From Nitrospira sp. (GTDB lineage: Bacteria; Nitrospirota; Nitrospiria; Nitrospirales; Nitrospiraceae), in the NCBI GenBank assembly GCA_029194665.1, contig JARFXO010000006.1:1-64000 (forward strand): a DNA stretch of 64,000 nt, given 5' to 3'. The notes beneath the pieces are model-generated. The model ran no database searches, was not told the DNA's origin, and saw only the letters and a list, made by a program, of their open reading frames with translations. Positions 1 to 64,000 of this stretch are shown piece after piece (position 1 is the stretch's first letter; each line of letters begins with the position of its first letter). The position numbers and the translations under genes were made by a program.

Positions 1-1393
1 TCAGGGATGTCAATTGATTGACCAAGGCCTGTCGGTCGCCTCTATGTCGTTCCAAATCCTCGGCGGCAAAAGGAAGGTCCGTTGAGATATATTTCGAGAA
101 AATGTCACGGGCAGCCGTGGCATCCGGTCGCCCCACTTTGACCTTGACGTCCAATCGACCGGCGCGAAGCACCGCGGGATCGATCAAATCCTGGCGGTTG
201 CTGGCCCCAATGACGATGACGTTACGCAATCGCTCGACCCCATCAATCTCAGAGAGAAATTGCGGAACGATCGTCGATTCGATATCCGAGGACACGCCTG
301 TCCCACGGGTTCTGAAGAGCGCATCCATCTCATCGAAAAACACGATCACCGGATGACCGTCGTCTGCCCGTTCTTTCGCCTTCTTAAACACTTCACGGAC
401 CTGACGCTCCGATTCCCCGACGTACTTATTGAGCAATTCAGGGCCCTTCACATGGAGAAAGTAGCTCCGAATTTCCTTGCCTGCCCGATGGCCTAATTTC
501 TTGGCGATCGAATTGGCGACGGCTTTGGCGATCAGCGTCTTTCCACAACCGGGTGGGCCATAGAGTAGAACCCCTTTCGGTGCGCTGAGCTTATACTCGG
601 AGAATACCTGTGGATGCAGAAACGGAAGTTCGACGGCATCGCGTACCTGCTCCAATTCTTTCTGGAGGCCTCCGATGTGTTCATAATCAACATCCGGAAC
701 CTCTTCCAACACGAGTTCTTCCGCTTCGGACTTCGGCAGCTTCTCAATGACATACCCCGAGCGAGGATCATACAACAAGTGATCCCCCACGCTCAGCCGT
801 TCAGCGAGCAACGGGTCGCCGAGCTCGGCCACCTTCTCCTCATCGAAATGGAGCGTGACCAATGCTCGCGCCCCTTCCAAGACGTCTTTGAGTCGAACCA
901 CCTCTCCCTGACTGTCGAACCCCTTGACCTCGATCACGTTGAGCGCTTCATTCAGGACGACTTCCCGTCCCTTCTGCAACTCATTGCGCTTGATCGAGGG
1001 ATGAAGGCTGACCTTCATTTTCCGTCCCGACACATAAACATTTCCGGTCCCGTCCGCATTCATACTGGAGAAAATGGCATACGCCGACGGCGGCGCTGTC
1101 AATTTTTCCACCTCGGTACGCAGCGCCTCGATTTGGGCCTTCGCTTCCTGCAGCGTGGCCACGAGTCTTTCGTTTTGCTTATTGGCTTGATCGAGTTGGT
1201 AGCGCGATTGGTAGAGTCGACGGATTTCTTCCTCCATCGACTGGATCTGAACACGAAGCTTGTCCATCTCGCGCGCATGTTCGTCGTTCTTGTGAATCAT
1301 CTCTCCATTCCCCTCAGACAGCCGCTTCGTAATCTTCTTGACAGAATCTCGGAGGGACCGGAGTCGATTTGGCTGGCCCTTATTTTCCGCCAT
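1..1393 (-). CDS. arc: Proteasome-associated AAA+ ATPase (ARC/Mpa family), 3' end outside the window
   Basis: This ring-forming ATPase recognises pupylated proteins, unfolds them and feeds them to the 20S proteasome. Reading leftwards from the ATG at 1393, the protein has an N-terminal coiled coil (about residues 15-75), then OB-fold regions (about 80-200), then the AAA+ module. Walker A GPPGCGKT lies at residues 279-286, Walker B VIVFFDEMD near 350, and the arginine-finger region FRTRG follows. The frame is open to base 1, so the C-terminus, including the proteasome-docking tail, is missing. An in-frame stop (TAG) upstream of 1393 limits the start. There is no good Shine-Dalgarno sequence. 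In relatives, dop, pup, prcBA and pafA usually lie downstream, which here would be beyond the left edge. A pup gene is found at 51.8 kb in this window. Confidence 0.93.
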   Translation of the reverse strand, partial: MAENKGQPNRLRSLRDSVKKITKRLSEGNGEMIHKNDEHAREMDKLRVQIQSMEEEIRRLYQSRYQLDQANKQNERLVATLQEAKAQIEALRTEVEKLTAPPSAYAIFSSMNADGTGNVYVSGRKMKVSLHPSIKRNELQKGREVVLNEALNVIEVKGFDSQGEVVRLKDVLEGARALVTLHFDEEKVAELGDPLLAERLSVGDHLLYDPRSGYVIEKLPKSEAEELVLEEVPDVDYEHIGGLQKELEQVRDAVELPFLHPQVFSEYKLSAPKGVLLYGPPGCGKTLIAKAVANSIAKKLGHRAGKEIRSYFLHVKGPELLNKYVGESERQVREVFKKAKERADDGHPVIVFFDEMDALFRTRGTGVSSDIESTIVPQFLSEIDGVERLRNVIVIGASNRQDLIDPAVLRAGRLDVKVKVGRPDATAARDIFSKYISTDLPFAAEDLERHRGDRQALVNQLTSL

Positions 1394-1532
1394 ATCCGGA
1401 CGACACGAATAGTTCGTGACATCGAGCGTACGCGCGAATAATCTGGTGATCGGATTCTAACACCCGACCTAGGGGTGGTCAACTCCAACGGACGATCTTG
1501 CGCGAGACTTATCCCCGTTGTGCCAGGCCGTA

Positions 1533-2159
1533 TCACGTCTCCAGAGCCTGTGTAAACTCTCGGACGGCTTCGCCGATGTCGTCCCGAGTCAACAGCGCTC
1601 CGATCACGGCAACTCCGTGAGCACCGGCTCGACGAACGTCCCGCACTCGTTCGCAGGTGATCCCTCCAATGGCAAGAACGGGGATGGCCGATCGGCGGCA
1701 GACATCGGCCAGCATATTGAGCCCAAGCGGGGGCCCGAACGAGCGCTTCGACGGAGTCTCAAAAATGGGACCAAACACGACATAATCGGCACCGCTCTGA
1801 TTCGCGCATCGCACATCCTCCACCGAGTGCGTGGAGACCCCAATCAATCGATCTGGTCCGATCATCTGTCGCACAGGAAGAGGAGGCAGACTGTCGGATC
1901 GAAGATGCACGCCGTCCAAATTCAGCGCCATCATCAGATCGACGCGATCATTGACGATCAACGACACCAATCCAGGTGTTGCCAGCGTTTGGATTTTTTG
2001 TGCCAACGACAGTAAGTCGCTCGTGCACAGATCACGTTCCCTCAGCTGAATAGCCGGTACGCCGGCCTTGATCGCGTCATTCAGGGCCGTTGCAAGAGGA
2101 CGTCCGTGAGTCTGGTGACGATCTGTCACCAGAAGCAACCGAAAGTCTACCGGCGGCAT
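1533..2159 (-). CDS. thiE: Thiamine-phosphate synthase ThiE
   Basis: ThiE couples hydroxymethylpyrimidine diphosphate to the thiazole phosphate to give thiamine phosphate, in the cytoplasm. The 208-residue protein has the TIM-barrel signatures of the family: LLLVTDR at the start, IQLRERD near 37-43, NDRVDLM and GVHLRSDSLP in the middle, IGVSTHS, DYVVFGPIFET and a C-terminal AIGGI phosphate-binding loop. Length is normal for a single-domain ThiE. It is the last gene of a thiS-thiG-thiE cluster read leftwards, about 115 bp after thiG, and is followed by the proteasomal ATPase gene after 139 bp. No thiC or thiD is seen here, so the pyrimidine branch must be encoded elsewhere. Confidence 0.95.
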   Translation of the reverse strand: MPPVDFRLLLVTDRHQTHGRPLATALNDAIKAGVPAIQLRERDLCTSDLLSLAQKIQTLATPGLVSLIVNDRVDLMMALNLDGVHLRSDSLPPLPVRQMIGPDRLIGVSTHSVEDVRCANQSGADYVVFGPIFETPSKRSFGPPLGLNMLADVCRRSAIPVLAIGGITCERVRDVRRAGAHGVAVIGALLTRDDIGEAVREFTQALET

Positions 2160-2275
2160 CGGTGGGAGGCTGAAACCGAATTGCCGAACCTTGGAGAATA
2201 GGCGTGAAGGCCGTTCACGTTGTTCTTCTCTAGCTGACGAAACTCACAAGTCATCACTTAGCAGTCAAAACTACT

Positions 2276-3049
2276 TCAGAGCATCCCTTCGATCGGGCTA
2301 CTCGCCGTCGCGTAGAGCTTTCGAGGAATGCGGCCGGCCTTGTAAGCCAGACGCCCAGCATGAACCGCATATTTCATCGCTTCCGCCATGGCAAGCGGGT
2401 CCCGCGCGCCCGCAATGGCCGTATTCATGAGCACCGCGTCGGCGCCGTACTCCATCGCCAAAGCTGCGTCCGACGCGGTTCCGACACCAGCATCGACGAT
2501 AATCGGCACCTTGACGGTTTCCATGATGATTTTCAGATTGTACGGATTCCGAATCCCGAGCCCAGACCCAATGGGCGCAGCTAAGGGCATGACCGCCGGA
2601 CATCCGATATCCACGAGCTTCTTCGCGACAATCGGATCATCATTCGTGTACGGAAGGACGATAAATCCTTCCTTAATGAGGATCTTGGCCGCTTCGATCA
2701 AACCGGCCGTATCCGGAAACAGGGTCCTTTCATCGCCGAGCACTTCCAATTTCACCAAATCGGAAACACCGGCCGCGCGAGCCAAACGCGAGTACCGCAC
2801 CGCATCCTCCACGGTATAGCATCCGGCCGTATTGGGCAGAATCGTGTATTTCTTCGGGTCGATGTAATCGAGCAGATTGTCTTTCGAGCGATCGGTGATA
2901 TTCACTCGCCGAACTGCGACCGTCACCACATCGGCGCCGGACGCTTCAATGGCCTTTTGCGTCTCAACAAAGTCTTTGTACTTTCCTGTTCCGACCCATA
3001 GCCGAGACTTGAATTCCCGCCCCGCTATCACTAGTCGATCATCCGTCAT
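2276..3049 (-). CDS. thiG: Thiazole synthase ThiG
   Basis: ThiG builds the thiazole ring of thiamine from deoxyxylulose phosphate, dehydroglycine (or iminoglycine) and the ThiS thiocarboxylate. The 257-residue protein carries the family blocks: [12 protein letters not shown] near 14-25, VRRVNI near 46-51 with the region around the Schiff-base lysine further on (VKLEVLGD), [18 protein letters not shown] and the C-terminal [12 protein letters not shown] phosphate-binding loop. A strong Shine-Dalgarno (AAGAGG) lies 6 bases before the ATG. thiS ends 9 bp upstream, so the two are almost certainly translated from one mRNA, as expected for partners that form a complex. Confidence 0.96.
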
Positions 3050-3058
3050 GGTATCCTC

Positions 3059-3286
3059 TTAGAATGACCCACCGCCGATAAACCCGAGAATCTCGACCCG
3101 ATCCCCATCTTTGAGCGGCCGCTGGCCAAATGCAGCCCGATCGAGGATTTCAAGATTCAGCTCTACAGCCACCCGCTCCGTTTGAATGTCAAGGTCTTGC
3201 AACAGATCAGCGATCGTTGCACCACTCCGCCAGGCCCGTGCCTGTCCGTTCACGTGGATCTGAATTGCATCCTGCACGCCTGTCAT
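3059..3286 (-). CDS. thiS: Sulfur carrier protein ThiS with a two-residue tail after Gly-Gly
   Basis: ThiS is the ubiquitin-like sulfur carrier for thiazole synthesis; its C-terminal Gly-Gly is adenylated and converted to a thiocarboxylate. The 75-residue protein has the beta-grasp pattern (IQIHVNG, TIADLLQDL, VAVELNLEIL, LKDGDRVEILGFIGGG). The chain ends IGGGSF: codons for Ser and Phe stand between the Gly-Gly and the TAA stop, so the carrier glycine is not the last residue as encoded. A GTG at residue 4 could be an alternative start; I see no convincing Shine-Dalgarno for either. First gene of the thiS-thiG-thiE cluster and divergent from the gene at 3376. Confidence 0.9.
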   Translation of the reverse strand: MTGVQDAIQIHVNGQARAWRSGATIADLLQDLDIQTERVAVELNLEILDRAAFGQRPLKDGDRVEILGFIGGGSF

Positions 3287-3375
3287 CCTATGGGACCGGA
3301 ATTCACCTTGTCAACAAAGTGTCCCTTGCCTGAAAGGCCAAAGAAACCGCACAATACAGGCCCAAGGTCCGGCGT

Positions 3376-3846
3376 ATGAAGGAGAATAATCAACGACTGG
3401 CCGCCCTCTTTCGATCGATAGCAGATCTCCTCTCAGCTCAACGGGCGAATCCTTATCGAGTAAGGGCCTATCGCCGGGCTGCGGATGCGCTGCTTGCCAT
3501 CGACGAAGATGTAGCAGCCGTGGCGGAGCGGCAGGATCTGGAGGCTATCGACGGGATTGGAACCGATCTGGCGAAAAAGATCGAAGAGTTCCTTGAGACC
3601 GGAACCATCCGCGCCTACGAAGAGCTTCAGACTCCGCTCCCGGCAGAGGTCAGCAGTTGGACAACTCTTCCGGGTCTCTCCAAATCACTCGTGACCTATT
3701 TGTACTTCCGACTCGGCATCAGGACGCTCCCCGATCTCGATCAGCTCATTCGATCTCATCTGCTTCGAACTCTGCCGAGCTTCTCCGGATCAGAGGAACT
3801 TTTGCTGCAGGCTGTCCGACAACGGATCCAAAATGACAAGCCTTAG
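3376..3846 (+). CDS. Stand-alone helix-hairpin-helix protein, like the N-terminal domain of PolX
   Basis: The 156-residue protein resembles only the N-terminal 8-kDa lyase and helix-hairpin-helix part of X-family DNA polymerases. It has an N-terminal helix NNQRLAALFRSIADLL, the conserved NPYRVRAYRRAADALL block (about 25-42), and an HhH motif IDGIGTDLAKKIEEFLETG (about 58-76), followed by a second weaker HhH region (TTLPGLSKSL). The polymerase palm and PHP domains are absent and the stop is clean, so this is a complete short protein. Sequence-independent DNA binding is likely from the HhH; any lyase activity is speculative. Its stop codon overlaps that of the convergent ctpA-like gene. Confidence 0.75.
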   Translation: MKENNQRLAALFRSIADLLSAQRANPYRVRAYRRAADALLAIDEDVAAVAERQDLEAIDGIGTDLAKKIEEFLETGTIRAYEELQTPLPAEVSSWTTLPGLSKSLVTYLYFRLGIRTLPDLDQLIRSHLLRTLPSFSGSEELLLQAVRQRIQNDKP

Positions 3847-5201
3847 GAACTCTTGAGTTCCTTGAAGATCTTCCAGCTCTTCAGCAATTCCACTGCCTTC
3901 TGCAGCTGGACATCCTGCTCAAGCGAGAGTTCCCCTCCCGCTTCAGCCGGTAACGACTGTGGACCCGTTCCGTTCTTCGGACTTCCCTCATCGGGAGACT
4001 TCCCAGTCGGCGGTGACCCTTCTTTTCCGGTCGGCGGTTTGACGGCCTTCCCCTCCTGGTCCTTTTCAGCCGGCTTTCCGTCAGGCGCCTTGGCAAGCAC
4101 CGGCAGGGACAGCTTCACCACAATATCCGGAATAATCCCGGTCGACTGGATCGACCGACCTTTCGGCGTATAGTACTTCGCAGTCGTGAGGCGAAGCCCC
4201 GAACCATCGCCTAAGGCCAAGATCGTCTGCACCGACCCTTTTCCGAACGAGGTCGTCCCAACCACGACGGCCCGCCCCCAATCTTGCAACGCTCCGGCTA
4301 CGATCTCCGACGCACTCGCCGATCCCTCGTTGACGAGAACGATGACCGGGAGATCTTCAAGTTGATCCTTGGATTTCGCGAACCATTCGTCCTTTTTCCC
4401 TTCTCGGCTCTTGGTGTACACCACCAGCTTCCCGCTGGGAAGAAATTGCTCGGACACATCGACGGCCGCGGTCAGCAAACCACCAGGGTTGTTTCGTAAA
4501 TCAAGAATGGTTCCCTGGACCTTCTGCTCCTTGAACTGTCTGATCGCTTTCGAAAGGTCTCGACCGGTCGCTTCCTGGAATTGAGTGAGCCTGACATAGC
4601 CGAGGCTGTCGATGACCTTCGATTTCACACTTTCAATCTTGATGGTGTCCCGAACGAGAGTGAACACCAAGGGATCCGCTGTCCCATCCCGTTGAATGGT
4701 GAGGTTGACCTTACTGCCTTTCGGCCCTCGCATCTTCTGGACGGCATCCATCAACGTCAGGTCCTTCGTGGTGTCGTCGTTGACTTTAATGATGAAATCG
4801 CCGGCTTTGATCCCGGCTCGATGCGCGGGTGTGCCTTCGATCGGCGCGATCACGGCCAGACGGTTGTCCTTCACACCGATTTGAATCCCGACTCCGCCGA
4901 ATTCTCCCCTGGTTTCGACCTGCATCTCCTTATACATTTCCGGAGTCATGTACGCTGAGTGGGGATCGAGCGTCGACAGCATGCCACGAATGGCCCCTTG
5001 GATCAGATCCTTCGGCTTCGTCTCGTCGACATAGTGCTTTTGAACCTGATTCAAGACCTCGGAGAAGGTTTTGAGCTCTTCATAGGTTTCACCGGCGTGA
5101 CCGGTTCGCTCCCAGCCTTTCCCGATGACGACCCCGCAGAGCAGGGCGAGCGCGATCATCGGTCCGACCACCCAAGACTTCCGCCGCGGCTGCTGTTCCA
5201 T
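3843..5201 (-). CDS. ctpA: C-terminal processing peptidase, S41 family (CtpA/Prc-like)
   Basis: This periplasmic, PDZ-containing serine protease trims or degrades envelope proteins. From the ATG at 5201 the protein has 452 residues. A single N-terminal membrane anchor (about 9-28) is followed by a PDZ domain (about 95-175) and the S41 catalytic core, with GSASASEI near 293-300 (nucleophile Ser) and SFGKGSVQT holding the catalytic Lys near 321. A charged, proline-rich stretch near the C-terminus looks like a flexible linker. A longer frame reaches 5255; I prefer 5201 because the anchor then sits at the usual distance from the start and an AGGGA lies upstream. The gene follows envC by about 70 bp on the same strand, so it may be co-transcribed with ftsEX-envC. 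Confidence 0.93.
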   Translation of the reverse strand: MEQQPRRKSWVVGPMIALALLCGVVIGKGWERTGHAGETYEELKTFSEVLNQVQKHYVDETKPKDLIQGAIRGMLSTLDPHSAYMTPEMYKEMQVETRGEFGGVGIQIGVKDNRLAVIAPIEGTPAHRAGIKAGDFIIKVNDDTTKDLTLMDAVQKMRGPKGSKVNLTIQRDGTADPLVFTLVRDTIKIESVKSKVIDSLGYVRLTQFQEATGRDLSKAIRQFKEQKVQGTILDLRNNPGGLLTAAVDVSEQFLPSGKLVVYTKSREGKKDEWFAKSKDQLEDLPVIVLVNEGSASASEIVAGALQDWGRAVVVGTTSFGKGSVQTILALGDGSGLRLTTAKYYTPKGRSIQSTGIIPDIVVKLSLPVLAKAPDGKPAEKDQEGKAVKPPTGKEGSPPTGKSPDEGSPKNGTGPQSLPAEAGGELSLEQDVQLQKAVELLKSWKIFKELKSS

Positions 5202-5269
5202 AAGCTTCACATCCCTTCTTTCATACGTTTTCGGACCCTTCGACCCGATCGACACCGACCATGCACATT

Positions 5270-6454
5270 TTATCGTTTTGCCAGCCAGTGGAGCGGATCG
5301 ACCGGCTCGGCCCCTTCACGTAACTCGAAGTATAAAGTATTTTCTCCAATCATGCCCGTGTCGCCGGTCTCTCCGATAGGCTGACCTTCGGCAACCTGTT
5401 CACCCGCTTTGGCCAGAATCTTGGACGCGTGCGCATACAGTGAGAAAAACCCGTTGGCGTGATCTAAGATTATAACGAGTCCGTATCCTTTCAACCAGTC
5501 TGCATAGACGACGTTTCCAGTCATGACGGCATGGATGAAGCTTCCCTCTTCGGTTCGGATTTCGATGCCTTTGCGCTGGACATAGGTGTTGAACGTCGGG
5601 TGTTTCTGACGCCCGAAAAACGATACGACTTTGCCTTCGGCCGGCCAAGGTAGCGTGCCTCTCACTCCATGCGCCAAGGGTGAAGCCGTCGGAGGATGCA
5701 AGGCCATGGCACGTCTGCGCGTTTCCAACTCATGCAACAGACCATCCACTCGCGAGGCGGAACGCTGCAGTTCTTCGACCGTGCGGTTGTAGGAATCCTT
5801 TTCGTGCGTGATCTTCGCCAGATAGACCTTTTTCTCCTTCTGGAGCGCTCGGATGTCGACCAGTTTCTTTTCAATGTTCAGCTTGAAGGCGATCAGTCCG
5901 ACCCTGGCCTCGCTGCGCTGATGCTCCGCCTGCTCCATCCGCTCCATATCGGCTCGGAATGTCTTCAGCAATTCGTACTCCTTGTGTGAAACGGCAGAGA
6001 GGTATTGTCCGCGGCGCTGAAGATTACCGTATGAGTCCGCCGTGAAGAGAACCCTCACACGACCAAACCGTCCTTCCATATACTGCACACGGAGCCGGGC
6101 AAGAATGGCCTCACGTCGTGCATCAATGCTGGTTCGCATCACCCCAAGCCGGTCTGTAATCTCTTCGAGTTCCCGATCCTTCCGCCTCAGTTGCTTGCTG
6201 ATTTCATGGTGATCTTGCCGATGCTGCACCAGTCGTTCATCGAGGGATTGGATGCCCTGCAGAACCGATTCTCGTTTCTTTTCTGCTTCCTCCGCTCGTT
6301 TCCGCTTCTCGTCAATCTTGCCCTTCAGCTGATCAAGCGTCCTCCGTTCTCGCTCGATTTTTTCAGAGATCGGATCATTCGCCGCACTGGCGACGGATGT
6401 CCACCCTCCTCCTACCGCAAGACACCAGAGTAGGATGGTGAAGGAGATACTCAT
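5270..6454 (-). CDS. envC: EnvC-like murein hydrolase activator with degenerate LytM domain
   Basis: EnvC-type factors are periplasmic coiled-coil proteins that, under FtsEX control, activate septal peptidoglycan amidases. From 6454 the protein has 394 residues: a signal peptide (MSISFTILLWCL to ASAA), a long coiled coil (about 30-265, many Lys/Glu/Gln heptads) and a C-terminal M23/LytM fold (about 285-394). The metal ligands of active M23 enzymes are not preserved: the first motif reads KGIEIRT instead of HxGIDI, and the last reads NTLYFELREG instead of HLHFE. It is therefore probably an activator, not an enzyme. The ATG overlaps the ftsX stop as ATGA, which decides the start over an upstream in-frame possibility at 6538. 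Confidence 0.9.
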   Translation of the reverse strand: MSISFTILLWCLAVGGGWTSVASAANDPISEKIERERRTLDQLKGKIDEKRKRAEEAEKKRESVLQGIQSLDERLVQHRQDHHEISKQLRRKDRELEEITDRLGVMRTSIDARREAILARLRVQYMEGRFGRVRVLFTADSYGNLQRRGQYLSAVSHKEYELLKTFRADMERMEQAEHQRSEARVGLIAFKLNIEKKLVDIRALQKEKKVYLAKITHEKDSYNRTVEELQRSASRVDGLLHELETRRRAMALHPPTASPLAHGVRGTLPWPAEGKVVSFFGRQKHPTFNTYVQRKGIEIRTEEGSFIHAVMTGNVVYADWLKGYGLVIILDHANGFFSLYAHASKILAKAGEQVAEGQPIGETGDTGMIGENTLYFELREGAEPVDPLHWLAKR

Positions 6455-7350
6455 GCCCGCCCCTCCCCAACACGAAGAAGCGACACCACGCTCCCTGCAA
6501 AACCAAGCCCCATCCCCGCCATGACGAGCGCCAGACATACCGAGAGGGGGAAAAACGAGATCATGCCCTCAATCCCACTGAAACGGCCTGTCAATTGGAT
6601 CTGCTGCCGGAACAGTTCAAACGCCACCTTAAGAATTCCTAACGACAGTGCGCTGCCGCACGCTCCGAGCACAGCTCCTTCGAGGAAATATGGAATCCGG
6701 ATGAACGTGCGCGTAGCCCCAATCGAACGAAGAATTTCGATCTCCTCCCGTCTAGCCAACAGGGCAAGCCTGATCGTATTCCCGATGATCGTCACTGCGG
6801 CTGCGGAGAGGAGGATCCCGACGCCGATCGCAGCCAGTTCGATATATCCGATCAGCTCCGCCAACAAACTGAGCCATTCTTGATTATAGTCGACCTTGGC
6901 GACACCTGCCATTGTTTGCACTCGTTCAACCCAGCCTCTCATGGCGTCAGGAGACCGAAAGCTCGGCGCCAGCGTCACCACAAACGAAGCCGGGAGCGGA
7001 TTCTCGCCAAGCCCTTCGAGTAAGTGGGACTCACCGGGGAATTGAGCTCGAAATTCTCCCAAGGCCTGTTCTTTCGAAATGAAGAACACCTGGGCAACCA
7101 TGCGATCAGCCTTGAGTTTTCGCTCCAGTTCCTGCACTCTTTCGCCCCGAAGTCGATCCTCCAAATAGACCATGAGCTTGACGTCTTCCTGGAGCGCTCC
7201 TGCGGCCTGCCGCAAATTCATATAGAGCAACAAAAATATACCCACACAAGCCAAGGTAAACGCCGTGGTCAGAACGGCAACGATCGTAGTCGTCCGATTA
7301 GTGCGCATGTTCGCCCACGCTTCGCGAACGAGATAATAGAGTCGTCTCAT
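6451..7350 (-). CDS. ftsX: Cell division protein FtsX
   Basis: FtsX is the membrane subunit of the FtsEX complex; it transmits ATP-driven changes to the periplasmic EnvC-type activator at the septum. The 299-residue protein has an N-terminal cytoplasmic stretch, a first membrane helix (about 20-45), a large periplasmic domain (about 50-165) and three further helices (about 170-200, 220-250, 265-290), the standard FtsX topology. The RLALLARREEIEILRSIGAT cytoplasmic loop between helices 2 and 3 is typical of ABC permease-like FtsX/MacB proteins. The gene overlaps ftsE upstream and envC downstream by ATGA, so the three are translationally coupled. Confidence 0.95.
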   Translation of the reverse strand: MRRLYYLVREAWANMRTNRTTTIVAVLTTAFTLACVGIFLLLYMNLRQAAGALQEDVKLMVYLEDRLRGERVQELERKLKADRMVAQVFFISKEQALGEFRAQFPGESHLLEGLGENPLPASFVVTLAPSFRSPDAMRGWVERVQTMAGVAKVDYNQEWLSLLAELIGYIELAAIGVGILLSAAAVTIIGNTIRLALLARREEIEILRSIGATRTFIRIPYFLEGAVLGACGSALSLGILKVAFELFRQQIQLTGRFSGIEGMISFFPLSVCLALVMAGMGLGFAGSVVSLLRVGEGRA

Positions 7351-8036
7351 AGGCCGACTCCCTGCCCGATCCGCCGCTCCGACAGCAATACCCCTTGCAC
7401 CAAGGTAATCACCCGACGATTCACGTGATGCAGGACATGAGGATCGTGCGTCGCGACGATCACGGTCGTCCCTCGAGCATTGATCAATTTGAACAACTCC
7501 ATGATCTCTCTTGTGTGTTCCGGATCAAGATTCCCCGTTGGTTCGTCGGCCAGGAGCACCACCGGCCCGTTGACGATCGCCCGTGCGATGCACACACGCT
7601 GCTGTTCTCCCGTGGAGAGACTGTTCGGCAACTGATCTTTGTTGTGATCGACATCGACGGCACGCAACGCCTCCGTGACTTTACGACGAATATCTTTCTC
7701 GGACACGCCTTGAGCGAGCAAGGGAAGCGCCACATTGTCGAAGACGGATTTCTTCGGCAAGAGACGAAAGTCTTGAAAGACCGCACCGACCTTCCGTCGA
7801 AGATAAGGAATCTCGGTTGGTCTGAGCTTCGTCACATTCCTCCCGTGAACAAAAATCTGTCCTTCGTCCGGCTGCTCCTCACCGAACAGCATGCGCAGCA
7901 GCGTAGACTTCCCCGCCCCGCTCGATCCCATGAGAAGGACAAACTCCCCCTTTTCAATCTCGAGCGTGACATCGGACAGAGCGGATTTTCGATCATGCCA
8001 TTTGGACACGTGGATGAGTTGAATGATGGCATCCAT
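7347..8036 (-). CDS. ftsE: Cell division ATP-binding protein FtsE
   Basis: FtsE is the cytoplasmic ABC ATPase that drives FtsX during septation. The 229-residue protein contains Walker A GSSGAGKST (37-45), a Q-loop (VFQDFRLL), the ABC signature LSTGEQQRV, Walker B VVLLADEPTGNLD and the switch histidine in VATHDPH, all in order and at normal spacing. FtsE usually carries LSGGEQQRV; here the second signature residue is Thr. The gene starts with ATG at 8036, 20 bp after the yraN stop, and its end overlaps ftsX by 4 bp. Confidence 0.95.
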   Translation of the reverse strand: MDAIIQLIHVSKWHDRKSALSDVTLEIEKGEFVLLMGSSGAGKSTLLRMLFGEEQPDEGQIFVHGRNVTKLRPTEIPYLRRKVGAVFQDFRLLPKKSVFDNVALPLLAQGVSEKDIRRKVTEALRAVDVDHNKDQLPNSLSTGEQQRVCIARAIVNGPVVLLADEPTGNLDPEHTREIMELFKLINARGTTVIVATHDPHVLHHVNRRVITLVQGVLLSERRIGQGVGL

Positions 8037-8056
8037 GGAAACCCTTTGGAGAAGGA

Positions 8057-8446
8057 CTAGAACCTGCCGCGTTCTCCGACGTCAAACGCGTTCTGGAGAT
8101 GTTCGATCTGTCCCTGGTCGGAAGGTCTCCCCTGGACCAACACCACGTCGAATCGGCAGGCCTTATCGGACCAATGCCGTTGGGCTAAGTAGAGAGCAGC
8201 CAGTTTTGTCAGCTTTGCCCGCTTGCGATGATTCACCGCGAGCAAAGCACCGCCGAAGGCTTCCGTGGTCCTACCCTTGACTTCGACAAAAACCACAACA
8301 CCTTGGTCTTCCGCCACGAGGTCCAATTCGCCGAGAGGAGTCCGTACGTTGCGATCGAGAATTCGGTAGCCCTTGGCCAGCAAGAACTGTTCGGCCTGCG
8401 TTTCACTGGCTTGGCCGAACTGATGGCGCGGGTCGGAAGTGGCCAT
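8057..8446 (-). CDS. yraN: YraN family (UPF0102) endonuclease-like protein
   Basis: YraN proteins have a PD-(D/E)xK nuclease fold of uncertain physiological role, suggested to act in DNA processing. The 129-residue protein shows the family core: GQASETQAEQFLLAKGYRIL, RTPLGELDLVAED with the acidic ligand, and VVVFVEVKGR with the E-x-K pair (about 53-58), then the basic helix HRKRAKLTKLAALYL. Length matches the family. It begins 3 bp after the rnhB stop, a pairing seen in many genomes, so it is part of the rplS-rnhB-yraN transcript. Confidence 0.92.
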   Translation of the reverse strand: MATSDPRHQFGQASETQAEQFLLAKGYRILDRNVRTPLGELDLVAEDQGVVVFVEVKGRTTEAFGGALLAVNHRKRAKLTKLAALYLAQRHWSDKACRFDVVLVQGRPSDQGQIEHLQNAFDVGERGRF

Positions 8447-8449
8447 CGC

Positions 8450-9130
8450 TTACTGCTCGAACAATGTGGAGCGCATCAGTCCGTGCGACTTCCTCTTCGT
8501 ACCGATGATCATCTCTTGCACCGGCGTGAACGTTCGACGATGAATGGAGCACGGACCATGACGCGCCAATCGCTGCAGATGTCCGGTTGTGCCATACCCC
8601 TTATGGGAGAGAAAATCGTATTCGGGGAACATGTCATGGTACTTCGCCATGAGACGATCCCTCGTGACCTTGGCGATGATGGAGGCCGCCGCAATCGAGA
8701 GGGAGAGGGAGTCTCCCTTGATAATCGGCCGTACAGAGATTCTGACTCCAGGAAGAGTGACGGCATCTATGAGTAGATAATCAGGAGGAGGAGCCAGCTG
8801 ATCGATGGCTCGCCGCATCGCTAGCCTGGTCGCTTCGAGAATATTGAGCCGATCGATCTCCCCGGCGTCCGCTGATCCGATTCCCATCCCCACAGCTTGC
8901 TCAAGAATCGCGGCATACAATCGATCTCGCCGCCCTTCAGAAAGTTGCTTGGAATCATCGACCCCTGAGAGTCGACATCGGATCGGTAGGACGACAGCGG
9001 CGGCGACGACTGGACCGGCTAATGGGCCACGTCCGGCTTCATCGATACCGGCAATTCGACGATACCCGCACAGCCGGGCTTCTAACTCGAACTCTTGGTT
9101 GGGTCCACCACACATCCCTTCACCGATCAC
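8450..9130 (-). CDS. rnhB: Ribonuclease HII
   Basis: RNase HII removes RNA from RNA-DNA hybrids and single ribonucleotides from DNA. The 226-residue protein has the diagnostic N-terminal AGIDEAGRGPLAGPVVAAAV (about 27-46), with the DEAGRG acidic pair, then VDDSKQLSE, the LLIDAV aspartate and KGDSLSLSIAAASIIAKVTRD in truncated pieces typical of the family, ending with the HKGYGTTGH motif. Start is GTG at 9130; an ATG five codons later is possible. It lies 41 bp downstream of rplS and directly before yraN. Confidence 0.95.
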   Translation of the reverse strand: MIGEGMCGGPNQEFELEARLCGYRRIAGIDEAGRGPLAGPVVAAAVVLPIRCRLSGVDDSKQLSEGRRDRLYAAILEQAVGMGIGSADAGEIDRLNILEATRLAMRRAIDQLAPPPDYLLIDAVTLPGVRISVRPIIKGDSLSLSIAAASIIAKVTRDRLMAKYHDMFPEYDFLSHKGYGTTGHLQRLARHGPCSIHRRTFTPVQEMIIGTKRKSHGLMRSTLFEQ

Positions 9131-9171
9131 AGAATCACATTGCCGTGAGGGAACACATGCGCGGAACCGGT

Positions 9172-9576
9172 CTAGGCCGTCACAGCCTCCTCCTCAGAAG
9201 TCGTCGGCTGTGCTGACGGCTTGCTCTCTCCGACAAACTCGCGCTCTTCGACCTTCGCGAACCTCCCCTTCTTGCCTCGCAGATAGTAGAGCTTCGCACG
9301 CCGAACACGCCCCTGCCGAACCACATCCACTTTGGAGACGATCGGAGAGTGCACCGGGAAAATCCGTTCGACCCCGACCCCGTACGAAAGTTTTCGGACT
9401 GTAAACGTTTCGGTATTCAAACTCCCCTTGCGCGCGATCACGGTTCCTTCATAGACCTGAATACGCTCCTTCTCGCCTTCGACGACTTTGACGTGGACCC
9501 TGACGGTATCCCCGATCTCAAATCTCGGCACTGATTTCTTTGTCAACGACCGCTGAATTCGTTCCAACTGATTCAT
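9172..9576 (-). CDS. rplS: Ribosomal protein bL19
   Basis: bL19 is a structural protein at the interface of the two ribosomal subunits. The 134-residue chain has the family pattern: [64 protein letters not shown] in overlapping parts, and [15 protein letters not shown]. The C-terminal 25 residues are an acidic, low-complexity extension longer than in Escherichia coli. The gene starts 4 bp after trmD ends, in the conserved rpsP-rimM-trmD-rplS order. Confidence 0.97.
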
Positions 9577-9580
9577 GGAC

Positions 9581-10375
9581 TTAACCCTCCTCCCGGCATG
9601 ATGGCGGGGTCGTCAAAAGACCTTCGCTCATCAATTCATCCAACAACTGTTGATCTTCCTTCGTGAACATCCGATCTTTCAAAAGATCGGGGCGTCGCAA
9701 ATACGTGCCGCGCAACGCTTGTTTCCGACGCCACAATCGAATGGCCTCATGATGGCCAGAAAGCAAGACATCGGGCACGCCAATTCCTCCGATTTCTGCC
9801 GGCCTCGTGTACTGTGGATACTCCAACAACGCGTCCGAAAACGACTCTTCCAATACGGAACTGGGGTCACCCAGGACGCCGGGAACGAGTCTGGCTGCTG
9901 CATCGATCAAGACGAGCGCCGGCAATTCACCTCCGGTCAACACATAATCTCCCAGTGAGACTTCCTCCGGAGCTAATGTCAGACGGACACGCTCATCCAC
10001 TCCCTCATAGTGCCCGCACAGAATGACGATTCGGCGACGCTCACCCGCCAACTCCTCTGCATAGTCTTGCGTAAAAGTCCGCCCGTGAGGAGTTGGAAAC
10101 AGCAATCGAATGTCTTCTTCGTTTGCCCGCGCTTCATTTCGAAGCGCAGCCACCGCAAGAAGGATCGGCTCAGCCTTCATGACCATGCCGGCTCCACCTC
10201 CATACGGCATATCATCGGCTACTTTGTGGCGATCAGTCGTGAAGTCCCGCAAATTGTGCACCTTCACGGTGAGAAGCCCTTTTCCCTGGCCTCGTTTGAG
10301 CATGCTGTGAGCCAGGACCGGGGCGAACATCCCAGGGAACAGTGTCAGAACCTCGAACCTCAACATGCTACTCAC
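9581..10375 (-). CDS. trmD: tRNA (guanine-37-N1)-methyltransferase TrmD
   Basis: TrmD methylates G37 next to the anticodon, preventing +1 frameshifting. The 264-residue protein begins [14 protein letters not shown] (after a short MSS extension) and contains [15 protein letters not shown] in altered form ([12 protein letters not shown]), the trefoil-knot SAM site [12 protein letters not shown] and [13 protein letters not shown], and the C-terminal RPDLL domain. Length is in the normal range (about 240-270). The first bases overlap the end of rimM by 8 bp, indicating coupled translation. Confidence 0.96.
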
Positions 10376-10889
10376 CCAATCCGTCGATCAACCGGACAGT
10401 CATTTTTCGAGCTGCCAGGTCGACGGTACGAACCAGTTCTTTCGCTGCTGGGATCAAGATCTCTTTGCTCCCCTTGCGAACAACGAACAGCGGATTTCCC
10501 GGCAAGTCCCAAATCTCCTCCAACACACCAAGCGGCTGTCCCTCCTCGGAGGAAACAGCAAGACCGATCAGATCACACTCATAGTACTGCCCATCCGGCA
10601 ACTTGGGCACGGGCCCGCGAATTGTCTGAATGAACCCACCACGCCAGAGACTCGCGTCCTCTGGGCTGGTCAAACCGGTCAATTCAAGAATAAATCGAGC
10701 TCCCGCCCGTCTCACATGGGTGACGCTAGTCTCAAGAGTCCGTCCATTTATTGCGACGAGACTCACCGCCCTCAACCCTTCAAATCGACCTGGAACATCG
10801 GATAGCGGCAGAACCTTCACTTCCCCCTTGACGCCAAAGGGCCGCTCGATCCGCCCTACGGTCACGGTTTCCAACGGACTCACCGTCAC
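10368..10889 (-). CDS. rimM: Ribosome maturation factor RimM
   Basis: RimM binds ribosomal protein uS19 and assists late 30S assembly. The 173-residue protein has the N-terminal beta-barrel start VTVGRIERPFGVKGEVKVLPLSD (split here as VGRIERPFGVKGEV and KVLPLSD), the linker motif PEDASLWRGGFI, and the C-terminal PRC-barrel region YYECDLIGLAV, GVLEEIWDLPGNPLFVV and ILIPAAKELV. Gene order rpsP-rimM-trmD-rplS is conserved across bacteria. It starts 5 bp after rpsP ends. Confidence 0.95.
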   Translation of the reverse strand: MTVSPLETVTVGRIERPFGVKGEVKVLPLSDVPGRFEGLRAVSLVAINGRTLETSVTHVRRAGARFILELTGLTSPEDASLWRGGFIQTIRGPVPKLPDGQYYECDLIGLAVSSEEGQPLGVLEEIWDLPGNPLFVVRKGSKEILIPAAKELVRTVDLAARKMTVRLIDGLGE

Positions 10890-10894
10890 ACGAG

Positions 10895-11188
10895 TCAGGA
10901 TTTTGCAGGCGTTTGTTTCTGCGCAGCTTTTTCAGCCTCAAACTGCTTCCAGACCCCTGCCCTGCGCAACAACGTCCGCACGGTCACCGTAGGTTGAGCG
11001 CCGTGCCTTAGCCAGGTCAGCACCCGTTCCTGCTTCAACTCCGGCACACCGGCTTCTTTCAACGGATCAAAAATCCCAAGGATCTCCAGGAACCGGCCGT
11101 CGCGCGCTTTCCGTGAATCAGCGGCCACCACCCGATACATCGGTCGTTTGTGTCTTCCCGTTCGCGCCAGTCTCAAATGTACAGCCAC
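10895..11188 (-). CDS. rpsP: Ribosomal protein bS16
   Basis: bS16 is an early-assembling 30S protein. The 97-residue product from the GTG at 11188 begins VAVHLRLARTGRHKRPMYRV, followed by VAADSRKARDGRFLEILG and FDPL, the full family pattern. The frame extends back to an ATG at 11218, but the added residues (basic, RKRR) are not part of the family, and AAAAGGAGG stands 6 bases before the GTG, so the GTG is preferred. The C-terminal tail (KAAQKQTPAKS) is a lysine/alanine extension. First gene of the translation block after ffh. Confidence 0.96.
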   Translation of the reverse strand: MAVHLRLARTGRHKRPMYRVVAADSRKARDGRFLEILGIFDPLKEAGVPELKQERVLTWLRHGAQPTVTVRTLLRRAGVWKQFEAEKAAQKQTPAKS

Positions 11189-11234
11189 AACTGTCCTCCT
11201 TTTACGCTGAATTCGCACTATCGGTCATGATCGC

Positions 11235-12581
11235 TTATCGAGATCGCATGAGTTGGGCGAGCTGTCGCCGCCCTCCCGCACCGGTCATCGCCTTTGCCAA
11301 CTTCTTGGCGGACAAGAACTGCTTGATGAGACGGTTCACATCCTGCACCGTGGTGCCGCTGCCACGGGCGATCCGCTTCTTTCGGCTTCCATTGATGATG
11401 GTATGATCGCGGCGTTCCCGTGGGGTCATCGAATCGATCACCGCGACCACACGGCCGATCTCTCGCTCAGGCTTGTCACCCTCGATCGCTTGCTTGAGTT
11501 TTTGCCCGCCCGGAAGCATGCCGAGAATTTGTTCCAACGAGCCTATCCGGTTCATCTGGCTGAGCTGAGTCCGAAAATCCTCCAGCGTGAACGTATTGCT
11601 GGAGAGCCGCTTTTGAGCTTCCTCGGCCTGCTCACGAGTGACGCTTTCTTGGGCTTTCTCAATGAGCGACAGCACGTCGCCCATCCCAAGAATACGGGAA
11701 GCCATCCGGTCCGGATGAAACGGCTCTAAAGCATCCAGCTTTTCCCCGACACCAAGAAACTTGATGGGCTTCCCGGTTGCGGCCCGAATCGATAAGACCG
11801 CGCCCCCGCGTGCGTCCCCCTCGACCTTGGTGAGTATAATACCGGTCAACCCGACCTTTTGATCGAACTGACCGGCCATGGTGACCGCATCCTGTCCGGT
11901 CATCGCATCGGCAACCAACAAGACCTCATGAGGAGACACGGCTGTTTTCACGGCGACAAGTTCGTTCATTAACTCGTCGTCGATATGCAATCGGCCTCCG
12001 GTATCAAGGATGATGAGATCAAAACCCTGATCGCGCCCTCGCTCGACCCCGGTACGGCAGATATGCACCACATCCGCTTGAGAAGCCTGAACGTGATCCG
12101 CTCGGTGAACCTCCACTCCGAGATCCCGACCAAGAGCGCTCAGTTGCTCGCCGGCCGCAGGACGACGCGGGTCAGCAGCTACCAACAGCGCTCGCTTCCC
12201 TTGATTCTTAAACAGACGCGCAAGTTTGCCGCTGGCCGTGGTCTTTCCCACCCCTTGCAATCCGACCATCATCAAGATAGTCGGGGGCTGTGAGCTCAGG
12301 GCAAGTCCGGCCCGCTCATTCCCCATCATCGCCCTGAGCTCGTCCCAGACGACTTTGACGACCTGATGTCCGGGAGTCAGACTCTGCAGGACTTCCTGAC
12401 CGACAGCCTTTTGACGGACGCGATCGATGAACTCCTTGACGATTTTAAAGTTGACGTCTGCTTCAAGAAGCGCAAACCTCACATCTTTCAATGCTTCCGT
12501 GATGTTCTGCTCCGTGAGCACACCCTGCCCTCGGAGTTTCTTCAAAATTTTCTCAAACTTATCGCTCAGCGCATCGAGCAT
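11235..12581 (-). CDS. ffh: Signal recognition particle GTPase Ffh
   Basis: Ffh with 4.5S RNA targets nascent membrane proteins to the FtsY receptor. The 448-residue protein has the N domain (about 1-90), the G domain with GLQGVGKTTASGKL (about 107-120), DPRRPAA, DTGGRL and TKVEGDARGG, and the C-terminal M domain. The M domain keeps the RNA-binding helix region SMTPRERRDHTIINGSRKKR in two blocks, SMTPRER and GSRKKRIARGSG. Methionines are fewer than in Escherichia coli. Upstream genes face the other way, so this is likely the first gene of the leftward operon running through the ribosomal cluster. Confidence 0.96.
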   Translation of the reverse strand: MLDALSDKFEKILKKLRGQGVLTEQNITEALKDVRFALLEADVNFKIVKEFIDRVRQKAVGQEVLQSLTPGHQVVKVVWDELRAMMGNERAGLALSSQPPTILMMVGLQGVGKTTASGKLARLFKNQGKRALLVAADPRRPAAGEQLSALGRDLGVEVHRADHVQASQADVVHICRTGVERGRDQGFDLIILDTGGRLHIDDELMNELVAVKTAVSPHEVLLVADAMTGQDAVTMAGQFDQKVGLTGIILTKVEGDARGGAVLSIRAATGKPIKFLGVGEKLDALEPFHPDRMASRILGMGDVLSLIEKAQESVTREQAEEAQKRLSSNTFTLEDFRTQLSQMNRIGSLEQILGMLPGGQKLKQAIEGDKPEREIGRVVAVIDSMTPRERRDHTIINGSRKKRIARGSGTTVQDVNRLIKQFLSAKKLAKAMTGAGGRRQLAQLMRSR

Positions 12582-12811
12582 GATGCCGTATCACCACAAA
12601 GAAAGAGGCCATCGAAGCCTTGCACAAGACCTCCGATCGCCTCGAAAATCCTGGAAAAAGAGTATCGAGGAGTCTATCGGACCAAGCAAGGCAAGTCAAG
12701 GTCATCACGAGCCAGTAGTTTTATTGACATGCCGAAAGCCTTCGGATATGGTGCCCTTCAGCCACCCAAAAACCACTGTACGGAAACTCATAAAGAAAGA
12801 AGCTCGGTCGC

Positions 12812-13072
12812 GTGAGAAAATCGCCCTGGGTTTTGCTCATTTTCGTGCTGATCGGAGGGCTCCTTGGCGGGATACTCGGGGAGATTCTCCATGTCATGGC
12901 ACCTCAAGGCACCATTCAAAACATTTTTGCGACGCATTATAATCCCGGGATCAATCCGCCGCTCACCATCGACCTTGTCTTGATCAAACTCGTCCTCGGA
13001 TTCAACATTAAGGTTAATATCCTGAGCATCCTCGGGATGTTCATTGGTATCTACCTTTACAAGCACGTCTAA
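12812..13072 (+). CDS. DUF4321 family small membrane protein
   Basis: This 86-residue protein has two hydrophobic segments: one near the N-terminus ([20 protein letters not shown], about 7-26) and one at the C-terminus ([15 protein letters not shown], about 69-83). Between them lies the amphipathic stretch [17 protein letters not shown]. This layout matches DUF4321 proteins, whose function is unknown. The start is GTG at 12812. No strong Shine-Dalgarno is obvious within the usual distance, although AAAGAAAG lies about 10 bases upstream. The stop codon overlaps the last bases of the convergent uvrB by 4 bp. Confidence 0.75.
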
Positions 13073-15066
13073 GATTTCGCGTTCAAAGCTTGAAGCCGGA
13101 GCGATCGAATTTGATTGCGTAGCTCTGCCGCCCGCTCAAAGGCCAGCTCTTTGGCGGCAGCTTTCATTTCCGACTCCAGCCGTTCGATGAGTTGATCCGT
13201 TGATTCTGAATTCTCATATGGCTCGACCGATTCAGCTGCAAGATCCAACCGGACATAGTCCATGTCGGCCACCGCATACTCGAGGGAAGGAATCCCTTTC
13301 GTAATACCGACCGGGGTAATCCCATGGACACCGTTATACTCGGCTTGGATCCCACGGCGGCGGCTGGTTTCATCGAGTGCCTGTTTCATCGAATCCGTCA
13401 CAACATCTCCGTAAAAAATGACCCGGCCTTCGAGATTGCGCGCGGCTCGGCCGGCCGTTTGAATCAACGCTCGGTACGAGCGCAGATAGCCTTCCTTATC
13501 AGCGTCAAGAATCGCCACGAGGCTCACTTCGGGGAGATCGAGCCCTTCGCGCAGTAAATTGATCCCGACCAGCACATCAAACGTCCCGCACCGGAGGTCC
13601 CGGACGATCTCGGCTCGCTCAAGGGTCTTAATGTCGGAATGCAGATAGCGCACCTTGATTCCCAAGTCGTGGTAATACTCAGTCAAATCCTCCGCCATCC
13701 GCTTCGTTAAGGTCGTCACGAGTACCCTGCCACCCTTGGCCACCTCCGAGCGGACCTGCCCGAGGAGATGGTCTACCTGTCCCTTGGCCGGCACGACATC
13801 GATGTGGGGGTCCATCAGACCGGTCGGCCGAACGATCTGCTCAACCACATCACGGCCGGCATGCTCCAGCTCGTAGCTGCCGGGGGTTGCGGACACATAC
13901 AACACCTGATTGAGACAACTCTCGAACTCAGAAAACTTCAACGGACGGTTGTCGACCGCCGACGGGAGTCGAAATCCGTACTCCACCAACGTCCGTTTTC
14001 TGGAGTAATCTCCCTCATACATCCCGCCGACTTGGGGAACCGTCGCGTGAGACTCATCGACGATCAATAGAAAATCCTTTGGGAAATAGTCCAACAATGT
14101 GGGAGGGGGCTCACCAGGCCTCCGCCCGCTGAGATGACGCGAGTAGTTTTCGATCCCGTGGCAATAACCCATGGCTCGAATCATCTCCAGATCAAACTTG
14201 GTACGTTGCTCAAGCCGTTGGGCCTCCAGCAGTCGACCCGTCTTCCTGAACAAGGCCACGCGGTCCTCCAGTTCTTCCTCGATACCGGTGATGGCCCGCT
14301 CATAGCGATCCGGAGCAATGAGATAATGGGTGTTCGGATAAATCGCGATCTTGGGAAGCTTGCTCAATGATTTCCCGGTGAGTGGATCGATCTCATGAAT
14401 GGCATCCACCACGTCTCCGAACAGCTCAATGCGCACCGACTTGGCTTCAGACGAGGCAGGAAAAATCTCGATCACGTCCCCGCGCGCCCGGAACGTCCCA
14501 CGATGAAAATCCACATCATTGCGTTCGTATTGAATCTCCACCAGTTTCGATAAGATCTTTTCTCGTCTCGTTTCGACGCCTTCCTCCAAATATATGAGCA
14601 TGTCATGGTAGACCTCCGGTGACCCCAGCCCATAGATACAGGACACCGAGGACACGATCAGCACGTCGTTTCGTTGCAACAGCTCGGTCGTGGCGGAGTG
14701 GCGCATCTGATCGATGGTATCGTTGATCGAGGCATCCTTCGCGATATACGTATCGCTCTGAGGGATATAGGCCTCCGGTTGATAGTAATCGTAATAGCTC
14801 ACGAAATACTCGACAGCGTTATGGGGGAAAAACTGTTTGAACTCTTGATAGAGCTGACCGGCCAACGTTTTGTTGTGGACCAGCACGAGCGTCGGCTTCT
14901 GAACTCGCTCGACGAGGTTCGCCATCGTGAAAGTCTTGCCGGACCCAGTGACGCCGAGCAATACCTGATGCTGCTTTCCAGCTTGGATTCCAGCTGTCAG
15001 CCGCGCAATGGCTTCCGGTTGATCTCCGCAAGCTTTAAAGGGAGCCTCTAACTTAAAGGGTGGCAC
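13069..15066 (-). CDS. uvrB: UvrABC system protein B
   Basis: UvrB is the helicase-like damage-verification subunit of nucleotide excision repair. The 665-residue protein carries Walker [16 protein letters not shown] (about 37-51), the beta-hairpin region [16 protein letters not shown] with [13 protein letters not shown], the DEAD-like motif VDESH, helicase motifs V and VI ([25 protein letters not shown]), and the C-terminal UVR domain ([19 protein letters not shown]). Start is GTG at 15066 with GGGAGGGAG upstream. Length is normal. uvrA lies at 29.1-32.1 kb, so both damage-recognition subunits are within this window. Confidence 0.97.
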
Positions 15067-15227
15067 GGTCTCCCTCCCGGTGAAACCATGTGGAGCCCCG
15101 CGGCGTGATGGCTGCGATTTCTAGTGGTTGTTCGGCAACACCTCGCCGAAGCATGGTTTCCTGCGTAGACTGGTGACTGGAAATCCGGATGGACATCGGT
15201 GACTCTTGATATCGCAACCCACAACGT

Positions 15228-15257
15228 AAAAAGGGCTGCCGGAAATTCCGGCAGCCC
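15228..15257 (-). terminator. Rho-independent terminator after the RRM gene
   Basis: On the minus strand an 11-bp perfect stem (arms GGGCTGCCGGA and TCCGGCAGCCC, 15233-15257) with a 3-base loop is followed directly by a run of five T (15228-15232). It sits about 25 bp after the stop of the RRM gene and is the clearest intrinsic terminator in the window. Confidence 0.92.
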
Positions 15258-15282
15258 TTATCGCAGCGGAACAGACTCGAGG

Positions 15283-15582
15283 TTAACCGCGACCGCCTCC
15301 GAATCCTCCACGCCCTCCTCCGCTGGAGCGGGGCTCTTGAGGACGAGCTTCATTCACCGTCAACGTACGGCCCCCAAGTTGTGTGCCGTTCAAGGCGGTT
15401 ATCGCCGCTTGCGCTTCTCCGTCGGACGACATTTCGACAAATCCAAACCCCCGAGACTGCCCAGTGAACTTGTCCGTAATAATCCGCGCCGAGGCCACCG
15501 TCCCATACACCGCAAACAGATCGCTTAGTTGTTGCTCAGTCGTCGCATAGGGCAATCCACCGACATAGATCTTCGCACCCAT
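15283..15582 (-). CDS. RRM-type RNA-binding protein with Gly-rich tail
   Basis: A single RNA recognition motif covers residues 1-80: RNP2 KIYVGGLPY near the start and RNP1 SRGFGFVEM in the middle, followed by the helix AQAAITALNG and the last strand LTVNEARP. The C-terminal 20 residues are Gly/Arg-rich (GGGRGGFGGGRG). This is the architecture of small bacterial RNA-binding proteins (cyanobacterial Rbp-like) that bind single-stranded RNA and are often cold-induced; the specific targets are unknown. The start at 15582 (99 residues) is chosen because AAAGGAGG lies 6 bases upstream; a longer frame starts at 15603. The gene stands alone with its own terminator. Confidence 0.9.
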   Translation of the reverse strand: MGAKIYVGGLPYATTEQQLSDLFAVYGTVASARIITDKFTGQSRGFGFVEMSSDGEAQAAITALNGTQLGGRTLTVNEARPQEPRSSGGGRGGFGGGRG

Positions 15583-15845
15583 CGAAGTCCTCCTTTGACA
15601 CAATGATGTTGTCTTGGACTCGAGAAAACAACGAGGAAGGAATGGGCCGAAGGCGTCAACACAGCGGCGGTTTAGCTTTGGCTTCCGATCAGATTCCCGG
15701 ACTGGCCCAATACAACATCCATTCAGGCCTTGTCACTTTCAGCGTCGGTCTTCCCAGGCCTTTAGCGAACCGACCATTTCATGATACTCCAGACCGACGA
15801 AAAATGGCAAGTTTGAGGCTAAACCGGTCCGCTGATGAACCCACG

Positions 15846-16646
15846 TTAATAGGCCGGCGGCGTGGAAAGCGGTCGGTGGGAAAAGAGAGGAACTGCATGG
15901 AAGCTGTCGAACAACACGGTCGATGTTCCAAGAACGACCAGCCCAATTTGCCCCAATCCCAAGGCTTGGTCCTCAACGGAAAGGACCAGCACTCCATCTA
16001 CGAACACTTCAATAAAATCTTTGCTGATGATGGTGTTTCGTTGCACTCTGAGTGAATGCCAATCAACCTTTTTCAGACTAATCGACGCCTGCGCGAGGAG
16101 CAATTCGCTCCCATTCGCCAAGCGAACGAGCCGCACGTTTTGACCGATCGAATCGACGACCGCCAGGTAAAAATTGCGCCTGTCGCGCACACCAAACGCT
16201 ATGCCTCCGAGCCCAGACGTTCCTTGCTGCGCATGAAAGCGAACGCTGAGATCCGGATACTCATATTCCAATCCATCGGCCACAAGTGCCTGATAACAGG
16301 GCTGCGTGCAACTCGATGAACCAACGATAATATTGGGCGGAGAAGGTGCGGTCCCATGCCCCTGGACCATCCAATCTGCAAGCGGCTCGTCATTGGAATT
16401 ACTCCGTACGAAACCGCCGGGCGGCGTATTGAATTGATCCTGATCGAAGGTCCATCGTTGGAAAAGCCCACCTGTCGCCTGTTTCTTGAGATTAACGGCC
16501 TTTTCTTCCGAGGTTTCCTTCTGAACTCCGTAACTAGGGCTGTACCCCATGACGAGACTCAGACCAGCCACCAAGAGAGCGAAGAGCCCTTGCCGGGTCC
16601 GCCTGATGACGGAACCGGTTCGAGATGTCAAAGACAATACACGCAC
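15846..16646 (-). CDS. Exported protein with LamG/DUF1080-like lectin fold
   Basis: I do not recognise a named family with certainty. From GTG 16646 the 266-residue protein has an N-terminal signal region (RRTRQGLFALLVAGLSLVMG) ending near GYSPSYG. The rest reads like a concanavalin-type beta-sandwich: RWTFDQDQFNTPPGGF, DLSVRFHAQQG, GGIAFGVRDRRNFYLAVVDS, WHSLRVQRN, IEVFVDGVLVLSVEDQAL and GQIGLVVLGTSTVLFDSF. These strand patterns are typical of sugar-binding or scaffold domains in secreted bacterial proteins. The GTG overlaps the TAG stop of the upstream small gene (TAGTG), which indicates coupling; a longer frame to 16751 would overlap that gene by about 100 bp. Confidence 0.7.
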   Translation of the reverse strand: MRVLSLTSRTGSVIRRTRQGLFALLVAGLSLVMGYSPSYGVQKETSEEKAVNLKKQATGGLFQRWTFDQDQFNTPPGGFVRSNSNDEPLADWMVQGHGTAPSPPNIIVGSSSCTQPCYQALVADGLEYEYPDLSVRFHAQQGTSGLGGIAFGVRDRRNFYLAVVDSIGQNVRLVRLANGSELLLAQASISLKKVDWHSLRVQRNTIISKDFIEVFVDGVLVLSVEDQALGLGQIGLVVLGTSTVLFDSFHAVPLFSHRPLSTPPAY

Positions 16647-16900
16647 TACGATGAGCTTCCTGATTTCTGAATTTGAAGAATCTCTCGCTGCAGACGGTCC
16701 CGCTCGGCGAGGATCTTCTTGCGTCGTTGCCATCGATCCCAAGTCCACCAACGCAGTTTTTCGCTGAACGTCACCGCATGCGTTGGTGCACTGCCGCCAG
16801 GGGCCTGTTGGAACGAATACCCGTCATGGGTATCGCGCTGCTCAAAAAACCGCCGATACAGATGATCGTATAATCCCTTCCCTGATTCACCACCCGCCAT
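16646..16900 (-). CDS. Small hypothetical protein (84 aa), coupled to the lectin-like gene
   Basis: No family recognised. The 84-residue product is soluble, aromatic-rich in the middle (KLRWWTWDRWQRRKK) and ends in a likely amphipathic helix (ILAERDRLQREILQIQKSG). A strong Shine-Dalgarno (AAGGGGAGAGG) precedes the ATG by 2-6 bases. Its stop overlaps the start of the exported lectin-like protein, so they are probably one transcription unit. There is no signal peptide. Confidence 0.6.
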   Translation of the reverse strand: MAGGESGKGLYDHLYRRFFEQRDTHDGYSFQQAPGGSAPTHAVTFSEKLRWWTWDRWQRRKKILAERDRLQREILQIQKSGSSS

Positions 16901-17084
16901 ACCTCTCCCCTTATTTCAGAAACGGTTTCAGCCGCTCCGAACGTCGTCCGATATTTCAAGCCTCCTACCGGTACTCGTCGAATAGTACCTGGGCTCCATG
17001 CGACTCCGCAACCTGCTTTCCCTCATGCTATGATCCCACATCCGCGTGCATCCGCGTGCAACCTGACATGATCAGGGTATCACT

Positions 17085-18626
17085 ATGAACCTTACCTGTT
17101 TCACCGGCGATTCCAAAGCCCGCTGCATCGTGGTCCTCGCGACCGTCTGCCTTTTGCTCTCACCCAATCCAAGCCTGGCTCAATCGCCCAAGACAGGCCT
17201 TCGGGCAGCCATCGATTCGCTCTCCGCAGAACGGATGAGTGCCGACATTCGAACACTCAGCGGTCCTGCATTCAATGGACGGCAAAGCGGCACGCAAGCA
17301 GACCTCGAATCAGCTCGGTGGATCGCGCAAGAGTTTCTTTCGGCAGGTTTGCGCTTACCACTCGTTCGCAATGGCTCACTGAGAATACCATTCTTGACGG
17401 GCAAGGATGGTACTGCATCAGGGATAATGACCTCCTTGCTATCCACTCCCCTAATAGCACCGGAACCAATAGTACGAGTCGGGCCGATAGATCATTTAGC
17501 CGCCGAAACTCTCGGCTCAGACTATTTTCCCGTTTTCGATTCGCCATCCGCTGATCTCCACGCCCAAATCATCTTTGTCGGATACGGTATTGTCGATCCT
17601 GCGCAAGGCATCGACGACTATGCGGGCATCGACGTAAATAATTGCATCGTGCTGTTTCTACGAGGCAAGCCGAACCACTATACCCCTCCCATCAGTCATG
17701 CCGACAAGGTCCGGTTTGCACGGGACCACGGCGCGATCGGCTACTTGATGGCGACCGGGCCACTGCTTTCCCCCTATGAGGTCCGCCGTGGCATCACAGG
17801 GAGTCCCAGCGCCTTCTATGGTCAATTACCTCCTGATCACGCCATTCCTGGAGCCTGGATTAGTACGGCGCTTGCCCAAGAGATTCTCGCGGAATCGAAG
17901 AGAGACGTTCCCGATCGTCTGCGCGTCCTTCAAGAGCGCCTGAACCAAGCACCTTCATCACAGGCCATACGGACAAACCATTTTGCGTCGCTTGCGTGGA
18001 AGACGACGATGGAGGAGGGAAATCTGGTCAATGTAGTGGGGATGATCCCTGGAACCGGAACAGAGTCTGTGATCATCGGAGCCCACCGAGACCACTTCGG
18101 TCGTCCAGGAGGCGTTCTTTTCCCCGGCGCAGACGACAATGCCTCCGGAACGGCAGTCATCTTGGAAGTGGCGCGAGCCCTTGCAAAGTGGGAGACAAGC
18201 CCAAAGCGAACGATCCTCTTTGTCTCCTTCAGCGGCGAGGAGCGCGATCTGCTTGGTTCACGTCTGTATACGTCACGACCCATCACTCCACTCAATGCTA
18301 CAAAAGCCATGATCAACATCGACCACGCCGGCGTTGGCAATGGACGGCTCACCGTAGGCGTGACAGGATTAGAGAAAGAGGCCCTACTAGAGGTCGGGAG
18401 GGTGGCCGGCGTTCACGAGAAACTGGATCTTTATGGCTTTTTCCCCGGCGGCGACCACGTACCATTTAAAGAAGCCGGTGTACCGACGGTCACTGTCGTG
18501 AGCGGCGGTGTACATCCACACTTTCATCAACCATCGGATACCGCCGACACCATCGATCCAGAGATCTTGAACACCGTGGCCCGGTATGTGCTGGCGGTGA
18601 CGTGGCAACTCGCCTACCAACCATGA
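17085..18626 (+). CDS. Exported M28 family zinc aminopeptidase with PA-like insert
   Basis: M28 peptidases cleave N-terminal residues with two zinc ions. The 513-residue protein has a signal peptide (about 1-32, CIVVLATVCLLLSPNPSLAQ), a region with a PA-like domain (about 120-260, GYGIVDPAQGIDDYAGIDV), and the catalytic domain from about 310. Metal-ligand motifs are in order: IIGAHRDHFG (His, Asp), GADDNASGTAVILE (Asp), FSGEERDLLGSR (Glu pair), INIDHAG, and the C-terminal HPHFHQPSDTADTID with the last histidine. All expected ligands appear present. The substrate is unknown. It stands alone on the plus strand. Confidence 0.9.
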   Translation: MNLTCFTGDSKARCIVVLATVCLLLSPNPSLAQSPKTGLRAAIDSLSAERMSADIRTLSGPAFNGRQSGTQADLESARWIAQEFLSAGLRLPLVRNGSLRIPFLTGKDGTASGIMTSLLSTPLIAPEPIVRVGPIDHLAAETLGSDYFPVFDSPSADLHAQIIFVGYGIVDPAQGIDDYAGIDVNNCIVLFLRGKPNHYTPPISHADKVRFARDHGAIGYLMATGPLLSPYEVRRGITGSPSAFYGQLPPDHAIPGAWISTALAQEILAESKRDVPDRLRVLQERLNQAPSSQAIRTNHFASLAWKTTMEEGNLVNVVGMIPGTGTESVIIGAHRDHFGRPGGVLFPGADDNASGTAVILEVARALAKWETSPKRTILFVSFSGEERDLLGSRLYTSRPITPLNATKAMINIDHAGVGNGRLTVGVTGLEKEALLEVGRVAGVHEKLDLYGFFPGGDHVPFKEAGVPTVTVVSGGVHPHFHQPSDTADTIDPEILNTVARYVLAVTWQLAYQP

Positions 18627-18721
18627 AGCGTTGCGAGCGGGAGAAAGGAACAGACTGTTTCAGGACATCGAGTCTCTACAGAATACGAGTACTCACATGA
18701 GGAGCAGTTTTGCTCAGTGAA

Positions 18722-19210
18722 TTAGGGAATCTCGTCAAGGATGTCCGACTCGATCGGAGGCAAGGGAGCCGTTTGAGGTGGTGGTCCAGGAAGGACGATT
18801 CCGGATCCGACTTGATTCGCGCCTTGAATAAGCCCAATGGATAATTGTGGGCCGAAGGTCATGACGGCCCCACTCCAAGCCTGACCAGTGGTAGGGTTTC
18901 GAAAGTTGTACGTTTGGAAGTATTGCCCAGGAAAGTAGAGAAACCCCTGTGTTCCCTGCCGGTCGATGTACAGGCTGCCACCGCCGAATCGAAACAGATT
19001 ACCGAGCCCTCCATCAAACGACCGTACAGTAGAGGTCGTAGACCCTGCCGACACATTCTGCGCCAATGCAGAGGGGCTCGAGCTGAATGCCGCGACCACG
19101 AGCACAGAGATCAGAACGACGAGGAGACTCCATAGGCGATGGCGAGTGGCTGCTCCATCAACAGGAGCGTGCGGGATACTAATGTTCATGACAGAGTCCG
19201 TAGGACTCAT
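18722..19210 (-). CDS. Hypothetical exported protein
   Basis: No family recognised. The 162-residue frame has a hydrophobic signal segment (LWSLLVVLISVLVVAAFSSS, about 27-46) with a likely cleavage near SALAQ, so the mature part is about 110 residues. It is Gly/Ser/Phe-rich (FDGGLGNLFRFGGGSLYIDR) with a proline-rich C-terminus (LPGPPPQTAPLPPIESD). An ATG at residue 8 (19189) is an equally possible start. The gene diverges from tolC, with starts about 42 bp apart, so the two may share a promoter region. Confidence 0.6.
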   Translation of the reverse strand: MSPTDSVMNISIPHAPVDGAATRHRLWSLLVVLISVLVVAAFSSSPSALAQNVSAGSTTSTVRSFDGGLGNLFRFGGGSLYIDRQGTQGFLYFPGQYFQTYNFRNPTTGQAWSGAVMTFGPQLSIGLIQGANQVGSGIVLPGPPPQTAPLPPIESDILDEIP

Positions 19211-19252
19211 TATAGTATGAGCTCGCTCGGATCGTGAATCAAGGAGGAAATT

Positions 19253-20815
19253 ATGAATTGCAGATCCTCAACTCATCACCGCCTTGCGACCATTGTGATC
19301 GCCGGCTTGTGGTGCATCTCGGCACCGCTCAATGGCTGGGGTTTAGATGTGACCGAACGGGTCTCTGCGGAGCGGCGTGAAAGCGTGTCGCTCGCCGATG
19401 CAGCGCTGCGTGCGCTGCAGAACAATCTCGACATCAGTATCAGTCGCCACAATAAGGAAAGCCGGTTGGCGGACATCATCATCGAACAATCCAAGTTCGA
19501 TTTCAACCTCAGCGTCAACGGCCAATACAATCGGACGGTGAACCCGCTCAATCGACCAGTATTCGGAGGAACTAGACCTGACCTTAGACAGATTACGATC
19601 TTCGATCAGATAAACAGTTCCGTGACCTTCGATGCTCAGACCAACCTCATTACAGGCGGCAATTTCGACGTCAACTATAGCCCGTCCCGAACCGGCGTGA
19701 ACGCGAATGTCGCCCAAGGATTTCTCTTCAATCCTGCCTGGACAGGAGGCCTGGCCTTCACATTGACTCAGCCGCTGCTCAGGAACGCGGGGATCGGGAT
19801 CAACAAGACCTTCATCAAGGTCGCCCAGAATAATGCCGAGGTCGAACAACATGTCTTTCGAGACCGAGTGCTGACCGTCATCACCACGGTGGAACAAACC
19901 TACTGGGAACTGGTGTTTGCGAATGAGAATTTGAAAGTGGCGCAAGCCGCCATGAAGGCCGCCGAAGAACTCTTAGCGGCCAACCGCGCCAAGGCAAAAG
20001 CCGGCGTCATGTCGATCGTCGACGTGCTCCAAGCCGAGGCTGCCATGGCATCCAGAGTGGAGCAGATCTTAGTCGCGGAAAAAGCCATTCGCGATCAGGA
20101 AGATCAACTGCGCCGCCTCTTGAATCCCGGCGAAGAAGACCTGCGCCAAGACGTCCGCCTCACCCCCGCCGATATCCCCGTCACGGTCCTTGAACCCCTC
20201 AGCCTTCAGGAAGCCATCGATACGGCGATCGAACAGCGGCCGGAAATCGTGCAGGCGAAGAAAAATGTCGAATCGGGTGAACTGAATAAACAATTCGCCC
20301 GCAACCAGTTGTTACCCACTCTCTCATTCCAAGGCACGGTAGGACTCGCCGGACTAGGGGCCGACTACCCCGATTCCTTCAGCAGAAACTTCAGCGGTGA
20401 TTTTTACAACTATGGAGCTGGGCTGGTGCTCAGTTATCCGCTCGGCAACCGGGCCGCCATCAACACGTACAACAAACGGAAACTGGATGCCCGAAATGCC
20501 GAGGATTCGCTCGCCAGCGTGCGGCAGCAAATCATCGTCGGCGTGCGGGAGGCCGTGCGCCGGGTCCAGACCGACTTTAAGCGTATCGAGACCACCAGGT
20601 CGGCGCGCATCATGGCTGAAAAACAGCTACAGGCCGAGCAGGAACGGTTGAAGGTCGGGCTCAGCACGACCCGCTTCGTGCTCGATTTTCAGCGCGACCT
20701 TGCCACTGCCCAAGGCAACGAGCTGCGGGCCATCGTCGATTACAACAAGTCGCTGTCCAACCTTGCTCGCCATAAAGCGACTACGTTGGACCGCTACCAT
20801 CTCGAACTCTCATAG
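19253..20815 (+). CDS. TolC family outer membrane efflux protein
   Basis: TolC-type proteins form the outer membrane channel of type I secretion and RND/ABC efflux systems. The 520-residue protein has a signal peptide (about 1-30), then the family repeat of two long coiled-coil domains: SLADAALRALQNNLDISISR (residues near 45) begins the first and SLQEAIDTAIEQRPEIVQAK (near 315) the second. VEQTYWELVFANENLKVAQA is the conserved helix pattern. A good Shine-Dalgarno (AAGGAGG) lies 6 bases before the ATG. No adaptor or pump genes are adjacent. A small inverted-repeat element begins exactly at the stop codon. Confidence 0.93.
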   Translation: MNCRSSTHHRLATIVIAGLWCISAPLNGWGLDVTERVSAERRESVSLADAALRALQNNLDISISRHNKESRLADIIIEQSKFDFNLSVNGQYNRTVNPLNRPVFGGTRPDLRQITIFDQINSSVTFDAQTNLITGGNFDVNYSPSRTGVNANVAQGFLFNPAWTGGLAFTLTQPLLRNAGIGINKTFIKVAQNNAEVEQHVFRDRVLTVITTVEQTYWELVFANENLKVAQAAMKAAEELLAANRAKAKAGVMSIVDVLQAEAAMASRVEQILVAEKAIRDQEDQLRRLLNPGEEDLRQDVRLTPADIPVTVLEPLSLQEAIDTAIEQRPEIVQAKKNVESGELNKQFARNQLLPTLSFQGTVGLAGLGADYPDSFSRNFSGDFYNYGAGLVLSYPLGNRAAINTYNKRKLDARNAEDSLASVRQQIIVGVREAVRRVQTDFKRIETTRSARIMAEKQLQAEQERLKVGLSTTRFVLDFQRDLATAQGNELRAIVDYNKSLSNLARHKATTLDRYHLELS

Positions 20816-21027
20816 CCCGCATTATTCATGAGCGCTCCTACTGCAACCGCCGATACGCCGCTGCGACCAGCCTGGCCGCAGGCTTCGCGCGGCCTGGCGG
20901 GCAGGCTCGCCCTTCGTGACCTCGACATACTGTTTCAAGTATGCCTTGGCCTCTCAGGGCTCCACGTGCCCGTCTCGCGTGGCGTCTTGGCGGTTTCGTC
21001 ACGAATCGTCACGAATAATGCGGGCTA
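20813..21027. mobile_element. Small inverted-repeat element (MITE-like) inserted at the tolC stop codon
   Basis: A 215-bp stretch is bounded by a 15-bp perfect inverted repeat, TAGCCCGCATTATTC at 20813-20827 and its reverse complement at 21013-21027; with one mismatch the match extends to about 20 bp. The flanking TA on both sides fits a TA target duplication. There is no coding capacity. Removing the element with one TA joins ...CTCTCA to TAGCGCTCCGATGG, which restores a TAG stop for tolC and puts the next gene's ATG (21036) 8 bp further on. This fits a non-autonomous element that landed without harming tolC. The transposase family is not known. Confidence 0.7.
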
Positions 21028-21035
21028 GCGCTCCG

Positions 21036-21743
21036 ATGGCCTCCGAGCCCGACCGTCCGGCTCCAAGACAAGCCTCTTCCGTGGGAGCAGCACTGTCGCT
21101 GCTCCCAATCGGAGCGACATTCGGCTACTACGGGCTTCCCTCTTCCCTCAAAGAGCAACTGCTCGTCCAATTCGCACCGCAGTTTCTCGCTTATGTGGGA
21201 CTCAGTCTCTGGGCTGTGCGCGTCGCGGAGGTCCCGGTGCAACTCGGGTTAGAAAGGAGAAAAATCTGGAGCGGGCTCCAGTGGGGAGTGTTGACGGGAT
21301 TGTTGCTCGGCGTTCTCAATACGTTCGTGATTCTGGTCGCCTATCCATCTCTTGGCTACGACATTACGTTTTTGAAGCAGACGCCTCACGGTCGGCTCCC
21401 CTTCCTCCTCATGGTACCGTGGCTCATCTGCTGCATCGCATTGTTCGTGGAGCTGAACTTTCGTGGATTTCTGCTAGGACGTCTTGCCGAACTTGAATCG
21501 CAGTGGCGGGGTTCCAATTCCGGCCGATGCCTGTCTCCCCTAGCCCTCACGGCCAGCACGCTCACGTTTGCATTCGACCCGTTCATGGTGAATACTTTTC
21601 AATATCTTCACTGGATCGCTCTCTGGGATGGGCTCATCTGGGGAAGCATCTGGCTCAGAACACGCAACCTCTGGATTACGATTATGGCTCACGCGGTCGA
21701 AGTGATCGTGATGTACAGTGCGGTAAAAACGGCGATAGGATGA
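21036..21743 (+). CDS. CPBP-like intramembrane protease family protein
   Basis: CPBP (Abi) proteins are multi-pass membrane proteins related to prenyl endopeptidases. The 235-residue product from 21036 has about seven hydrophobic segments. Motif 1 reads ELNFRGFLLG, with one Glu where the family usually has EExxxR; motif 2 FQYLH (FxxxH) is kept; motif 3 is HAVEV. Proteolytic activity is therefore possible but uncertain. The start at 21036 is chosen because the frame upstream (to 20916, and an ATG at 21018) lies inside the inserted inverted-repeat element. Before that insertion the gene would have followed tolC by a few bases, so they may have formed an operon. Confidence 0.75.
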   Translation: MASEPDRPAPRQASSVGAALSLLPIGATFGYYGLPSSLKEQLLVQFAPQFLAYVGLSLWAVRVAEVPVQLGLERRKIWSGLQWGVLTGLLLGVLNTFVILVAYPSLGYDITFLKQTPHGRLPFLLMVPWLICCIALFVELNFRGFLLGRLAELESQWRGSNSGRCLSPLALTASTLTFAFDPFMVNTFQYLHWIALWDGLIWGSIWLRTRNLWITIMAHAVEVIVMYSAVKTAIG

Positions 21744-21814
21744 GTATGTGACGATCGGTTGACGGAACCAATTCAACAGATCATCAGATTAGCAGATCGC
21801 TGAATGATTGGCTC

Positions 21815-22831
21815 ATGAACCCTTCCTTTTCCAGTTATCTGGTCAACGATGTCTTCGGCGATCCCGGCATGTACGTGGAGATCCGCTGGTCGAAGCGAGC
21901 CTTGATCTTTGATCTCGGGCACAACGACAACCTGGGACCGACCAGATTACTCAGGGCTGGAGAAATCTTCATCTCTCATACACACATGGACCATTTCATC
22001 GGGTTTGATACTGTTCTTCGCGTCGGGCTTGGACGGGGGAAGACGCTTCGATTGTTCGGGCCTCCGGGCCTGATCGACAATATCCATGGCAAACTGCGCG
22101 GCTATACCTGGAATCTTGTGGATGGATATCCCCTCACGATCGAAGTTCGGGAGTTCCACGAACAGGAGATTCGACGGACTGTGTTTCGAGCGAGTGACGG
22201 GTTTCAGCCGTCCCAGCAAGGGGTCTCTCCAACGCCACAGCGCGACGGCCCACTCTTCACCGTGCTCGAAGATCCGATGTTCACGGTCAAAGCCGTGACC
22301 TTGAATCATCGTATCCCCTCCTTCGCCTACTCGCTGGAAGAGCAATTTCACATCAACGTCAACAGACAGAAATTGCATGAGGCAGGGCTTCGGGTCGGCG
22401 CCTGGCTCAAAGACGTGAAGCAGCATATTTGGCAAGGCAAGTCGGACGATTTCCACTTCACCGTGGCGCTCTACGACGAGCATCGTCGCGAAGAGCAGGA
22501 ATTTATGCTGGGAGAAGTGAAGGACCGGTTCTTGACGATCTCACGAGGGCAAAAGATCGCCTATGTCGTCGACGCGCGGTACGACGAGGAAAACGAAGCC
22601 AAGATCGTCGCGCTCGCTCATGGAGCAGATATCTTCTATTGCGAGTCGCCGTATCTGGATTGCGATGCAGAGAAGGCCCGTGGTCGGTATCATTTGACGG
22701 CCAGGCAAGCCGGCTTCATGGCGCGTAGGGCTCAGGTCCGCGATCTCGTCGTGTTTCACTTTTCGCCGCGTTATACCGGCCAGGGCGAGGCGCTGGAGAG
22801 GGAAGCGATGGAGGCGTTTCATGGAGCATAA
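21815..22831 (+). CDS. Ribonuclease Z-like metallo-beta-lactamase fold protein
   Basis: This 338-residue protein has the MBL signature FISHTHMDHFIGFD near residues 52-65, a later LNHRIPSFAY (histidine ligand of the RNase Z group), IAYVVDARYDEENEAKI (the aspartate ligand) and a C-terminal VVFHFSPRYTGQGEAL matching the HFS-RY motif of RNase Z. RNase Z trims the 3' end of tRNA precursors. The LFGPPG motif is also typical. Compared with classical RNase Z (about 300 residues) the central part is longer, so the substrate could differ. The gene is followed closely by a small membrane protein gene. Confidence 0.85.
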   Translation: MNPSFSSYLVNDVFGDPGMYVEIRWSKRALIFDLGHNDNLGPTRLLRAGEIFISHTHMDHFIGFDTVLRVGLGRGKTLRLFGPPGLIDNIHGKLRGYTWNLVDGYPLTIEVREFHEQEIRRTVFRASDGFQPSQQGVSPTPQRDGPLFTVLEDPMFTVKAVTLNHRIPSFAYSLEEQFHINVNRQKLHEAGLRVGAWLKDVKQHIWQGKSDDFHFTVALYDEHRREEQEFMLGEVKDRFLTISRGQKIAYVVDARYDEENEAKIVALAHGADIFYCESPYLDCDAEKARGRYHLTARQAGFMARRAQVRDLVVFHFSPRYTGQGEALEREAMEAFHGA

Positions 22832-22846
22832 CGAGGAGGACTGTTC

Positions 22847-23185
22847 GTGACCGATCTTGCGAAGTATGCGGTGTACTTTCTCTTAGGCGGCAGTATCGTA
22901 ACCTTCTCCACCTATCTTGGCTCGCAAGGCAAGTCGTTCCTTGCCGCCATGGCCAGCACCTTTCCCGCCATCACGGGCGTCACGTTCATTCTGCTGTACA
23001 TGAACGGAGGCGGCGGGACAACGGTCGACTATGCCAAGAACTTGTTGTGGTTTGCCCCACCCTGGATTGTCTATGTTGTCGCCATGATCATGGGTATCCC
23101 CCGCCTCGGCTTCTGGCCGGCCATGATCGGCTCGCTCGTCCTGTATATGGGATGCATTGGGCTGCTGAAGATGGTGCTGCGATAG
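22847..23185 (+). CDS. DUF3147-like small integral membrane protein
   Basis: This 112-residue protein has four hydrophobic segments (about 7-24, 30-50, 65-83 and 90-110) with short loops, as in DUF3147 proteins of unknown function. The start is GTG at 22847; GAGGAGG lies 8 bases upstream. The gene follows the RNase Z-like gene by 15 bp on the same strand, so they are likely co-transcribed. The DUF3147 assignment is from overall pattern only. Confidence 0.65.
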   Translation: MTDLAKYAVYFLLGGSIVTFSTYLGSQGKSFLAAMASTFPAITGVTFILLYMNGGGGTTVDYAKNLLWFAPPWIVYVVAMIMGIPRLGFWPAMIGSLVLYMGCIGLLKMVLR

Positions 23186-23209
23186 ATTCGTCAAGCTCAC
23201 AGAGAAATC

Positions 23210-23530
23210 CTACTCCACCACGACCGCTGTCCCGTTCGCGCTGACCATCAGCATGCTGCTGTTGGTGCCGATCGTCTCATAGTCGATGTCGATCCCGACG
23301 ATCGCATTGGCGCCCAAGTTCTTGGCTTGCTCCTCCATTTCTTCCAGCGCAATATTCTTGGCCTTTCGGAGTTCCTTTTCGTAGGCCGCTGAGCGACCAC
23401 CGACGATATCCCTGATCGAGGCAAAAAAATCACGAAAGATGTTCGCCCCCAAAATCGCGTCTCCGGACACCAATCCCAAATATTTCACCGTTTTCTTGCC
23501 TTCGATGTTGTTGGTCGTCGAGAGAATCAT
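23210..23530 (-). CDS. ybjQ: YbjQ family (UPF0145) protein
   Basis: YbjQ proteins form pentameric rings and are described as heavy-metal-binding in databases, though the function is not established. The 106-residue protein matches the family over its full length: [60 protein letters not shown] in blocks, then [15 protein letters not shown] and a C-terminal [18 protein letters not shown] precedes the ATG. It converges with the small membrane protein gene to the left. Confidence 0.93.
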
Positions 23531-23557
23531 GAACCCTCCTGGTTAAGCGTCATTAGC

Positions 23558-24397
23558 CTACCCATGAACAATACGAACTCCCAACGGCGGATCGTTGTGC
23601 GCCCTCCCTCCTGATTGTCCTCGTGCTGTGACCGACTCATGCACAAAATCGCCTGGATTGATCGTGCGCTGTGGGTCTTTCTTTGGGTCGAAGCTCTTGG
23701 AGACTACGGCAGCCGGGTCACACATGAGCGCATGTTGCTTCAATTTGTCCTCGGCGACAGGAAGACCCGCTTCCTTGGCCCGCCGGAGCATCCAACAGAG
23801 GGCAATGTTTGACAGCCCAGGACATTGTCCACCACCAACATCGGAATGGACCCCACGGAACCATACTTCGTGCAGACGATCTCCGAGCTTTCCGCCCTTG
23901 CCCGGCACCACTCGGGTCAGGCAAAAGTTCCCTCGCCGCTCATCGAGCGCCATCGCGTGGTAACATTGTTTGACGTTGTCGGGCAGCGTGAGATCCCACG
24001 CAATATTTAGATCATTCCCGGGGAGACCAAAACAAGCAACCGTGTCCCAGAGACCAAGAAAGCGAACCTCGGCCCCTGACTTCTCCTCTTGCACTTGATT
24101 CGCAAAGTGCAGGGCAAGGGCCGCCCCTCGACTAAACCCAATAATGTCGATCGTCCGGTCCCCCTCGGCAAAATACTGATTCAGTTGCTCCATCGCTTTG
24201 GCGATCCGGAACCGCCCGCCCACTCCTGCCAGACCCCCAAGGAGCTTTCCAATAAACCCAAGCCGACTTCCGACTCCCTCCAAGTAAAACACCCTCATAT
24301 CAAGGGGGAGACACTTGCAGAATGCCAGCACGTTCGTCTCCTTGATTTCATCGGCTTCGTCCACATTCCACGTTCCATCAAAAGCATAGAGCGCCAT
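23558..24397 (-). CDS. DUF2235 alpha/beta hydrolase (Tle1-like phospholipase fold)
   Basis: DUF2235 proteins are lipase-like hydrolases; some are type VI secretion effectors. The 279-residue protein starts MALYAFDGTWN, the typical first strand, and has the nucleophile elbow IIGFSRGAALALHFAN (GxSxG, about 102-106), FLGLWDTVACFG, and EVWFRGVHSDVGGG with an Asp-His pattern near residue 190. No secretion apparatus or immunity gene is adjacent, so an antibacterial role is not supported by context. The start at 24397 is chosen because AAAGGAGGG lies 8 bases upstream; a longer frame begins at 24424. Confidence 0.8.
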   Translation of the reverse strand: MALYAFDGTWNVDEADEIKETNVLAFCKCLPLDMRVFYLEGVGSRLGFIGKLLGGLAGVGGRFRIAKAMEQLNQYFAEGDRTIDIIGFSRGAALALHFANQVQEEKSGAEVRFLGLWDTVACFGLPGNDLNIAWDLTLPDNVKQCYHAMALDERRGNFCLTRVVPGKGGKLGDRLHEVWFRGVHSDVGGGQCPGLSNIALCWMLRRAKEAGLPVAEDKLKQHALMCDPAAVVSKSFDPKKDPQRTINPGDFVHESVTARGQSGGRAHNDPPLGVRIVHG

Positions 24398-24611
24398 GCG
24401 CAGTCCCTCCTTTCGGATGGTCAACGGTGTTTAACAGCTACAAACCAATAAACGAATTCCAGTTCGAATCAGGGTTACTTCAAGCCGCAGCGCATCGCTT
24501 ACCACAACCGATTGCAATATGCCATGGCAGCGCTCGGGGCCGCCGACCCGGTCGTGTGAGCGGACTGACGGATTATTGACAACAGGCACACATCGTCATA
24601 GCATCCTGCAT

Positions 24612-24905
24612 ATGGATGTAGAAGAGTGGGAGTATGCCTTCGACCCGGACAAGAACGTCTGGCTCATCCGGGAACGAGGGATCAGCTTCGAACAGATTAT
24701 TGCTCTGATCGAAAGCGGCAATCTCATTCAGGTGCTGGAGCATCACGACCGCGAGCGCTACCCCAACCAGCTTCTCTATGAGGTCGATGTTGATGGATAT
24801 ATCTACGTCGTGCCGGTCGTCCGAGAACACCAGACACTGTGTTTAAAGACAATCTATCCCAGCCGCAAGGCGACCAGAAACCGTGCGAAAGGAAACACAC
24901 CATGA
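24612..24905 (+). CDS. BrnT-like (DUF497-like) toxin candidate
   Basis: The 97-residue protein begins MDVEEWEYAFDPDKN, followed by RERGISFEQIIALIESG, the same arrangement as BrnT/DUF497 RNase toxins (F..D..K..., hGisFe). Later it reads LYEVDVDGYIYVVPVVRE and the C-terminal basic SRKATRNRAKG. Identification rests on pattern and on the coupled partner, so a DUF4258-type protein is an alternative. The stop TGA overlaps the partner ATG as ATGA. The frame extends back to 24519, but the added residues look like non-coding sequence. Confidence 0.65.
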   Translation: MDVEEWEYAFDPDKNVWLIRERGISFEQIIALIESGNLIQVLEHHDRERYPNQLLYEVDVDGYIYVVPVVREHQTLCLKTIYPSRKATRNRAKGNTP

Positions 24906-25183
24906 AAAAGAAACCTGCTTTGGATAAAGACGAGGAACAGCTGATCACTGAGTACGAGCGCGGCGCCTTCAGGCCGGTCAAGAATCAGGCCATCGCCAAA
25001 AAAGAAGCCATGGAAGCCGCCCGCCGCTACACACGCAAAGACGCCCGGATCAATATCCGGTTATCGACCGCCGACCTCGAAATGCTCAAGCGTCGCGCCG
25101 CCGAGGAAGGCCTGCCCTATCAAAGCCTGATCGCCAGCATTCTGCATAAATACGTCAGCCGCTCCGCGTCACAGACTAATTAA
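24902..25183 (+). CDS. CopG-type antitoxin candidate
   Basis: The 93-residue protein has a Lys-rich N-terminus, the segment YERGAFRPVKN, and a ribbon-helix-helix-like C-terminal half: INIRLSTADLEMLKRRAAEEG then LPYQSLIASILHKYVS (written in blocks). This combination is typical of CopG/BrnA-like antitoxins that bind the toxin and repress their own promoter. It starts at an ATG that overlaps the upstream stop codon by 4 bp, as in many toxin-antitoxin pairs, with toxin first (the BrnT-BrnA order). Confidence 0.7.
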   Translation: MKKKPALDKDEEQLITEYERGAFRPVKNQAIAKKEAMEAARRYTRKDARINIRLSTADLEMLKRRAAEEGLPYQSLIASILHKYVSRSASQTN

Positions 25184-25434
25184 CCAGTCCTGCTTTACGA
25201 TACACTGATAGACCTGGGCTCGCCCAATGTACATCGGCGCGCGCGAGGAAGCCTATCGAGCTGCGGAATCAGCCACAGCAGCAGCTCGTGATAGGATTGC
25301 ACCGCCTGAGGCACTGTGGAGGCAGCCATCTGCGACCTCATATTTTCTCAAGTTGCCCTTACTCGATCCTCGAGCCTTGAGTTCCATTCGGAAACGGAAA
25401 ACACGGAGATTACTGAACAGCAAAGGGCACAGGG

Positions 25435-28050
25435 TTAGGACTCAATGTCCTGGGCAAGGCGGAAGCCGGTGTAGTTGTTTCGGTCGCCGGCGAGTTCCAT
25501 GTAACGGGTCGACGTACTCAAGCGCCCCACCAGATATTTCCAAGAGCCGCCCCGGAGCACGCGACTGCCACCTGTTGTTATCGTGATGTCTCGCTCATAG
25601 GTGTTCAGACACCACTCTTGGACGTTGCCTGCCATATCCAGCACACCATGCTGCGTCGCCCCAGCTAGATACATCCCGACCGCAGTCGTGCGTTCCAGTC
25701 GGCTTTCAAAACTGTTAAACCGACTTTTATCGAATTCACCAGGCCAAGGATTCTCGCGCTGTGAATCTCCTCCTGTTGCTGCCTGCTGCCACTCCCATTC
25801 CGTGGGAAGACGAATACTTGAGCCAGTCCGGTGACTGAGCCAGCGGCAAAAGGCAATTGCTTCGTACCAGGAGACCGACTCCCGAGGACAATTGGCATCG
25901 AGCCATCTCGGATCCTTGGCCTTATCGTGCTGGTGGATGTCCTTCCACCACTCCTCATTTCGATAACCATCATTTGCGTTCTCGAACGCCGCAAACTGCT
26001 CGTTGGTCACTGGGTATGTGGCGATCCGGAAGGGGTTGACCTCAACCATATCCTCGACCCGGTCCAACTTCACCTCTCCTCCAGGGATATCGACCCACTC
26101 AATGTCAGGCAGCCCATCCTGCGTGAGCCCAACACCGGGCCGAGGATCACCAAACTCCGTCAGCTTTTGACCGATCAACAAGCGGTCTAGATGAGAAAGC
26201 GCCACATCATCGAGCCGCTCAATCAGCATATCCTGTGGGTACATCATTGTCTGAAGCTGTGAAGATGGCGCCTTCTTGAATCGTCTCAAAGCGCTGTAGA
26301 CTGCTGCGGCTTGTTCCGATCCCCACAAGTTCTGGACGCGGCAGCCCTTCTCATGCCATCGCTTGGCACACTCCTCCTCGAAGTCGATCAGTCGCAGATT
26401 GGCGTCGCTGTTGTCGATCCACTCCTTGAGCTTTCCCCAAGCGGTGAACAACTTTTCATGGGTGACTTCCACAATGGCCTCTTGCCCGCTCCCGCTCGTG
26501 ACCAGGATCCGGCAATCTTGTCCCGCCAAAGCTTCAATGAGCTGCAGCGCGTTCGCATCTGCACTGAACGCAGAGACGGCGGCACGGCTTCGTGTCGGAG
26601 GTCGCTCACGTTCGACATGCACCAGCTCGGCAAACACGGCATCAAATGCACCGCGCACCTCTTCCGGCAACTCTGTCAATACATGATTAGCCTTCGTCGC
26701 GATCGCTCCGACCACGCCACCGATGGCCTCATAGGCCTCCACTGTAAATGTCCGGCCCTTGCGCCGTTCAAAGAGTTGCTTGAGAGCATACTCCACGAGC
26801 GCCACGTTCCCCGGCGCTTGCCCGGTATCTTGCAAGATCCGCTCGACGAGCCCCGGTTCAAAGGTGTAACCGGTGGCCTCAGCCGGTTTCTCGATCATCT
26901 CCTGCAACATCCTTGGCGAGACAGGACCCAGATGATACCGGTAGGGGCTATTGAGCAGATTCAGCGTGGATTCATACGCTTCCAGTTTTCCAAGAAATTC
27001 GCTGCGGATCGTGGCCACGACCCTGAGTCGGTAGATTGTTTCCTTGGCCGTGCCGATCAACAACTCAAGAAAGTCCTGAATGTCCGGCTCGTTGAAGCCG
27101 CTCGTGAACAACTCTTCGAATTGATCGACGAACAAGATCAATTCCTGGCCTTGGCTGAGCTGGTGGGCGAGGACATCGCACAACGTGGAACCCCTGGTCG
27201 TCAATCGCGGTCGTACGGAAAGTTGGAAGATGTCCTTCAGTCCACGGGCAAGTGCATCAGAGGGTGTGTCGCCGTCACTGGGCTGGATGCGAAGCCAGAC
27301 CCATTGTGCACTTCCGGGCAATCTCCCTTGTTTGATGACGGCCTGCCAGACTCCTGCTGATACCACGGACGATTTCCCCGACCCGGATGCCCCGATGACG
27401 AGCAGCGCGCGTCCTCCTGGCTCGCTCAGCTTGCCGATCAACTCGTCCACTTGACGGTCACGCCCGAAGAACAAGGGCGCATACTCCTGGTTGAACCACA
27501 GCAACCCGCGATAGGGCGACTTGCCTTCCGGCCAGTCGATGCGTTCAATCTTCCCTACCTCTGACTGAACCGGCGTTCTCTTGGCCAACCAACGGCCCAG
27601 AGCACCCGTCATATCGATGGAACGAGGGTCTAGCGAAAAAGATTCAACCCCATGACTCTTCTGAAGCTGCTGTCGCCATGTTTGTATCCCCGGGTCTTTG
27701 CCCAATTCATCGAACTTCCGCGGCCAAGGCGCGTCCTCGGCAAGCATAAACGGCAGAATATCAATCCCTTGCTTCACTGCGGTGTCATATTCCATTTGTG
27801 TAATGCTTCGGTTCTCTCCGTCTAGTACGAACCCTCGACGGAAGGCGACAAGCAAGACACAGAGGTCGCAGCCATTGAGGCGATCTTGAGAAAACTTCTT
27901 GGGCTCATCGCCTTCCGCTGTCCAGTTCTCCATCGGATCCACAAACAACCCGGCATTCCGCAGCGCATTGATCACATGCGCACGATGATCCTTGAGATCG
28001 ATGAACGTGGAAGAGACAAAGGCTTTGAGGGGTTTGTCGCTTAATGTCAT
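25435..28050 (-). CDS. DUF4062-nSTAND NTPase-FGE-sulfatase three-domain protein
   Basis: The 871-residue protein joins three domains. Residues about 8-110 match DUF4062 (LKAFVSSTFIDLKDHR, then CDLCVLLVAFRRGFVL), a TIR-like sensor or effector fold. Residues about 180-620 form a novel STAND NTPase (nSTAND1): PYRGLLWF, FFGRDRQVDEL, Walker A GASGSGKSS (220-228) and Walker B LILFVDQFEEL (303-313). Residues about 640-870 form an FGE-sulfatase/SUMF1 domain (VDIPGGEV, YPVTNEQFAAF, RLPTEWEWQQAA, GNVQEWCLN, RVLRGGSW, NNYTGFRLA). The family logic (established for STAND proteins) is signal-dependent oligomerisation. Which end is sensor and which is effector is my inference. No operon partner is adjacent: about 280 bp separate it from the HepT-like gene, though both are on the minus strand. 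Confidence 0.85.
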   Translation of the reverse strand: MTLSDKPLKAFVSSTFIDLKDHRAHVINALRNAGLFVDPMENWTAEGDEPKKFSQDRLNGCDLCVLLVAFRRGFVLDGENRSITQMEYDTAVKQGIDILPFMLAEDAPWPRKFDELGKDPGIQTWRQQLQKSHGVESFSLDPRSIDMTGALGRWLAKRTPVQSEVGKIERIDWPEGKSPYRGLLWFNQEYAPLFFGRDRQVDELIGKLSEPGGRALLVIGASGSGKSSVVSAGVWQAVIKQGRLPGSAQWVWLRIQPSDGDTPSDALARGLKDIFQLSVRPRLTTRGSTLCDVLAHQLSQGQELILFVDQFEELFTSGFNEPDIQDFLELLIGTAKETIYRLRVVATIRSEFLGKLEAYESTLNLLNSPYRYHLGPVSPRMLQEMIEKPAEATGYTFEPGLVERILQDTGQAPGNVALVEYALKQLFERRKGRTFTVEAYEAIGGVVGAIATKANHVLTELPEEVRGAFDAVFAELVHVERERPPTRSRAAVSAFSADANALQLIEALAGQDCRILVTSGSGQEAIVEVTHEKLFTAWGKLKEWIDNSDANLRLIDFEEECAKRWHEKGCRVQNLWGSEQAAAVYSALRRFKKAPSSQLQTMMYPQDMLIERLDDVALSHLDRLLIGQKLTEFGDPRPGVGLTQDGLPDIEWVDIPGGEVKLDRVEDMVEVNPFRIATYPVTNEQFAAFENANDGYRNEEWWKDIHQHDKAKDPRWLDANCPRESVSWYEAIAFCRWLSHRTGSSIRLPTEWEWQQAATGGDSQRENPWPGEFDKSRFNSFESRLERTTAVGMYLAGATQHGVLDMAGNVQEWCLNTYERDITITTGGSRVLRGGSWKYLVGRLSTSTRYMELAGDRNNYTGFRLAQDIES

Positions 28051-28328
28051 GAAGGCACCTCAACCCTTAGGCCAGGGTGGATACGTACGGAGCGCATTTT
28101 ACGCTTCCGTCAGCCAAAGGCAAGGACCAGGAGCCACGAAACTGAGCGGGTGGAGCGATCCCGTTTGAACCGCTCCTGACGGGGCGGCCTCTTGCCGTAC
28201 ACAGTATGACAAGCACAGAAGACGCTTTGCTCCTGACTCTACACGGTAGATTCTAGATCGAGCAGCAGGGGGTATTGGGGGCGTTTAGAAGTATTCTGAG
28301 CAACTTGTTCACACAGGGGTAACCGATG

Positions 28329-28664
28329 CTATTCGTGGAGCATCGTGCGTACCTCTCGATCGAGCGCCGGCACTTTGTTCCGCACGATATCCCACACAAT
28401 CTCCGCATCAAGACCGAAGTATTCATGAATCAGAATATCTCGAAGACCCGCGATTTTCTTCCATTCCACGGCGGAATGCTGCGCGCGCAAATCCTCAGGG
28501 AGCTTTTTGACGGCCTCACCAATGACTTCAAGATTGCGGACGACTGCGTCGATCGTTTTCTCATCCTCCATGAACTCGGCTTTGGACAGAGCGCCGGTAT
28601 ACGCCGTAATCTTTCGAGTGGCCTCGAGAATGTCCTCCAGATAGACCTTAGAATCCCGAGGCAT
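28329..28664 (-). CDS. hepT: HepT-like (DUF86) toxin RNase
   Basis: HepT proteins are HEPN-domain RNases neutralised by MntA-type nucleotidyltransferases. The 111-residue all-helical protein has the catalytic RX4-6HXY motif as RDILIHEYFGLD near residues 75-86. It starts MPRDSKVYLEDILEAT, typical of the family. It overlaps the 3' end of the mntA-like gene by 17 bp, and both read leftwards. Length is normal. Confidence 0.88.
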   Translation of the reverse strand: MPRDSKVYLEDILEATRKITAYTGALSKAEFMEDEKTIDAVVRNLEVIGEAVKKLPEDLRAQHSAVEWKKIAGLRDILIHEYFGLDAEIVWDIVRNKVPALDREVRTMLHE

Positions 28665-28944
28665 AGACCGTTTCTCTTTGAATGATCGGCAAGAGACGCG
28701 GTTTGATTCCGCTGATGGTAACCAGGTCTATGCGGGAGTGAAACAGGTCTTCCAGAAAGCTCTTGAGATCCATGTAGGCGTCGAAGGACTTGTCCGAAAA
28801 CTCCACAACGAAATCGAGATCGCTCCCTGCCGTGGCCTCGCCCCGCGCACAGGATCCGAACAGGCCGAGCCGACGCACCCCCAACTTTTTCAGCGCTACC
28901 TGATTCTGTTCAATGACCTGAAGGACTTCTTCACGAGTCTTCAT
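28648..28944 (-). CDS. mntA: MntA-like nucleotidyltransferase antitoxin
   Basis: MntA-type antitoxins AMPylate the HepT tyrosine. The 98-residue protein has the minimal nucleotidyltransferase motif GLFGSCARGEATAGSDLDFVVEF (GSxARGE followed by SDLDF, quoted in two halves: LFGSCARGEA and GSDLDFVVEF) around residues 28-50, and a third acidic position in RIDLVT. The ATG at 28944 fits the family start; a GTG at 28968 in the same frame is the alternative and is nearer to GGAGG. It precedes and overlaps hepT. Confidence 0.88.
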   Translation of the reverse strand: MKTREEVLQVIEQNQVALKKLGVRRLGLFGSCARGEATAGSDLDFVVEFSDKSFDAYMDLKSFLEDLFHSRIDLVTISGIKPRLLPIIQRETVYASGF

Positions 28945-29083
28945 GATTACCGGATTTCCTCCCTTCACCAGTCCTTACTGGCGCCCCCCAGTGAGAACGG
29001 GCGAATTCTAGCATGGGAGCACCTATTCGACACTATGGATTTCTTCCCCTGGGGTACCGAATCCTCTCTCCGAAGCAATGTGA

Positions 29084-32053
29084 ATGTCACTGTCCCCATC
29101 TGCCGAAGAATCAGCTGCCGGAGTAGATATTCATGAAGAATCCACGCTACGATTGTTTGTTTTTCTTGTCTGGAGCTCCACGTTGAAATCTAGCCCTCAA
29201 CCCCAGAACCAATCTGCAGTCCTCATTATCGAAGGGGCCCGGCAGAACAATCTGAAGAACATCTCGCTGCAGATTCCCCACAATCAGGTGACGGCCATTA
29301 CCGGAGTCTCAGGGTCCGGTAAATCCTCGCTGGCGTTCGACACGATCTTCGCGGAAGGTCAATGGCGGTATGTCGAGTCGCTCTCGACCTATGCCCGCAT
29401 GTTTCTCGACAAGGTAGCTCGACCGGATGTGGATCGCCTCATTAACGTGCGTCCGGCGATTGCCATCGAACAGAAGAATCAAGTGCGGACGGCTCGCTCG
29501 ACGGTCGGGACGACGACAGAAATCGCCGATCTGCTTCGCCTGCTCTTCGCGAAGATCGGCAAGCCTACTTGCCCAGACTGTCATCAGGAAGCCCGTTCGT
29601 TTCAGCCTGACGCGGTGACCGACGATCTCCTCAAGCGATGGCTCGATGCCCGAGCGATGATACTATTCCCCATTGCGACTCCTTCCTCCAAAGAAGAACC
29701 TGCTTTTGTCCAATCATTGCTCACCCGCGGATTCACTCGAATTAAGGCCACCGACGATGTGCTTGACTTGCACGAGATCAAACCGTCATCACTCCATCAA
29801 GCACCATCGCTCTTCATCGTTCTCGATCGCCTGGTGATCCGGGAGGACAACCGCACTCGTCTGGTCGAAGCGATCGAAACCGCGTTTCGTGAAGGAGACG
29901 GGCACTGTTCGATCGACATCATCGACCATGGACGCCAATCCTACAGCACGAGATTTCTCTGCCAGAGTTGCGGACGTACCTTCGAACCCCTGAAACCGAT
30001 TCTCTTTTCGTTCAACCATCCGCTCGGCGCCTGCCCTGAATGTAAAGGGTTCGGCAACGTGCTGCGGTACGATCCGGAGCTGGTCATCCCCGACCCAACC
30101 AAGTCGCTTGCTCAAGGGGTCGTCGAGCCATGGAGCAAGCCCAGCTCCGCCTGGTGGCAGAAACAGATGTTGTCCGCGATGAAACGACACGGGGTAGATA
30201 CCACGATTCCGTTCACCTCGCTTTCCAATGATACTCAACGATTGCTCTGGGAGGGGGACAAGTCGTTCGATGGGATCAACGATTTCTTCGAGTACCTGGA
30301 AGGCAAGCGCTACAAGCTGCATGTCCGTGTCTTCCTCAGCCGCTACCGCACGCCCTTCGACTGTCCCAGTTGCCATGGCAGCCGCCTCAAACCGGATGCG
30401 CTGTTCGTCAAGATTGCCGGTGCCAACATCCACCAAACGATGGAGCGGACTGTAGAGCGCTTTTCCGAATGGGCAGAATCTCTACCTCTATCGTCCTTTG
30501 AACGAGAAATCGCCGCTGATATTCTGCGACAACTCAAAGCAAAACTCGGCTTTCTCCAACGCGTCGGCCTCGGGTACCTGACGCTTAATCGGCAAACCAA
30601 GACCCTCTCCGGCGGCGAGGCGCAACGGGTCGCGCTTGCCAACCAACTGGGATCTCAGTTGGTCGGCACCTTGTACGTCCTTGATGAACCGACCATCGGC
30701 CTTCATGCCAGGGATACTGATCTCTTGGCCGGAATCCTCCACGATCTGGCTGACACAGGCAATACGGTGGTCGTCGTCGAACATGACCGCCGCATGATTG
30801 AATCGGCCGATTACCTTGTCGAACTCGGTCCCCATTCCGGAGAAAAGGGCGGCGAAATCGTCCGCGCGGCACCCACGCAGGAATTCATCCAGGATCGCCG
30901 AGCAACCACCGCCCGATACCTGCGTGACGAAGAACAGATTCCCCTGCCCACCAAGCGACGATCCGGCAACGGCAAGATGCTGGTGATCGCCGGCGCGACC
31001 GAACATAATCTCAAAGACCTGTTCGTTCGTATCCCCCTCGGCATGCTGGTCTGTGTGACCGGTGTCTCCGGTTCAGGCAAGAGTACGCTGGTTGAAGATA
31101 CCCTCTATCGAGCCGTCGCCCGAGCCTTCCGCCTGGAATCTCTTCCCATGGGGCGGTTTAAGGCGATCAAGGGCATTGAGCATCTCAGCGGTATCCGCTT
31201 GATCAACCAACAGCCGATCGGGCGCACGCCTCGCTCCAACCCGATTACGTACCTGAAAGCGTTCGATGAGATTCGCCGGCTGTTCGCGTCCGAACAAGCG
31301 GCGCTTCACCGGGGACTCACCCCGGGACACTTTTCATTCAATGCCGCCGGTGGCCGCTGCGAACGCTGCGAAGGCAGCGGGGTGGAAAAGTTGGAAATGT
31401 ATTTCTTCGAGGATATTTACGCGCCCTGCGAAATCTGCGAAGGCAGACGCTTCAAACCCGAGATTCTGAAGATTCGCTACCGTGGCAAGAATGTCTCCGA
31501 AGTCCTCAACATGACCGTGGAGGAAGCGCTCTCCTTCTTCACCGGGACGCTGAAACTCCAGGAACGGCTACATCTACTTAGCTCCATCGGCCTTGGCTAT
31601 CTATGCCTGGGCCAATCAGCCACGACCCTATCCGGCGGTGAAGCTCAACGATTGAAAATCGCCGCCGAGCTGATCTCCGGTGGGGGACTGTCCCGCAAAG
31701 AGACGGTCCCATTTCGTAGCCGGAAGCGGGACAGGCACCCCTCGCCCAGCTCTGGGAGCCAGTCCCCTAACAACATGCTCTATATCATGGACGAACCGAC
31801 CACCGGTTTACATTTTGAAGACATCAAGAAGCTCCTCGCTGTTCTCCACAAACTCGTCAACGCCGGCAACACGCTGGTCGTCGTTGAACACAATCTGGAC
31901 GTCATCAAGGCGGCCGACTGGATCATCGACCTCGGCCCCGAAGGCGGGTCAGCGGGTGGACAAATCGTGGCTGAAGGAAGGCCGGAACAGGTGGCAAAAG
32001 TGGCTGCGTCACATACAGGACGGTTTCTCGCGAAGATCTTTCCCGAGAAATAG
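29084..32053 (+). CDS. uvrA: UvrABC system protein A, with in-frame insertion near the C-terminus
   Basis: UvrA is the damage sensor of nucleotide excision repair, a dimeric tandem ABC ATPase. The 989-residue frame has the first Walker [15 protein letters not shown], zinc-finger cysteines ([17 protein letters not shown]), the first signature [12 protein letters not shown] with [11 protein letters not shown], the second Walker [14 protein letters not shown], zinc residues CERCEGSG and CEICEGRRF, signature [15 protein letters not shown] and [13 protein letters not shown]. Between AAEL and LYIMDEP the protein has about 35 residues where UvrA normally has about 8, rich in Arg/Ser/Pro; the DNA there is palindromic. 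The start may be a TTG at 29183 (GGAG 7 bases upstream), since the first 33 residues are not UvrA-like. Confidence 0.94.
31682..31767. repeat. Palindromic repeat inserted in frame within uvrA
   Basis: This 86-bp segment has terminal inverted arms GGGGACTG (31683-31690) and CAGTCCCC (31760-31767) and a nested perfect 9-bp pair CTGTCCCGC (31688-31696) and GCGGGACAG (31726-31734). It is G/C-rich and encodes the abnormal Arg/Ser/Pro stretch of UvrA. It adds about 27 residues between signature and Walker B without breaking the frame. It has the character of a repetitive extragenic palindrome that has entered a gene. Confidence 0.65.
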
Positions 32054-32077
32054 TAACCGGCTGAGTCAATAGCTCCG

Positions 32078-32248
32078 TCAATGTTCCTGCCAGATCTGAT
32101 TCGGATGCCATGCCCGTTCTTTCGCCAGACGGACCTCGTGCATCACGTCAGCCATGGTGCAAGCGGGATTCTGCTGCCGCATCGTGGCAAGGCGTAAGGC
32201 TAGCGCCAATTCGGTAAGTTCGATCCCTCGGAGCAGATTGGCGGCCAT
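32078..32248 (-). CDS. Small hypothetical protein (56 aa)
   Basis: No family recognised. The product from the ATG at 32248 is helical: MAANLLRGIELTELALAL then TMADVMHEVRLAKERAW. GAGAGG lies 4 bases upstream. A longer frame with a TTG start reaches 32341. It lies between the convergent uvrA and the DUF3422 gene, 111 bp downstream of the latter on the same strand, so it may be a co-transcribed small protein. Coding status is moderately supported. Confidence 0.5.
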   Translation of the reverse strand: MAANLLRGIELTELALALRLATMRQQNPACTMADVMHEVRLAKERAWHPNQIWQEH

Positions 32249-32359
32249 CCGCCTCTCTTCTTGCTTTTTATCATGAGCATTCACGTGAACGCTCGCAACA
32301 AGGTCTCGCCAGACTGTACTTGACAGGCCAGGCTTCGACAACCGAAAAGTGCCGCTCGA

Positions 32360-33739
32360 TCACTCTTCCCGCTTGTCGCCCTTCGCCTCCGGCTGTTCGT
32401 CTGCCAGTTTCCTCTGCAGATATTTCTTGCTCACCGTCGTAATGAGAAAGGCCAGGCCAATCGCAATCGGGACAAAGATCGCGGAGGCCAAATTCACGTT
32501 CTTGAGCCAACCGAGTTCGGCAAATCCTTTAAAGACATACCCCCCAAGTCCCGCTAAATAATACGCGATCACGATCACTGACAAGCCTTCGACCGTATGT
32601 TGCAAGATCACCTGGCTCTTGGTCGTTTTGTCGACGCTTTGGAGTAATGCGAGATTTTGCGATTCCACGATCAAGTCGATGCGGGTCCGAATGATCGCGA
32701 TAATGCCCTCGAAGCCCCCGCGGAGCGTGTCGATGCGACGCAAGAGCTGTTGATAGCCTTCCGCGACTCCCGTGATGCCTCCCAACACATAATCGGAGAT
32801 GGGACGATAGGAGTCCATGGGATGCTCGCCGATAGAGGTCAGCGTCGTATGCACGATCTTGTCGTACGGGAGCGAGGCGGACAACTCGAAATGCAGCTTT
32901 CCCGCCATACGGTTCGTCTTCAACAGATCCTGGGTGAGGGTATTCAGCCATCGCTGCAAGATTTCCGAGTTTGCGTGGGCGATGTGAGACGTAATAATTT
33001 CTCGCTGCTTCAAGTGAACCTGCTCAAATTTGTAGACCTGGTCGATGGCGGCGGAGAACAGCGGCTTTTGCATCAACAACAAATGATAGTAGGTCTCGAT
33101 CCGCACAATGGCATCGACGATATCTTTCAGGCGTGTCGGATCGCCTTGCGACGAACCGACCCCGACCCAGTACCGCTCTCGCCCTTGGTCGTCCGGCGTA
33201 AAGCTCGTCGCGACGCATGTCTGTTCATTGAAGATTCGGCTTCCGTACAAGACGGGGCCGGGCATCAGCCCACGCAACTCGCTCCGCGCCGGCAGCATGT
33301 CCGTCGTCAGAAGAACATCCAATCGGCAGACCATCGACCCAAGCAGCTCCATAGGAAACGTGTAATCCGGAAACCTCAATGGTCCGAAGGTTACTGTTCC
33401 GTTCGATTCCGACGGGATATGCCAGAGTTGGTAGTTATAGTATTCCGTATGCGCCTGCCAGATGAGGATGAGCCGATCCCCGTCCTCGGATTCCTTGATA
33501 CCGTAGCCGAAATTTTCCCGGAGATCCGTCGTCTCGGCGGGAACCTTAAAATGTTCCAACAGCGATTGGAATTCCGATCGACTGGCTGGACGTTGCGTCG
33601 GCGGGTCGGCCATCCGAAACGCTTCGTAGTGCATATGGGCAGGCGCACGCAACCATCTCCCAACCGGCTGGTGCGGACGTTCATGCAACTTTCTCAAGAA
33701 AGTCTCAGTGCCCGACCCAGATAGATCCGACTGATGCAC
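32360..33739 (-). CDS. DUF3422 family membrane protein
   Basis: DUF3422 proteins are about 400-450 residues with a soluble N-terminal part and two C-terminal membrane helices; their function is unknown. This 459-residue protein matches: LHERPHQPVGRWLRAPAH near the N-terminus, the long helical middle (QREIITSHIAHANSEILQRW region) and hydrophobic segments at about 388-410 and 422-442, ending in a basic tail (KKYLQRKLADEQPEAKG). The start is GTG at 33739 with AGAGGAGG upstream. The single-gene unit is preceded by the PDZ lipoprotein gene about 37 bp away. Confidence 0.85.
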   Translation of the reverse strand: MHQSDLSGSGTETFLRKLHERPHQPVGRWLRAPAHMHYEAFRMADPPTQRPASRSEFQSLLEHFKVPAETTDLRENFGYGIKESEDGDRLILIWQAHTEYYNYQLWHIPSESNGTVTFGPLRFPDYTFPMELLGSMVCRLDVLLTTDMLPARSELRGLMPGPVLYGSRIFNEQTCVATSFTPDDQGRERYWVGVGSSQGDPTRLKDIVDAIVRIETYYHLLLMQKPLFSAAIDQVYKFEQVHLKQREIITSHIAHANSEILQRWLNTLTQDLLKTNRMAGKLHFELSASLPYDKIVHTTLTSIGEHPMDSYRPISDYVLGGITGVAEGYQQLLRRIDTLRGGFEGIIAIIRTRIDLIVESQNLALLQSVDKTTKSQVILQHTVEGLSVIVIAYYLAGLGGYVFKGFAELGWLKNVNLASAIFVPIAIGLAFLITTVSKKYLQRKLADEQPEAKGDKREE

Positions 33740-33776
33740 GGTTCCTCCTCTATGACACGTTTTGCGGATGCGCTAC

Positions 33777-35030
33777 TTATAAGCCGGGGCGCTTCTCAGC
33801 CGTGACAGGGATCACGAGCACCTGATCGGCACGTCGCACAGTGAGTTGCAATACCTGTCCAGCCTCAACCTGGCAGAATCGTTTGACTTCCCGCTCAGTC
33901 TCGGCCTCGACCAGTCGAATCCCATTGCATCCGATGACCTGATCCCCGACCTTGAGTCCGGCCTTTTCCGCCGGCATCCCAATACGTAATTCTTTGACGA
34001 CGTAGAATCGGCTCACGTCGTCTCCCTGCAGCTCCCAACTCACGCCGATCTGGCCGGATCCCAAGAGACCGGTCTGCGAAGCGAATCTGGCAAGCACCCT
34101 ATGGACAATCAGACGAGCAGAACCTTCAGGATTGTCCGTCGTCGGATCAGTCAAAGATCCTTGCCCGCTGAACAGGAGCAAACCCGTCTCGACGTCGATC
34201 ATCCGTAGAGTCAGCGAGACGCTATGGGTCCGTTCCTGCTCACGCCGTTCCCACTGTTGCACTTCTCCGACAATAATGGCCTGAGCGTCGATCAATTTAC
34301 CCACCTCAAGGGCATCGGCATCGTCGGCATGGGTCAGCTGGATCACCTGTTCCTTCAACACGTCATCCAACTTGGACCGTTCAACCATATGCACATCCAG
34401 GTCCAACATGAGACTTGTCACGATACCGGCCACGCGTGAGCCGGTTCCCGGAGCGCCGTCGGCGTCCTTGAACAGCATGACGGCCATCGTACGATACTGA
34501 TCGATCGTGTCGCGGTTGATCGGCCCGTTGCCGGTCACCACCGGCTCCGGCCGAACCCCACGTCCATATCTTGTCGATGTCATGCCGCCGGCGGTGACGC
34601 AGACGCGCCGCCGCTGAAGGATAGCCGCCGGGGGTCCCCAGGCACAGAGTTCGTCATCCACCAAGACCACATGGTGCGGAGACTCGTGCTGATCCGATGC
34701 GAAATTCGTAAAGGGATACAGGATGCACCCGCCGAACCATACCGCGATCGGGCAATAGGCCATCTCGTACAGCCATTGTCTCCTCGCCGTCAACGAGTAT
34801 TCCCAGACCAGCATCCGTCCATCGTCACGAATAATTCGATCCGGTTTTCCGATTTCTTGCAGGACCTGCGCTTTGGTCATGGGAACCGACAATCGATCCA
34901 GTTTCGCCTCTGATTTGACGATCGTGTAACCGACACCACAGCCGGATAATAAGAGCGCCGGCGTCATGGCCGCGATGACCAATGCAACTTCCCGGAGCCG
35001 GACAGAGCAGGGGGGGAGGAAGGATTGCAT
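33777..35030 (-). CDS. Lipoprotein with BamE-like, CsgG-like and PDZ segments
   Basis: The 417-residue protein has a lipoprotein signal peptide ending in LLLSGC (lipobox, Cys near 31). The next part (PMTKAQVLQEIGKPDRIIRD, about 50-70) resembles the SmpA/BamE fold. The middle (about 180-310) contains AVMLFKDADG and LMLDLDVHMVERSKLDDVL, similar to CsgG or LpoB-like periplasmic domains. The last 85 residues form a PDZ domain (LRIGMPAEKAGLKVGDQVIGCNGI). It is probably anchored to the outer membrane from the periplasmic side. I do not know a characterised protein with this architecture. Confidence 0.7.
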   Translation of the reverse strand: MQSFLPPCSVRLREVALVIAAMTPALLLSGCGVGYTIVKSEAKLDRLSVPMTKAQVLQEIGKPDRIIRDDGRMLVWEYSLTARRQWLYEMAYCPIAVWFGGCILYPFTNFASDQHESPHHVVLVDDELCAWGPPAAILQRRRVCVTAGGMTSTRYGRGVRPEPVVTGNGPINRDTIDQYRTMAVMLFKDADGAPGTGSRVAGIVTSLMLDLDVHMVERSKLDDVLKEQVIQLTHADDADALEVGKLIDAQAIIVGEVQQWERREQERTHSVSLTLRMIDVETGLLLFSGQGSLTDPTTDNPEGSARLIVHRVLARFASQTGLLGSGQIGVSWELQGDDVSRFYVVKELRIGMPAEKAGLKVGDQVIGCNGIRLVEAETEREVKRFCQVEAGQVLQLTVRRADQVLVIPVTAEKRPGL

Positions 35031-35110
35031 TAGCCGTGAACCCTACCATTCGGCACCGCAAGCTTCAACGATGATGTGGTGGATTCTGCCGCAGAACCTG
35101 CCGGAAACAT

Positions 35111-35671
35111 TCAGTTGCAGGAGGGATCGAAAGGCATGTCGGCGTACGGGTGATACGCGTCCCCCAGCGTGAGGAGGATATCCCCCCAGACACGCGTCGG
35201 ATCTTTTTCAAACACCGCCTGCGGATCTGCGGGTAACGTGATCCACGATCCGGTCTGCATCTCATTTTCCAGCTGGCCTGGTCCCCATCCCGAGTACCCA
35301 AGATAGGCGCGAAAGCATTCTGTCGTTCCGGCACCGGTGAGAATGCGTTCGACCATGCCGACGTCCCCGCCCAGACAGACGCCGTCGAACACGTGGTGCG
35401 CATTCTCCGGAAACTGATCGCCCCGGTAGAGCAGCATCACTTGATTCGTCTGCACAGGACCGCCGGCATAGAGCACATGGCCGGATCCCTCGATCACAGG
35501 AACCTGTGGGAGGGCTTCGGAGATGGACATGGCAGTGGGACGATTCACGATGACGCCGAGTGCTCCTTCCGACCCGTGCTCACACAGCAAGACGACGGTC
35601 TGGCGAAAGTTCGGATCACGTAGGCTCGGGGCAGCGATCAAAAAAATGCCTTTACGGAGTTCGACGTTCAT
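35111..35671 (-). CDS. algH: YqgE/AlgH family protein
   Basis: YqgE/AlgH proteins have a conserved fold and an unproven role in transcription control. The 186-residue protein from 35671 has the family blocks: LRKGIFLIAAPSLRDPNFRQ at the start, VVLLCEHGSEGALGVIVNRP, YAGGPVQTNQVMLLY, FLGYSGWGPGQLENEM (here AYLGYSGWGPGQLE) and WGDILLTLG at the end. The ATG at 35671 lies at the usual distance from the first strand; the frame extends back to 35707. Confidence 0.92.
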   Translation of the reverse strand: MNVELRKGIFLIAAPSLRDPNFRQTVVLLCEHGSEGALGVIVNRPTAMSISEALPQVPVIEGSGHVLYAGGPVQTNQVMLLYRGDQFPENAHHVFDGVCLGGDVGMVERILTGAGTTECFRAYLGYSGWGPGQLENEMQTGSWITLPADPQAVFEKDPTRVWGDILLTLGDAYHPYADMPFDPSCN

Positions 35672-35740
35672 GCACAAAATCCTACTCTGCTTACGTAACT
35701 TGCGCAAGCACCGGGCGTTACCGGGACGTGTGACTCGGAA

Positions 35741-36532
35741 TTACAACTTGTACAGTGAGGTGCGACGGTCGCGAAACAGATCGTTGTAGCGATTCAAACT
35801 TTTGTTGCGGGCTTCCGCCGGATCAATCTCCACGATGGTCAGCTCTTCTTGGTCACGAGACGCCCGATATTGAATGACGCCTTTGGGTGAGACCACTTCG
35901 CTCTGACCGATATAGGTCAACCGCTCTTTCCCGCCTCGGGCTTCACTGCCGATGCGATTGCACGTCACGGCGAATACCCGATTTTCGAGGCACCGGACCG
36001 GCATGGAATCCGGGCAGTTCGGCAAAACCAGGTTGGATGGATGGCAAATGATGTCGGCCCCTTGCATCGCTAAGCTCCTCGCGGCCTCCGGGTAGTACCA
36101 ATCGAAACAAATCATGATGCCGATCTTCGTCGGACCGATATCCCACACAAGAAACCCTGAGTCACCCGGAGTGAAACACTGCGTCTCTTCGTAGAAGAGA
36201 TGGGTCTTCCGATAACACCCAAGAAAACCCGACGGCCCCACGACCACCGCGGAATTGTAACAGCGGGCCCCGGATCGTTCAGGGAGTCCCGCCACGAGAT
36301 GCATCTTGCGACGTTTCGCGATGTCGATCAGACGACGCACCGTCACGCCGTCCGGAACCGACTCTGCCAGTCGCTGCGCTTCTTCCTGTGAAAGAAACTG
36401 ATAGCCGGACGCGAATAACTCCGGCAACACGATGAGATCCGCTTCGACCTGTTCCAGCTTGGCGGTGACGACATCGAGATTCTTCGTCACCTCACCGAAC
36501 TGTGGATCGAACTGGTAAAATCCGACTTGCAC
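35741..36532 (-). CDS. Carbon-nitrogen hydrolase (nitrilase superfamily)
   Basis: Nitrilase-superfamily amidases use a Glu-Lys-Cys triad. This 263-residue protein has Glu in VLPELFASGY (about 42), Lys in YRKTHLFYEE (about 112) and Cys in GIMICFDWYYPEA (about 145), all in order. The substrate is not evident. The start is GTG at 36532 (GGAG 5 bases upstream). Its 5' third is also present in a second, truncated and chimeric copy at 37054-37344, formed by a tandem duplication of about 812 bp. The terminator hairpin at 36549-36583 separates it from the smbP-like gene upstream. Confidence 0.9.
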   Translation of the reverse strand: MQVGFYQFDPQFGEVTKNLDVVTAKLEQVEADLIVLPELFASGYQFLSQEEAQRLAESVPDGVTVRRLIDIAKRRKMHLVAGLPERSGARCYNSAVVVGPSGFLGCYRKTHLFYEETQCFTPGDSGFLVWDIGPTKIGIMICFDWYYPEAARSLAMQGADIICHPSNLVLPNCPDSMPVRCLENRVFAVTCNRIGSEARGGKERLTYIGQSEVVSPKGVIQYRASRDQEELTIVEIDPAEARNKSLNRYNDLFRDRRTSLYKL

Positions 36533-36548
36533 GCATACTCCGTCTCAT

Positions 36549-36583
36549 ATAAAAGCGGGCAGGGATTCTGTCCCTGCCCGCTT
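36549..36583 (-). terminator. Rho-independent terminator after smbP-like copy 1
   Basis: A 12-bp perfect stem (arms AGCGGGCAGGGA and TCCCTGCCCGCT on the plus strand, 36554-36565 and 36571-36582) is followed on the minus strand by TTTTATAT. It ends transcription of the SmbP-like gene before the nitrilase gene. An almost identical copy lies 812 bp away. Confidence 0.88.
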
Positions 36584-36625
36584 CAACAAAGGCATCTTGC
36601 AGCAGCCGTGGTTACTACTCTTCGA

Positions 36626-36970
36626 CTACTTCACTTCAGCCAGATGCATGGCCGCCGCTTCGGCATGTTCGGTACAGGTATCGGCATGTCCGGCCTTGCC
36701 ATGTTTCACGGCTTCCGTTAAGTGTTTCACACCTTCAGCCCCATGTGGGTTTTTCGCTACCGCTTGTGCGTGTTTAAGTGCTTCACTCGCATGCTCAACA
36801 CATGCATCGGCATGGCCTTCTTTCCCATGCGACGCCGCGCCCTTCGCGTGCTCGACTGCTTCTGCCGCATGTTTGTCCGCTGCAAGCGCTGAACTACTCA
36901 ACGCCGGGACGCCGACCAACAGGCCAATCCAGAATACCGACATTGCGCTACGACTGACTCTTCTCATCAT
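36626..36970 (-). CDS. SmbP-like His-rich periplasmic metal-binding protein, copy 1
   Basis: SmbP of Nitrosomonas europaea is a small periplasmic protein that binds Cu and other metals through many histidines in a helical repeat. The 114-residue protein here has a signal peptide (about 1-30, ending SSALA) and a mature part of short repeats: HAAEAVEHAKGAASHGKEGH, HADACVEHASEALKHAQ, and AVKHGKAGHADTCTEHAE (quoted in separate pieces). Histidine recurs every 3-7 residues. AAGGAGG lies 6 bases upstream. A second, diverged copy is at 37438-37785 as part of a tandem duplication. Confidence 0.85.
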   Translation of the reverse strand: MMRRVSRSAMSVFWIGLLVGVPALSSSALAADKHAAEAVEHAKGAASHGKEGHADACVEHASEALKHAQAVAKNPHGAEGVKHLTEAVKHGKAGHADTCTEHAEAAAMHLAEVK

Positions 36971-37053
36971 GGTTGCCTCCTTGATGGTTGAAGATTCGCA
37001 GTTTCACGTGAAGGGGCTTCGTAAATTCACCTTACACATCGCTCCTCAGACTG

Positions 37054-37344
37054 TCAAGAAGGTTTGGAGGCAGCATGAAATCCGAGAATTTTTTGAAGTG
37101 CATGCAAGTCTTTCTCGGCAGGACACGCGAAGTCTCGGCTCCATTCCCACCACGATCCCGGATAATAATTGGTGACCTTCGGATACCCGCCAGATTGGGG
37201 ATGGAGTACAGCCAAGCCGGTCACGAATAATTCCGGCAGGACGATAAGGTCCGTGTTTGCCTGTTCCAGCTTAGCCGTGACAACATCGAGATTCTTCGTC
37301 ACCTCGCCGAATTGTGGATCGAACTGGTAAAATCCGACTTGCAC
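37054..37344 (-). pseudogene. Chimeric nitrilase-rhodanese fragment
   Basis: This 96-codon frame starts like the nitrilase (MQVGFYQFDPQFGEVTKNLD, the same 29 residues as the intact gene at 35741-36532) up to VLPELFVTG and then passes into the C-terminus of the rhodanese (YPGSWWEWSRDFACPAE, ending ILGFHAASKPS). It has the nitrilase Glu but neither its Lys nor its Cys, and it lacks the rhodanese active Cys. It is therefore a by-product of the tandem duplication and not a functional enzyme. The frame is open, so a product could still be made. The Shine-Dalgarno is weakened (GGAG to GGAA). Confidence 0.85.
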
Positions 37345-37360
37345 GCATATTCCGTCTCAT

Positions 37361-37395
37361 ATAAAAGCGGGCAGGGATTGTGTCCCTGCCCGCTT
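37361..37395 (-). terminator. Rho-independent terminator after smbP-like copy 2
   Basis: This is the duplicate of the 36549-36583 hairpin: a 12-bp stem starting at 37366 followed on the minus strand by TTTTAT. Only a loop base differs (TTGTG in place of TTCTG). It lies between the second smbP-like gene and the chimeric fragment. Confidence 0.87.
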
Positions 37396-37437
37396 CAACA
37401 ACGGCACCTTGCAGCAGCCGTAGCTGCTTCTCATCGA

Positions 37438-37785
37438 CTACTGCTCTTTCACTTCAACCAGGTGCGTGGCCGCCCCCTCGGCATGTTCGGTACAAGCGTC
37501 TGCATGCCCGGCCTTCCCGTGTTTCACAGCTTCCGTGAGGTGCTTGATACCTTCATCCAAATGCGGGCTCTTCACTCTCGCACCCCGTGCACTCTTGAGC
37601 GCTGCATCTGCATGTTCGGCACAGACATCCGCATGTCCCTCCTTGCCGTGCAACACGGCGGCCTTTGCATGATCAGCGGCATCTCGGACATGTCCGGCGA
37701 GCGCCAGGCCGTTCAGCATTGGTATGCCGACCAACACGCCAAGCCCGAGTACCAACATCGCACTACGAATGATTCTTCTCATCAT
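37438..37785 (-). CDS. SmbP-like His-rich periplasmic metal-binding protein, copy 2
   Basis: The 115-residue protein has the same plan as copy 1: a signal peptide (MMRRIIRSAMLVLGLGVLVG, cleavage near LALAG), then His/Ala-rich repeats ADHAKAAVLHGKEGHADVCA, HADAALKSARGA and AVKHGKAGHADACTEHAEG in pieces. It ends VEVKEQ, three residues beyond copy 1. The open frame runs back to 38163, but those residues come from the reverse frame of the rhodanese gene. The ATG-ATG at 37783-37785 with AAGGAGG upstream is the real start. The copies differ in many positions, so both may be kept by selection. Confidence 0.85.
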   Translation of the reverse strand: MMRRIIRSAMLVLGLGVLVGIPMLNGLALAGHVRDAADHAKAAVLHGKEGHADVCAEHADAALKSARGARVKSPHLDEGIKHLTEAVKHGKAGHADACTEHAEGAATHLVEVKEQ

Positions 37786-37874
37786 GGCTGCCTCCTTCCT
37801 TGATGGTTGAAGATTCGCAGGTTCCATGTGAAGGAATTTTGTGAATTCACATTTACACAGCGCCTCTCGACCTG

Positions 37875-38753
37875 TCAAGAAGGTTTGGAGGCAGGATCGA
37901 ATCCGAGGATTTTCTGGAGGGCATGAAGATCCGTTTCGGCAGGGCACGCGAAGTCTCGGCTCCATTCCCACCAGGACCCTGGGTAGTTGCTGATCTTCGG
38001 ATACCCGACAAGCTTGAGGATGAAATAGAGCCACGCTGATCGCACACCGCCGGTACAGTAGCAAATGACTTCCTGCTCGCGACCTACCCCCTTTGCCTCC
38101 AATAGCTCCTTGATCGCGGGGAGATCCTTGACGGTCGCATCCTTGTTCAAGAAGCCATTCCACGCCACATGTATGGCTGAGGGGATGTGACCGGACCGCG
38201 GGAGGCCGGACACTTCTTTCCCAAGATATTCTTCAACGCTGCGCGCATCCAGAATGGCCGTCTGGGGATGCGGCTTCCTGACGAGGCCTTTCAACTCGTC
38301 CTTCAGCGCAATCAGAGCCCGTACCGGTTGAGCCTTGAAATTTCCCATGATCCGAGAGACCGGTCCATGCTCGAAGGGTCGCTTCTCCGCCGTCCATTTC
38401 ACCCATCCGCCGTCCAAAATACGCAGGCGTTTGTGGCCGAGGTATTCCAACATCCAAAACATCCGCCCTTCATCGCCCCAATTGTCGAATGGATTGGAGT
38501 AGATCACGACATCGCTGTCTTGATTGATTCCGAGCCGACTCAGGGTCCGTTCAATCTGGCCGAGATCGGGGTTGAGCAATCCCTTGGGCACAGCAGTGGG
38601 ATCACTGTACTCATGCCATGTCGAATGCACCGCCCCGGGGATATGTCCGCCGAACTCGTACGCCGCCTTGCCGCGGACATCGATGACGGTAAGATCAGAA
38701 CGGCCCAACTGCTGCTGAAGCGTTTCGGTATCGATCAATAACGGATGCTGCAT
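37875..38753 (-). CDS. Sulfurtransferase with two rhodanese domains
   Basis: Rhodaneses transfer sulfane sulfur, for example from thiosulfate to cyanide. The 292-residue protein has an inactive N-terminal rhodanese domain (DVRGKAAYEFGGHIPGAVHS, no Cys loop) and a C-terminal catalytic domain (AILDARSVEEYLGKEV, GHIPSAIHVAWNGF) with the active loop CYCTGGVRSAW, Cys near 238. The start at 38753 has AAGGAAG upstream; a GTG at 38771 is in frame. The 3' end was the source of the duplicated C-terminal piece in the chimeric fragment. Confidence 0.92.
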   Translation of the reverse strand: MQHPLLIDTETLQQQLGRSDLTVIDVRGKAAYEFGGHIPGAVHSTWHEYSDPTAVPKGLLNPDLGQIERTLSRLGINQDSDVVIYSNPFDNWGDEGRMFWMLEYLGHKRLRILDGGWVKWTAEKRPFEHGPVSRIMGNFKAQPVRALIALKDELKGLVRKPHPQTAILDARSVEEYLGKEVSGLPRSGHIPSAIHVAWNGFLNKDATVKDLPAIKELLEAKGVGREQEVICYCTGGVRSAWLYFILKLVGYPKISNYPGSWWEWSRDFACPAETDLHALQKILGFDPASKPS

Positions 38754-38789
38754 GATGTCTTCCTTCTGCACCGTTCGCTGTCGCGTGAT

Positions 38790-39734
38790 TCAAGCATTTA
38801 ATAACGCGTTGATGTGCGCATCCACCGAGTGCGCCAACGCCGTCAGATTGTAGCCGCCTTCGAGAGACGACAGGATGCGGCCTTTCGCATGGCGCTTGGC
38901 GACACCGACAACGATTTCCGTCAGATCGGCATATCCTGCCTCCGTCAAACCCATCCCGGCCAACGGGTCATCCTTGTGCGCATCGAATCCCGCTGAGATA
39001 ATGACAAACTCAGGCTTGAACGCGTCGGCCACTGGAACCAGCGATTTGAGGAAGATCGCGTGGTACTCCTCATCGCCCTCCCCTGCCTCCATCGGGACGT
39101 TGACTGTCAAACCTACCCCCGCTCCGTTGCCTCGCTCGGTTCCTCGCCCCGTGCCGGGATAATGCGGATACTGATGTGTGCTAAAGAATAAAACTGAAGG
39201 ATCTTGTTCAAAGCTATGCTGCGTCCCATTCCCATGATGGACGTCCCAATCCACGATCAGCACTCTGGTGAGTCCGTATTTCTTTTGGACATAGCGCGCG
39301 GCGATGGCCACGTTGTTGAAGAAACAAAACCCCATCGCCCGCCCGGCTTCGGCATGGTGTCCGGGAGGACGCACCGCGCAAAACACATGATCGACCTGGT
39401 GAGCCATGATCGCATCGACCGCTGCCAAGGTACCCCCGGCTGCCAGGTAAGCAGCGTTCAGCGTGCCGGGCGACATCGACGTATCAGGATCAAGAGGCAT
39501 CCGGCCGACAGCCGGTGCTTCCCGATTGAGCATCTCAACATAGTTGGTGGCATGGACCTGTGTAATCCATTCCTCCTCGGCTCTTCGAGGCTCAATTCTC
39601 ACCAGACGAGCTGCAGTCCCGCTTTGCTCCAACCGTTGCATGATCGCACGCAGCCGATGAGGCGACTCCGGATGCCCGGGTCCCATGTCGTGCTCAAGAT
39701 AGGCCGAATGATAAACGAGACCAGTTTTCCCCAT
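38790..39734 (-). CDS. Histone deacetylase family protein (class II-like, AcuC/HDAC superfamily)
   Basis: These zinc deacylases act on acetyl-lysine proteins, acetylpolyamines or related amides. The 314-residue protein contains HSAYLEHDMGPGHPESPHRL, the catalytic RPPGHHAEAGRAMGFC (tandem His near 145), DWDVHHGNGTQHSF (zinc Asp and His near 180-185), STHQYPHYPGTG and the late Asp ligand in SAGFDAHKDDPLAGM. All zinc ligands are present. Physiological substrate unknown. It precedes the rhodanese gene by 36 bp on the same strand. Confidence 0.93.
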   Translation of the reverse strand: MGKTGLVYHSAYLEHDMGPGHPESPHRLRAIMQRLEQSGTAARLVRIEPRRAEEEWITQVHATNYVEMLNREAPAVGRMPLDPDTSMSPGTLNAAYLAAGGTLAAVDAIMAHQVDHVFCAVRPPGHHAEAGRAMGFCFFNNVAIAARYVQKKYGLTRVLIVDWDVHHGNGTQHSFEQDPSVLFFSTHQYPHYPGTGRGTERGNGAGVGLTVNVPMEAGEGDEEYHAIFLKSLVPVADAFKPEFVIISAGFDAHKDDPLAGMGLTEAGYADLTEIVVGVAKRHAKGRILSSLEGGYNLTALAHSVDAHINALLNA

Positions 39735-39839
39735 ATCAATTACCCGTGAAGTATCAGACTATCACGCAGAAAACGCCATAGACAACGTCGGCAAGCCCGT
39801 GCTACGGTCGATTCACTGTTGTGATCCGGATAGGTGCTC

Positions 39840-40157
39840 ATGCCTAACCCTCGCATTGAACCGCTCAAGAAACTTCTCGACATGGACCCCCATGATGATG
39901 TGGCCTGGTTCGGCTTGGGGAAAGCCTATATGGATGATGGCCTCTTCGAGGAAGCCGCCAAATCCTTACATCAGTGCGTGACCGTGAAACCGACCTATTC
40001 GGCTGCCTATCTCGCACTCGCTCAGTCACTCCAAAAACTGGGACGTCTGGATGAGTGCCGAACCGTTTGTGCCACGGGCATCGACGTATCAACGAAGAAC
40101 GGCGACGCCATGGTCACAAAGAATCTCGAAGCGTTGAAGCTGTCGCTCCCATCGTGA
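39840..40157 (+). CDS. TPR repeat protein
   Basis: The 105-residue protein holds about two and a half tetratricopeptide repeats: DVAWFGLGKAYMDDGLFEEA (about 20-40), SAAYLALAQSLQKLGRLDEC (about 54-75) and a partial third. TPRs mediate protein-protein contacts; the partner is not evident. Start is ATG at 39840; a GTG at 39834 is in frame. The stop overlaps the start of the deaminase gene (GTGA), suggesting translational coupling. Confidence 0.8.
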   Translation: MPNPRIEPLKKLLDMDPHDDVAWFGLGKAYMDDGLFEEAAKSLHQCVTVKPTYSAAYLALAQSLQKLGRLDECRTVCATGIDVSTKNGDAMVTKNLEALKLSLPS

Positions 40158-40744
40158 GGTCCGGTCCCTCATCCAGCTTCCTGTTTCGTCCTCCCCCATG
40201 GGCTAGCTCTGTCTGGCGCCGCCGGCAAGACCCGCTTGTGACAGCTGCTGATCGCATGCGATTCGTGATCCAACTCGCCCTCACGAACGTCACTGCGCAA
40301 ACCGGTGGGCCATTCGGAGCTGCCGTATTTGAGTCTCAAACGGGCCGGCTCATCGCTGTCGGTGTCAATGTCGTGGAACCCTCCAACTGTTCCCTCGCCC
40401 ACGCCGAAATGGTGGCACTCGCGAATTCACACCAAACCCTGAGGCATTTCGACCTGGGGACCGACGGCATGCCGATGCTCGAACTGGTTACGAGTTGTGA
40501 ACCCTGCGCCATGTGTTACGGCGCGATCATTTGGTCCGGTGTCTCAAAAGTCGTTTGCGGCGCGCGAAGATCCGATGCAACATCGATCGGGTTCGACGAA
40601 GCTCCCAAACCCAAGAATTGGATCGCGGAGCTGAAGAAACGTAGGATCACCGTAACCAGAGATCTCTGCCGAGCTGAAGCCATTGCTGTCCTTCGGCGCT
40701 ATGAGCGATCCGGAGGTCGAATCTACAACTCCCGAAAGAGATGA
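40154..40744 (+). CDS. Nucleoside deaminase (cytidine/guanine deaminase superfamily)
   Basis: The 196-residue protein has the zinc motifs of the deaminase superfamily: HAEMVAL (His ligand and catalytic Glu) and TSCEPCAMCYGAIIWSG (PCxxC type), as in guanine deaminase, TadA and related enzymes. GGPFGAAVFE and the C-terminal RRYERSGGRIYN fit the guanine-deaminase-like group. The N-terminal 35 residues are an extension of basic character. The GTG start at 40154 overlaps the TPR gene stop by 4 bp. A frame upstream to 40055 lies wholly inside the TPR gene. Confidence 0.85.
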   Translation: MRSGPSSSFLFRPPPWASSVWRRRQDPLVTAADRMRFVIQLALTNVTAQTGGPFGAAVFESQTGRLIAVGVNVVEPSNCSLAHAEMVALANSHQTLRHFDLGTDGMPMLELVTSCEPCAMCYGAIIWSGVSKVVCGARRSDATSIGFDEAPKPKNWIAELKKRRITVTRDLCRAEAIAVLRRYERSGGRIYNSRKR

Positions 40745-40825
40745 TTGGGCCTATTCAGCCGGAGAGTGTGCCATGGCCGGGGCCCATAAGAATGAAGAAA
40801 TCATGAGCGCATAGCCAACGCACAA

Positions 40826-41659
40826 CTAGCGCCACAGCCGAATATCTCGTGCGAGGCTCCCCGCCCCTCCAAAGTAAAAATTGGCCTTAAAAATCACCAG
40901 GTCTGAATTGGGTGTGAGACCGAACCCCAGGCCGAAACTCGCGGGAACCTCTCCGGGCAGGATCATATGCACAACCGGCATGATATAGTGCTGCTGATCC
41001 GGCAGCGGGTGAGGATCCTGTAGTTGGCCGATCGTACCATAAGGCTGGAGCCCCAGAGTCAGCTTTTTGCTGACCCAATACCGAACCTCGGCTCGATAGC
41101 CAAACGAAAACCACTTGCTCGTATCGGCTCCGACCAAACCGTGATCCAAGTCTGGAGCGTTGATGATGAACGTCCAACGACCGATATCCTTTTGAGCGAC
41201 GAGCATGATCTCTCCCTCGACGGTGTTATCCTCGAACTGCTTGTTCCACCATTCGATCTCCGCATACCATCCCAAGTTGACGGGCAGCTGGTCTTTTTCA
41301 AAAAGCCGTCCGCGCAGTCGGAACTTCGAGCCGGCATACTGAGGAGCCATCAGGGGAGACCCTGGAATGGCCCAATTCAGGTAATAAGCGAAGTCAATCT
41401 TCTTGGTGAGACCATACTCGAATTCAGCAGCCATCCGCGTCATGTATTGACTGGCGAATGTGCTGTCCGATGAGGTACCGCGGCCTGGTTCCTGAAACCC
41501 AGACGCCACGAAACTGGACAACAGCTGAGGATCGAAATGCTGTTTGCCACCGGTTTCATAGGGGTAGATCTGAAACTCGAAGGGATCAAGATCGGCGTAT
41601 GCCTCACTCGTCAGTAGCACGGAGAGCAGTATCATCAAAAACCATATCCAGAGCCTCAT
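40826..41659 (-). CDS. Outer membrane beta-barrel-like protein of unknown function
   Basis: The 277-residue protein has a signal peptide (MRLWIWFLMILLSVLLTSEA then YA) and a mature part with alternating hydrophobic strands and aromatic girdles: FEYGLTKKIDFAYYLNWAI, LGWYAEIEWWNKQ, FGYRAEVRYWVSKKLTLGLQ in blocks, and VIFKANFYFGGAG near the end. It looks like a small outer membrane barrel, possibly related to transporter-like families found in methylotrophs and Nitrospira. No specific function is assigned. AGGAGG precedes the ATG. Confidence 0.75.
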   Translation of the reverse strand: MRLWIWFLMILLSVLLTSEAYADLDPFEFQIYPYETGGKQHFDPQLLSSFVASGFQEPGRGTSSDSTFASQYMTRMAAEFEYGLTKKIDFAYYLNWAIPGSPLMAPQYAGSKFRLRGRLFEKDQLPVNLGWYAEIEWWNKQFEDNTVEGEIMLVAQKDIGRWTFIINAPDLDHGLVGADTSKWFSFGYRAEVRYWVSKKLTLGLQPYGTIGQLQDPHPLPDQQHYIMPVVHMILPGEVPASFGLGFGLTPNSDLVIFKANFYFGGAGSLARDIRLWR

Positions 41660-41842
41660 CGTATCCTCCTAATCCGTCAGAAAACAGACGGACGATAGAA
41701 GGCTCTGGACTCTGAAGATCTCTGGCCTCCGACAGTCGTGTCGATATGGAAATTTCCTCGATAGACACCCCTTTGGTTCGATTCCGCGTAACCTGCCTTA
41801 AGCGTCCCAGCCGCTCATTTGCGCGAAGAGGCTATTCGATCG

Positions 41843-41968
41843 TCATGAACTCACCCCGCCTACCGCTTGCAGCAAAACGTCCACTACCAAGCCCGCATAC
41901 ACGGCCGGCAGCAACTCGGGCAGCACATAGCCGCACGTGATGATGCAACCCATGACTACTGCTCTCAT
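41843..41968 (-). CDS. Possible very small membrane protein (41 aa)
   Basis: From an ATG at 41968 with GGGAGG about 5 bases upstream, a 41-residue hydrophobic peptide is encoded: MRAVVMGCIITCGYVLPEL, then PAVYAGLVVDVLLQAVGG. The Shine-Dalgarno and hydrophobic profile support coding, but the length is short and no family is recognised. Confidence 0.4.
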   Translation of the reverse strand: MRAVVMGCIITCGYVLPELLPAVYAGLVVDVLLQAVGGVSS

Positions 41969-42580
41969 ACCAACCTCCCTGGACCGGGGAAAGTCACACA
42001 TGATTTCGTCTGTCGTCGACTTGAACCGCAAATAGACGACTTACGCCCTCGCGATGAGGTCCATCGTGGAAACACATCTTGCCGGCCTTCATGATCACAA
42101 AATTCTGTGTGAACGAACACCATGAGACTATCTACGTGCATAAGCCGTGCTTGAAGACATCGCCCACATTTCAAATGAAAACAGCTGGCTTGCTCGAATA
42201 GCGTTGAGACAGTACTGAGCGGGCGTGACAAATTGACACTTCCGAGCGGAAGCCGCGTTGCTCAAGAGGATATGCGGTTGAATGGAGTAAAGACGAAGCA
42301 GAAGCGGTACAACCCAGGGGGCTTCACCAACAACTCCTACCAGGCGATGTCAAGCAGGAGTTGTCATTCCTCTCGGCTGAGAAAACGGCTCCTGGGGAAT
42401 CCCATCACCAATCGGCTCTACTCGCTGCTATAAGAGAGGGGCAGAGACGTCTCTACACACAGCGGAGAGGAGATTCGATGGAAGCAGCGTGGGACATGGA
42501 CAGGTACCGAGACATGAGACATGAAAAGGTGCCGAGCGATCTTCCTGGTCCTTGATGATACCGATTACGTATGGGCTCCA
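41969..42580. other. Long intergenic region, no gene recognised
   Basis: About 610 bp without a convincing frame on either strand; the open frames are short and have no Shine-Dalgarno or family pattern. A 9-bp inverted repeat (ACAACTCCT at 42330-42338 and AGGAGTTGT at 42356-42364, 17-base loop) lies within it. It has no T-run on either strand, so it is not a standard terminator. Confidence 0.6.
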
Positions 42581-43432
42581 TCAAAAAATCAGGCCGAAGT
42601 CCTCCGCTTGTCGATCGCTCAGCGACGCAGCAGCAGCGGGGTTCTGAATGAGCATGCGGACACGCGGCTGAGTGCGCTCATGATCGGCTCGTTCAACTAA
42701 GTTCACATTGGCAAGCCTCAACGCCGCTCGGGAAGGAAGCGGCTCGACGTCCCACAGTGAGATCAATACGGCACTGAGATGTCGTAGTTTCATCAAATCG
42801 ACGGTTGCGGAGCCGGCCAGCGCCTTCAGGTCCATTCGAATCTGCTCCCGCCGACCTTGACGCCCTCCCGACAGATCCGCCCGTGGTATGGAAATGCTCA
42901 AGATGACCGGATCGTAATAGTCGGCAAGCTGCTTCGCCTTTTGTCTGATGCGCGCTAAGATTCGGTGGATCAAGATCACGCCACGATCCGTTTCTGCTTC
43001 CGACCCCTCGTCACTCGTGATCCCACGCACAGGCATCCGCCGTCGTTCAGCCGAGCCTACCATCGCCGTCACCTCCACAAAAAACCGTCCCGATCCGCGA
43101 CGGCATTCCAAATCGGCCGTTCTGGCTTGTGACTCAGGGAGAAACGTGACTCGGTGTCCGATGCGAATCAACTGGGTGGCCAGCTCCAGTTCCGCCAGCG
43201 CAGATTCCTGCACGCCCAGATCATGATGGAGCAGGCGATGAAGAAGCCGTACGAGCCGAAGATGACTCGAATGATCGGTACAGTGCCGTTTGAGCATGTT
43301 CCATTGGTCATCGAGATGGCGGGAAAGGCCTTGCGAGGAATGGCGCTTCCAAGATATACCGACGGGCATACCATAAACTTCACCCAAACCGGAGTAAAGT
43401 TTCACAGTCCGTCGCGGTCGCCAGCGTGCCAT
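42581..43432 (-). CDS. Hypothetical protein with possible nuclease-like fold
   Basis: No family recognised. The 283-residue protein has an N-terminal basic region, a helical part with VQESALAELELATQLIRIGH, and then HRVTFLPESQARTADLECR followed by GRFFVEVTAMV (about 105-125). This resembles the strand-strand core of PD-(D/E)xK nucleases, but the last residue is Thr where a Lys is expected. The rest is soluble with no signal peptide. The start is uncertain: ATG at 43432 or GTG at 43444. It stands alone between two non-coding stretches. Confidence 0.6.
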   Translation of the reverse strand: MARWRPRRTVKLYSGLGEVYGMPVGISWKRHSSQGLSRHLDDQWNMLKRHCTDHSSHLRLVRLLHRLLHHDLGVQESALAELELATQLIRIGHRVTFLPESQARTADLECRRGSGRFFVEVTAMVGSAERRRMPVRGITSDEGSEAETDRGVILIHRILARIRQKAKQLADYYDPVILSISIPRADLSGGRQGRREQIRMDLKALAGSATVDLMKLRHLSAVLISLWDVEPLPSRAALRLANVNLVERADHERTQPRVRMLIQNPAAAASLSDRQAEDFGLIF

Positions 43433-43521
43433 CACATTTCCCACTGTGGTCCGTCAAACACGTTGACAGCTTGTCTTGATGTTATCGCGACGAGATACAC
43501 CTCACAAAGCACCACCGACCA

Positions 43522-43854
43522 TCATGCGACCGGCTTGTCGCCTTCGTCGTCATCCGGTGACTCGCCCAAGACCTCCGGTTGTCGAGCGACACATTCGTCG
43601 TACACTTCATCCAACCATCGACCTGCGCATCCCAGGACTTCCCGCACCAACGGCTCAGGCTGTCCCGTTCGTTTGATCGTCCATTGGGAAACATATTCGA
43701 GGAGCGCTTCCCGTTCGAAGGGCCTTGTCGAATGCGCGGCCAGAGCAGACAGTTCTCCGAGACCTGTCTGCAGGATGTCCAATACCGTGTCCCGCGCGTA
43801 GGACGTGCTTGCGGTTACATATTGAACAACACGATGGAGTTCGTGGTCGTTCAT
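43522..43854 (-). CDS. Small hypothetical protein (110 aa)
   Basis: No family recognised with confidence. From the ATG at 43854 the product is a mostly helical soluble protein: NDHELHRVVQYVTASTSYAR, then TVLDILQTGLGELSALAA, and an acidic C-terminus (GESPDDDEGDKPVA). The first half is loosely similar to HU-type DNA-binding helices, which is weak evidence. A longer frame begins at 43902. It diverges from the M3 peptidase gene. Confidence 0.55.
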   Translation of the reverse strand: MNDHELHRVVQYVTASTSYARDTVLDILQTGLGELSALAAHSTRPFEREALLEYVSQWTIKRTGQPEPLVREVLGCAGRWLDEVYDECVARQPEVLGESPDDDEGDKPVA

Positions 43855-44010
43855 GTTGCAGTCCGTGAAAACAATCTTTGCACCCGGACGATTGACTGTC
43901 AACGCGGCTGTGCATCCATTGGACTCTGATCATTTTCTCCAATCACGGCACAGCCGGATGATAGGATGTGACCTGTTCGCCCTTGGGCAGCTATGCAAAG
44001 GAGATCGAGC

Positions 44011-45810
44011 ATGATCGCGAGGCATCCGATTCGGCGAAAGACTTCATCCTCGGCGGTGTCTAACCGCTGGGATCTCACTCATCTCGTCAAGAACCCTCTG
44101 ACCGACCTGGCGCAGCATTTGGAAGCGCTTGAGATGCAGGTCGTGCTGGTTGAGTCGGCTCGTCCTCGGCTCCAGGCGACAATGGCGAGCTCGGATTTCC
44201 GATCGATCCTGGCGCTCACCGAGTCGATCGCGGAGCGCTCTGCCCGGCTTGGCGCATTTGCCTACCTTTGGTTTTCGGAAAACACCACAAACACGAAAGC
44301 ACGCTCGTTTAAGTCGCAGGTGGAGGAGCGGCTCACCGCCGTAAACAATCGCCTGCTCTTTCTTGACCTCTGGTGGCAGGGAGTAGATAACGAAAATGCG
44401 GCAAGGCTGATGGCCGACGCCGGTGACCTTCGCTACTACCTGGAAACCATCAGGCGTTACACACCTCACACACTTTCTGAATCGGAGGAGAAGATCGTCA
44501 ACGTCAAGAATGTGACCGGTCGGAGTGCCGTCAACACACTCTATGACGTCGTGACCAACGGACTGGCATTCACGATGAAGATCGGCGGGAAGCCGCGCAC
44601 CATGAACCGCGAAGAACTCATGAGCCACGTGCGAAGCCCAAAGGCATCCATCCGTCAGGCTGCATACAGAGAACTCTATCGTGTGTTCTCAGCCCAACGT
44701 GACTTGCTGGGAGAAATATATCGGACACTCGTGAACGACTGGAAGGCTGAGAACGTCGAACTTCGTAGGTTTGCTTCCCCCATCGCAACCCGTAACCTCG
44801 GCAATGATGTGCCGGACCAAGCCGTCGACGTGCTGTTGTCCACCTGCGCCAAGAATGCCGAGATTTTCCAAACCTACTTCAAACTGAAGGCGAAGATCTG
44901 CAAAATCTCCCCCATGAATCGGTATCATATCTACGCTCCCCATCGGGCAGAAACCAAGAAATATGCGTATGCCGATGCCGTCAGCATGGTGCTTGGCGCC
45001 TATCGCGGTTTCTCTCCACGACTTGCGGAGTTAGCCGAGCAGGTCTTTCGTGATCGACACATCGACGGACCCACATGCCCCGGCAAACTGGGGGGCGCAT
45101 ATTGCCACAGCGTGGTGCCTGGCCTCACTCCCTATGTGATGTTGAATTACACCGGTGAAGCCCGAGACATCGCGACCATGGCCCATGAGCTTGGCCATGC
45201 CATCCATGGAATCATGGCAAAGGACCATTCGATCTTTACCTTCCATTCAACCCTCCCCTTGGCGGAGACAGCGTCCGTCTTCGGTGAACGTATTCTCTCT
45301 GACACCCTCATGTCGAACGAGCACAGCAAAGCCGTTCGACAAGGCTTGCTCGTGAGTCAACTGGACGACCTCTACGCAACCGTGCTACGGCAGGCCTATT
45401 TCATTCGCTTTGAGCAAATAGCGCATCAAATGGTGGCGGAAGGGGCCACAGGAGACCAACTGGCACGAGCCTATCTCTCAGGGCTGAGACAGCAGTTCGG
45501 CAAGGCCGTACGAGTACCGGATGAGTTTCAATGGGAGTGGCTCATGATCCCTCATCTTTTCGCCAGTCCGTTCTATTGCTACGCCTACAGCTTTGGCAAC
45601 TTGCTTGTATTGGCCTTATACAGAATGTACAGGGAGCAAGGGGCACCATTTGTTCCAAAATATCTGGACCTGCTCGCCACCGGCGGATCTCAATCACCCC
45701 AGGTCATTCTCAACAAATTGGGCGTGGATATGACATCCGCCTCCTTTTGGCAGTCAGGATTCGATACCATTACGGAAATGGTGCAGCAGATGGAAAGAAC
45801 TCTCTCGTAA
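44011..45810 (+). CDS. pepF: M3 family oligoendopeptidase (PepF-like)
   Basis: PepF-type enzymes are zinc metallopeptidases that degrade cytoplasmic oligopeptides. The 599-residue protein contains the HExxH motif in MAHELGHAIHGIMAK (about 390-404) and the third ligand region FGERILSD typical of M3 enzymes. Other blocks include NYTGEARDIATMAHELGHAI in sequence with it, and the C-terminal FASPFYCYAYSFGNLLVLALY. No signal peptide is seen. ATG at 44011 is preferred over the one at 43993 because AAGGAG lies 7 bases before it. The gene stands alone. Confidence 0.93.
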   Translation: MIARHPIRRKTSSSAVSNRWDLTHLVKNPLTDLAQHLEALEMQVVLVESARPRLQATMASSDFRSILALTESIAERSARLGAFAYLWFSENTTNTKARSFKSQVEERLTAVNNRLLFLDLWWQGVDNENAARLMADAGDLRYYLETIRRYTPHTLSESEEKIVNVKNVTGRSAVNTLYDVVTNGLAFTMKIGGKPRTMNREELMSHVRSPKASIRQAAYRELYRVFSAQRDLLGEIYRTLVNDWKAENVELRRFASPIATRNLGNDVPDQAVDVLLSTCAKNAEIFQTYFKLKAKICKISPMNRYHIYAPHRAETKKYAYADAVSMVLGAYRGFSPRLAELAEQVFRDRHIDGPTCPGKLGGAYCHSVVPGLTPYVMLNYTGEARDIATMAHELGHAIHGIMAKDHSIFTFHSTLPLAETASVFGERILSDTLMSNEHSKAVRQGLLVSQLDDLYATVLRQAYFIRFEQIAHQMVAEGATGDQLARAYLSGLRQQFGKAVRVPDEFQWEWLMIPHLFASPFYCYAYSFGNLLVLALYRMYREQGAPFVPKYLDLLATGGSQSPQVILNKLGVDMTSASFWQSGFDTITEMVQQMERTLS

Positions 45811-45906
45811 TTTTATCTGATTCATGAATAACGGTTAAACTGACGCCAGACAAGACTTCGAGAGACTTCGAGAGACCACTTGACAGAATCGCTTTTCGAT
45901 GGCACA

Positions 45907-45923
45907 ATGAGAATGCTTCTCAT
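45907..45923 (+). promoter_or_regulatory. Candidate Fur box
   Basis: A perfect palindrome, ATGAGAATGCTTCTCAT with a 3-base centre, lies about 20 bp before the Bfd-like gene. It matches the inverted-repeat style of Fur sites (TGAGAAT-x-ATTCTCA type). Its position suggests iron-dependent repression of the downstream gene. Confidence 0.6.
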
Positions 45924-45943
45924 AATCGCCATATGGTGACTGA

Positions 45944-46141
45944 ATGTTTGTTTGTTTGTGCCGAGGAATCACAGAGTCAGATGTTCGTGATGCGGGGCGA
46001 GCAGGGCTTGTGATGCCCTGTCAGCTCAAGTCCAAATTTGGCCTTAAGCAGAGCGGCAGTTGCGGTCGTTGCGCAAAAAATATCCACGAGTTTGTTGATC
46101 TCGCTGTCCAAGGAGCATCGGCCGGCATCGTGGATCGGTAG
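45944..46141 (+). CDS. bfd: Bacterioferritin-associated ferredoxin-like (2Fe-2S) protein
   Basis: Bfd donates electrons to bacterioferritin to release stored iron. The 65-residue protein matches the BFD-type domain: MFVCLCRGITESDVRDAG with a CxC pair at the start, and GSCGRCAKNIHEFV with the CxxC pair, so all four cluster ligands are present. A Fur-like palindrome is 20 bp upstream, which fits an iron-regulated gene. The bacterioferritin gene is not in the window. Confidence 0.85.
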   Translation: MFVCLCRGITESDVRDAGRAGLVMPCQLKSKFGLKQSGSCGRCAKNIHEFVDLAVQGASAGIVDR

Positions 46142-46206
46142 GTGCGCCGCTTCCTTCGCGGGTCAATCCACAGTAGAGGTTTCGGCACTCATTCATTCGG
46201 AATAGT

Positions 46207-46848
46207 TCAACGTGAAGCCCCCCCTTTGATGAGCTTCGTCACATCGGCAACACGGCGGCCCAGCGCTTCGGCCTCGGCGAGCTCCTTACCATCGATTCCC
46301 GGACTCTCACCCTCGGTTGTGGCAGACGCTCCAAAGGCACCACCATCGCTCACCACAATCATTTGGTTTCCCAGCATCGCGGCGAGGATGGTCAACATCG
46401 TAATCTCTTTCCCGCTTGAGACTTGCCCTCCCGTGGAAAAGGCGGCTCCCACCTTGTTTTTCATCTTGAATTCGGGGAAGACGCCGAATTTGAACTGCCA
46501 ATTATCGAAAAAGGTCTTTACCTCTCCCGACATGTTGGACCAATAGACAGGAGAGCCGACCACAACCGCATCGACAGAAAACAAATCTTCAGCGGTTACT
46601 TGTCCTACACGCTTCAAAACAATTTGGGTACCGGAGACCGACTTTGCTCCAGCCACCACTGCTTCCGCCATGCGCTCAGTATTTCCTGAGAGCGAATGAT
46701 ACGCCACGAGGATTTTGATCGCGGGCGAGGATTCGTCCGCCCATGACCTGGACACACAGCCGGTACACAGCGTGACCAACGCCAACACGACGGCCAGGAG
46801 ATGCCGTGATTCACTCGAGGTATGAATCTTGGTGGGATATGGTGACAC
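46207..46848 (-). CDS. Exported flavodoxin-like (WrbA-type) lipoprotein
   Basis: The catalytic part is a flavodoxin/WrbA fold: ILVAYHSLSGNTERMAEAVV (FMN loop SLSGNTER), VDAVVVGSPVYWSNMSG, TFFDNWQ and AAFSTGGQVSSGKE, ending in a long helix. WrbA-like NAD(P)H:quinone oxidoreductases are normally cytoplasmic. Here a hydrophobic segment ends in LCTGC (lipobox), so export as a lipoprotein is predicted. The start is uncertain: the frame extends to 46920 but would then overlap the zinc-ribbon gene; GTG 46848 is my choice, 213 residues. Periplasmic quinone or flavin chemistry is possible but unproven. Confidence 0.75.
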   Translation of the reverse strand: MSPYPTKIHTSSESRHLLAVVLALVTLCTGCVSRSWADESSPAIKILVAYHSLSGNTERMAEAVVAGAKSVSGTQIVLKRVGQVTAEDLFSVDAVVVGSPVYWSNMSGEVKTFFDNWQFKFGVFPEFKMKNKVGAAFSTGGQVSSGKEITMLTILAAMLGNQMIVVSDGGAFGASATTEGESPGIDGKELAEAEALGRRVADVTKLIKGGASR

Positions 46849-46882
46849 AACCTTAGGTTCTGGATGCAAACATACGGAAGGG

Positions 46883-47068
46883 TCAGCGACGAAACGTCTC
46901 CTCCTCGAGATGCTCCTCAACCGACACTTCTGTCAGTGTTCCACGGTAGGTACAGCGATGGCACCGAATCCGCCATTCTTCGATCCATTTCTCTTGAACA
47001 TAGGACTGACGACATCCAGGGCAAACGAAGACGCCCTTCTTGTATAACACCCGTCGTTTTTCCTGCAT
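46883..47068 (-). CDS. Small zinc-ribbon protein
   Basis: From ATG 47068 the 61-residue protein has one zinc ribbon: FVCPGCRQSYVQEKW then RIRCHRCTY, two CxxC knuckles 20 residues apart. It ends in an acidic tail (SVEEHLEEETFRR). No domain other than the ribbon is seen. GAGGGG lies 5 bases upstream. It precedes the exported flavodoxin gene on the same strand by 34 bp, suggesting an operon. Confidence 0.65.
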   Translation of the reverse strand: MQEKRRVLYKKGVFVCPGCRQSYVQEKWIEEWRIRCHRCTYRGTLTEVSVEEHLEEETFRR

Positions 47069-47210
47069 GGTCCCCTCTTTCACCCGGCGCCTGAGAATGG
47101 CACATTGCCCAAAAGGATTGCAAGATTGACGCGCGGGAAACGCCATCTGCTCGCAACGGCTCTACAATACGTTCCTTGACTGATCTGGCCCGGATGGCTA
47201 CGATGCGCTC

Positions 47211-47687
47211 ATGTCATTCGGAAAGTTAATTCACTTCTCTTTGTGTTCCATGGCGCTCATTGGGTCACTCCTCTTCCGCATGCCGACATCCGACGCCTCT
47301 GACGGAGGGCTCGTACATATCCAGACTCCCTCGGGCATCACGATCCATGCCGAGATCGCCGATACGCCTTTGAAGCGCACGGTCGGCTTGATGTATCGGG
47401 ATCACCTGAAAAAAGATCATGGGATGTTATTTTTCTTCACTCAACCGCAAGCCTGGTCATTCTGGATGAAAAACACAAAGATCGCACTCGATCTGATTTG
47501 GCTCGACGCCAAAAAGCAGGTCACCCATATCGAACGCAATGTTCCGATTTGCACGAAGACCGACGACTCCTGTCCTCAATACCGCCCCAACAGTGATGAT
47601 GCGATGTATGTGCTCGAAATTGCCGGTGGTACAGTGGACGGATACAAGATTGAGAAAGGGACCAAACTGCTGTTCGGCCAGCCTTAG
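47211..47687 (+). CDS. DUF192 family exported protein
   Basis: DUF192 proteins are small secreted or periplasmic proteins of unknown function. The 158-residue protein has a signal peptide (LCSMALIGSLLFRMPTSDAS) followed by ITIHAEIADTPLKRTVGLMY, HGMLFFFTQPQAWSFWMKNT, LDLIWLDAKKQVTHIERNV and YVLEIAGGTVDGYKIEKG in separate family blocks. It converges with the relA gene, with 22 bp between the stops. Confidence 0.92.
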   Translation: MSFGKLIHFSLCSMALIGSLLFRMPTSDASDGGLVHIQTPSGITIHAEIADTPLKRTVGLMYRDHLKKDHGMLFFFTQPQAWSFWMKNTKIALDLIWLDAKKQVTHIERNVPICTKTDDSCPQYRPNSDDAMYVLEIAGGTVDGYKIEKGTKLLFGQP

Positions 47688-47709
47688 GGGATTTTTTCGG
47701 TACATTTCT

Positions 47710-49887
47710 TCATGATCGTTCCTGCCAAGACCGAACGCGCCGTGCCGTAATGACGCCCTCTACGCGTTCGATAGTTTTCAGCACGCGATTCAGGTGAGCC
47801 GTATCGGCGATTTCGACGACAAAATCCAGCTGCGCCTTGCGGTCTTCCCGAGTGATGATTTCGGCTCGACTGATATTCGCTCTGCATTCGGCGATCGCCG
47901 AGGAGACGTTCGCCAACACTCCCGTCTTGTCCGCCGCAATGACGGTAATTTTTACCGGATGCTGACTCGGTGTGGCCGTATCCCACTCCACTTCCACCAA
48001 ACGTTCTCGATCATAATCCAAGGCTTCTAGGTTGGGACAGTCGACGGAATGGATGGTCAGACCTCTTCCACGCGTGATGTATCCCAAGATCCTGTCTCCG
48101 GGAACTGGGTTACAGCATCGCGACAGTTGCATCAACAGATCGCGCCCCCCCTTCACTTGGACGACCGGCTCCTCTCCTTTCGTACTGATGACTTTGCGGG
48201 AGCCGGCCGGCTCGGATTGAGTCGGAGCATCAGCGGACGGCAAAGCCATCAATTTTCCGAGGATTTGAGCCGTTGCGACGTTTCCAAATCCCACAGCCGC
48301 CGCTAGGTCGTCGATTGTTTCATACCCCACTTGTTTTGCAGCATCGAGAAGGGAATCAGACTTCAACACCTGCGCCGGTGCTAGACCATGACGACGTATC
48401 TCCGTCTCGAGCAAACGCCGACCGATTTCCAAGCTTCTTTTCTGTTCCTCCGCCTTGATCCAATGCTTGATCTTTGTCTTCGCCCGTGACGTGCGTACGA
48501 ACTTAAGCCAATCCTTGTGTGGAGTCTGGTTCGGCGATGTCAGAATTTCGATGGTGTCGCCACTCGTCAGTTCATGCTTGAGCGGAACGATCTTCCCGTT
48601 GACCTTCGCCCCGACACAGTGATCGCCGACTTCCGTGTGAATCGCGTAGGCGAAGTCTACCGGCTTGGCCCCTTTAGGCAATTCTTTGACGGTTCCCTTG
48701 GGCGTAAAGACATAGACCACGTCGTGGAACAATTCAAGTTTCACGGAATCCATGAATTGGCGATTGTCCGGCAGATCTTTTTGCCATTCGATGAACTGCC
48801 TCAACCATCCGAAGGCCTTACTGTCTTTATCATGCACTCTCCCCTGTTCTTTATACTTCCAATGCGCTGCGATCCCATACTCAGCCACGCGATGCATTTC
48901 TTCCGTGCGGATCTGAAACTCTACATGCTCCCCCTTCGGCCCTACCACGGTGGTATGGAGAGATTGATAGAGATTCGATTTGGGGATCGCGATGTAATCC
49001 TTGAAGCGGCCCGGCAGCGGTCGCCACAACGAATGGATGACACCCAGCAGCGCATAACAGTTCATCTTCGTATCCGTTATTATGCGCAAGGCGGTGAGAT
49101 CGTACACCTCTTCGAAGGAGATCGATTGCTTCTTCATTTTTTGGTAGATACCGTAGAGATGCTTTGGTCTCCCGTACACCCCTCCGACCAGCCCATTCTC
49201 TTTCAGAGCCCTCTCAACGAGGGCCTGCACCTCCAGGATGTATTGCTGACGATCTTCGTCGCGCTTCGCCACGCACACCCGCAGGGTTTCATAGACATCC
49301 GGCTTGAGATGTTTCAGACACAAATCTTCCAGTTCATTCTTGACCCATCCGATCCCGATGCGATTCGCCAACGGTGCATAGATTTCTACCGTCTCTAGTG
49401 CGATTTCTTGTCTTCTTTTCTCACTGAGATGTTCAAGGGTTCGCATATTATGGAGACGATCGGCCAGTTTGATGATCACGACGCGAATGTCGTCCGCCAT
49501 CGAGAGCACCATCTTGCGGAAATTTTCTGCCTGTTTTTCTTCTGAACTCTTAAAGGTGATCTTCCCGATCTTGGTCACCCCATCGACGAGATGCACGACT
49601 TCTTTCCCAAATTCACGCTGAATCTCGGCGGCCGTCGCGACCGTATCTTCCAGTGTGTCGTGTAAAAGCCCTGCCACAACCGCGGTGACGTCGGTTTTCA
49701 AGGACGTCAATACTCCAGCCACCGCCACAGGATGCCTCACATAGGGCTCTCCGGATCGACGCACTTGTCCTTCATGCACCCTCGCGGAAAACTCATAAGC
49801 CTTCCGTACCACGCCAAGATCAGCCTCAGGCTGGTAGTCTTGCAAACGAGCCAACAATTGATCGATACTCGTCACTGTTTCGTACAT
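47710..49887 (-). CDS. rsh: Bifunctional (p)ppGpp synthetase/hydrolase RelA/SpoT
   Basis: This enzyme makes and degrades the alarmone (p)ppGpp. The 725-residue protein has the HD hydrolase domain (GLLHDTLEDTVAT near 70-82, typical HDxxED), the synthetase domain (KSNLYQSLHTTVVGP, EFQIRTEEMH, EYGIAAHWKYK), the TGS domain (VFTPKGTVKELPKGAKPVDF) and a C-terminal ACT domain (ITVIAADKTGVLANVSSAIA). All domains are of normal length. The HD motif is present, so hydrolase activity is likely. It begins 3 bp after the recJ stop. Confidence 0.96.
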   Translation of the reverse strand: MYETVTSIDQLLARLQDYQPEADLGVVRKAYEFSARVHEGQVRRSGEPYVRHPVAVAGVLTSLKTDVTAVVAGLLHDTLEDTVATAAEIQREFGKEVVHLVDGVTKIGKITFKSSEEKQAENFRKMVLSMADDIRVVIIKLADRLHNMRTLEHLSEKRRQEIALETVEIYAPLANRIGIGWVKNELEDLCLKHLKPDVYETLRVCVAKRDEDRQQYILEVQALVERALKENGLVGGVYGRPKHLYGIYQKMKKQSISFEEVYDLTALRIITDTKMNCYALLGVIHSLWRPLPGRFKDYIAIPKSNLYQSLHTTVVGPKGEHVEFQIRTEEMHRVAEYGIAAHWKYKEQGRVHDKDSKAFGWLRQFIEWQKDLPDNRQFMDSVKLELFHDVVYVFTPKGTVKELPKGAKPVDFAYAIHTEVGDHCVGAKVNGKIVPLKHELTSGDTIEILTSPNQTPHKDWLKFVRTSRAKTKIKHWIKAEEQKRSLEIGRRLLETEIRRHGLAPAQVLKSDSLLDAAKQVGYETIDDLAAAVGFGNVATAQILGKLMALPSADAPTQSEPAGSRKVISTKGEEPVVQVKGGRDLLMQLSRCCNPVPGDRILGYITRGRGLTIHSVDCPNLEALDYDRERLVEVEWDTATPSQHPVKITVIAADKTGVLANVSSAIAECRANISRAEIITREDRKAQLDFVVEIADTAHLNRVLKTIERVEGVITARRVRSWQERS

Positions 49888-49890
49888 CTT

Positions 49891-51591
49891 CTATGACTCA
49901 CGACCTGCAGCCCTTATATCTCGGAGACGCAGTTGAATCCGATCATACCCGTTCCAGTGATTCAGTTCCGGCGTAAACGCGATGTCGATGGGCGTCTTGA
50001 GAGACAATCCATACTCCTCCAACGATTTCATCCCGAATCCAATACTATCAAACGGTAATGACCCTCCCTGGCGGACCGTCATCTTCAAATGCTTCTCTCC
50101 GACCATTCGAGCGTTGAGAACGTCCAAACCCTTGACGGCGAACGTCGGCTCCGGATTTCCAGCCCCGAATGGATGCAACGTCCCGATCTCCCGAATCAGC
50201 CGCAACGTGACTTCGTTCAGCAGAACTTCTGAATCCACATGCAGCACGGGAACACTGTGAGTCTCCCGGATCCATGTCTCGGCTATGGCGGAAAATCGTT
50301 CCGAAAACTCCGGCAGCCTCGCCTCATGAATCGTGATTCCAGCCGCGGTGGGATGGCCACCGAATGCCAGGAGCAGGTCTCGACAAGCGGTTAAGGCCTG
50401 ATACAAGTCGAACCCGGGAACGGTCCGAGCGGACCCTTTTCCGATACCCTGTTCATTGACGGCGATGACGACCGTCGGCCGATGGAACCGCTCCATGATC
50501 CGGGCGGCCACGATACCGACAACCCCGAGATGCCACCCTCGTGCATACAGCACGACGCCGCCAGGCCACTCGCGCGCTTCCACCTGAGCTAACGCTTCCT
50601 GTAGGATCTCGGCCTCAAGATCACGGCGGGCTCGATTCAACTGCTCCAAATCTTCAGCCAACTCTTTGGCTTCCCGTTCAGACTCGGTCGTCAGAAGTCT
50701 GACACCTTTGGTGGCCTCATCTAGTCGCCCTGCGGCATTGAGTCGGGGTCCGAGTTTAAACGCGACGGTTTCCGTCGTGCATTCACGACTGATCCCTGCG
50801 ACATGCTTCAAGGCACGTATACCGCAGCGCGCCCCTCGGGAAATCTGAGCAAGACCTTCTCGAACGAATAGTCGATTTTCATCTTGCAACGGAACCACGT
50901 CGGCAATTGTCGCAAGCGCGACCAAATCCAGTAGCGATTCCAGAGCCACCGAACCGGGGCCGTATTTTCTCTCATAGGCCTGAGCCACTTTGTACGCCAA
51001 CCCTCCGGAACAAAGCCCGTGAAAGGGATACCGCGCTTCGGATCGATGGGGATTCATCACTGCCAAGGCCGGCGGCATTTCTCTATCGCTTTGATGGTGG
51101 TCGGTCACGACGACATCGATTCCCAATTGATTGGCAAAGCTAATCTCACGGTGCGATGTGGTCCCACAATCGGACGTCACCAATAAAGAGACGCCCTCCT
51201 GCGCCAACCTCCGAACAGCATTTTCATTGAGTCCATATCCTTCACGAAGACGATGAGGAACATAGGCCCGGACTTCGGCGTCGAGTCCGCGGAAAAATGA
51301 AAGATAAATACTCGTCGCGGACATGCCGTCCACATCATAATCGCCGTAAAAACAGACGACCTCACGCCGTTGCGTGGCCTGATACAGACGGTCAACCGCC
51401 CGTTCCATATCGGGAATCAAGAAAGGATCATGGGTTTGGAGATGCGACAGCCAGGCTGTCGCCTGGTCCACGTTCGTGACACCCCGATTGAGCAACAACG
51501 AGGCAGTCACCGATGAGATGGATAACGCTTGTGATAAGAGACCCCGTTGAATGGGATCGACCTGGCGAACGACCCAACGCTTAGACTTCAT
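49891..51591 (-). CDS. recJ: Single-stranded-DNA-specific exonuclease RecJ
   Basis: RecJ is the 5'-3' single-strand exonuclease of recombination and mismatch repair. From 51591 the protein has 566 residues: the DHH motifs FYGDYDVDGMSAT, VVTDHHQSD, GLCSGGLAYKVAQ and LGPRLNAAGRL, then DHHA1 (VGIVAARIMERFHRP, GKGSARTVPGFDL, GGHPTAAGITI) and a C-terminal OB domain. ATG at 51591 is preferred because AAGGAG lies 6-8 bases upstream; the frame extends to 51642. It is followed immediately by the relA gene. Confidence 0.95.
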   Translation of the reverse strand: MKSKRWVVRQVDPIQRGLLSQALSISSVTASLLLNRGVTNVDQATAWLSHLQTHDPFLIPDMERAVDRLYQATQRREVVCFYGDYDVDGMSATSIYLSFFRGLDAEVRAYVPHRLREGYGLNENAVRRLAQEGVSLLVTSDCGTTSHREISFANQLGIDVVVTDHHQSDREMPPALAVMNPHRSEARYPFHGLCSGGLAYKVAQAYERKYGPGSVALESLLDLVALATIADVVPLQDENRLFVREGLAQISRGARCGIRALKHVAGISRECTTETVAFKLGPRLNAAGRLDEATKGVRLLTTESEREAKELAEDLEQLNRARRDLEAEILQEALAQVEAREWPGGVVLYARGWHLGVVGIVAARIMERFHRPTVVIAVNEQGIGKGSARTVPGFDLYQALTACRDLLLAFGGHPTAAGITIHEARLPEFSERFSAIAETWIRETHSVPVLHVDSEVLLNEVTLRLIREIGTLHPFGAGNPEPTFAVKGLDVLNARMVGEKHLKMTVRQGGSLPFDSIGFGMKSLEEYGLSLKTPIDIAFTPELNHWNGYDRIQLRLRDIRAAGRES

Positions 51592-51747
51592 CCGCGTCTC
51601 CTTAAGAGGCTGCGCCGTGTCACAATACAGACCACGGATCACAAAGGAACGAGGCAGACTGTAATAAGCCGCTTCTGCTTTGTCAAACCGATGACCTTGT
51701 GGAAAGAGTCGGACGAATCGAGTGGGAGTGGGGAGTTGGAACCGGTG

Positions 51748-51945
51748 TTATTCTCCTCCTTTTTGCACGTAGTTTTTCACAAATTCTTCGGCGTTCTTTT
51801 CAAGGACGTCATCAATTTCATCGACCAGCTTATCGATGTCTTCCTTGATCTTCTTGCCGGCTTCGACAACCTTGGGATTCGCCTTAACTTCTTCCTTACC
51901 TTGCGGCTCTCGTCTGGTTTCCTGTTTTCGCTCTTGTTTTTCCAT
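51748..51945 (-). CDS. pup: Prokaryotic ubiquitin-like protein Pup, ending in Gly-Gly-Glu
   Basis: Pup is attached to lysines of target proteins by PafA through its C-terminal Glu side chain and is read by the proteasomal ATPase. The 65-residue protein has the disordered charged N-terminus (MEKQERKQETRREPQGKEE) and the C-terminal helix region conserved in actinobacterial Pup: LVDEIDDVLEKNAEEF and VKNYVQKGGE. The last residue is Glu (codon GAA before TAA), not the Gln found in mycobacteria, so no deamidation by Dop is needed to activate it. GGGAGG lies 8 bases upstream. The gene lies between recJ and hppA, not in a proteasome cluster, and the ATPase gene is at the left window edge. Confidence 0.93.
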   Translation of the reverse strand: MEKQERKQETRREPQGKEEVKANPKVVEAGKKIKEDIDKLVDEIDDVLEKNAEEFVKNYVQKGGE

Positions 51946-52165
51946 CCGAGCACCTCCCGGTAAACAAGGACAGGTTTAATTAACCTTACTCCAGCACTCG
52001 TAAAACCGTCAAGCTGACGTAAAAACCAGGAGATGACTCCCGTCAAGAAGAAGAGCCGTTTCCTGGCTTCAGAAACCGAGTGAGTAAGACCGCTCGATCG
52101 TGAAGAGAGCGTGAGCAACCCTCCTCATGGTGCGAACAACGGGCCGCGAGATACGAGAACTGCCA

Positions 52166-54220
52166 TCAGACAATGAGCGAGATAATAAGCAACGCCACGA
52201 TATTAATCACCTTGATCATCGGATTCACGGCAGGACCAGCTGTGTCCTTATACGGATCACCGACCGTATCACCGGTGACCGCCGCCTTGTGTGTCTCGCT
52301 CCCCTTCTTGCCCTGCTCTTCGATAAACTTCTTGGCGTTGTCCCAGGCGCCACCACCGCTCGTCATGGAAATCGCGACGAACAAACCGGTCACGATGCTG
52401 CCCACGAGCACCCCTCCCAGCGCCTGAGGGCCAAGGATCACTCCTATCAAGAGAGGCGAGACCACCGGAATCAATCCCGGGATCATCATCTTCTGGATCG
52501 CCGCCTGCGTCACGATATCCACACAAGTTCCATATTCCGGCTTACCGGTCCCCTCCATAATGCCCTTGATCGTCCGAAATTGGCGCCGAACCTCCTCGAC
52601 GATCAAACCACCGGCTTGCCCGACCGCCTTCATACAGAGTGCGCCGAAAATAAACGGCAACATACCGCCGAGGAACAGCCCCACTAAGACTTTTGGATTG
52701 GAAAGATCAAATGCAGCCAGTGAGGGATTGCGGGCTGCGACCTCGCGGGAATATTCCGCGAACAGCACGACCGCCGCCAAACCAGCGGACCCGATCGCAT
52801 AGCCCTTTGTGACCGCCTTGGTCGTATTGCCGACCGCATCCAATGGATCCGTGATATCCCTGACTTCCTTACCGAGGTGCGACATTTCGGCGATGCCACC
52901 GGCATTATCAGTGATCGGGCCGAAGGCATCGATCGCAACCACAATCCCTGCCATCGAGAGCATGGACACCGCTGCGACGGCAACACCATACAGCCCACTG
53001 GATTCCGCTCCCCCGCAAATCCAATAACTGCCGAGAATTGCCAGGGCAATCACCACTACGGGAGCTGCAGTCGCCTGCATACCCACCGCCAAACCTGCGA
53101 TAATATTTGTCGCATGGCCGGTTTCGCTCGCCTTGGCGATGTACTTCACCGGCTCATAACTCTTGGACGTGTAATAATCCGTGATAAACACAAGCGCTAA
53201 TGTCACGGCCAAGCCCAGCAGTGCTGCAATGTAATAGCTGAATCCGCTGACACCGCCTACTCCACCCATGATCATGAAGGTGAACGGTAAAAACGCCAAA
53301 GCCGCAATTCCACCGGCCACAAACAACCCTTTGTACAGCGCCGGCATGATTTCCCCGTCTGGACCGACCTTGACATAGAGGATACCGACGATCGTGGCAA
53401 AGATGGTGATACCACCCAAGGCCAACGGATACAGAATAGGGGCAGTCGCCCCCTTAAACATCGTGAAGGCCAACACCATGGCCGCCACGGTCGTCACAGC
53501 ATAGGTTTCAAACAAGTCTGCCGCCATGCCGGCGCAATCACCCACATTGTCACCCACGTTATCTGCGATCACGGCGGGATTTCTTGGATCATCTTCGGGA
53601 ATCCCTGCTTCTACTTTGCCGACCAAGTCGGCACCGACATCCGCCGCCTTCGTATAAATACCGCCACCGACGCGTGCAAAGACGGAAATCAGACTGCCAC
53701 CGAATCCAAGACTGAGCAACGCGTGAATGGCTTTTTCCTGTCCTGCCATTGATACTGCAATGGTGTAGAACCCGGTAATAGCCAGAAGTCCGAGGCCGAT
53801 CAGCAGCAAGCCGGTTACAGCTCCACCGCGGAAGGCAACGACCAAGGCGGCATTCATGCCGTCATGTGCAGCTTGAGCCGTCCGCACATTGGCGCGCACC
53901 GCGATAATCATGCCCACGTAGCCGGCAAGGGCCGAGGCTCCGGCGCCGACCAAGAATCCGGCCGCAGTGATCAGACCAAATTTATCCGACAGGGCTCCGG
54001 CCGCCCACAGGATGACGAACAGGCCCGCGGCGACATACCCAACGGTCTTGTATTGTCGATTCATGTAGGCACTGGCACCCTCTTGAATGGCTTTTGCAAT
54101 TTCCTGCATCTTGGCATTGCCGGCGTCGAGCTTGAACACCCACATCGCCAGGTACAGCCCATAGGCAATGCCGGCCACGGCCGCTATGAGAGCAAACGTT
54201 ACAATCGCTGAGTCACTCAC
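52166..54220 (-). CDS. hppA: Membrane-bound proton-pumping pyrophosphatase, K+-independent type
   Basis: HppA couples pyrophosphate hydrolysis to H+ transport. The 684-residue protein has about 16 membrane segments and the signature loops: [20 protein letters not shown] with [23 protein letters not shown] (acidic motif), [17 protein letters not shown] and the C-terminal [20 protein letters not shown]. At the subtype site the sequence is [10 protein letters not shown]: Lys (not Ala) after GNTT marks the K+-independent subfamily. Start is GTG at 54220 with AGGAGG upstream. The gene stands alone with no obvious terminator. Confidence 0.96.
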
Positions 54221-54579
54221 GGGAAATCCTCCTACTGGTTAAACGGACTCCTTATGTCACACGGCTCTCCGTGGCTTCAACCCATCCAAAGTACATGCGC
54301 GAGTGGGCAAACCCAAGGCGGGCGGAGTCGAACAAGAAGCTAACCACCCGAAAAGCTGGGCCATTCTATAGAGTCGCACTGAGCGGATCAAGACAAAAGA
54401 CCGCCCTCTGAATAGAACAGCTGACCAGCCAAGCTCGCAAGATCGTGGACCAGGATTATGTCAAGGCTTAGGGAAGCCTATCCAGCAATGAAGCCCCTCG
54501 CACTGAATTCGACTAGGGATTTGGTACCAAAGGGAATGGTAGGATGTCGAGTAGCTATCAAGCAAGACAAGGACTTACC
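54221..54579. other. Intergenic region between hppA and the sugar dehydrogenase gene
   Basis: About 360 bp between divergent genes, with promoters for both expected here. I see no gene, no tRNA fold and no clear repeat. A possible -35/-10 pair was not convincing. Confidence 0.55.
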
Positions 54580-55752
54580 ATGAGAAAATGTATCTTGTGG
54601 ATCAGCCTCTGTTTGGGTTTCTCCAGCCTCCTTGCTGCTTGTGGAGAAAACAGTGACACTCCAGACAACGCTCCGACCTCAACCGCTCTGAAGCTCCAAA
54701 CCATCGCGAAGAACCTTACCTCCCCGGTATTCCTGACCGCCCCCCGTGGGGACGCAAATCGTCTCTTTGTCCTGGAACAGAGAGGCACTATTAGAGTACT
54801 TGATCGGGCAACCGGAAGCCTGCTCTCGACATTTCTGACCGTGACGGGCATCACGAGTGGAGCAGAACAAGGCTTGTTGGGAGCGGCCTTCGACCCAAAC
54901 TACAATACCAACGGTCGGTTCTATATCTATTTTACGGACGCCAACGGCGCAATCACGATCGCTCAGCTTCTGGTGTCGCCAACAGACCCCAACGTCGCTG
55001 CTCCTGCATCGCAGGTCACCTTGGTCTCTATTCCCCATCCAACCTTTGATAACCATAACGGAGGCATGTTGGCGTTCGGACCGGATGGATGTCTGTACGC
55101 AGGAGTTGGAGACGGCGGAGGTTCTGGGGATCCGAACAATAACGCCCAAACCCTTGGAAGCCGACTGGGAAAACTGCTCCGGATCGATCCGACCACCGGA
55201 ACAGCCTGCACCAGCGGAACAATAAACCCATTTGTCCTGAGCGGAGGCAATCAGTTGATCTGGAGCTATGGACTCCGGAATCCCTGGCGCTTTTCGTTCG
55301 ATGGAAACGACCTCTATATCGGCGATGTCGGCCAGGATGCCCGAGAAGAAGTCAATGTATCACCAGGGCCTAATGCCGGCCGCGGGCTGAATTACGGTTG
55401 GCGACTGATGGAAGGTTCCACCTGTTTTAATCCGAGCACCAACTGCAATAATGGAACACTCACCCTACCGACGGTTGAGTACGCACACGACAACGGAGCT
55501 TGCTCCGTTGTCGGTGGTTACGTCTATCGTGGCCAAGCCATACAAACCGTCCAAGGCACCTATTTCTATGCTGATTTTTGCGCCGGGTTTGTCCGCAGCT
55601 TCCGCTTCAATAACGGCTCGGCTCTTGACCGAACAGAGTGGCCCCTGCTGGCTGCTTCTTCAAAAGACATCACCAGTTTCGGCCAGGACGGCTCGGGAGA
55701 GCTCTATATCCTGACCCAGAGTGGCACCATATCCCGGATCGTCCCGAATTAG
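54580..55752 (+). CDS. PQQ-dependent aldose sugar dehydrogenase-like lipoprotein
   Basis: These beta-propeller enzymes oxidise sugars with PQQ in the periplasm. The 390-residue protein has a lipoprotein signal ending LLAAC (Cys about 20) and the six-bladed propeller with family blocks: FVLEQRGTIRVLDRATG, EQGLLGAAFDPNYNTNGRFY, IPHPTFDNHNGGMLAFGPDG with LYAGVGDGG, YGLRNPWRFSFDG, LYIGDVGQDAREEVN, and NYGWRLMEGSTCF in separate pieces. ATG at 54580 is preferred (AAGGA upstream); the frame extends to 54544. PQQ synthesis genes are not in the window, so cofactor supply is unknown. Confidence 0.9.
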   Translation: MRKCILWISLCLGFSSLLAACGENSDTPDNAPTSTALKLQTIAKNLTSPVFLTAPRGDANRLFVLEQRGTIRVLDRATGSLLSTFLTVTGITSGAEQGLLGAAFDPNYNTNGRFYIYFTDANGAITIAQLLVSPTDPNVAAPASQVTLVSIPHPTFDNHNGGMLAFGPDGCLYAGVGDGGGSGDPNNNAQTLGSRLGKLLRIDPTTGTACTSGTINPFVLSGGNQLIWSYGLRNPWRFSFDGNDLYIGDVGQDAREEVNVSPGPNAGRGLNYGWRLMEGSTCFNPSTNCNNGTLTLPTVEYAHDNGACSVVGGYVYRGQAIQTVQGTYFYADFCAGFVRSFRFNNGSALDRTEWPLLAASSKDITSFGQDGSGELYILTQSGTISRIVPN

Positions 55753-56020
55753 AGTTCTTTCCATTTGTTATGTGCCTCAGCAACTCCGCTCGGTGAGAGC
55801 ACGACAGTTAGGTAAATTGGAGTAAGGACGTACCGCCCACTGCGGATCCTGCCCCCGAATACGTGGGCTTCCTTTCGTCAGCGAGAACAGAGGGTCGAAG
55901 AAGTCTTCTGCTCCTCTGATGAAGCGTTGGCTCGAAACGAGACCAGCGCCAGAACTCCGCCATTTCTCATCGCGCTATGTTACAGTTTCCGGTCAACTAC
56001 AGAAGGATGGGAGAGCAGCA

Positions 56021-58438
56021 ATGGGACACAGAGGTCATGTCGAGGACGGAACGGAATTCTCGGTGACTCGGCCTCCTTGCCTCGCCACAGCCGGCTGGTT
56101 ATTTCTGAGCCTACTAGTCTGGAGTCTGACCGGATGCACAGGCGCCACGCCGTCAGGACCGATACAGGCGGGCGAACCGGCCACTCCTCCCCCCACGACG
56201 GCCGGAAGCACAATCGTCGACTATTGGCGGGACGTGCAGCCGATCATCGAACGCCGCTGTGCCGTCTGCCATGGCTGCTATGACGCACCTTGTCAATTGA
56301 ACCTGACCGCCTATGAGGGCATCGTACGAGGCGCACACAAAAAGCCCATTTACGACATCACACGACTTCACACAGCCGAACAGACCAGGCTCTTCGACGA
56401 TGCCCATTCGGTCGCAGCCTGGCGGAGGAAGCAGTTTTTTCCGGTCATACAAGAGCAAGCGCAGGCACCGGAGGAAGCTCGCCTCGCCGGGGTGCTTGCC
56501 CGCATGCTGACGCTCAAGCGGGCCCACCAGCTGCCGTCCGAGTCGTTGCTCCCCGAATCGTTGGACTTGTCGCTCGATCGAAAGCAGCAATGTCCCACCG
56601 AGTCCGAATTCGATTCCTTTAGCGCCGTCTACCCTCTCTGGGGCATGCCCTATGGGTTGCCAGGCCTGACTGACCTGGAGCACTCAATCCTGATGCAGTG
56701 GGTCGCTCAAGGCACCCCTTACCGAGAGCCGGCCCCTACACTACCCTACCCCAGCGCGCTGGTCGCGGAATGGGAAGCCTTTCTGAACGGGGATTCTCCC
56801 AAGCAGCGGTTGATGAGTCGCTATCTCTACGAGCACCTGTATCTTATGCATCTCTATTTCGACGAGTTGCCCGATCGACAGTGGTTTCGCCTCGTGCGGT
56901 CCCGTTCGGCACCGGGTCAGCCCATCGACCCGATCGTAACACGTCGACCCTATGACGACCCAGGTGTGCCCCGCGGCTACTACCGTCTTGAGCCGGTGCA
57001 CGGCAGCCTCCTGGCCAAGGCACACACCCCCTATGCGCTCAACCCTTCACGTAAGCAGCGGTACACCGAACTGTTCCTTGACCAGCCGTACAACGTCCAA
57101 GCCCTGCCCTCCTATGACGCCCTCGTAGCCTCGAACCCTTTTGTCGCCTTCCGTGACCTACCGGTTCGCTCACGCTACCGGTTTCTGCTCGACGATGCCC
57201 TTGCCTTTGTCATGTTGTTCATCAAGGGGCCGGTCTGCCGCGGAACCATCGCGCTCACCGCCATCGATGATCGGTTCTGGATTTTCTTCGTAGACCCGGA
57301 GAGCGCGGTGCTCGACAAGAACGAGGAATTCCTGGCGAGGACGAGCAAGCATCTCTACCTGCCGACCACCGAGGGAACGACCCGGCTCGGCCTGACCTCC
57401 TGGGTGAAATACTCCCGCATGCAGGACGAATTCCTCAAAGCCAAGCAAGCCTATCTTGAAGACCTCAGAGTCGAGCACGAGGCGCACGACCTGTCTTTTA
57501 TCTGGAACGGGCAGGGACGGAACCGTAACGCAGCCCTCACCGTCTTCCGCCATGCGGACAGCGCCTCGGTGGTACAGGGCCTGGTCGGCGATGATCCAAA
57601 GACCGCCTGGCTCCTGTCTTACGATCTATTCGAGCGGATTTACTATCTACTCGTGGCCGGCTTCGACGTCTATAGCTTCGCCGGACACCAGCTCGACACA
57701 CGTCTCTACATGGATTTCTTGCGGATGGAGGGGGAATTCAACTTCCTGATGCTACTCCCAGGCAAGGAGCGGGAGCGGGAACGGGACTTCTGGTACCGGG
57801 ATGCCCACCAGTCGGTCAAGGACTATGTCTACGGATCTCGTATCCGTGTACAGCAGGAAAGCGGCATCACGTACCGAACGAACAGGCCCAAACGCGAGCT
57901 GTTCAACCTATTGCGGCAGCGGCTCACCGGAGCGCTCAACGAAGCCTACGATGTGCAAGGGGAACCGGATCAAGAGCTGCGCGCCCAGTTACGCACTCTG
58001 GCGCGGATCAAAGGGCGAGCGCTGCAATGGTTGCCCGAAGTCGCGGTATTGACCGTCACAAACGGAACGGGAACGGAGGCGCATCACGACCGAATCTATA
58101 CGCTGCTGCACGACAACGGATTCAGCAACGTCGCCTCCCTCTTTAACCAGCAGTCGCGTCGCCTCCCGGATGAAGATGGACTCACGGTCTCGCGTGGATT
58201 GATCGGGACCTACCCCAACGCCTTCTATCGTGTGGCGCAGCAGGATTTGTCCGAGTTCATCGCAGCGGTCGCCGAGCTCAGGGGTGAGACAGACTATCGA
58301 AAGCTCGCGGAGCGTTTTGCCGTGCGCCGTACCAGTCAGGACTTCTGGTCGCACAGCGATAAAATCCACGAGCTCTACCACCGGATAGACCCGCTCGGAG
58401 CGGGGCTGCTCGACCTCAACCGGTTGGAGAATCGATAA
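56021..58438 (+). CDS. cti: Fatty acid cis/trans isomerase (CTI), haem lipoprotein
   Basis: CTI converts cis-unsaturated membrane fatty acids to trans forms in response to solvent or heat stress, using a haem. From ATG 56021 (GGGAGAG upstream) the protein has 805 residues: a lipoprotein-type signal (LFLSLLVWSLTGC) and then the c-type haem motif CAVCHGC (CxxCH, about 89-93). The family blocks include YLYEHLYLMHLYFDEL, FRLVRSRSAPGQPIDPI, VTRRPYDDPG, GPVCRGTIALTAIDD and RIYYLLVAGFDVYS. The Pseudomonas enzyme has a periplasmic location, consistent with the signal. It stands alone on the plus strand. Confidence 0.93.
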   Translation: MGHRGHVEDGTEFSVTRPPCLATAGWLFLSLLVWSLTGCTGATPSGPIQAGEPATPPPTTAGSTIVDYWRDVQPIIERRCAVCHGCYDAPCQLNLTAYEGIVRGAHKKPIYDITRLHTAEQTRLFDDAHSVAAWRRKQFFPVIQEQAQAPEEARLAGVLARMLTLKRAHQLPSESLLPESLDLSLDRKQQCPTESEFDSFSAVYPLWGMPYGLPGLTDLEHSILMQWVAQGTPYREPAPTLPYPSALVAEWEAFLNGDSPKQRLMSRYLYEHLYLMHLYFDELPDRQWFRLVRSRSAPGQPIDPIVTRRPYDDPGVPRGYYRLEPVHGSLLAKAHTPYALNPSRKQRYTELFLDQPYNVQALPSYDALVASNPFVAFRDLPVRSRYRFLLDDALAFVMLFIKGPVCRGTIALTAIDDRFWIFFVDPESAVLDKNEEFLARTSKHLYLPTTEGTTRLGLTSWVKYSRMQDEFLKAKQAYLEDLRVEHEAHDLSFIWNGQGRNRNAALTVFRHADSASVVQGLVGDDPKTAWLLSYDLFERIYYLLVAGFDVYSFAGHQLDTRLYMDFLRMEGEFNFLMLLPGKERERERDFWYRDAHQSVKDYVYGSRIRVQQESGITYRTNRPKRELFNLLRQRLTGALNEAYDVQGEPDQELRAQLRTLARIKGRALQWLPEVAVLTVTNGTGTEAHHDRIYTLLHDNGFSNVASLFNQQSRRLPDEDGLTVSRGLIGTYPNAFYRVAQQDLSEFIAAVAELRGETDYRKLAERFAVRRTSQDFWSHSDKIHELYHRIDPLGAGLLDLNRLENR

Positions 58439-58526
58439 CGAGACGGGAGACCCGCGAGGTCATGACCGAACGTTGGTTTGCTGTTCAAGCAGAGACTTGC
58501 TATAGTGCGCCGCGGAGACTGGCGAA

Positions 58527-58781
58527 ATGGGACTGGAACCGAATTACATCATTATTGACGGGCAAACCTTTACCAAGGCGAAACTGGCATTGGACAATCA
58601 CGTCTACAAGAACTGCCAGATCGACGACTGCGACCTGTATTACAGCGGCGGACAATATGAACTGCTCGACACCCATATCACCAACTCTCGCCTGATCCTG
58701 AACCACCCAGCCAAGGGCATTTACAATGCCCTGCAGATCTTCAAAATGAAATCACCTGGATCTCGCATTATCTTCGAGTAA
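58527..58781 (+). CDS. Small hypothetical protein (84 aa)
   Basis: No family recognised. The protein has short alternating strands and turns (YIIIDGQTFTKAKLAL, VYKNCQIDDCDLYY, YELLDTHITNSRLIL), a spacing that recalls parallel beta-helix or pentapeptide-like folds, but there is no repeat of fixed length. It ends KMKSPGSRIIFE. It precedes the methyltransferase-like gene by 20 bp. Confidence 0.55.
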   Translation: MGLEPNYIIIDGQTFTKAKLALDNHVYKNCQIDDCDLYYSGGQYELLDTHITNSRLILNHPAKGIYNALQIFKMKSPGSRIIFE

Positions 58782-58801
58782 TCCCTCGAAGCAGGCCATT
58801 C

Positions 58802-59485
58802 TTGTCCTATACCTACGATTACACTAAGGCCACAGCCAGGAGAAATGCCTTCAGACGATACTGGCGTCTCATGAAGATGACGCTGACCCGCTTGGTGCGA
58901 ACCAAGACTTTCCAGTTCGACGGTCGGGAGTACGAATACCTGTACCATCCGTATAACAAGACCTGGAAGAACGAGCGTGGCGTCGAGATCCCCATCTTCC
59001 GTGAACTCCTCCTAAAACATGAAGGCAAGCGGGTACTCGAAGTGGGCAACGTCCTATCTCACTATTTTCCCATTCAGCATGAGGTCGTCGACAAATATGA
59101 AGTCAGCTCCGGTGTCATCAATAAGGATATCGTCGAGTTTGCCCCTCAGGATAAGTACGACCTGATCATCAGCATCTCAACCTTGGAACATATTGGGTGG
59201 GACGAACAGCCACAGGTACCAATCAAACTACTGCAGGCACTCGATCATCTGCGATCCGCCTGCCTGGCCCCGTCCGGCAAACTCGTGGCCAGCCTGCCGA
59301 TCGGTTACAACCGCTACTTTGATTATTTACAGAACCGCGGCAAGAGTCCGTTCACAACCCAGCATTTTCTCAAACGGATTTCTAAACAGAATTATTGGGT
59401 CGAGTCGGATTGGGAGCAGTGCCGCGACGCGCCGTACGGCCGGTTCGTCGCGAATGCCATCTGCATTGGCAGCATCATGGGATGA
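58802..59485 (+). CDS. SAM-dependent methyltransferase-like protein
   Basis: The 227-residue protein has a Rossmann-fold SAM pattern: RVLEVGNVLSHYF (motif I, about 75-90), DKYDLIISISTLEHIGWDE (motif II-post, about 115-133) and SGKLVASLPIGYN. The glycine pattern of motif I is reduced (EVGNVL), and no catalytic signature for a particular substrate is seen. The start is TTG at 58802; an ATG at residue 24 is an alternative. It may be coupled to the small gene upstream. Confidence 0.65.
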   Translation: MSYTYDYTKATARRNAFRRYWRLMKMTLTRLVRTKTFQFDGREYEYLYHPYNKTWKNERGVEIPIFRELLLKHEGKRVLEVGNVLSHYFPIQHEVVDKYEVSSGVINKDIVEFAPQDKYDLIISISTLEHIGWDEQPQVPIKLLQALDHLRSACLAPSGKLVASLPIGYNRYFDYLQNRGKSPFTTQHFLKRISKQNYWVESDWEQCRDAPYGRFVANAICIGSIMG

Positions 59486-59523
59486 GCCAATCAATCCTGG
59501 GTCTCTATTTCATTGTGCGCCCG

Positions 59524-59844
59524 TTATGTTCTGATCTGAACAAGCGATCTCGGCTGCAACGTTGCAAGTGTCTCCTCAAGGCGTGGCACAAGGGGGAGAA
59601 GGGTCTGCAGCTCATTGGAGAGGACTACAAGAACAATAACCGCGATGGGAAGCGTCGAAATGTCCTGCTGGTAAGGAAGGTTTTGATCGACCGTAATGAA
59701 TGCCTCGAACTGGGAGGCTGCGAGTGCTAACAGCTCACCGTTCTTCTTCCCGCCCCATCCCATTTCCACCGCTGTTTTGACAGTGTGTACAGGTAAGGCC
59801 TGGCGAAACCGGCGAGGGACGGACTCATCAAGCAGCAGGCGCAT
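59524..59844 (-). CDS. DUF5615 PIN-like toxin
   Basis: DUF5615 proteins are PIN-domain-like and paired with DUF433 antitoxins. The 106-residue protein begins MRLLLDESVPRRFRQALPVH, with the conserved first Asp-Glu, and contains GWGGKKNGELLALAASQ, FITVDQNLPYQQ (Asp) and a C-terminal helix. The start overlaps the 3' end of the DUF433 gene by 17 bp, so the pair is translationally coupled. Confidence 0.88.
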   Translation of the reverse strand: MRLLLDESVPRRFRQALPVHTVKTAVEMGWGGKKNGELLALAASQFEAFITVDQNLPYQQDISTLPIAVIVLVVLSNELQTLLPLVPRLEETLATLQPRSLVQIRT

Positions 59845-60046
59845 GAGCGAAAAGCCGCTCCTTCGCTACCTCAAGAACGGCTATGGCTGCTTCACGAGAA
59901 ACTGTGGGGAAATCCTTCAGAAACTCCTCCAACGACGAGTTCCCCTCAAAGTAGTCAAACAGAGATTGAACCGGCACACGAGTCCCCTTGAAACAGAGAG
60001 CGCCACTCATGATTTCCGGGTCACGACTCAGATATTGGGCTTCCAT
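59828..60046 (-). CDS. DUF433 antitoxin
   Basis: DUF433 proteins carry a winged or HTH-like DNA-binding core. The 72-residue protein has the typical pattern: LSRDPEIMSGALCFKGTRVP (PxIxxGxpcIxGTRIP-type), VQSLFDYFEGNSSLEEFL, and the C-terminal helix AAIAVLEVAKERLF. The ATG at 60046 has GGGGG upstream; a GTG at 60052 is possible. It precedes and overlaps the toxin gene. Confidence 0.88.
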   Translation of the reverse strand: MEAQYLSRDPEIMSGALCFKGTRVPVQSLFDYFEGNSSLEEFLKDFPTVSREAAIAVLEVAKERLFAHAPAA

Positions 60047-60159
60047 ACGCACCCCCGATGGAGACCGGTCGATACGCGCCGCGTCTGACTACGATACCGG
60101 CAGACAAGTCTACTGGCAAGTCAGAGCTGGATTCAAGATGAACTAAAGCGGCGTCCCTG

Positions 60160-60409
60160 CGATGTCAGCCGCGCGCTCACTTCTTCGGTACCTCGACCAA
60201 CGCCGTCAAAACCAAATCTGGATTGCGGTGGCTGTCTGTGTGCTTGTGGCAATCGTCCGAAAGCGACTGCATCTGCTCCTGTCTCTGCATGCCATGTTAC
60301 AGTTCTGAGCGTGACACCATTCGAAAACGTGCCGCTGGGTCAACTTCTTACCGACATAGAGGTGGATGAAATATCTACGCCCAACCCAAACCAGATCAAT
60401 CTATTCTGA
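60160..60409 (+). pseudogene. IS4-family transposase 3' remnant with frameshifts
   Basis: The three plus-strand frames together give the C-terminal part of an IS4-type transposase: FFGTSTNAVKT (60181-60213), then QIWIAVAVCVLVAIVRKRL, HLLLSLHAMLQ and LSVTPFENVPLGQLLTD, ending NQINLF before the TGA at 60407. Two single-base shifts interrupt it, near 60213 and near 60302. The N-terminal and catalytic DDE parts are absent, so this is a relic of an element whose remainder has been lost. Confidence 0.75.
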
Positions 60410-60433
60410 AATCTGTCGGACACGACTGTGGTT

Positions 60434-60823
60434 CTATAATGGCTCGGCAAATTCAAGGTTCTGAAACTTCCCGCTCAATCGGTCATTCAAATCACGCTTC
60501 AATGCGTCCATTCGTCCGGGAATACGGCTGAAGAGCGGAAAACCCGGCAAGCCAGATATCTGAAAACTAATTCGGTCGGTCTTGATTGCATACTCCAACT
60601 TAATATACCCATCGCCGTATTTCGCCGTTTCAGTTAGACGCTCACAGCTGATGCACTTTAGGCCGTGACTTTCAGCGACACTTCTGATCATGTCTGCCGC
60701 CAATGGTGCAGAACTGTGATCAGATTCTTTGGTTTCACGAATTTCATAGCCTTGGTGTAAAGGCATGACAGATGTGCCGAGGGTAGCGAGAAACGCAATC
60801 ACGAGTAGGTGTTGCCAAGACAC
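60434..60823 (-). CDS. Hypothetical exported protein
   Basis: No family recognised. The 129-residue protein has a signal peptide (HLLVIAFLATLGTSVM) followed by a soluble part with a CISC pair (LKCISCERL, about 56-60). A C-terminal RIPGRMDALKRDLNDRL helix follows. It lies between the IS4 relic and the IS21-type element, so it may be cargo or a leftover of older insertions. Base composition does not stand out. Confidence 0.5.
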   Translation of the reverse strand: MSWQHLLVIAFLATLGTSVMPLHQGYEIRETKESDHSSAPLAADMIRSVAESHGLKCISCERLTETAKYGDGYIKLEYAIKTDRISFQISGLPGFPLFSRIPGRMDALKRDLNDRLSGKFQNLEFAEPL

Positions 60824-61062
60824 GCCCGAATGTGCGCGTAGAGAGCTGACAAGAGTCGATGCACTGGCTTATAGCGTAAGCTAAAGGCACGATAGTAAGT
60901 GCGAATAAGTCTGTGTGTGTCAGCGGTCATGCAATAATCCCCAGATGTGGTCAATGAATTCTCCCCACCCTCTCACCGAAGGAGGGATGTGATGGAACTT
61001 GACGATAGCAAGGAGACAACGATCATACCGTCCCAGGTAGACCACACTCCCGGGAGGTATGT

Positions 61063-62330
61063 ATGGTGGATCAAGAGCGGTGGGCGGAGATTCGACGGTT
61101 GCGTCATGAAGAGCGGGGATCCATTTCAGGGATTGCGCGGCGGTTGGACCTGGATCGGAAGACCGTGCGGCGCAGTCTGCAGCAGACGACGTGGCAACCC
61201 TATCGCCGAGCGGCGATGACGGAGACGCTGCTGACCGCCCATGCCGACTTTGTGCGGACCCGTCGTCGCAGGTTAATTATTCGGCGCGGATTCTCTATCA
61301 GGAACTGCGAGCGAGCCACGAGTACATCGGCAGTTATGAGACGGTGAAGCGAGGGGTGGCGCCGCTGCGTGAGGGTCAGCTGCAGGCGGAGCGGGCCCCT
61401 CCTCCGCTTTGAGACACCGCCGGGCCAGCAGAGTCAGATTGATTGGGGCCAAGCCACCGTGCCCTTCCGCGCCGGCCCGACGGTGGTGCACGTGTTCGTG
61501 TTGACGTTGGGGTTCAGCCGACGTGGGTTCTATTACGCCTGTGCCGATGAGCGGCTGGCGCAGTTTCTCGAGGCCCATGAACGGGCTTTTGCGCATTTCG
61601 GTGGCCACACGCGAGAGCATCTGTATGACCGACCGCGAACCGTCTGTTATGCGGATGAGACGGGGCGGCGGCTCTGGAATCCCACCTTCAAAGCCTTCGC
61701 CGACTATTGGGGCTTTGAGCCGCGCGTGTGTCGGCCCTATCGGGCCCAGACCAAGGGTAAGGTCGAATCCGGCGTGAAATATCTGAAACGGAACTTTCTG
61801 CCGGGACGAACGTTTGTCGATCTGGTGGACTTTCAAACCCAACTTGACGAATGGACCGCGACAATTGCCGACCGCCGCATCCATGGCACGACGCATGAGG
61901 AGCCACTCGTCCGGTTTGCGCGAGAACGCAACCACCTGGTCCCGCTGGCGGACCAGCGCGCCTTCCAGCAGGAGGCGCGCGTCTCACGGATCGTGGCCGA
62001 GGACTATTTGGTCAGCCTGGCGACGAACCGCTACTCCGTGCCCTTCCGGCTCATTGGTCAGCGGGTTGAAGTGCAACGACGGGGGACACGGTCCACATCT
62101 TTCACCGTGACCAAGAGATCGCGACGCACCCGGTGCTCCCGGGCCAGCACCAATTCCGAATCCAGCCCGAGCACGGCCCTGGAGCCAGTGCGCGTCTCGC
62201 CCGCCACCGTCGGTCCACGGTGAGCGATCGGTCCCCTCGCCCCGATGCCTTGCCGGAGGTCGAAGTGCGGGATCTGGCCTGGTACGAGGCGGTGTGTGAG
62301 CGCACGGCGTCGCAGGAGGGGCGGCCATGA
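61063..62330 (+). pseudogene. istA: IS21 transposase IstA, disrupted by frameshifts
   Basis: Three segments in two frames rebuild an IstA: MVDQERWAEIRRLRHEERG with the N-terminal HTH (IARRLDLDRKTVRRSL) in frame 1 to about 61265; VNYSARILYQELRASHEYIG in a second frame to about 61405; then QSQIDWGQATVPF (first Asp of the DDE core) back in frame 1 through KGKVESGVKYLKR (Glu) to about 62080; and finally the second frame again (THPVLPGQHQFRIQPEHG) to 62330. At least three indels are needed. One, near 62080, is in a run of G. The transposase as read is not functional. Confidence 0.85.
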
Positions 62331-63109
62331 ACGCGGCGCAACTGGAACGGCTCCGTGACCAACTCACGCGCCTACGGCTCTTGAAGAGTCGGGAGCGGCT
62401 GGAGGCCCTCTTACAAGAAGCGGCCGTCAAGGAGCTGCCCTATGCCGACTTCCTCGACCAGGTGCTCGGCGAAGAAGTCGCGTCCAAGACCGCGAAGAAC
62501 ATTGCGATGCGGACGAGTTTGGCGCGATTTCCATTCGTCAAGAGTCTGGAGGTCTTCGACTTCAGCTACCAGCCTTCGTTGGATAAGAAGCAGATTCAGC
62601 AGGTGGCGACCTGCCACTTCATCGAGCACGGCGAGAATGTCGTGATCTTGGGGCCGCCCGGTGTGGGCAAAAGCCACCTGGCCATCGGGCTAGGGCTGCA
62701 AGCCATTGCCCAGGGCTATCGGGTGTTGTTCACGACAGCCGCCGCCATGATCGCTACGCTGACTCGGGCGCTCACGGAGAATCGGCTGGAGGACAAGCTG
62801 AAGCTCTATACCATTCCCCGGTTGCTGATCATTGATGAGATCGGCTATCTGCCCATTGACCGCACCGGGGCCAACTTGTTCTTTCAGCTCATCTCACGCC
62901 GCTATGAGAAGGGGCCGATGATTTTGACCAGTAACCAGAGTTTCGGGGCTTGGGGCGAGGTGTTTGGCGACCGGGTGCTGGCGACTGCGATCCTGGATCG
63001 GGTGCTCCACCACGCGATCACCATCAACATCCGGGGCCATTCCTACCGGCTGAAGGAGAAACTCAAAGCCGGACTTGTGCGGGTCGAAGAAGCGTCAACG
63101 ACAACCTAA
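62327..63109 (+). CDS. istB: IS21 helper ATPase IstB
   Basis: IstB is the AAA+ helper for IS21 transposition and resembles DnaC. The 260-residue protein is intact: an N-terminal helical part (LRDQLTRLRLLKSRERLEAL), Walker A LGPPGVGKSHLAIGLGLQAI (near 105-120), the Walker B region LLIIDEIGYLPID, and VLTSNQSF (sensor). The length matches the family. GGAGG lies 9 bases upstream. Because istA is broken, it can only support transposition with IstA supplied elsewhere. Confidence 0.93.
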   Translation: MNAAQLERLRDQLTRLRLLKSRERLEALLQEAAVKELPYADFLDQVLGEEVASKTAKNIAMRTSLARFPFVKSLEVFDFSYQPSLDKKQIQQVATCHFIEHGENVVILGPPGVGKSHLAIGLGLQAIAQGYRVLFTTAAAMIATLTRALTENRLEDKLKLYTIPRLLIIDEIGYLPIDRTGANLFFQLISRRYEKGPMILTSNQSFGAWGEVFGDRVLATAILDRVLHHAITINIRGHSYRLKEKLKAGLVRVEEASTTT

Positions 63110-63216
63110 CGGGGTGGGGAATTTTCGATGACCATAACTGGGGCAATTTGGATGACCCTTGACACTGTGTGGTCAATAATTCTTCCAAACCCGGCACCAC
63201 CCGCTTGATGAACTAG

Positions 63217-64000
63217 GGCGTGTCATCAATTAAGCCATGTCATTGAAGCAGCGAGATAGATGGCACCGAGGAAATTGGCGGCGCGTTTGTCGTAGCGGGT
63301 GGCGATGGCGCGGAATTGCTTGAGTCTGGCGAAGAAGTTCTCAATCAGATGCCGGGCTCGGTAGAGGTCTTGATCGTATTCGCGGGGGTGGTTCTGTTGG
63401 CTTTGGGGGGAATGACCACGACCTTGCCCGCTCGTTGCAGCGGCTGGATCACCCGTTCATCGGCATCAAAGGCCTTATCGGCAATGATGGTATCCGCGTC
63501 AATGCCGGGTAGCAAGACATCGGCGCCCTCCAGGTCATGCGCCTGCCCTGGGGTGAGATGAAACCCCGTTGGGTTACCCAACGCATCACAGGTGGCGTGG
63601 ATTTTGGTGGTCAGGCCACCCTTGCTGCGTCCGATGGCTTCCTGCGCGTGGTGCCCCCTTTTGCACCAGCGCTGTGCTGGTGGGCACGAACGATGGTGGA
63701 ATCGATCATCGCGTATTCGTTGTCAGGATCGTCAGCAAGACGTTCAAACATCCGCTTCCAGACGCCGCGTCGACTCCAGCGCGTATGGCGTGTGTGGATC
63801 ACTCGAAATCTCCGAACCGCTCCGGCAGATCCCGCCACGGGATCCCCGCGCGATACCGGTACAACACCGCTTCCACAAACAGCCGGTTGTCCTTCGCCGT
63901 CACGCCCACCGTCTCTCCACGGCCAGGCAGCAGATGCTCGATCTTCTCCCATTGGTCATCACGCAATCCATACCGTCTCACCATCCGCAGACCCCTCCTT
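63217..64000 (-). mobile_element. IS5-like insertion sequence, end outside the window
   Basis: The left end reads AGGGCGTGTCATCAATTAAG on the plus strand, just after the transposase stop. The opposite end is beyond base 64000. The element begins about 50 bp after the right end of the IS21-type element, so the two are adjacent but not nested. An inverted copy of the end could not be checked. Confidence 0.7.
63226..63984 (-). pseudogene. IS5/IS427-like transposase with frameshifts
   Basis: Reading leftwards from ATG 63984, MVRRYGLRDDQWEKIEHLLP to RERFGDFE-like sequence ends at 63799 and continues in another frame (VIHTRHTRWSRRGVWKRMFE, EYAMIDSTIVRAHQHSAG). That frame stops at 63611, but the expected sequence (HHAQEAIGRSKGG, NPTGFHLTPGQAHDLEGAD) resumes in a further frame, and a last shift near 63395 is needed to reach EYDQDLYRARHLIENFFARL and the true end at about 63226. 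DDE residues are seen as MIDSTIV, IADKAFDAD and IENFF. The shift near 63800 could be programmed in IS427-type elements; those in the G-run and C-run look like mutations. Confidence 0.8.

Follow-up and report, generated by a model that had tools for sequence, protein, structure and literature searches.

Introduction

The position of pup next to dop or pafA has been described as invariable (PMC2588565, PMC3511204), and the gene order of the Pup system has been called rigidly conserved (PMC3511204, 2012). In Mycobacterium tuberculosis, pup (Rv2111c) lies directly upstream of prcB and codes for a protein ending in Gln; Corynebacterium glutamicum has no prcBA, harbors pup directly before pafA, and possesses a Glu-ending Pup together with a retained Dop, which acts as a depupylase (PMC3511204). 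Leptospirillum has been described as carrying the system twice, with the genes in their standard arrangement (PMC3511204).

The pup gene analyzed in this work belongs to a Nitrospira genome (G000; 4.8 Mb, 17 contigs, 99.5% complete) and is embedded in a window of 64,000 nucleotides, corresponding to bases 1–64000 of contig C6. Its product resembles M. tuberculosis Pup (3m91, 3m9d) in length, unstructured N-terminal half, C-terminal coiled-coil stretch, and GG-x tail, but it ends in an encoded Glu and its gene is far from prcB. It shares with C. glutamicum the encoded GGE end and, judging from the relatives, a Dop kept though deamidation is unneeded; Nitrospira, however, possesses a 20S set, and its pup lies at a distance. 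The Pup systems of the other Nitrospirota and of Leptospirillum comprise the same enzymes, with Dop and PafA vertically related to those of Nitrospirales according to the phylogenetic tree; unlike in Nitrospirales, pup is flanked by dop and prcB in the other Nitrospirota checked. Lastly, the UBact system (NF033388) relies on the same enzyme families and on a tag that in this genome also ends in Gly-Glu, but this tag represents another family, and its gene, at a locus of its own on contig C4, is still located between dop and prcB.

Identification of the pup Gene

The window ORF (Table 1) matched the Pfam Pup family (PF05639) with 77.2 bits (cut-off 27; E-value 1.9e-21) and TIGR03687 with 60.9 bits (cut-off 41.45), the latter being the only NCBIfam model retrieved; the UBact model NF033388 gave no match in this NCBIfam profile search. 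The 38 C-terminal residues (28–65) align with M. tuberculosis Pup (3m91, chain B; E-value 7.6e-11) and, by sequence only, correspond to the region that forms a coiled coil with Mpa. The protein falls in the size range of Pup (60–70 residues) and carries one of its two possible ends (Gly-Gly-Glu or Gly-Gly-Gln), the final codon being GAA (Glu). The original prediction had described a Pup-like C-terminal helix and tail, a Glu as the last encoded residue, and a position between recJ and hppA about 50 kb from the ATPase gene (the distance is ~50.5 kb), all of which these data bear out. The Pup sequence is also strongly conserved across the order. Judging from these matches, the ORF is a genuine Pup and only the arrangement of its locus departs from the standard, since it adjoins neither dop and prcB nor pafA.

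Table 1. Features of the window related to pup and its surroundings.
Feature	Position	Strand	Remarks
Proteasomal ATPase, Pup system (Mpa/ARC type)	2..1393	-	truncated at its 3' end, where the contig stops
rel (RelA/SpoT-type)	47710..49887	-	after recJ; name presumed from general family knowledge
recJ	49891..51642	-	downstream neighbor of pup
recJ promoter-like site	51658..51686	-	TTGACA, 17-nt spacer, TACAGT; in the pup–recJ interval
pup	51748..51945	-	65 aa, ATG start; protein MEKQERKQETRREPQGKEEVKANPKVVEAGKKIKEDIDKLVDEIDDVLEKNAEEFVKNYVQKGGE; ends QKGGE
Shine-Dalgarno-like GGGAGG	51953..51958	-	precedes the pup ATG; GGAGGTGCTCG identical in all 9 species of the alignment
pup promoter-like site	51983..52012	-	TTGACG, 18-nt spacer, TAAGGT; sigma-70-like
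hppA, membrane pyrophosphatase	52166..54220	-	upstream neighbor of pup in the whole family and in most of the remaining genomes of the order; name from the original prediction and general family knowledge

The Enzyme Cluster and the UBact Locus

The left edge of the window coincides with the contig end and falls inside the ATPase gene, whose product matches TIGR03689 (589.6 bits; cut-off 504.75) and which is collinear with the complete loci L041, L044, and L045. The left end of contig C7 starts inside prcA, followed by pafA; the PafA sequence matched TIGR03686 (560 bits; cut-off 551) and aligned with C. glutamicum PafA (4b0t; E-value 7e-115), including its Y-x-D-x-G-x-H-P-E-Y stretch. A cognate ligase is thus encoded in the same genome as the Pup of the window, and the PafA homologue on which the original prediction had staked itself is present. 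The ends of C6 (minus strand) and C7 (plus strand) line up with the intact cluster found in the relatives, thiE-ATPase-[dop-prcB]-prcA-pafA, leaving an unassembled gap of ~2.8 kb, or 3.2 kb if estimated from G063, the nearest relative, in which this region contains an insert.

A genome search retrieved three Dop/PafA-type genes and four proteasome-fold genes, of which the copy on contig C1 is probably hslV; the dop and prcB genes of the Pup system are absent from the assembly, their place corresponding to the C6–C7 gap, and no other Pup was found in the assembly. The suggestion to look beyond base 1 for the remaining genes led to contig C7, with pafA preceded by the end of prcA, but neither to dop and prcB nor to another pup. 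Of the standard enzyme set, the ATPase (cut), PrcA (cut), and PafA were found in this genome and the full set in its complete relatives, from which we infer dop, prcB, and the existence of the genome's own cluster. In G063, a palindromic, MITE-like insert of ~385 bp was recognized by eye between dop and prcB (L044:4361–4768); an insert of this type may explain the assembly break at the same place in the genome under study.

The same genome harbors a complete UBact-proteasome locus (ATPase-dop-UBact-prcB-prcA-ligase; L009:7054–13793, contig C4). The tag of this cluster, considered as a possible Pup, was rejected, as it matches the UBact model NF033388 with 76 bits; it ends in RTGE. Comparing the lists of the 79 genomes of the genus, UBact is present in 66, Pup in 74, and both in about 63, so that the coexistence of the two tags is the usual state in the genus.

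Organization of the Pup System in Nitrospirales

A single pup copy is harbored by 72 of the 79 genomes of the genus, while two have two copies (G021 and G053) and five have none. In the genomes possessing pup and the ATPase gene on one contig, the distance read from the coordinates is 41–60 kb, with pup upstream on the same strand (25 other genomes of the genus, besides that of the window). The five relatives with complete or nearly complete genomes (G001, G003, G040, G063, and G064) have an uninterrupted ATPase-dop-prcB-prcA-pafA cluster with no pup within it and exactly one pup elsewhere. In the other genera of the order, pup and the ATPase gene are separated by 45 kb to 1.4 Mb, e.g., 46 kb in G213, 129 kb in G206, 213 kb in G128, 863 kb (on opposite strands) in G266, and ~1.4 Mb in G302, G356, and G202.

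In all the checked genomes of the order (families f1–f4), pup is apart from the ATPase-dop-prcB-prcA-pafA cluster, where dop abuts prcB: the dop–prcB gap ranges from -23 to 95 nt and contains no pup in 16 genomes, with one exception of 408 nt (G063), which gave no Pup match. The gap measures 186–290 nt and includes pup in nine genomes that belong to other orders and classes. The named records give the same picture, since pup is accompanied by recJ and/or hppA in Nitrospira and Nitrospirales MAGs, with none of the enzymes of the system within 6.5 kb of it, and the dop-pup-prcB order occurs in a Troglogloeales MAG, other Nitrospirae, Acidimicrobiia, and most actinomycetes. The split locus is therefore a fixed trait of the order rather than an oddity of one genome; the arrangement is unusual, as originally stated, with respect to the standard locus, but it is not peculiar to this genome.

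Throughout the order, pup adjoins recJ and/or rel, the commonest order being hppA-pup-recJ-rel. Where the genomes of the family could be read that far, hppA and recJ almost always flank pup; an exception is L087, in which no match to recJ was obtained and pup is followed by rel. In the other families of the order, pup adjoins recJ and/or hppA, except for genus g20, where it is next to rel with no recJ between, and for G339, where rel follows as well. The outgroup orders possess the recJ-rel pair with neither pup nor hppA before it within the ~1.5 kb read. The idea that pup landed between the members of an old hppA-recJ pair is thus unsupported.

Divergent Pup sequences were also retrieved: that of L139 (G239) contains NNVQKGGE and an insertion within the helix (ALGENAVKENAAEF), and that of L140 (G384) gave a weak match only. 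Outside Nitrospirota, pup is also detached from the enzymes, at another site, in two Methylomirabilota loci (L177 and L178, at about position 10001); in L178 it follows ORFs resembling folE and moaB. No promoter-like site was found at these two detached genes, which probably represent an independent relocation. In a MAG labelled Patescibacteria (L201, at about position 10001), a pup-like gene with a promoter-like site lies beside recJ on the opposite strand; no Dop or PafA was found in this genome record, and the contig is possibly foreign.

Promoter-like Sites Upstream of the Moved pup

The multialignment of nine species revealed that the CTTGACGG box and the second hexamer (TAnGGT) of the promoter-like site upstream of pup are conserved, and that GTTTGACAAAG is invariant in the site preceding recJ. 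We then searched up to 130 nt upstream of pup for the pattern TTGACN-N15-19-TANNNT, according to its match to the consensus. It was found in 72 out of 77 pup genes of the order, vs. 0.26% in shuffled sequences; in none of 30 unmoved Nitrospirota pup genes, where most of those 130 nt are dop coding sequence and its absence is expected; and in one of 48 loci from other phyla, i.e., L201, itself a detached pup. On account of this conserved putative promoter, the moved pup resembles an independent transcription unit, and a promoter of its own would change the control of pupylation.

Origin of the Relocation and C-terminal Residue of Pup

In the tree constructed with Dop and PafA, all the split genomes form one clade nested among unsplit Nitrospirota, with a support of 100 for families f1–f3 and of 37 when f4 is added; despite the latter value, f4 shares the pup neighborhood with the rest of the order. 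The simplest reading of these sequence data would be a single relocation of pup at the base of the order, followed by vertical inheritance. A relocation through the import of foreign enzymes is unsupported, in that Dop and PafA nest within Nitrospirota.

According to a manual count of the sequences, the ratio of Glu to Gln endings is ~74:8 in moved vs. ~24:4 in unmoved Nitrospirota pup genes; about nine in ten sampled Pup sequences of the phylum thus end in Glu, whether moved or not. The Gln endings are scattered among the moved genes (e.g., G004, G328, G367, G288, G405, G292, G198, and G202), appear sporadically even within the genus (G004 and L029), and occur among the unmoved ones in g63 and f14. 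A connection between the Glu ending and the relocation was therefore rejected: this ending is ordinary, being the majority state of the phylum, and unrelated to the move. The statement that Glu spares the deamidation by Dop holds for this step alone; Dop is still encoded in the relatives, and the need for a depupylase remains.

Discussion

In our opinion, it is highly probable that the genome has an ordinary Pup-proteasome system with the window ORF as its single pup, and that this gene, in the ancestor of the order, left the dop–prcB site for the side of recJ-rel, under a sigma-70-like promoter of its own, the enzymes having stayed clustered. According to this model, pup would have left its place between dop and prcB and landed beside recJ-rel, and the ATPase, Dop, PrcB, PrcA, and PafA genes would have remained one cluster elsewhere. 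Pup would be ready for ligation as made, because it already ends in Glu; PafA would link its gamma-carboxylate to lysines, the ATPase would feed the tagged proteins into PrcBA, and Dop would be responsible for depupylation, deamidation being needed only in the few species with a Gln-ending Pup. The supply of the tag would thereby be uncoupled in transcription from its enzymes.

The original prediction had offered two alternatives, a split pupylation locus and an additional pup away from the usual cluster. The former stands, whereas the latter would require a standard pup inside the C6–C7 gap, and this gap covers exactly the usual position of the gene; yet the remainder of the ATPase gene, dop, prcB, and the start of prcA take up the whole of its expected length, and the intact pup-free clusters of the five relatives, each with its one pup elsewhere, together with the lack of another Pup in the assembly, render an extra copy very improbable. 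It is equally hard to credit that the ORF codes for a tag of the UBact system or for a decayed Pup devoid of a partner ligase: the complete UBact locus, with two Dop/PafA-like enzymes, lends itself to such a reading, but it has its own UBact gene, while the window ORF matches Pup models only, a true Pup-type PafA is present, and the Pup sequence is conserved in the whole order.

A different explanation for the new position is that pup joined recJ-rel through co-regulation (stringent response, starvation), so that the tag supply would follow ppGpp or DNA stress. The association of pup with recJ and/or rel through the order agrees with it, as does the importance of the Pup system under nitrogen starvation in mycobacteria (PMC7947786). 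We regard this explanation as unlikely, though less so than the two above, given that the pup–recJ interval holds a conserved promoter-like site of its own and co-transcription is not required, that pup is beside rel without an intervening recJ in g20, and that a shared neighborhood alone does not prove shared control.

Coming back to the relocated single pup, we found no description of a detached pup in Nitrospira in the literature covered, from which most subscription papers and the primary UBact reports were absent; priority is thus uncertain. The detached pup is a new arrangement of a known system, within this limit of priority. A whole order breaks the published adjacency rule, and gene adjacency is used to find Pup systems; neighborhood-based searches would therefore wrongly call Nitrospira Pup-less. 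The order would also offer a natural case of a tag and its enzymes under separate control. It is conceivable, although we propose it only tentatively and would sooner expect otherwise, that Nitrospirales separated the tag gene for good from those of its enzymes and put it under a promoter of its own, so that the level of pupylation would be set by the quantity of Pup and not by that of the ligase, in cells usually also running UBact. The usual presence of Pup and UBact in one genome would make an exchange or a division of labor between two bacterial tags testable in one cell.
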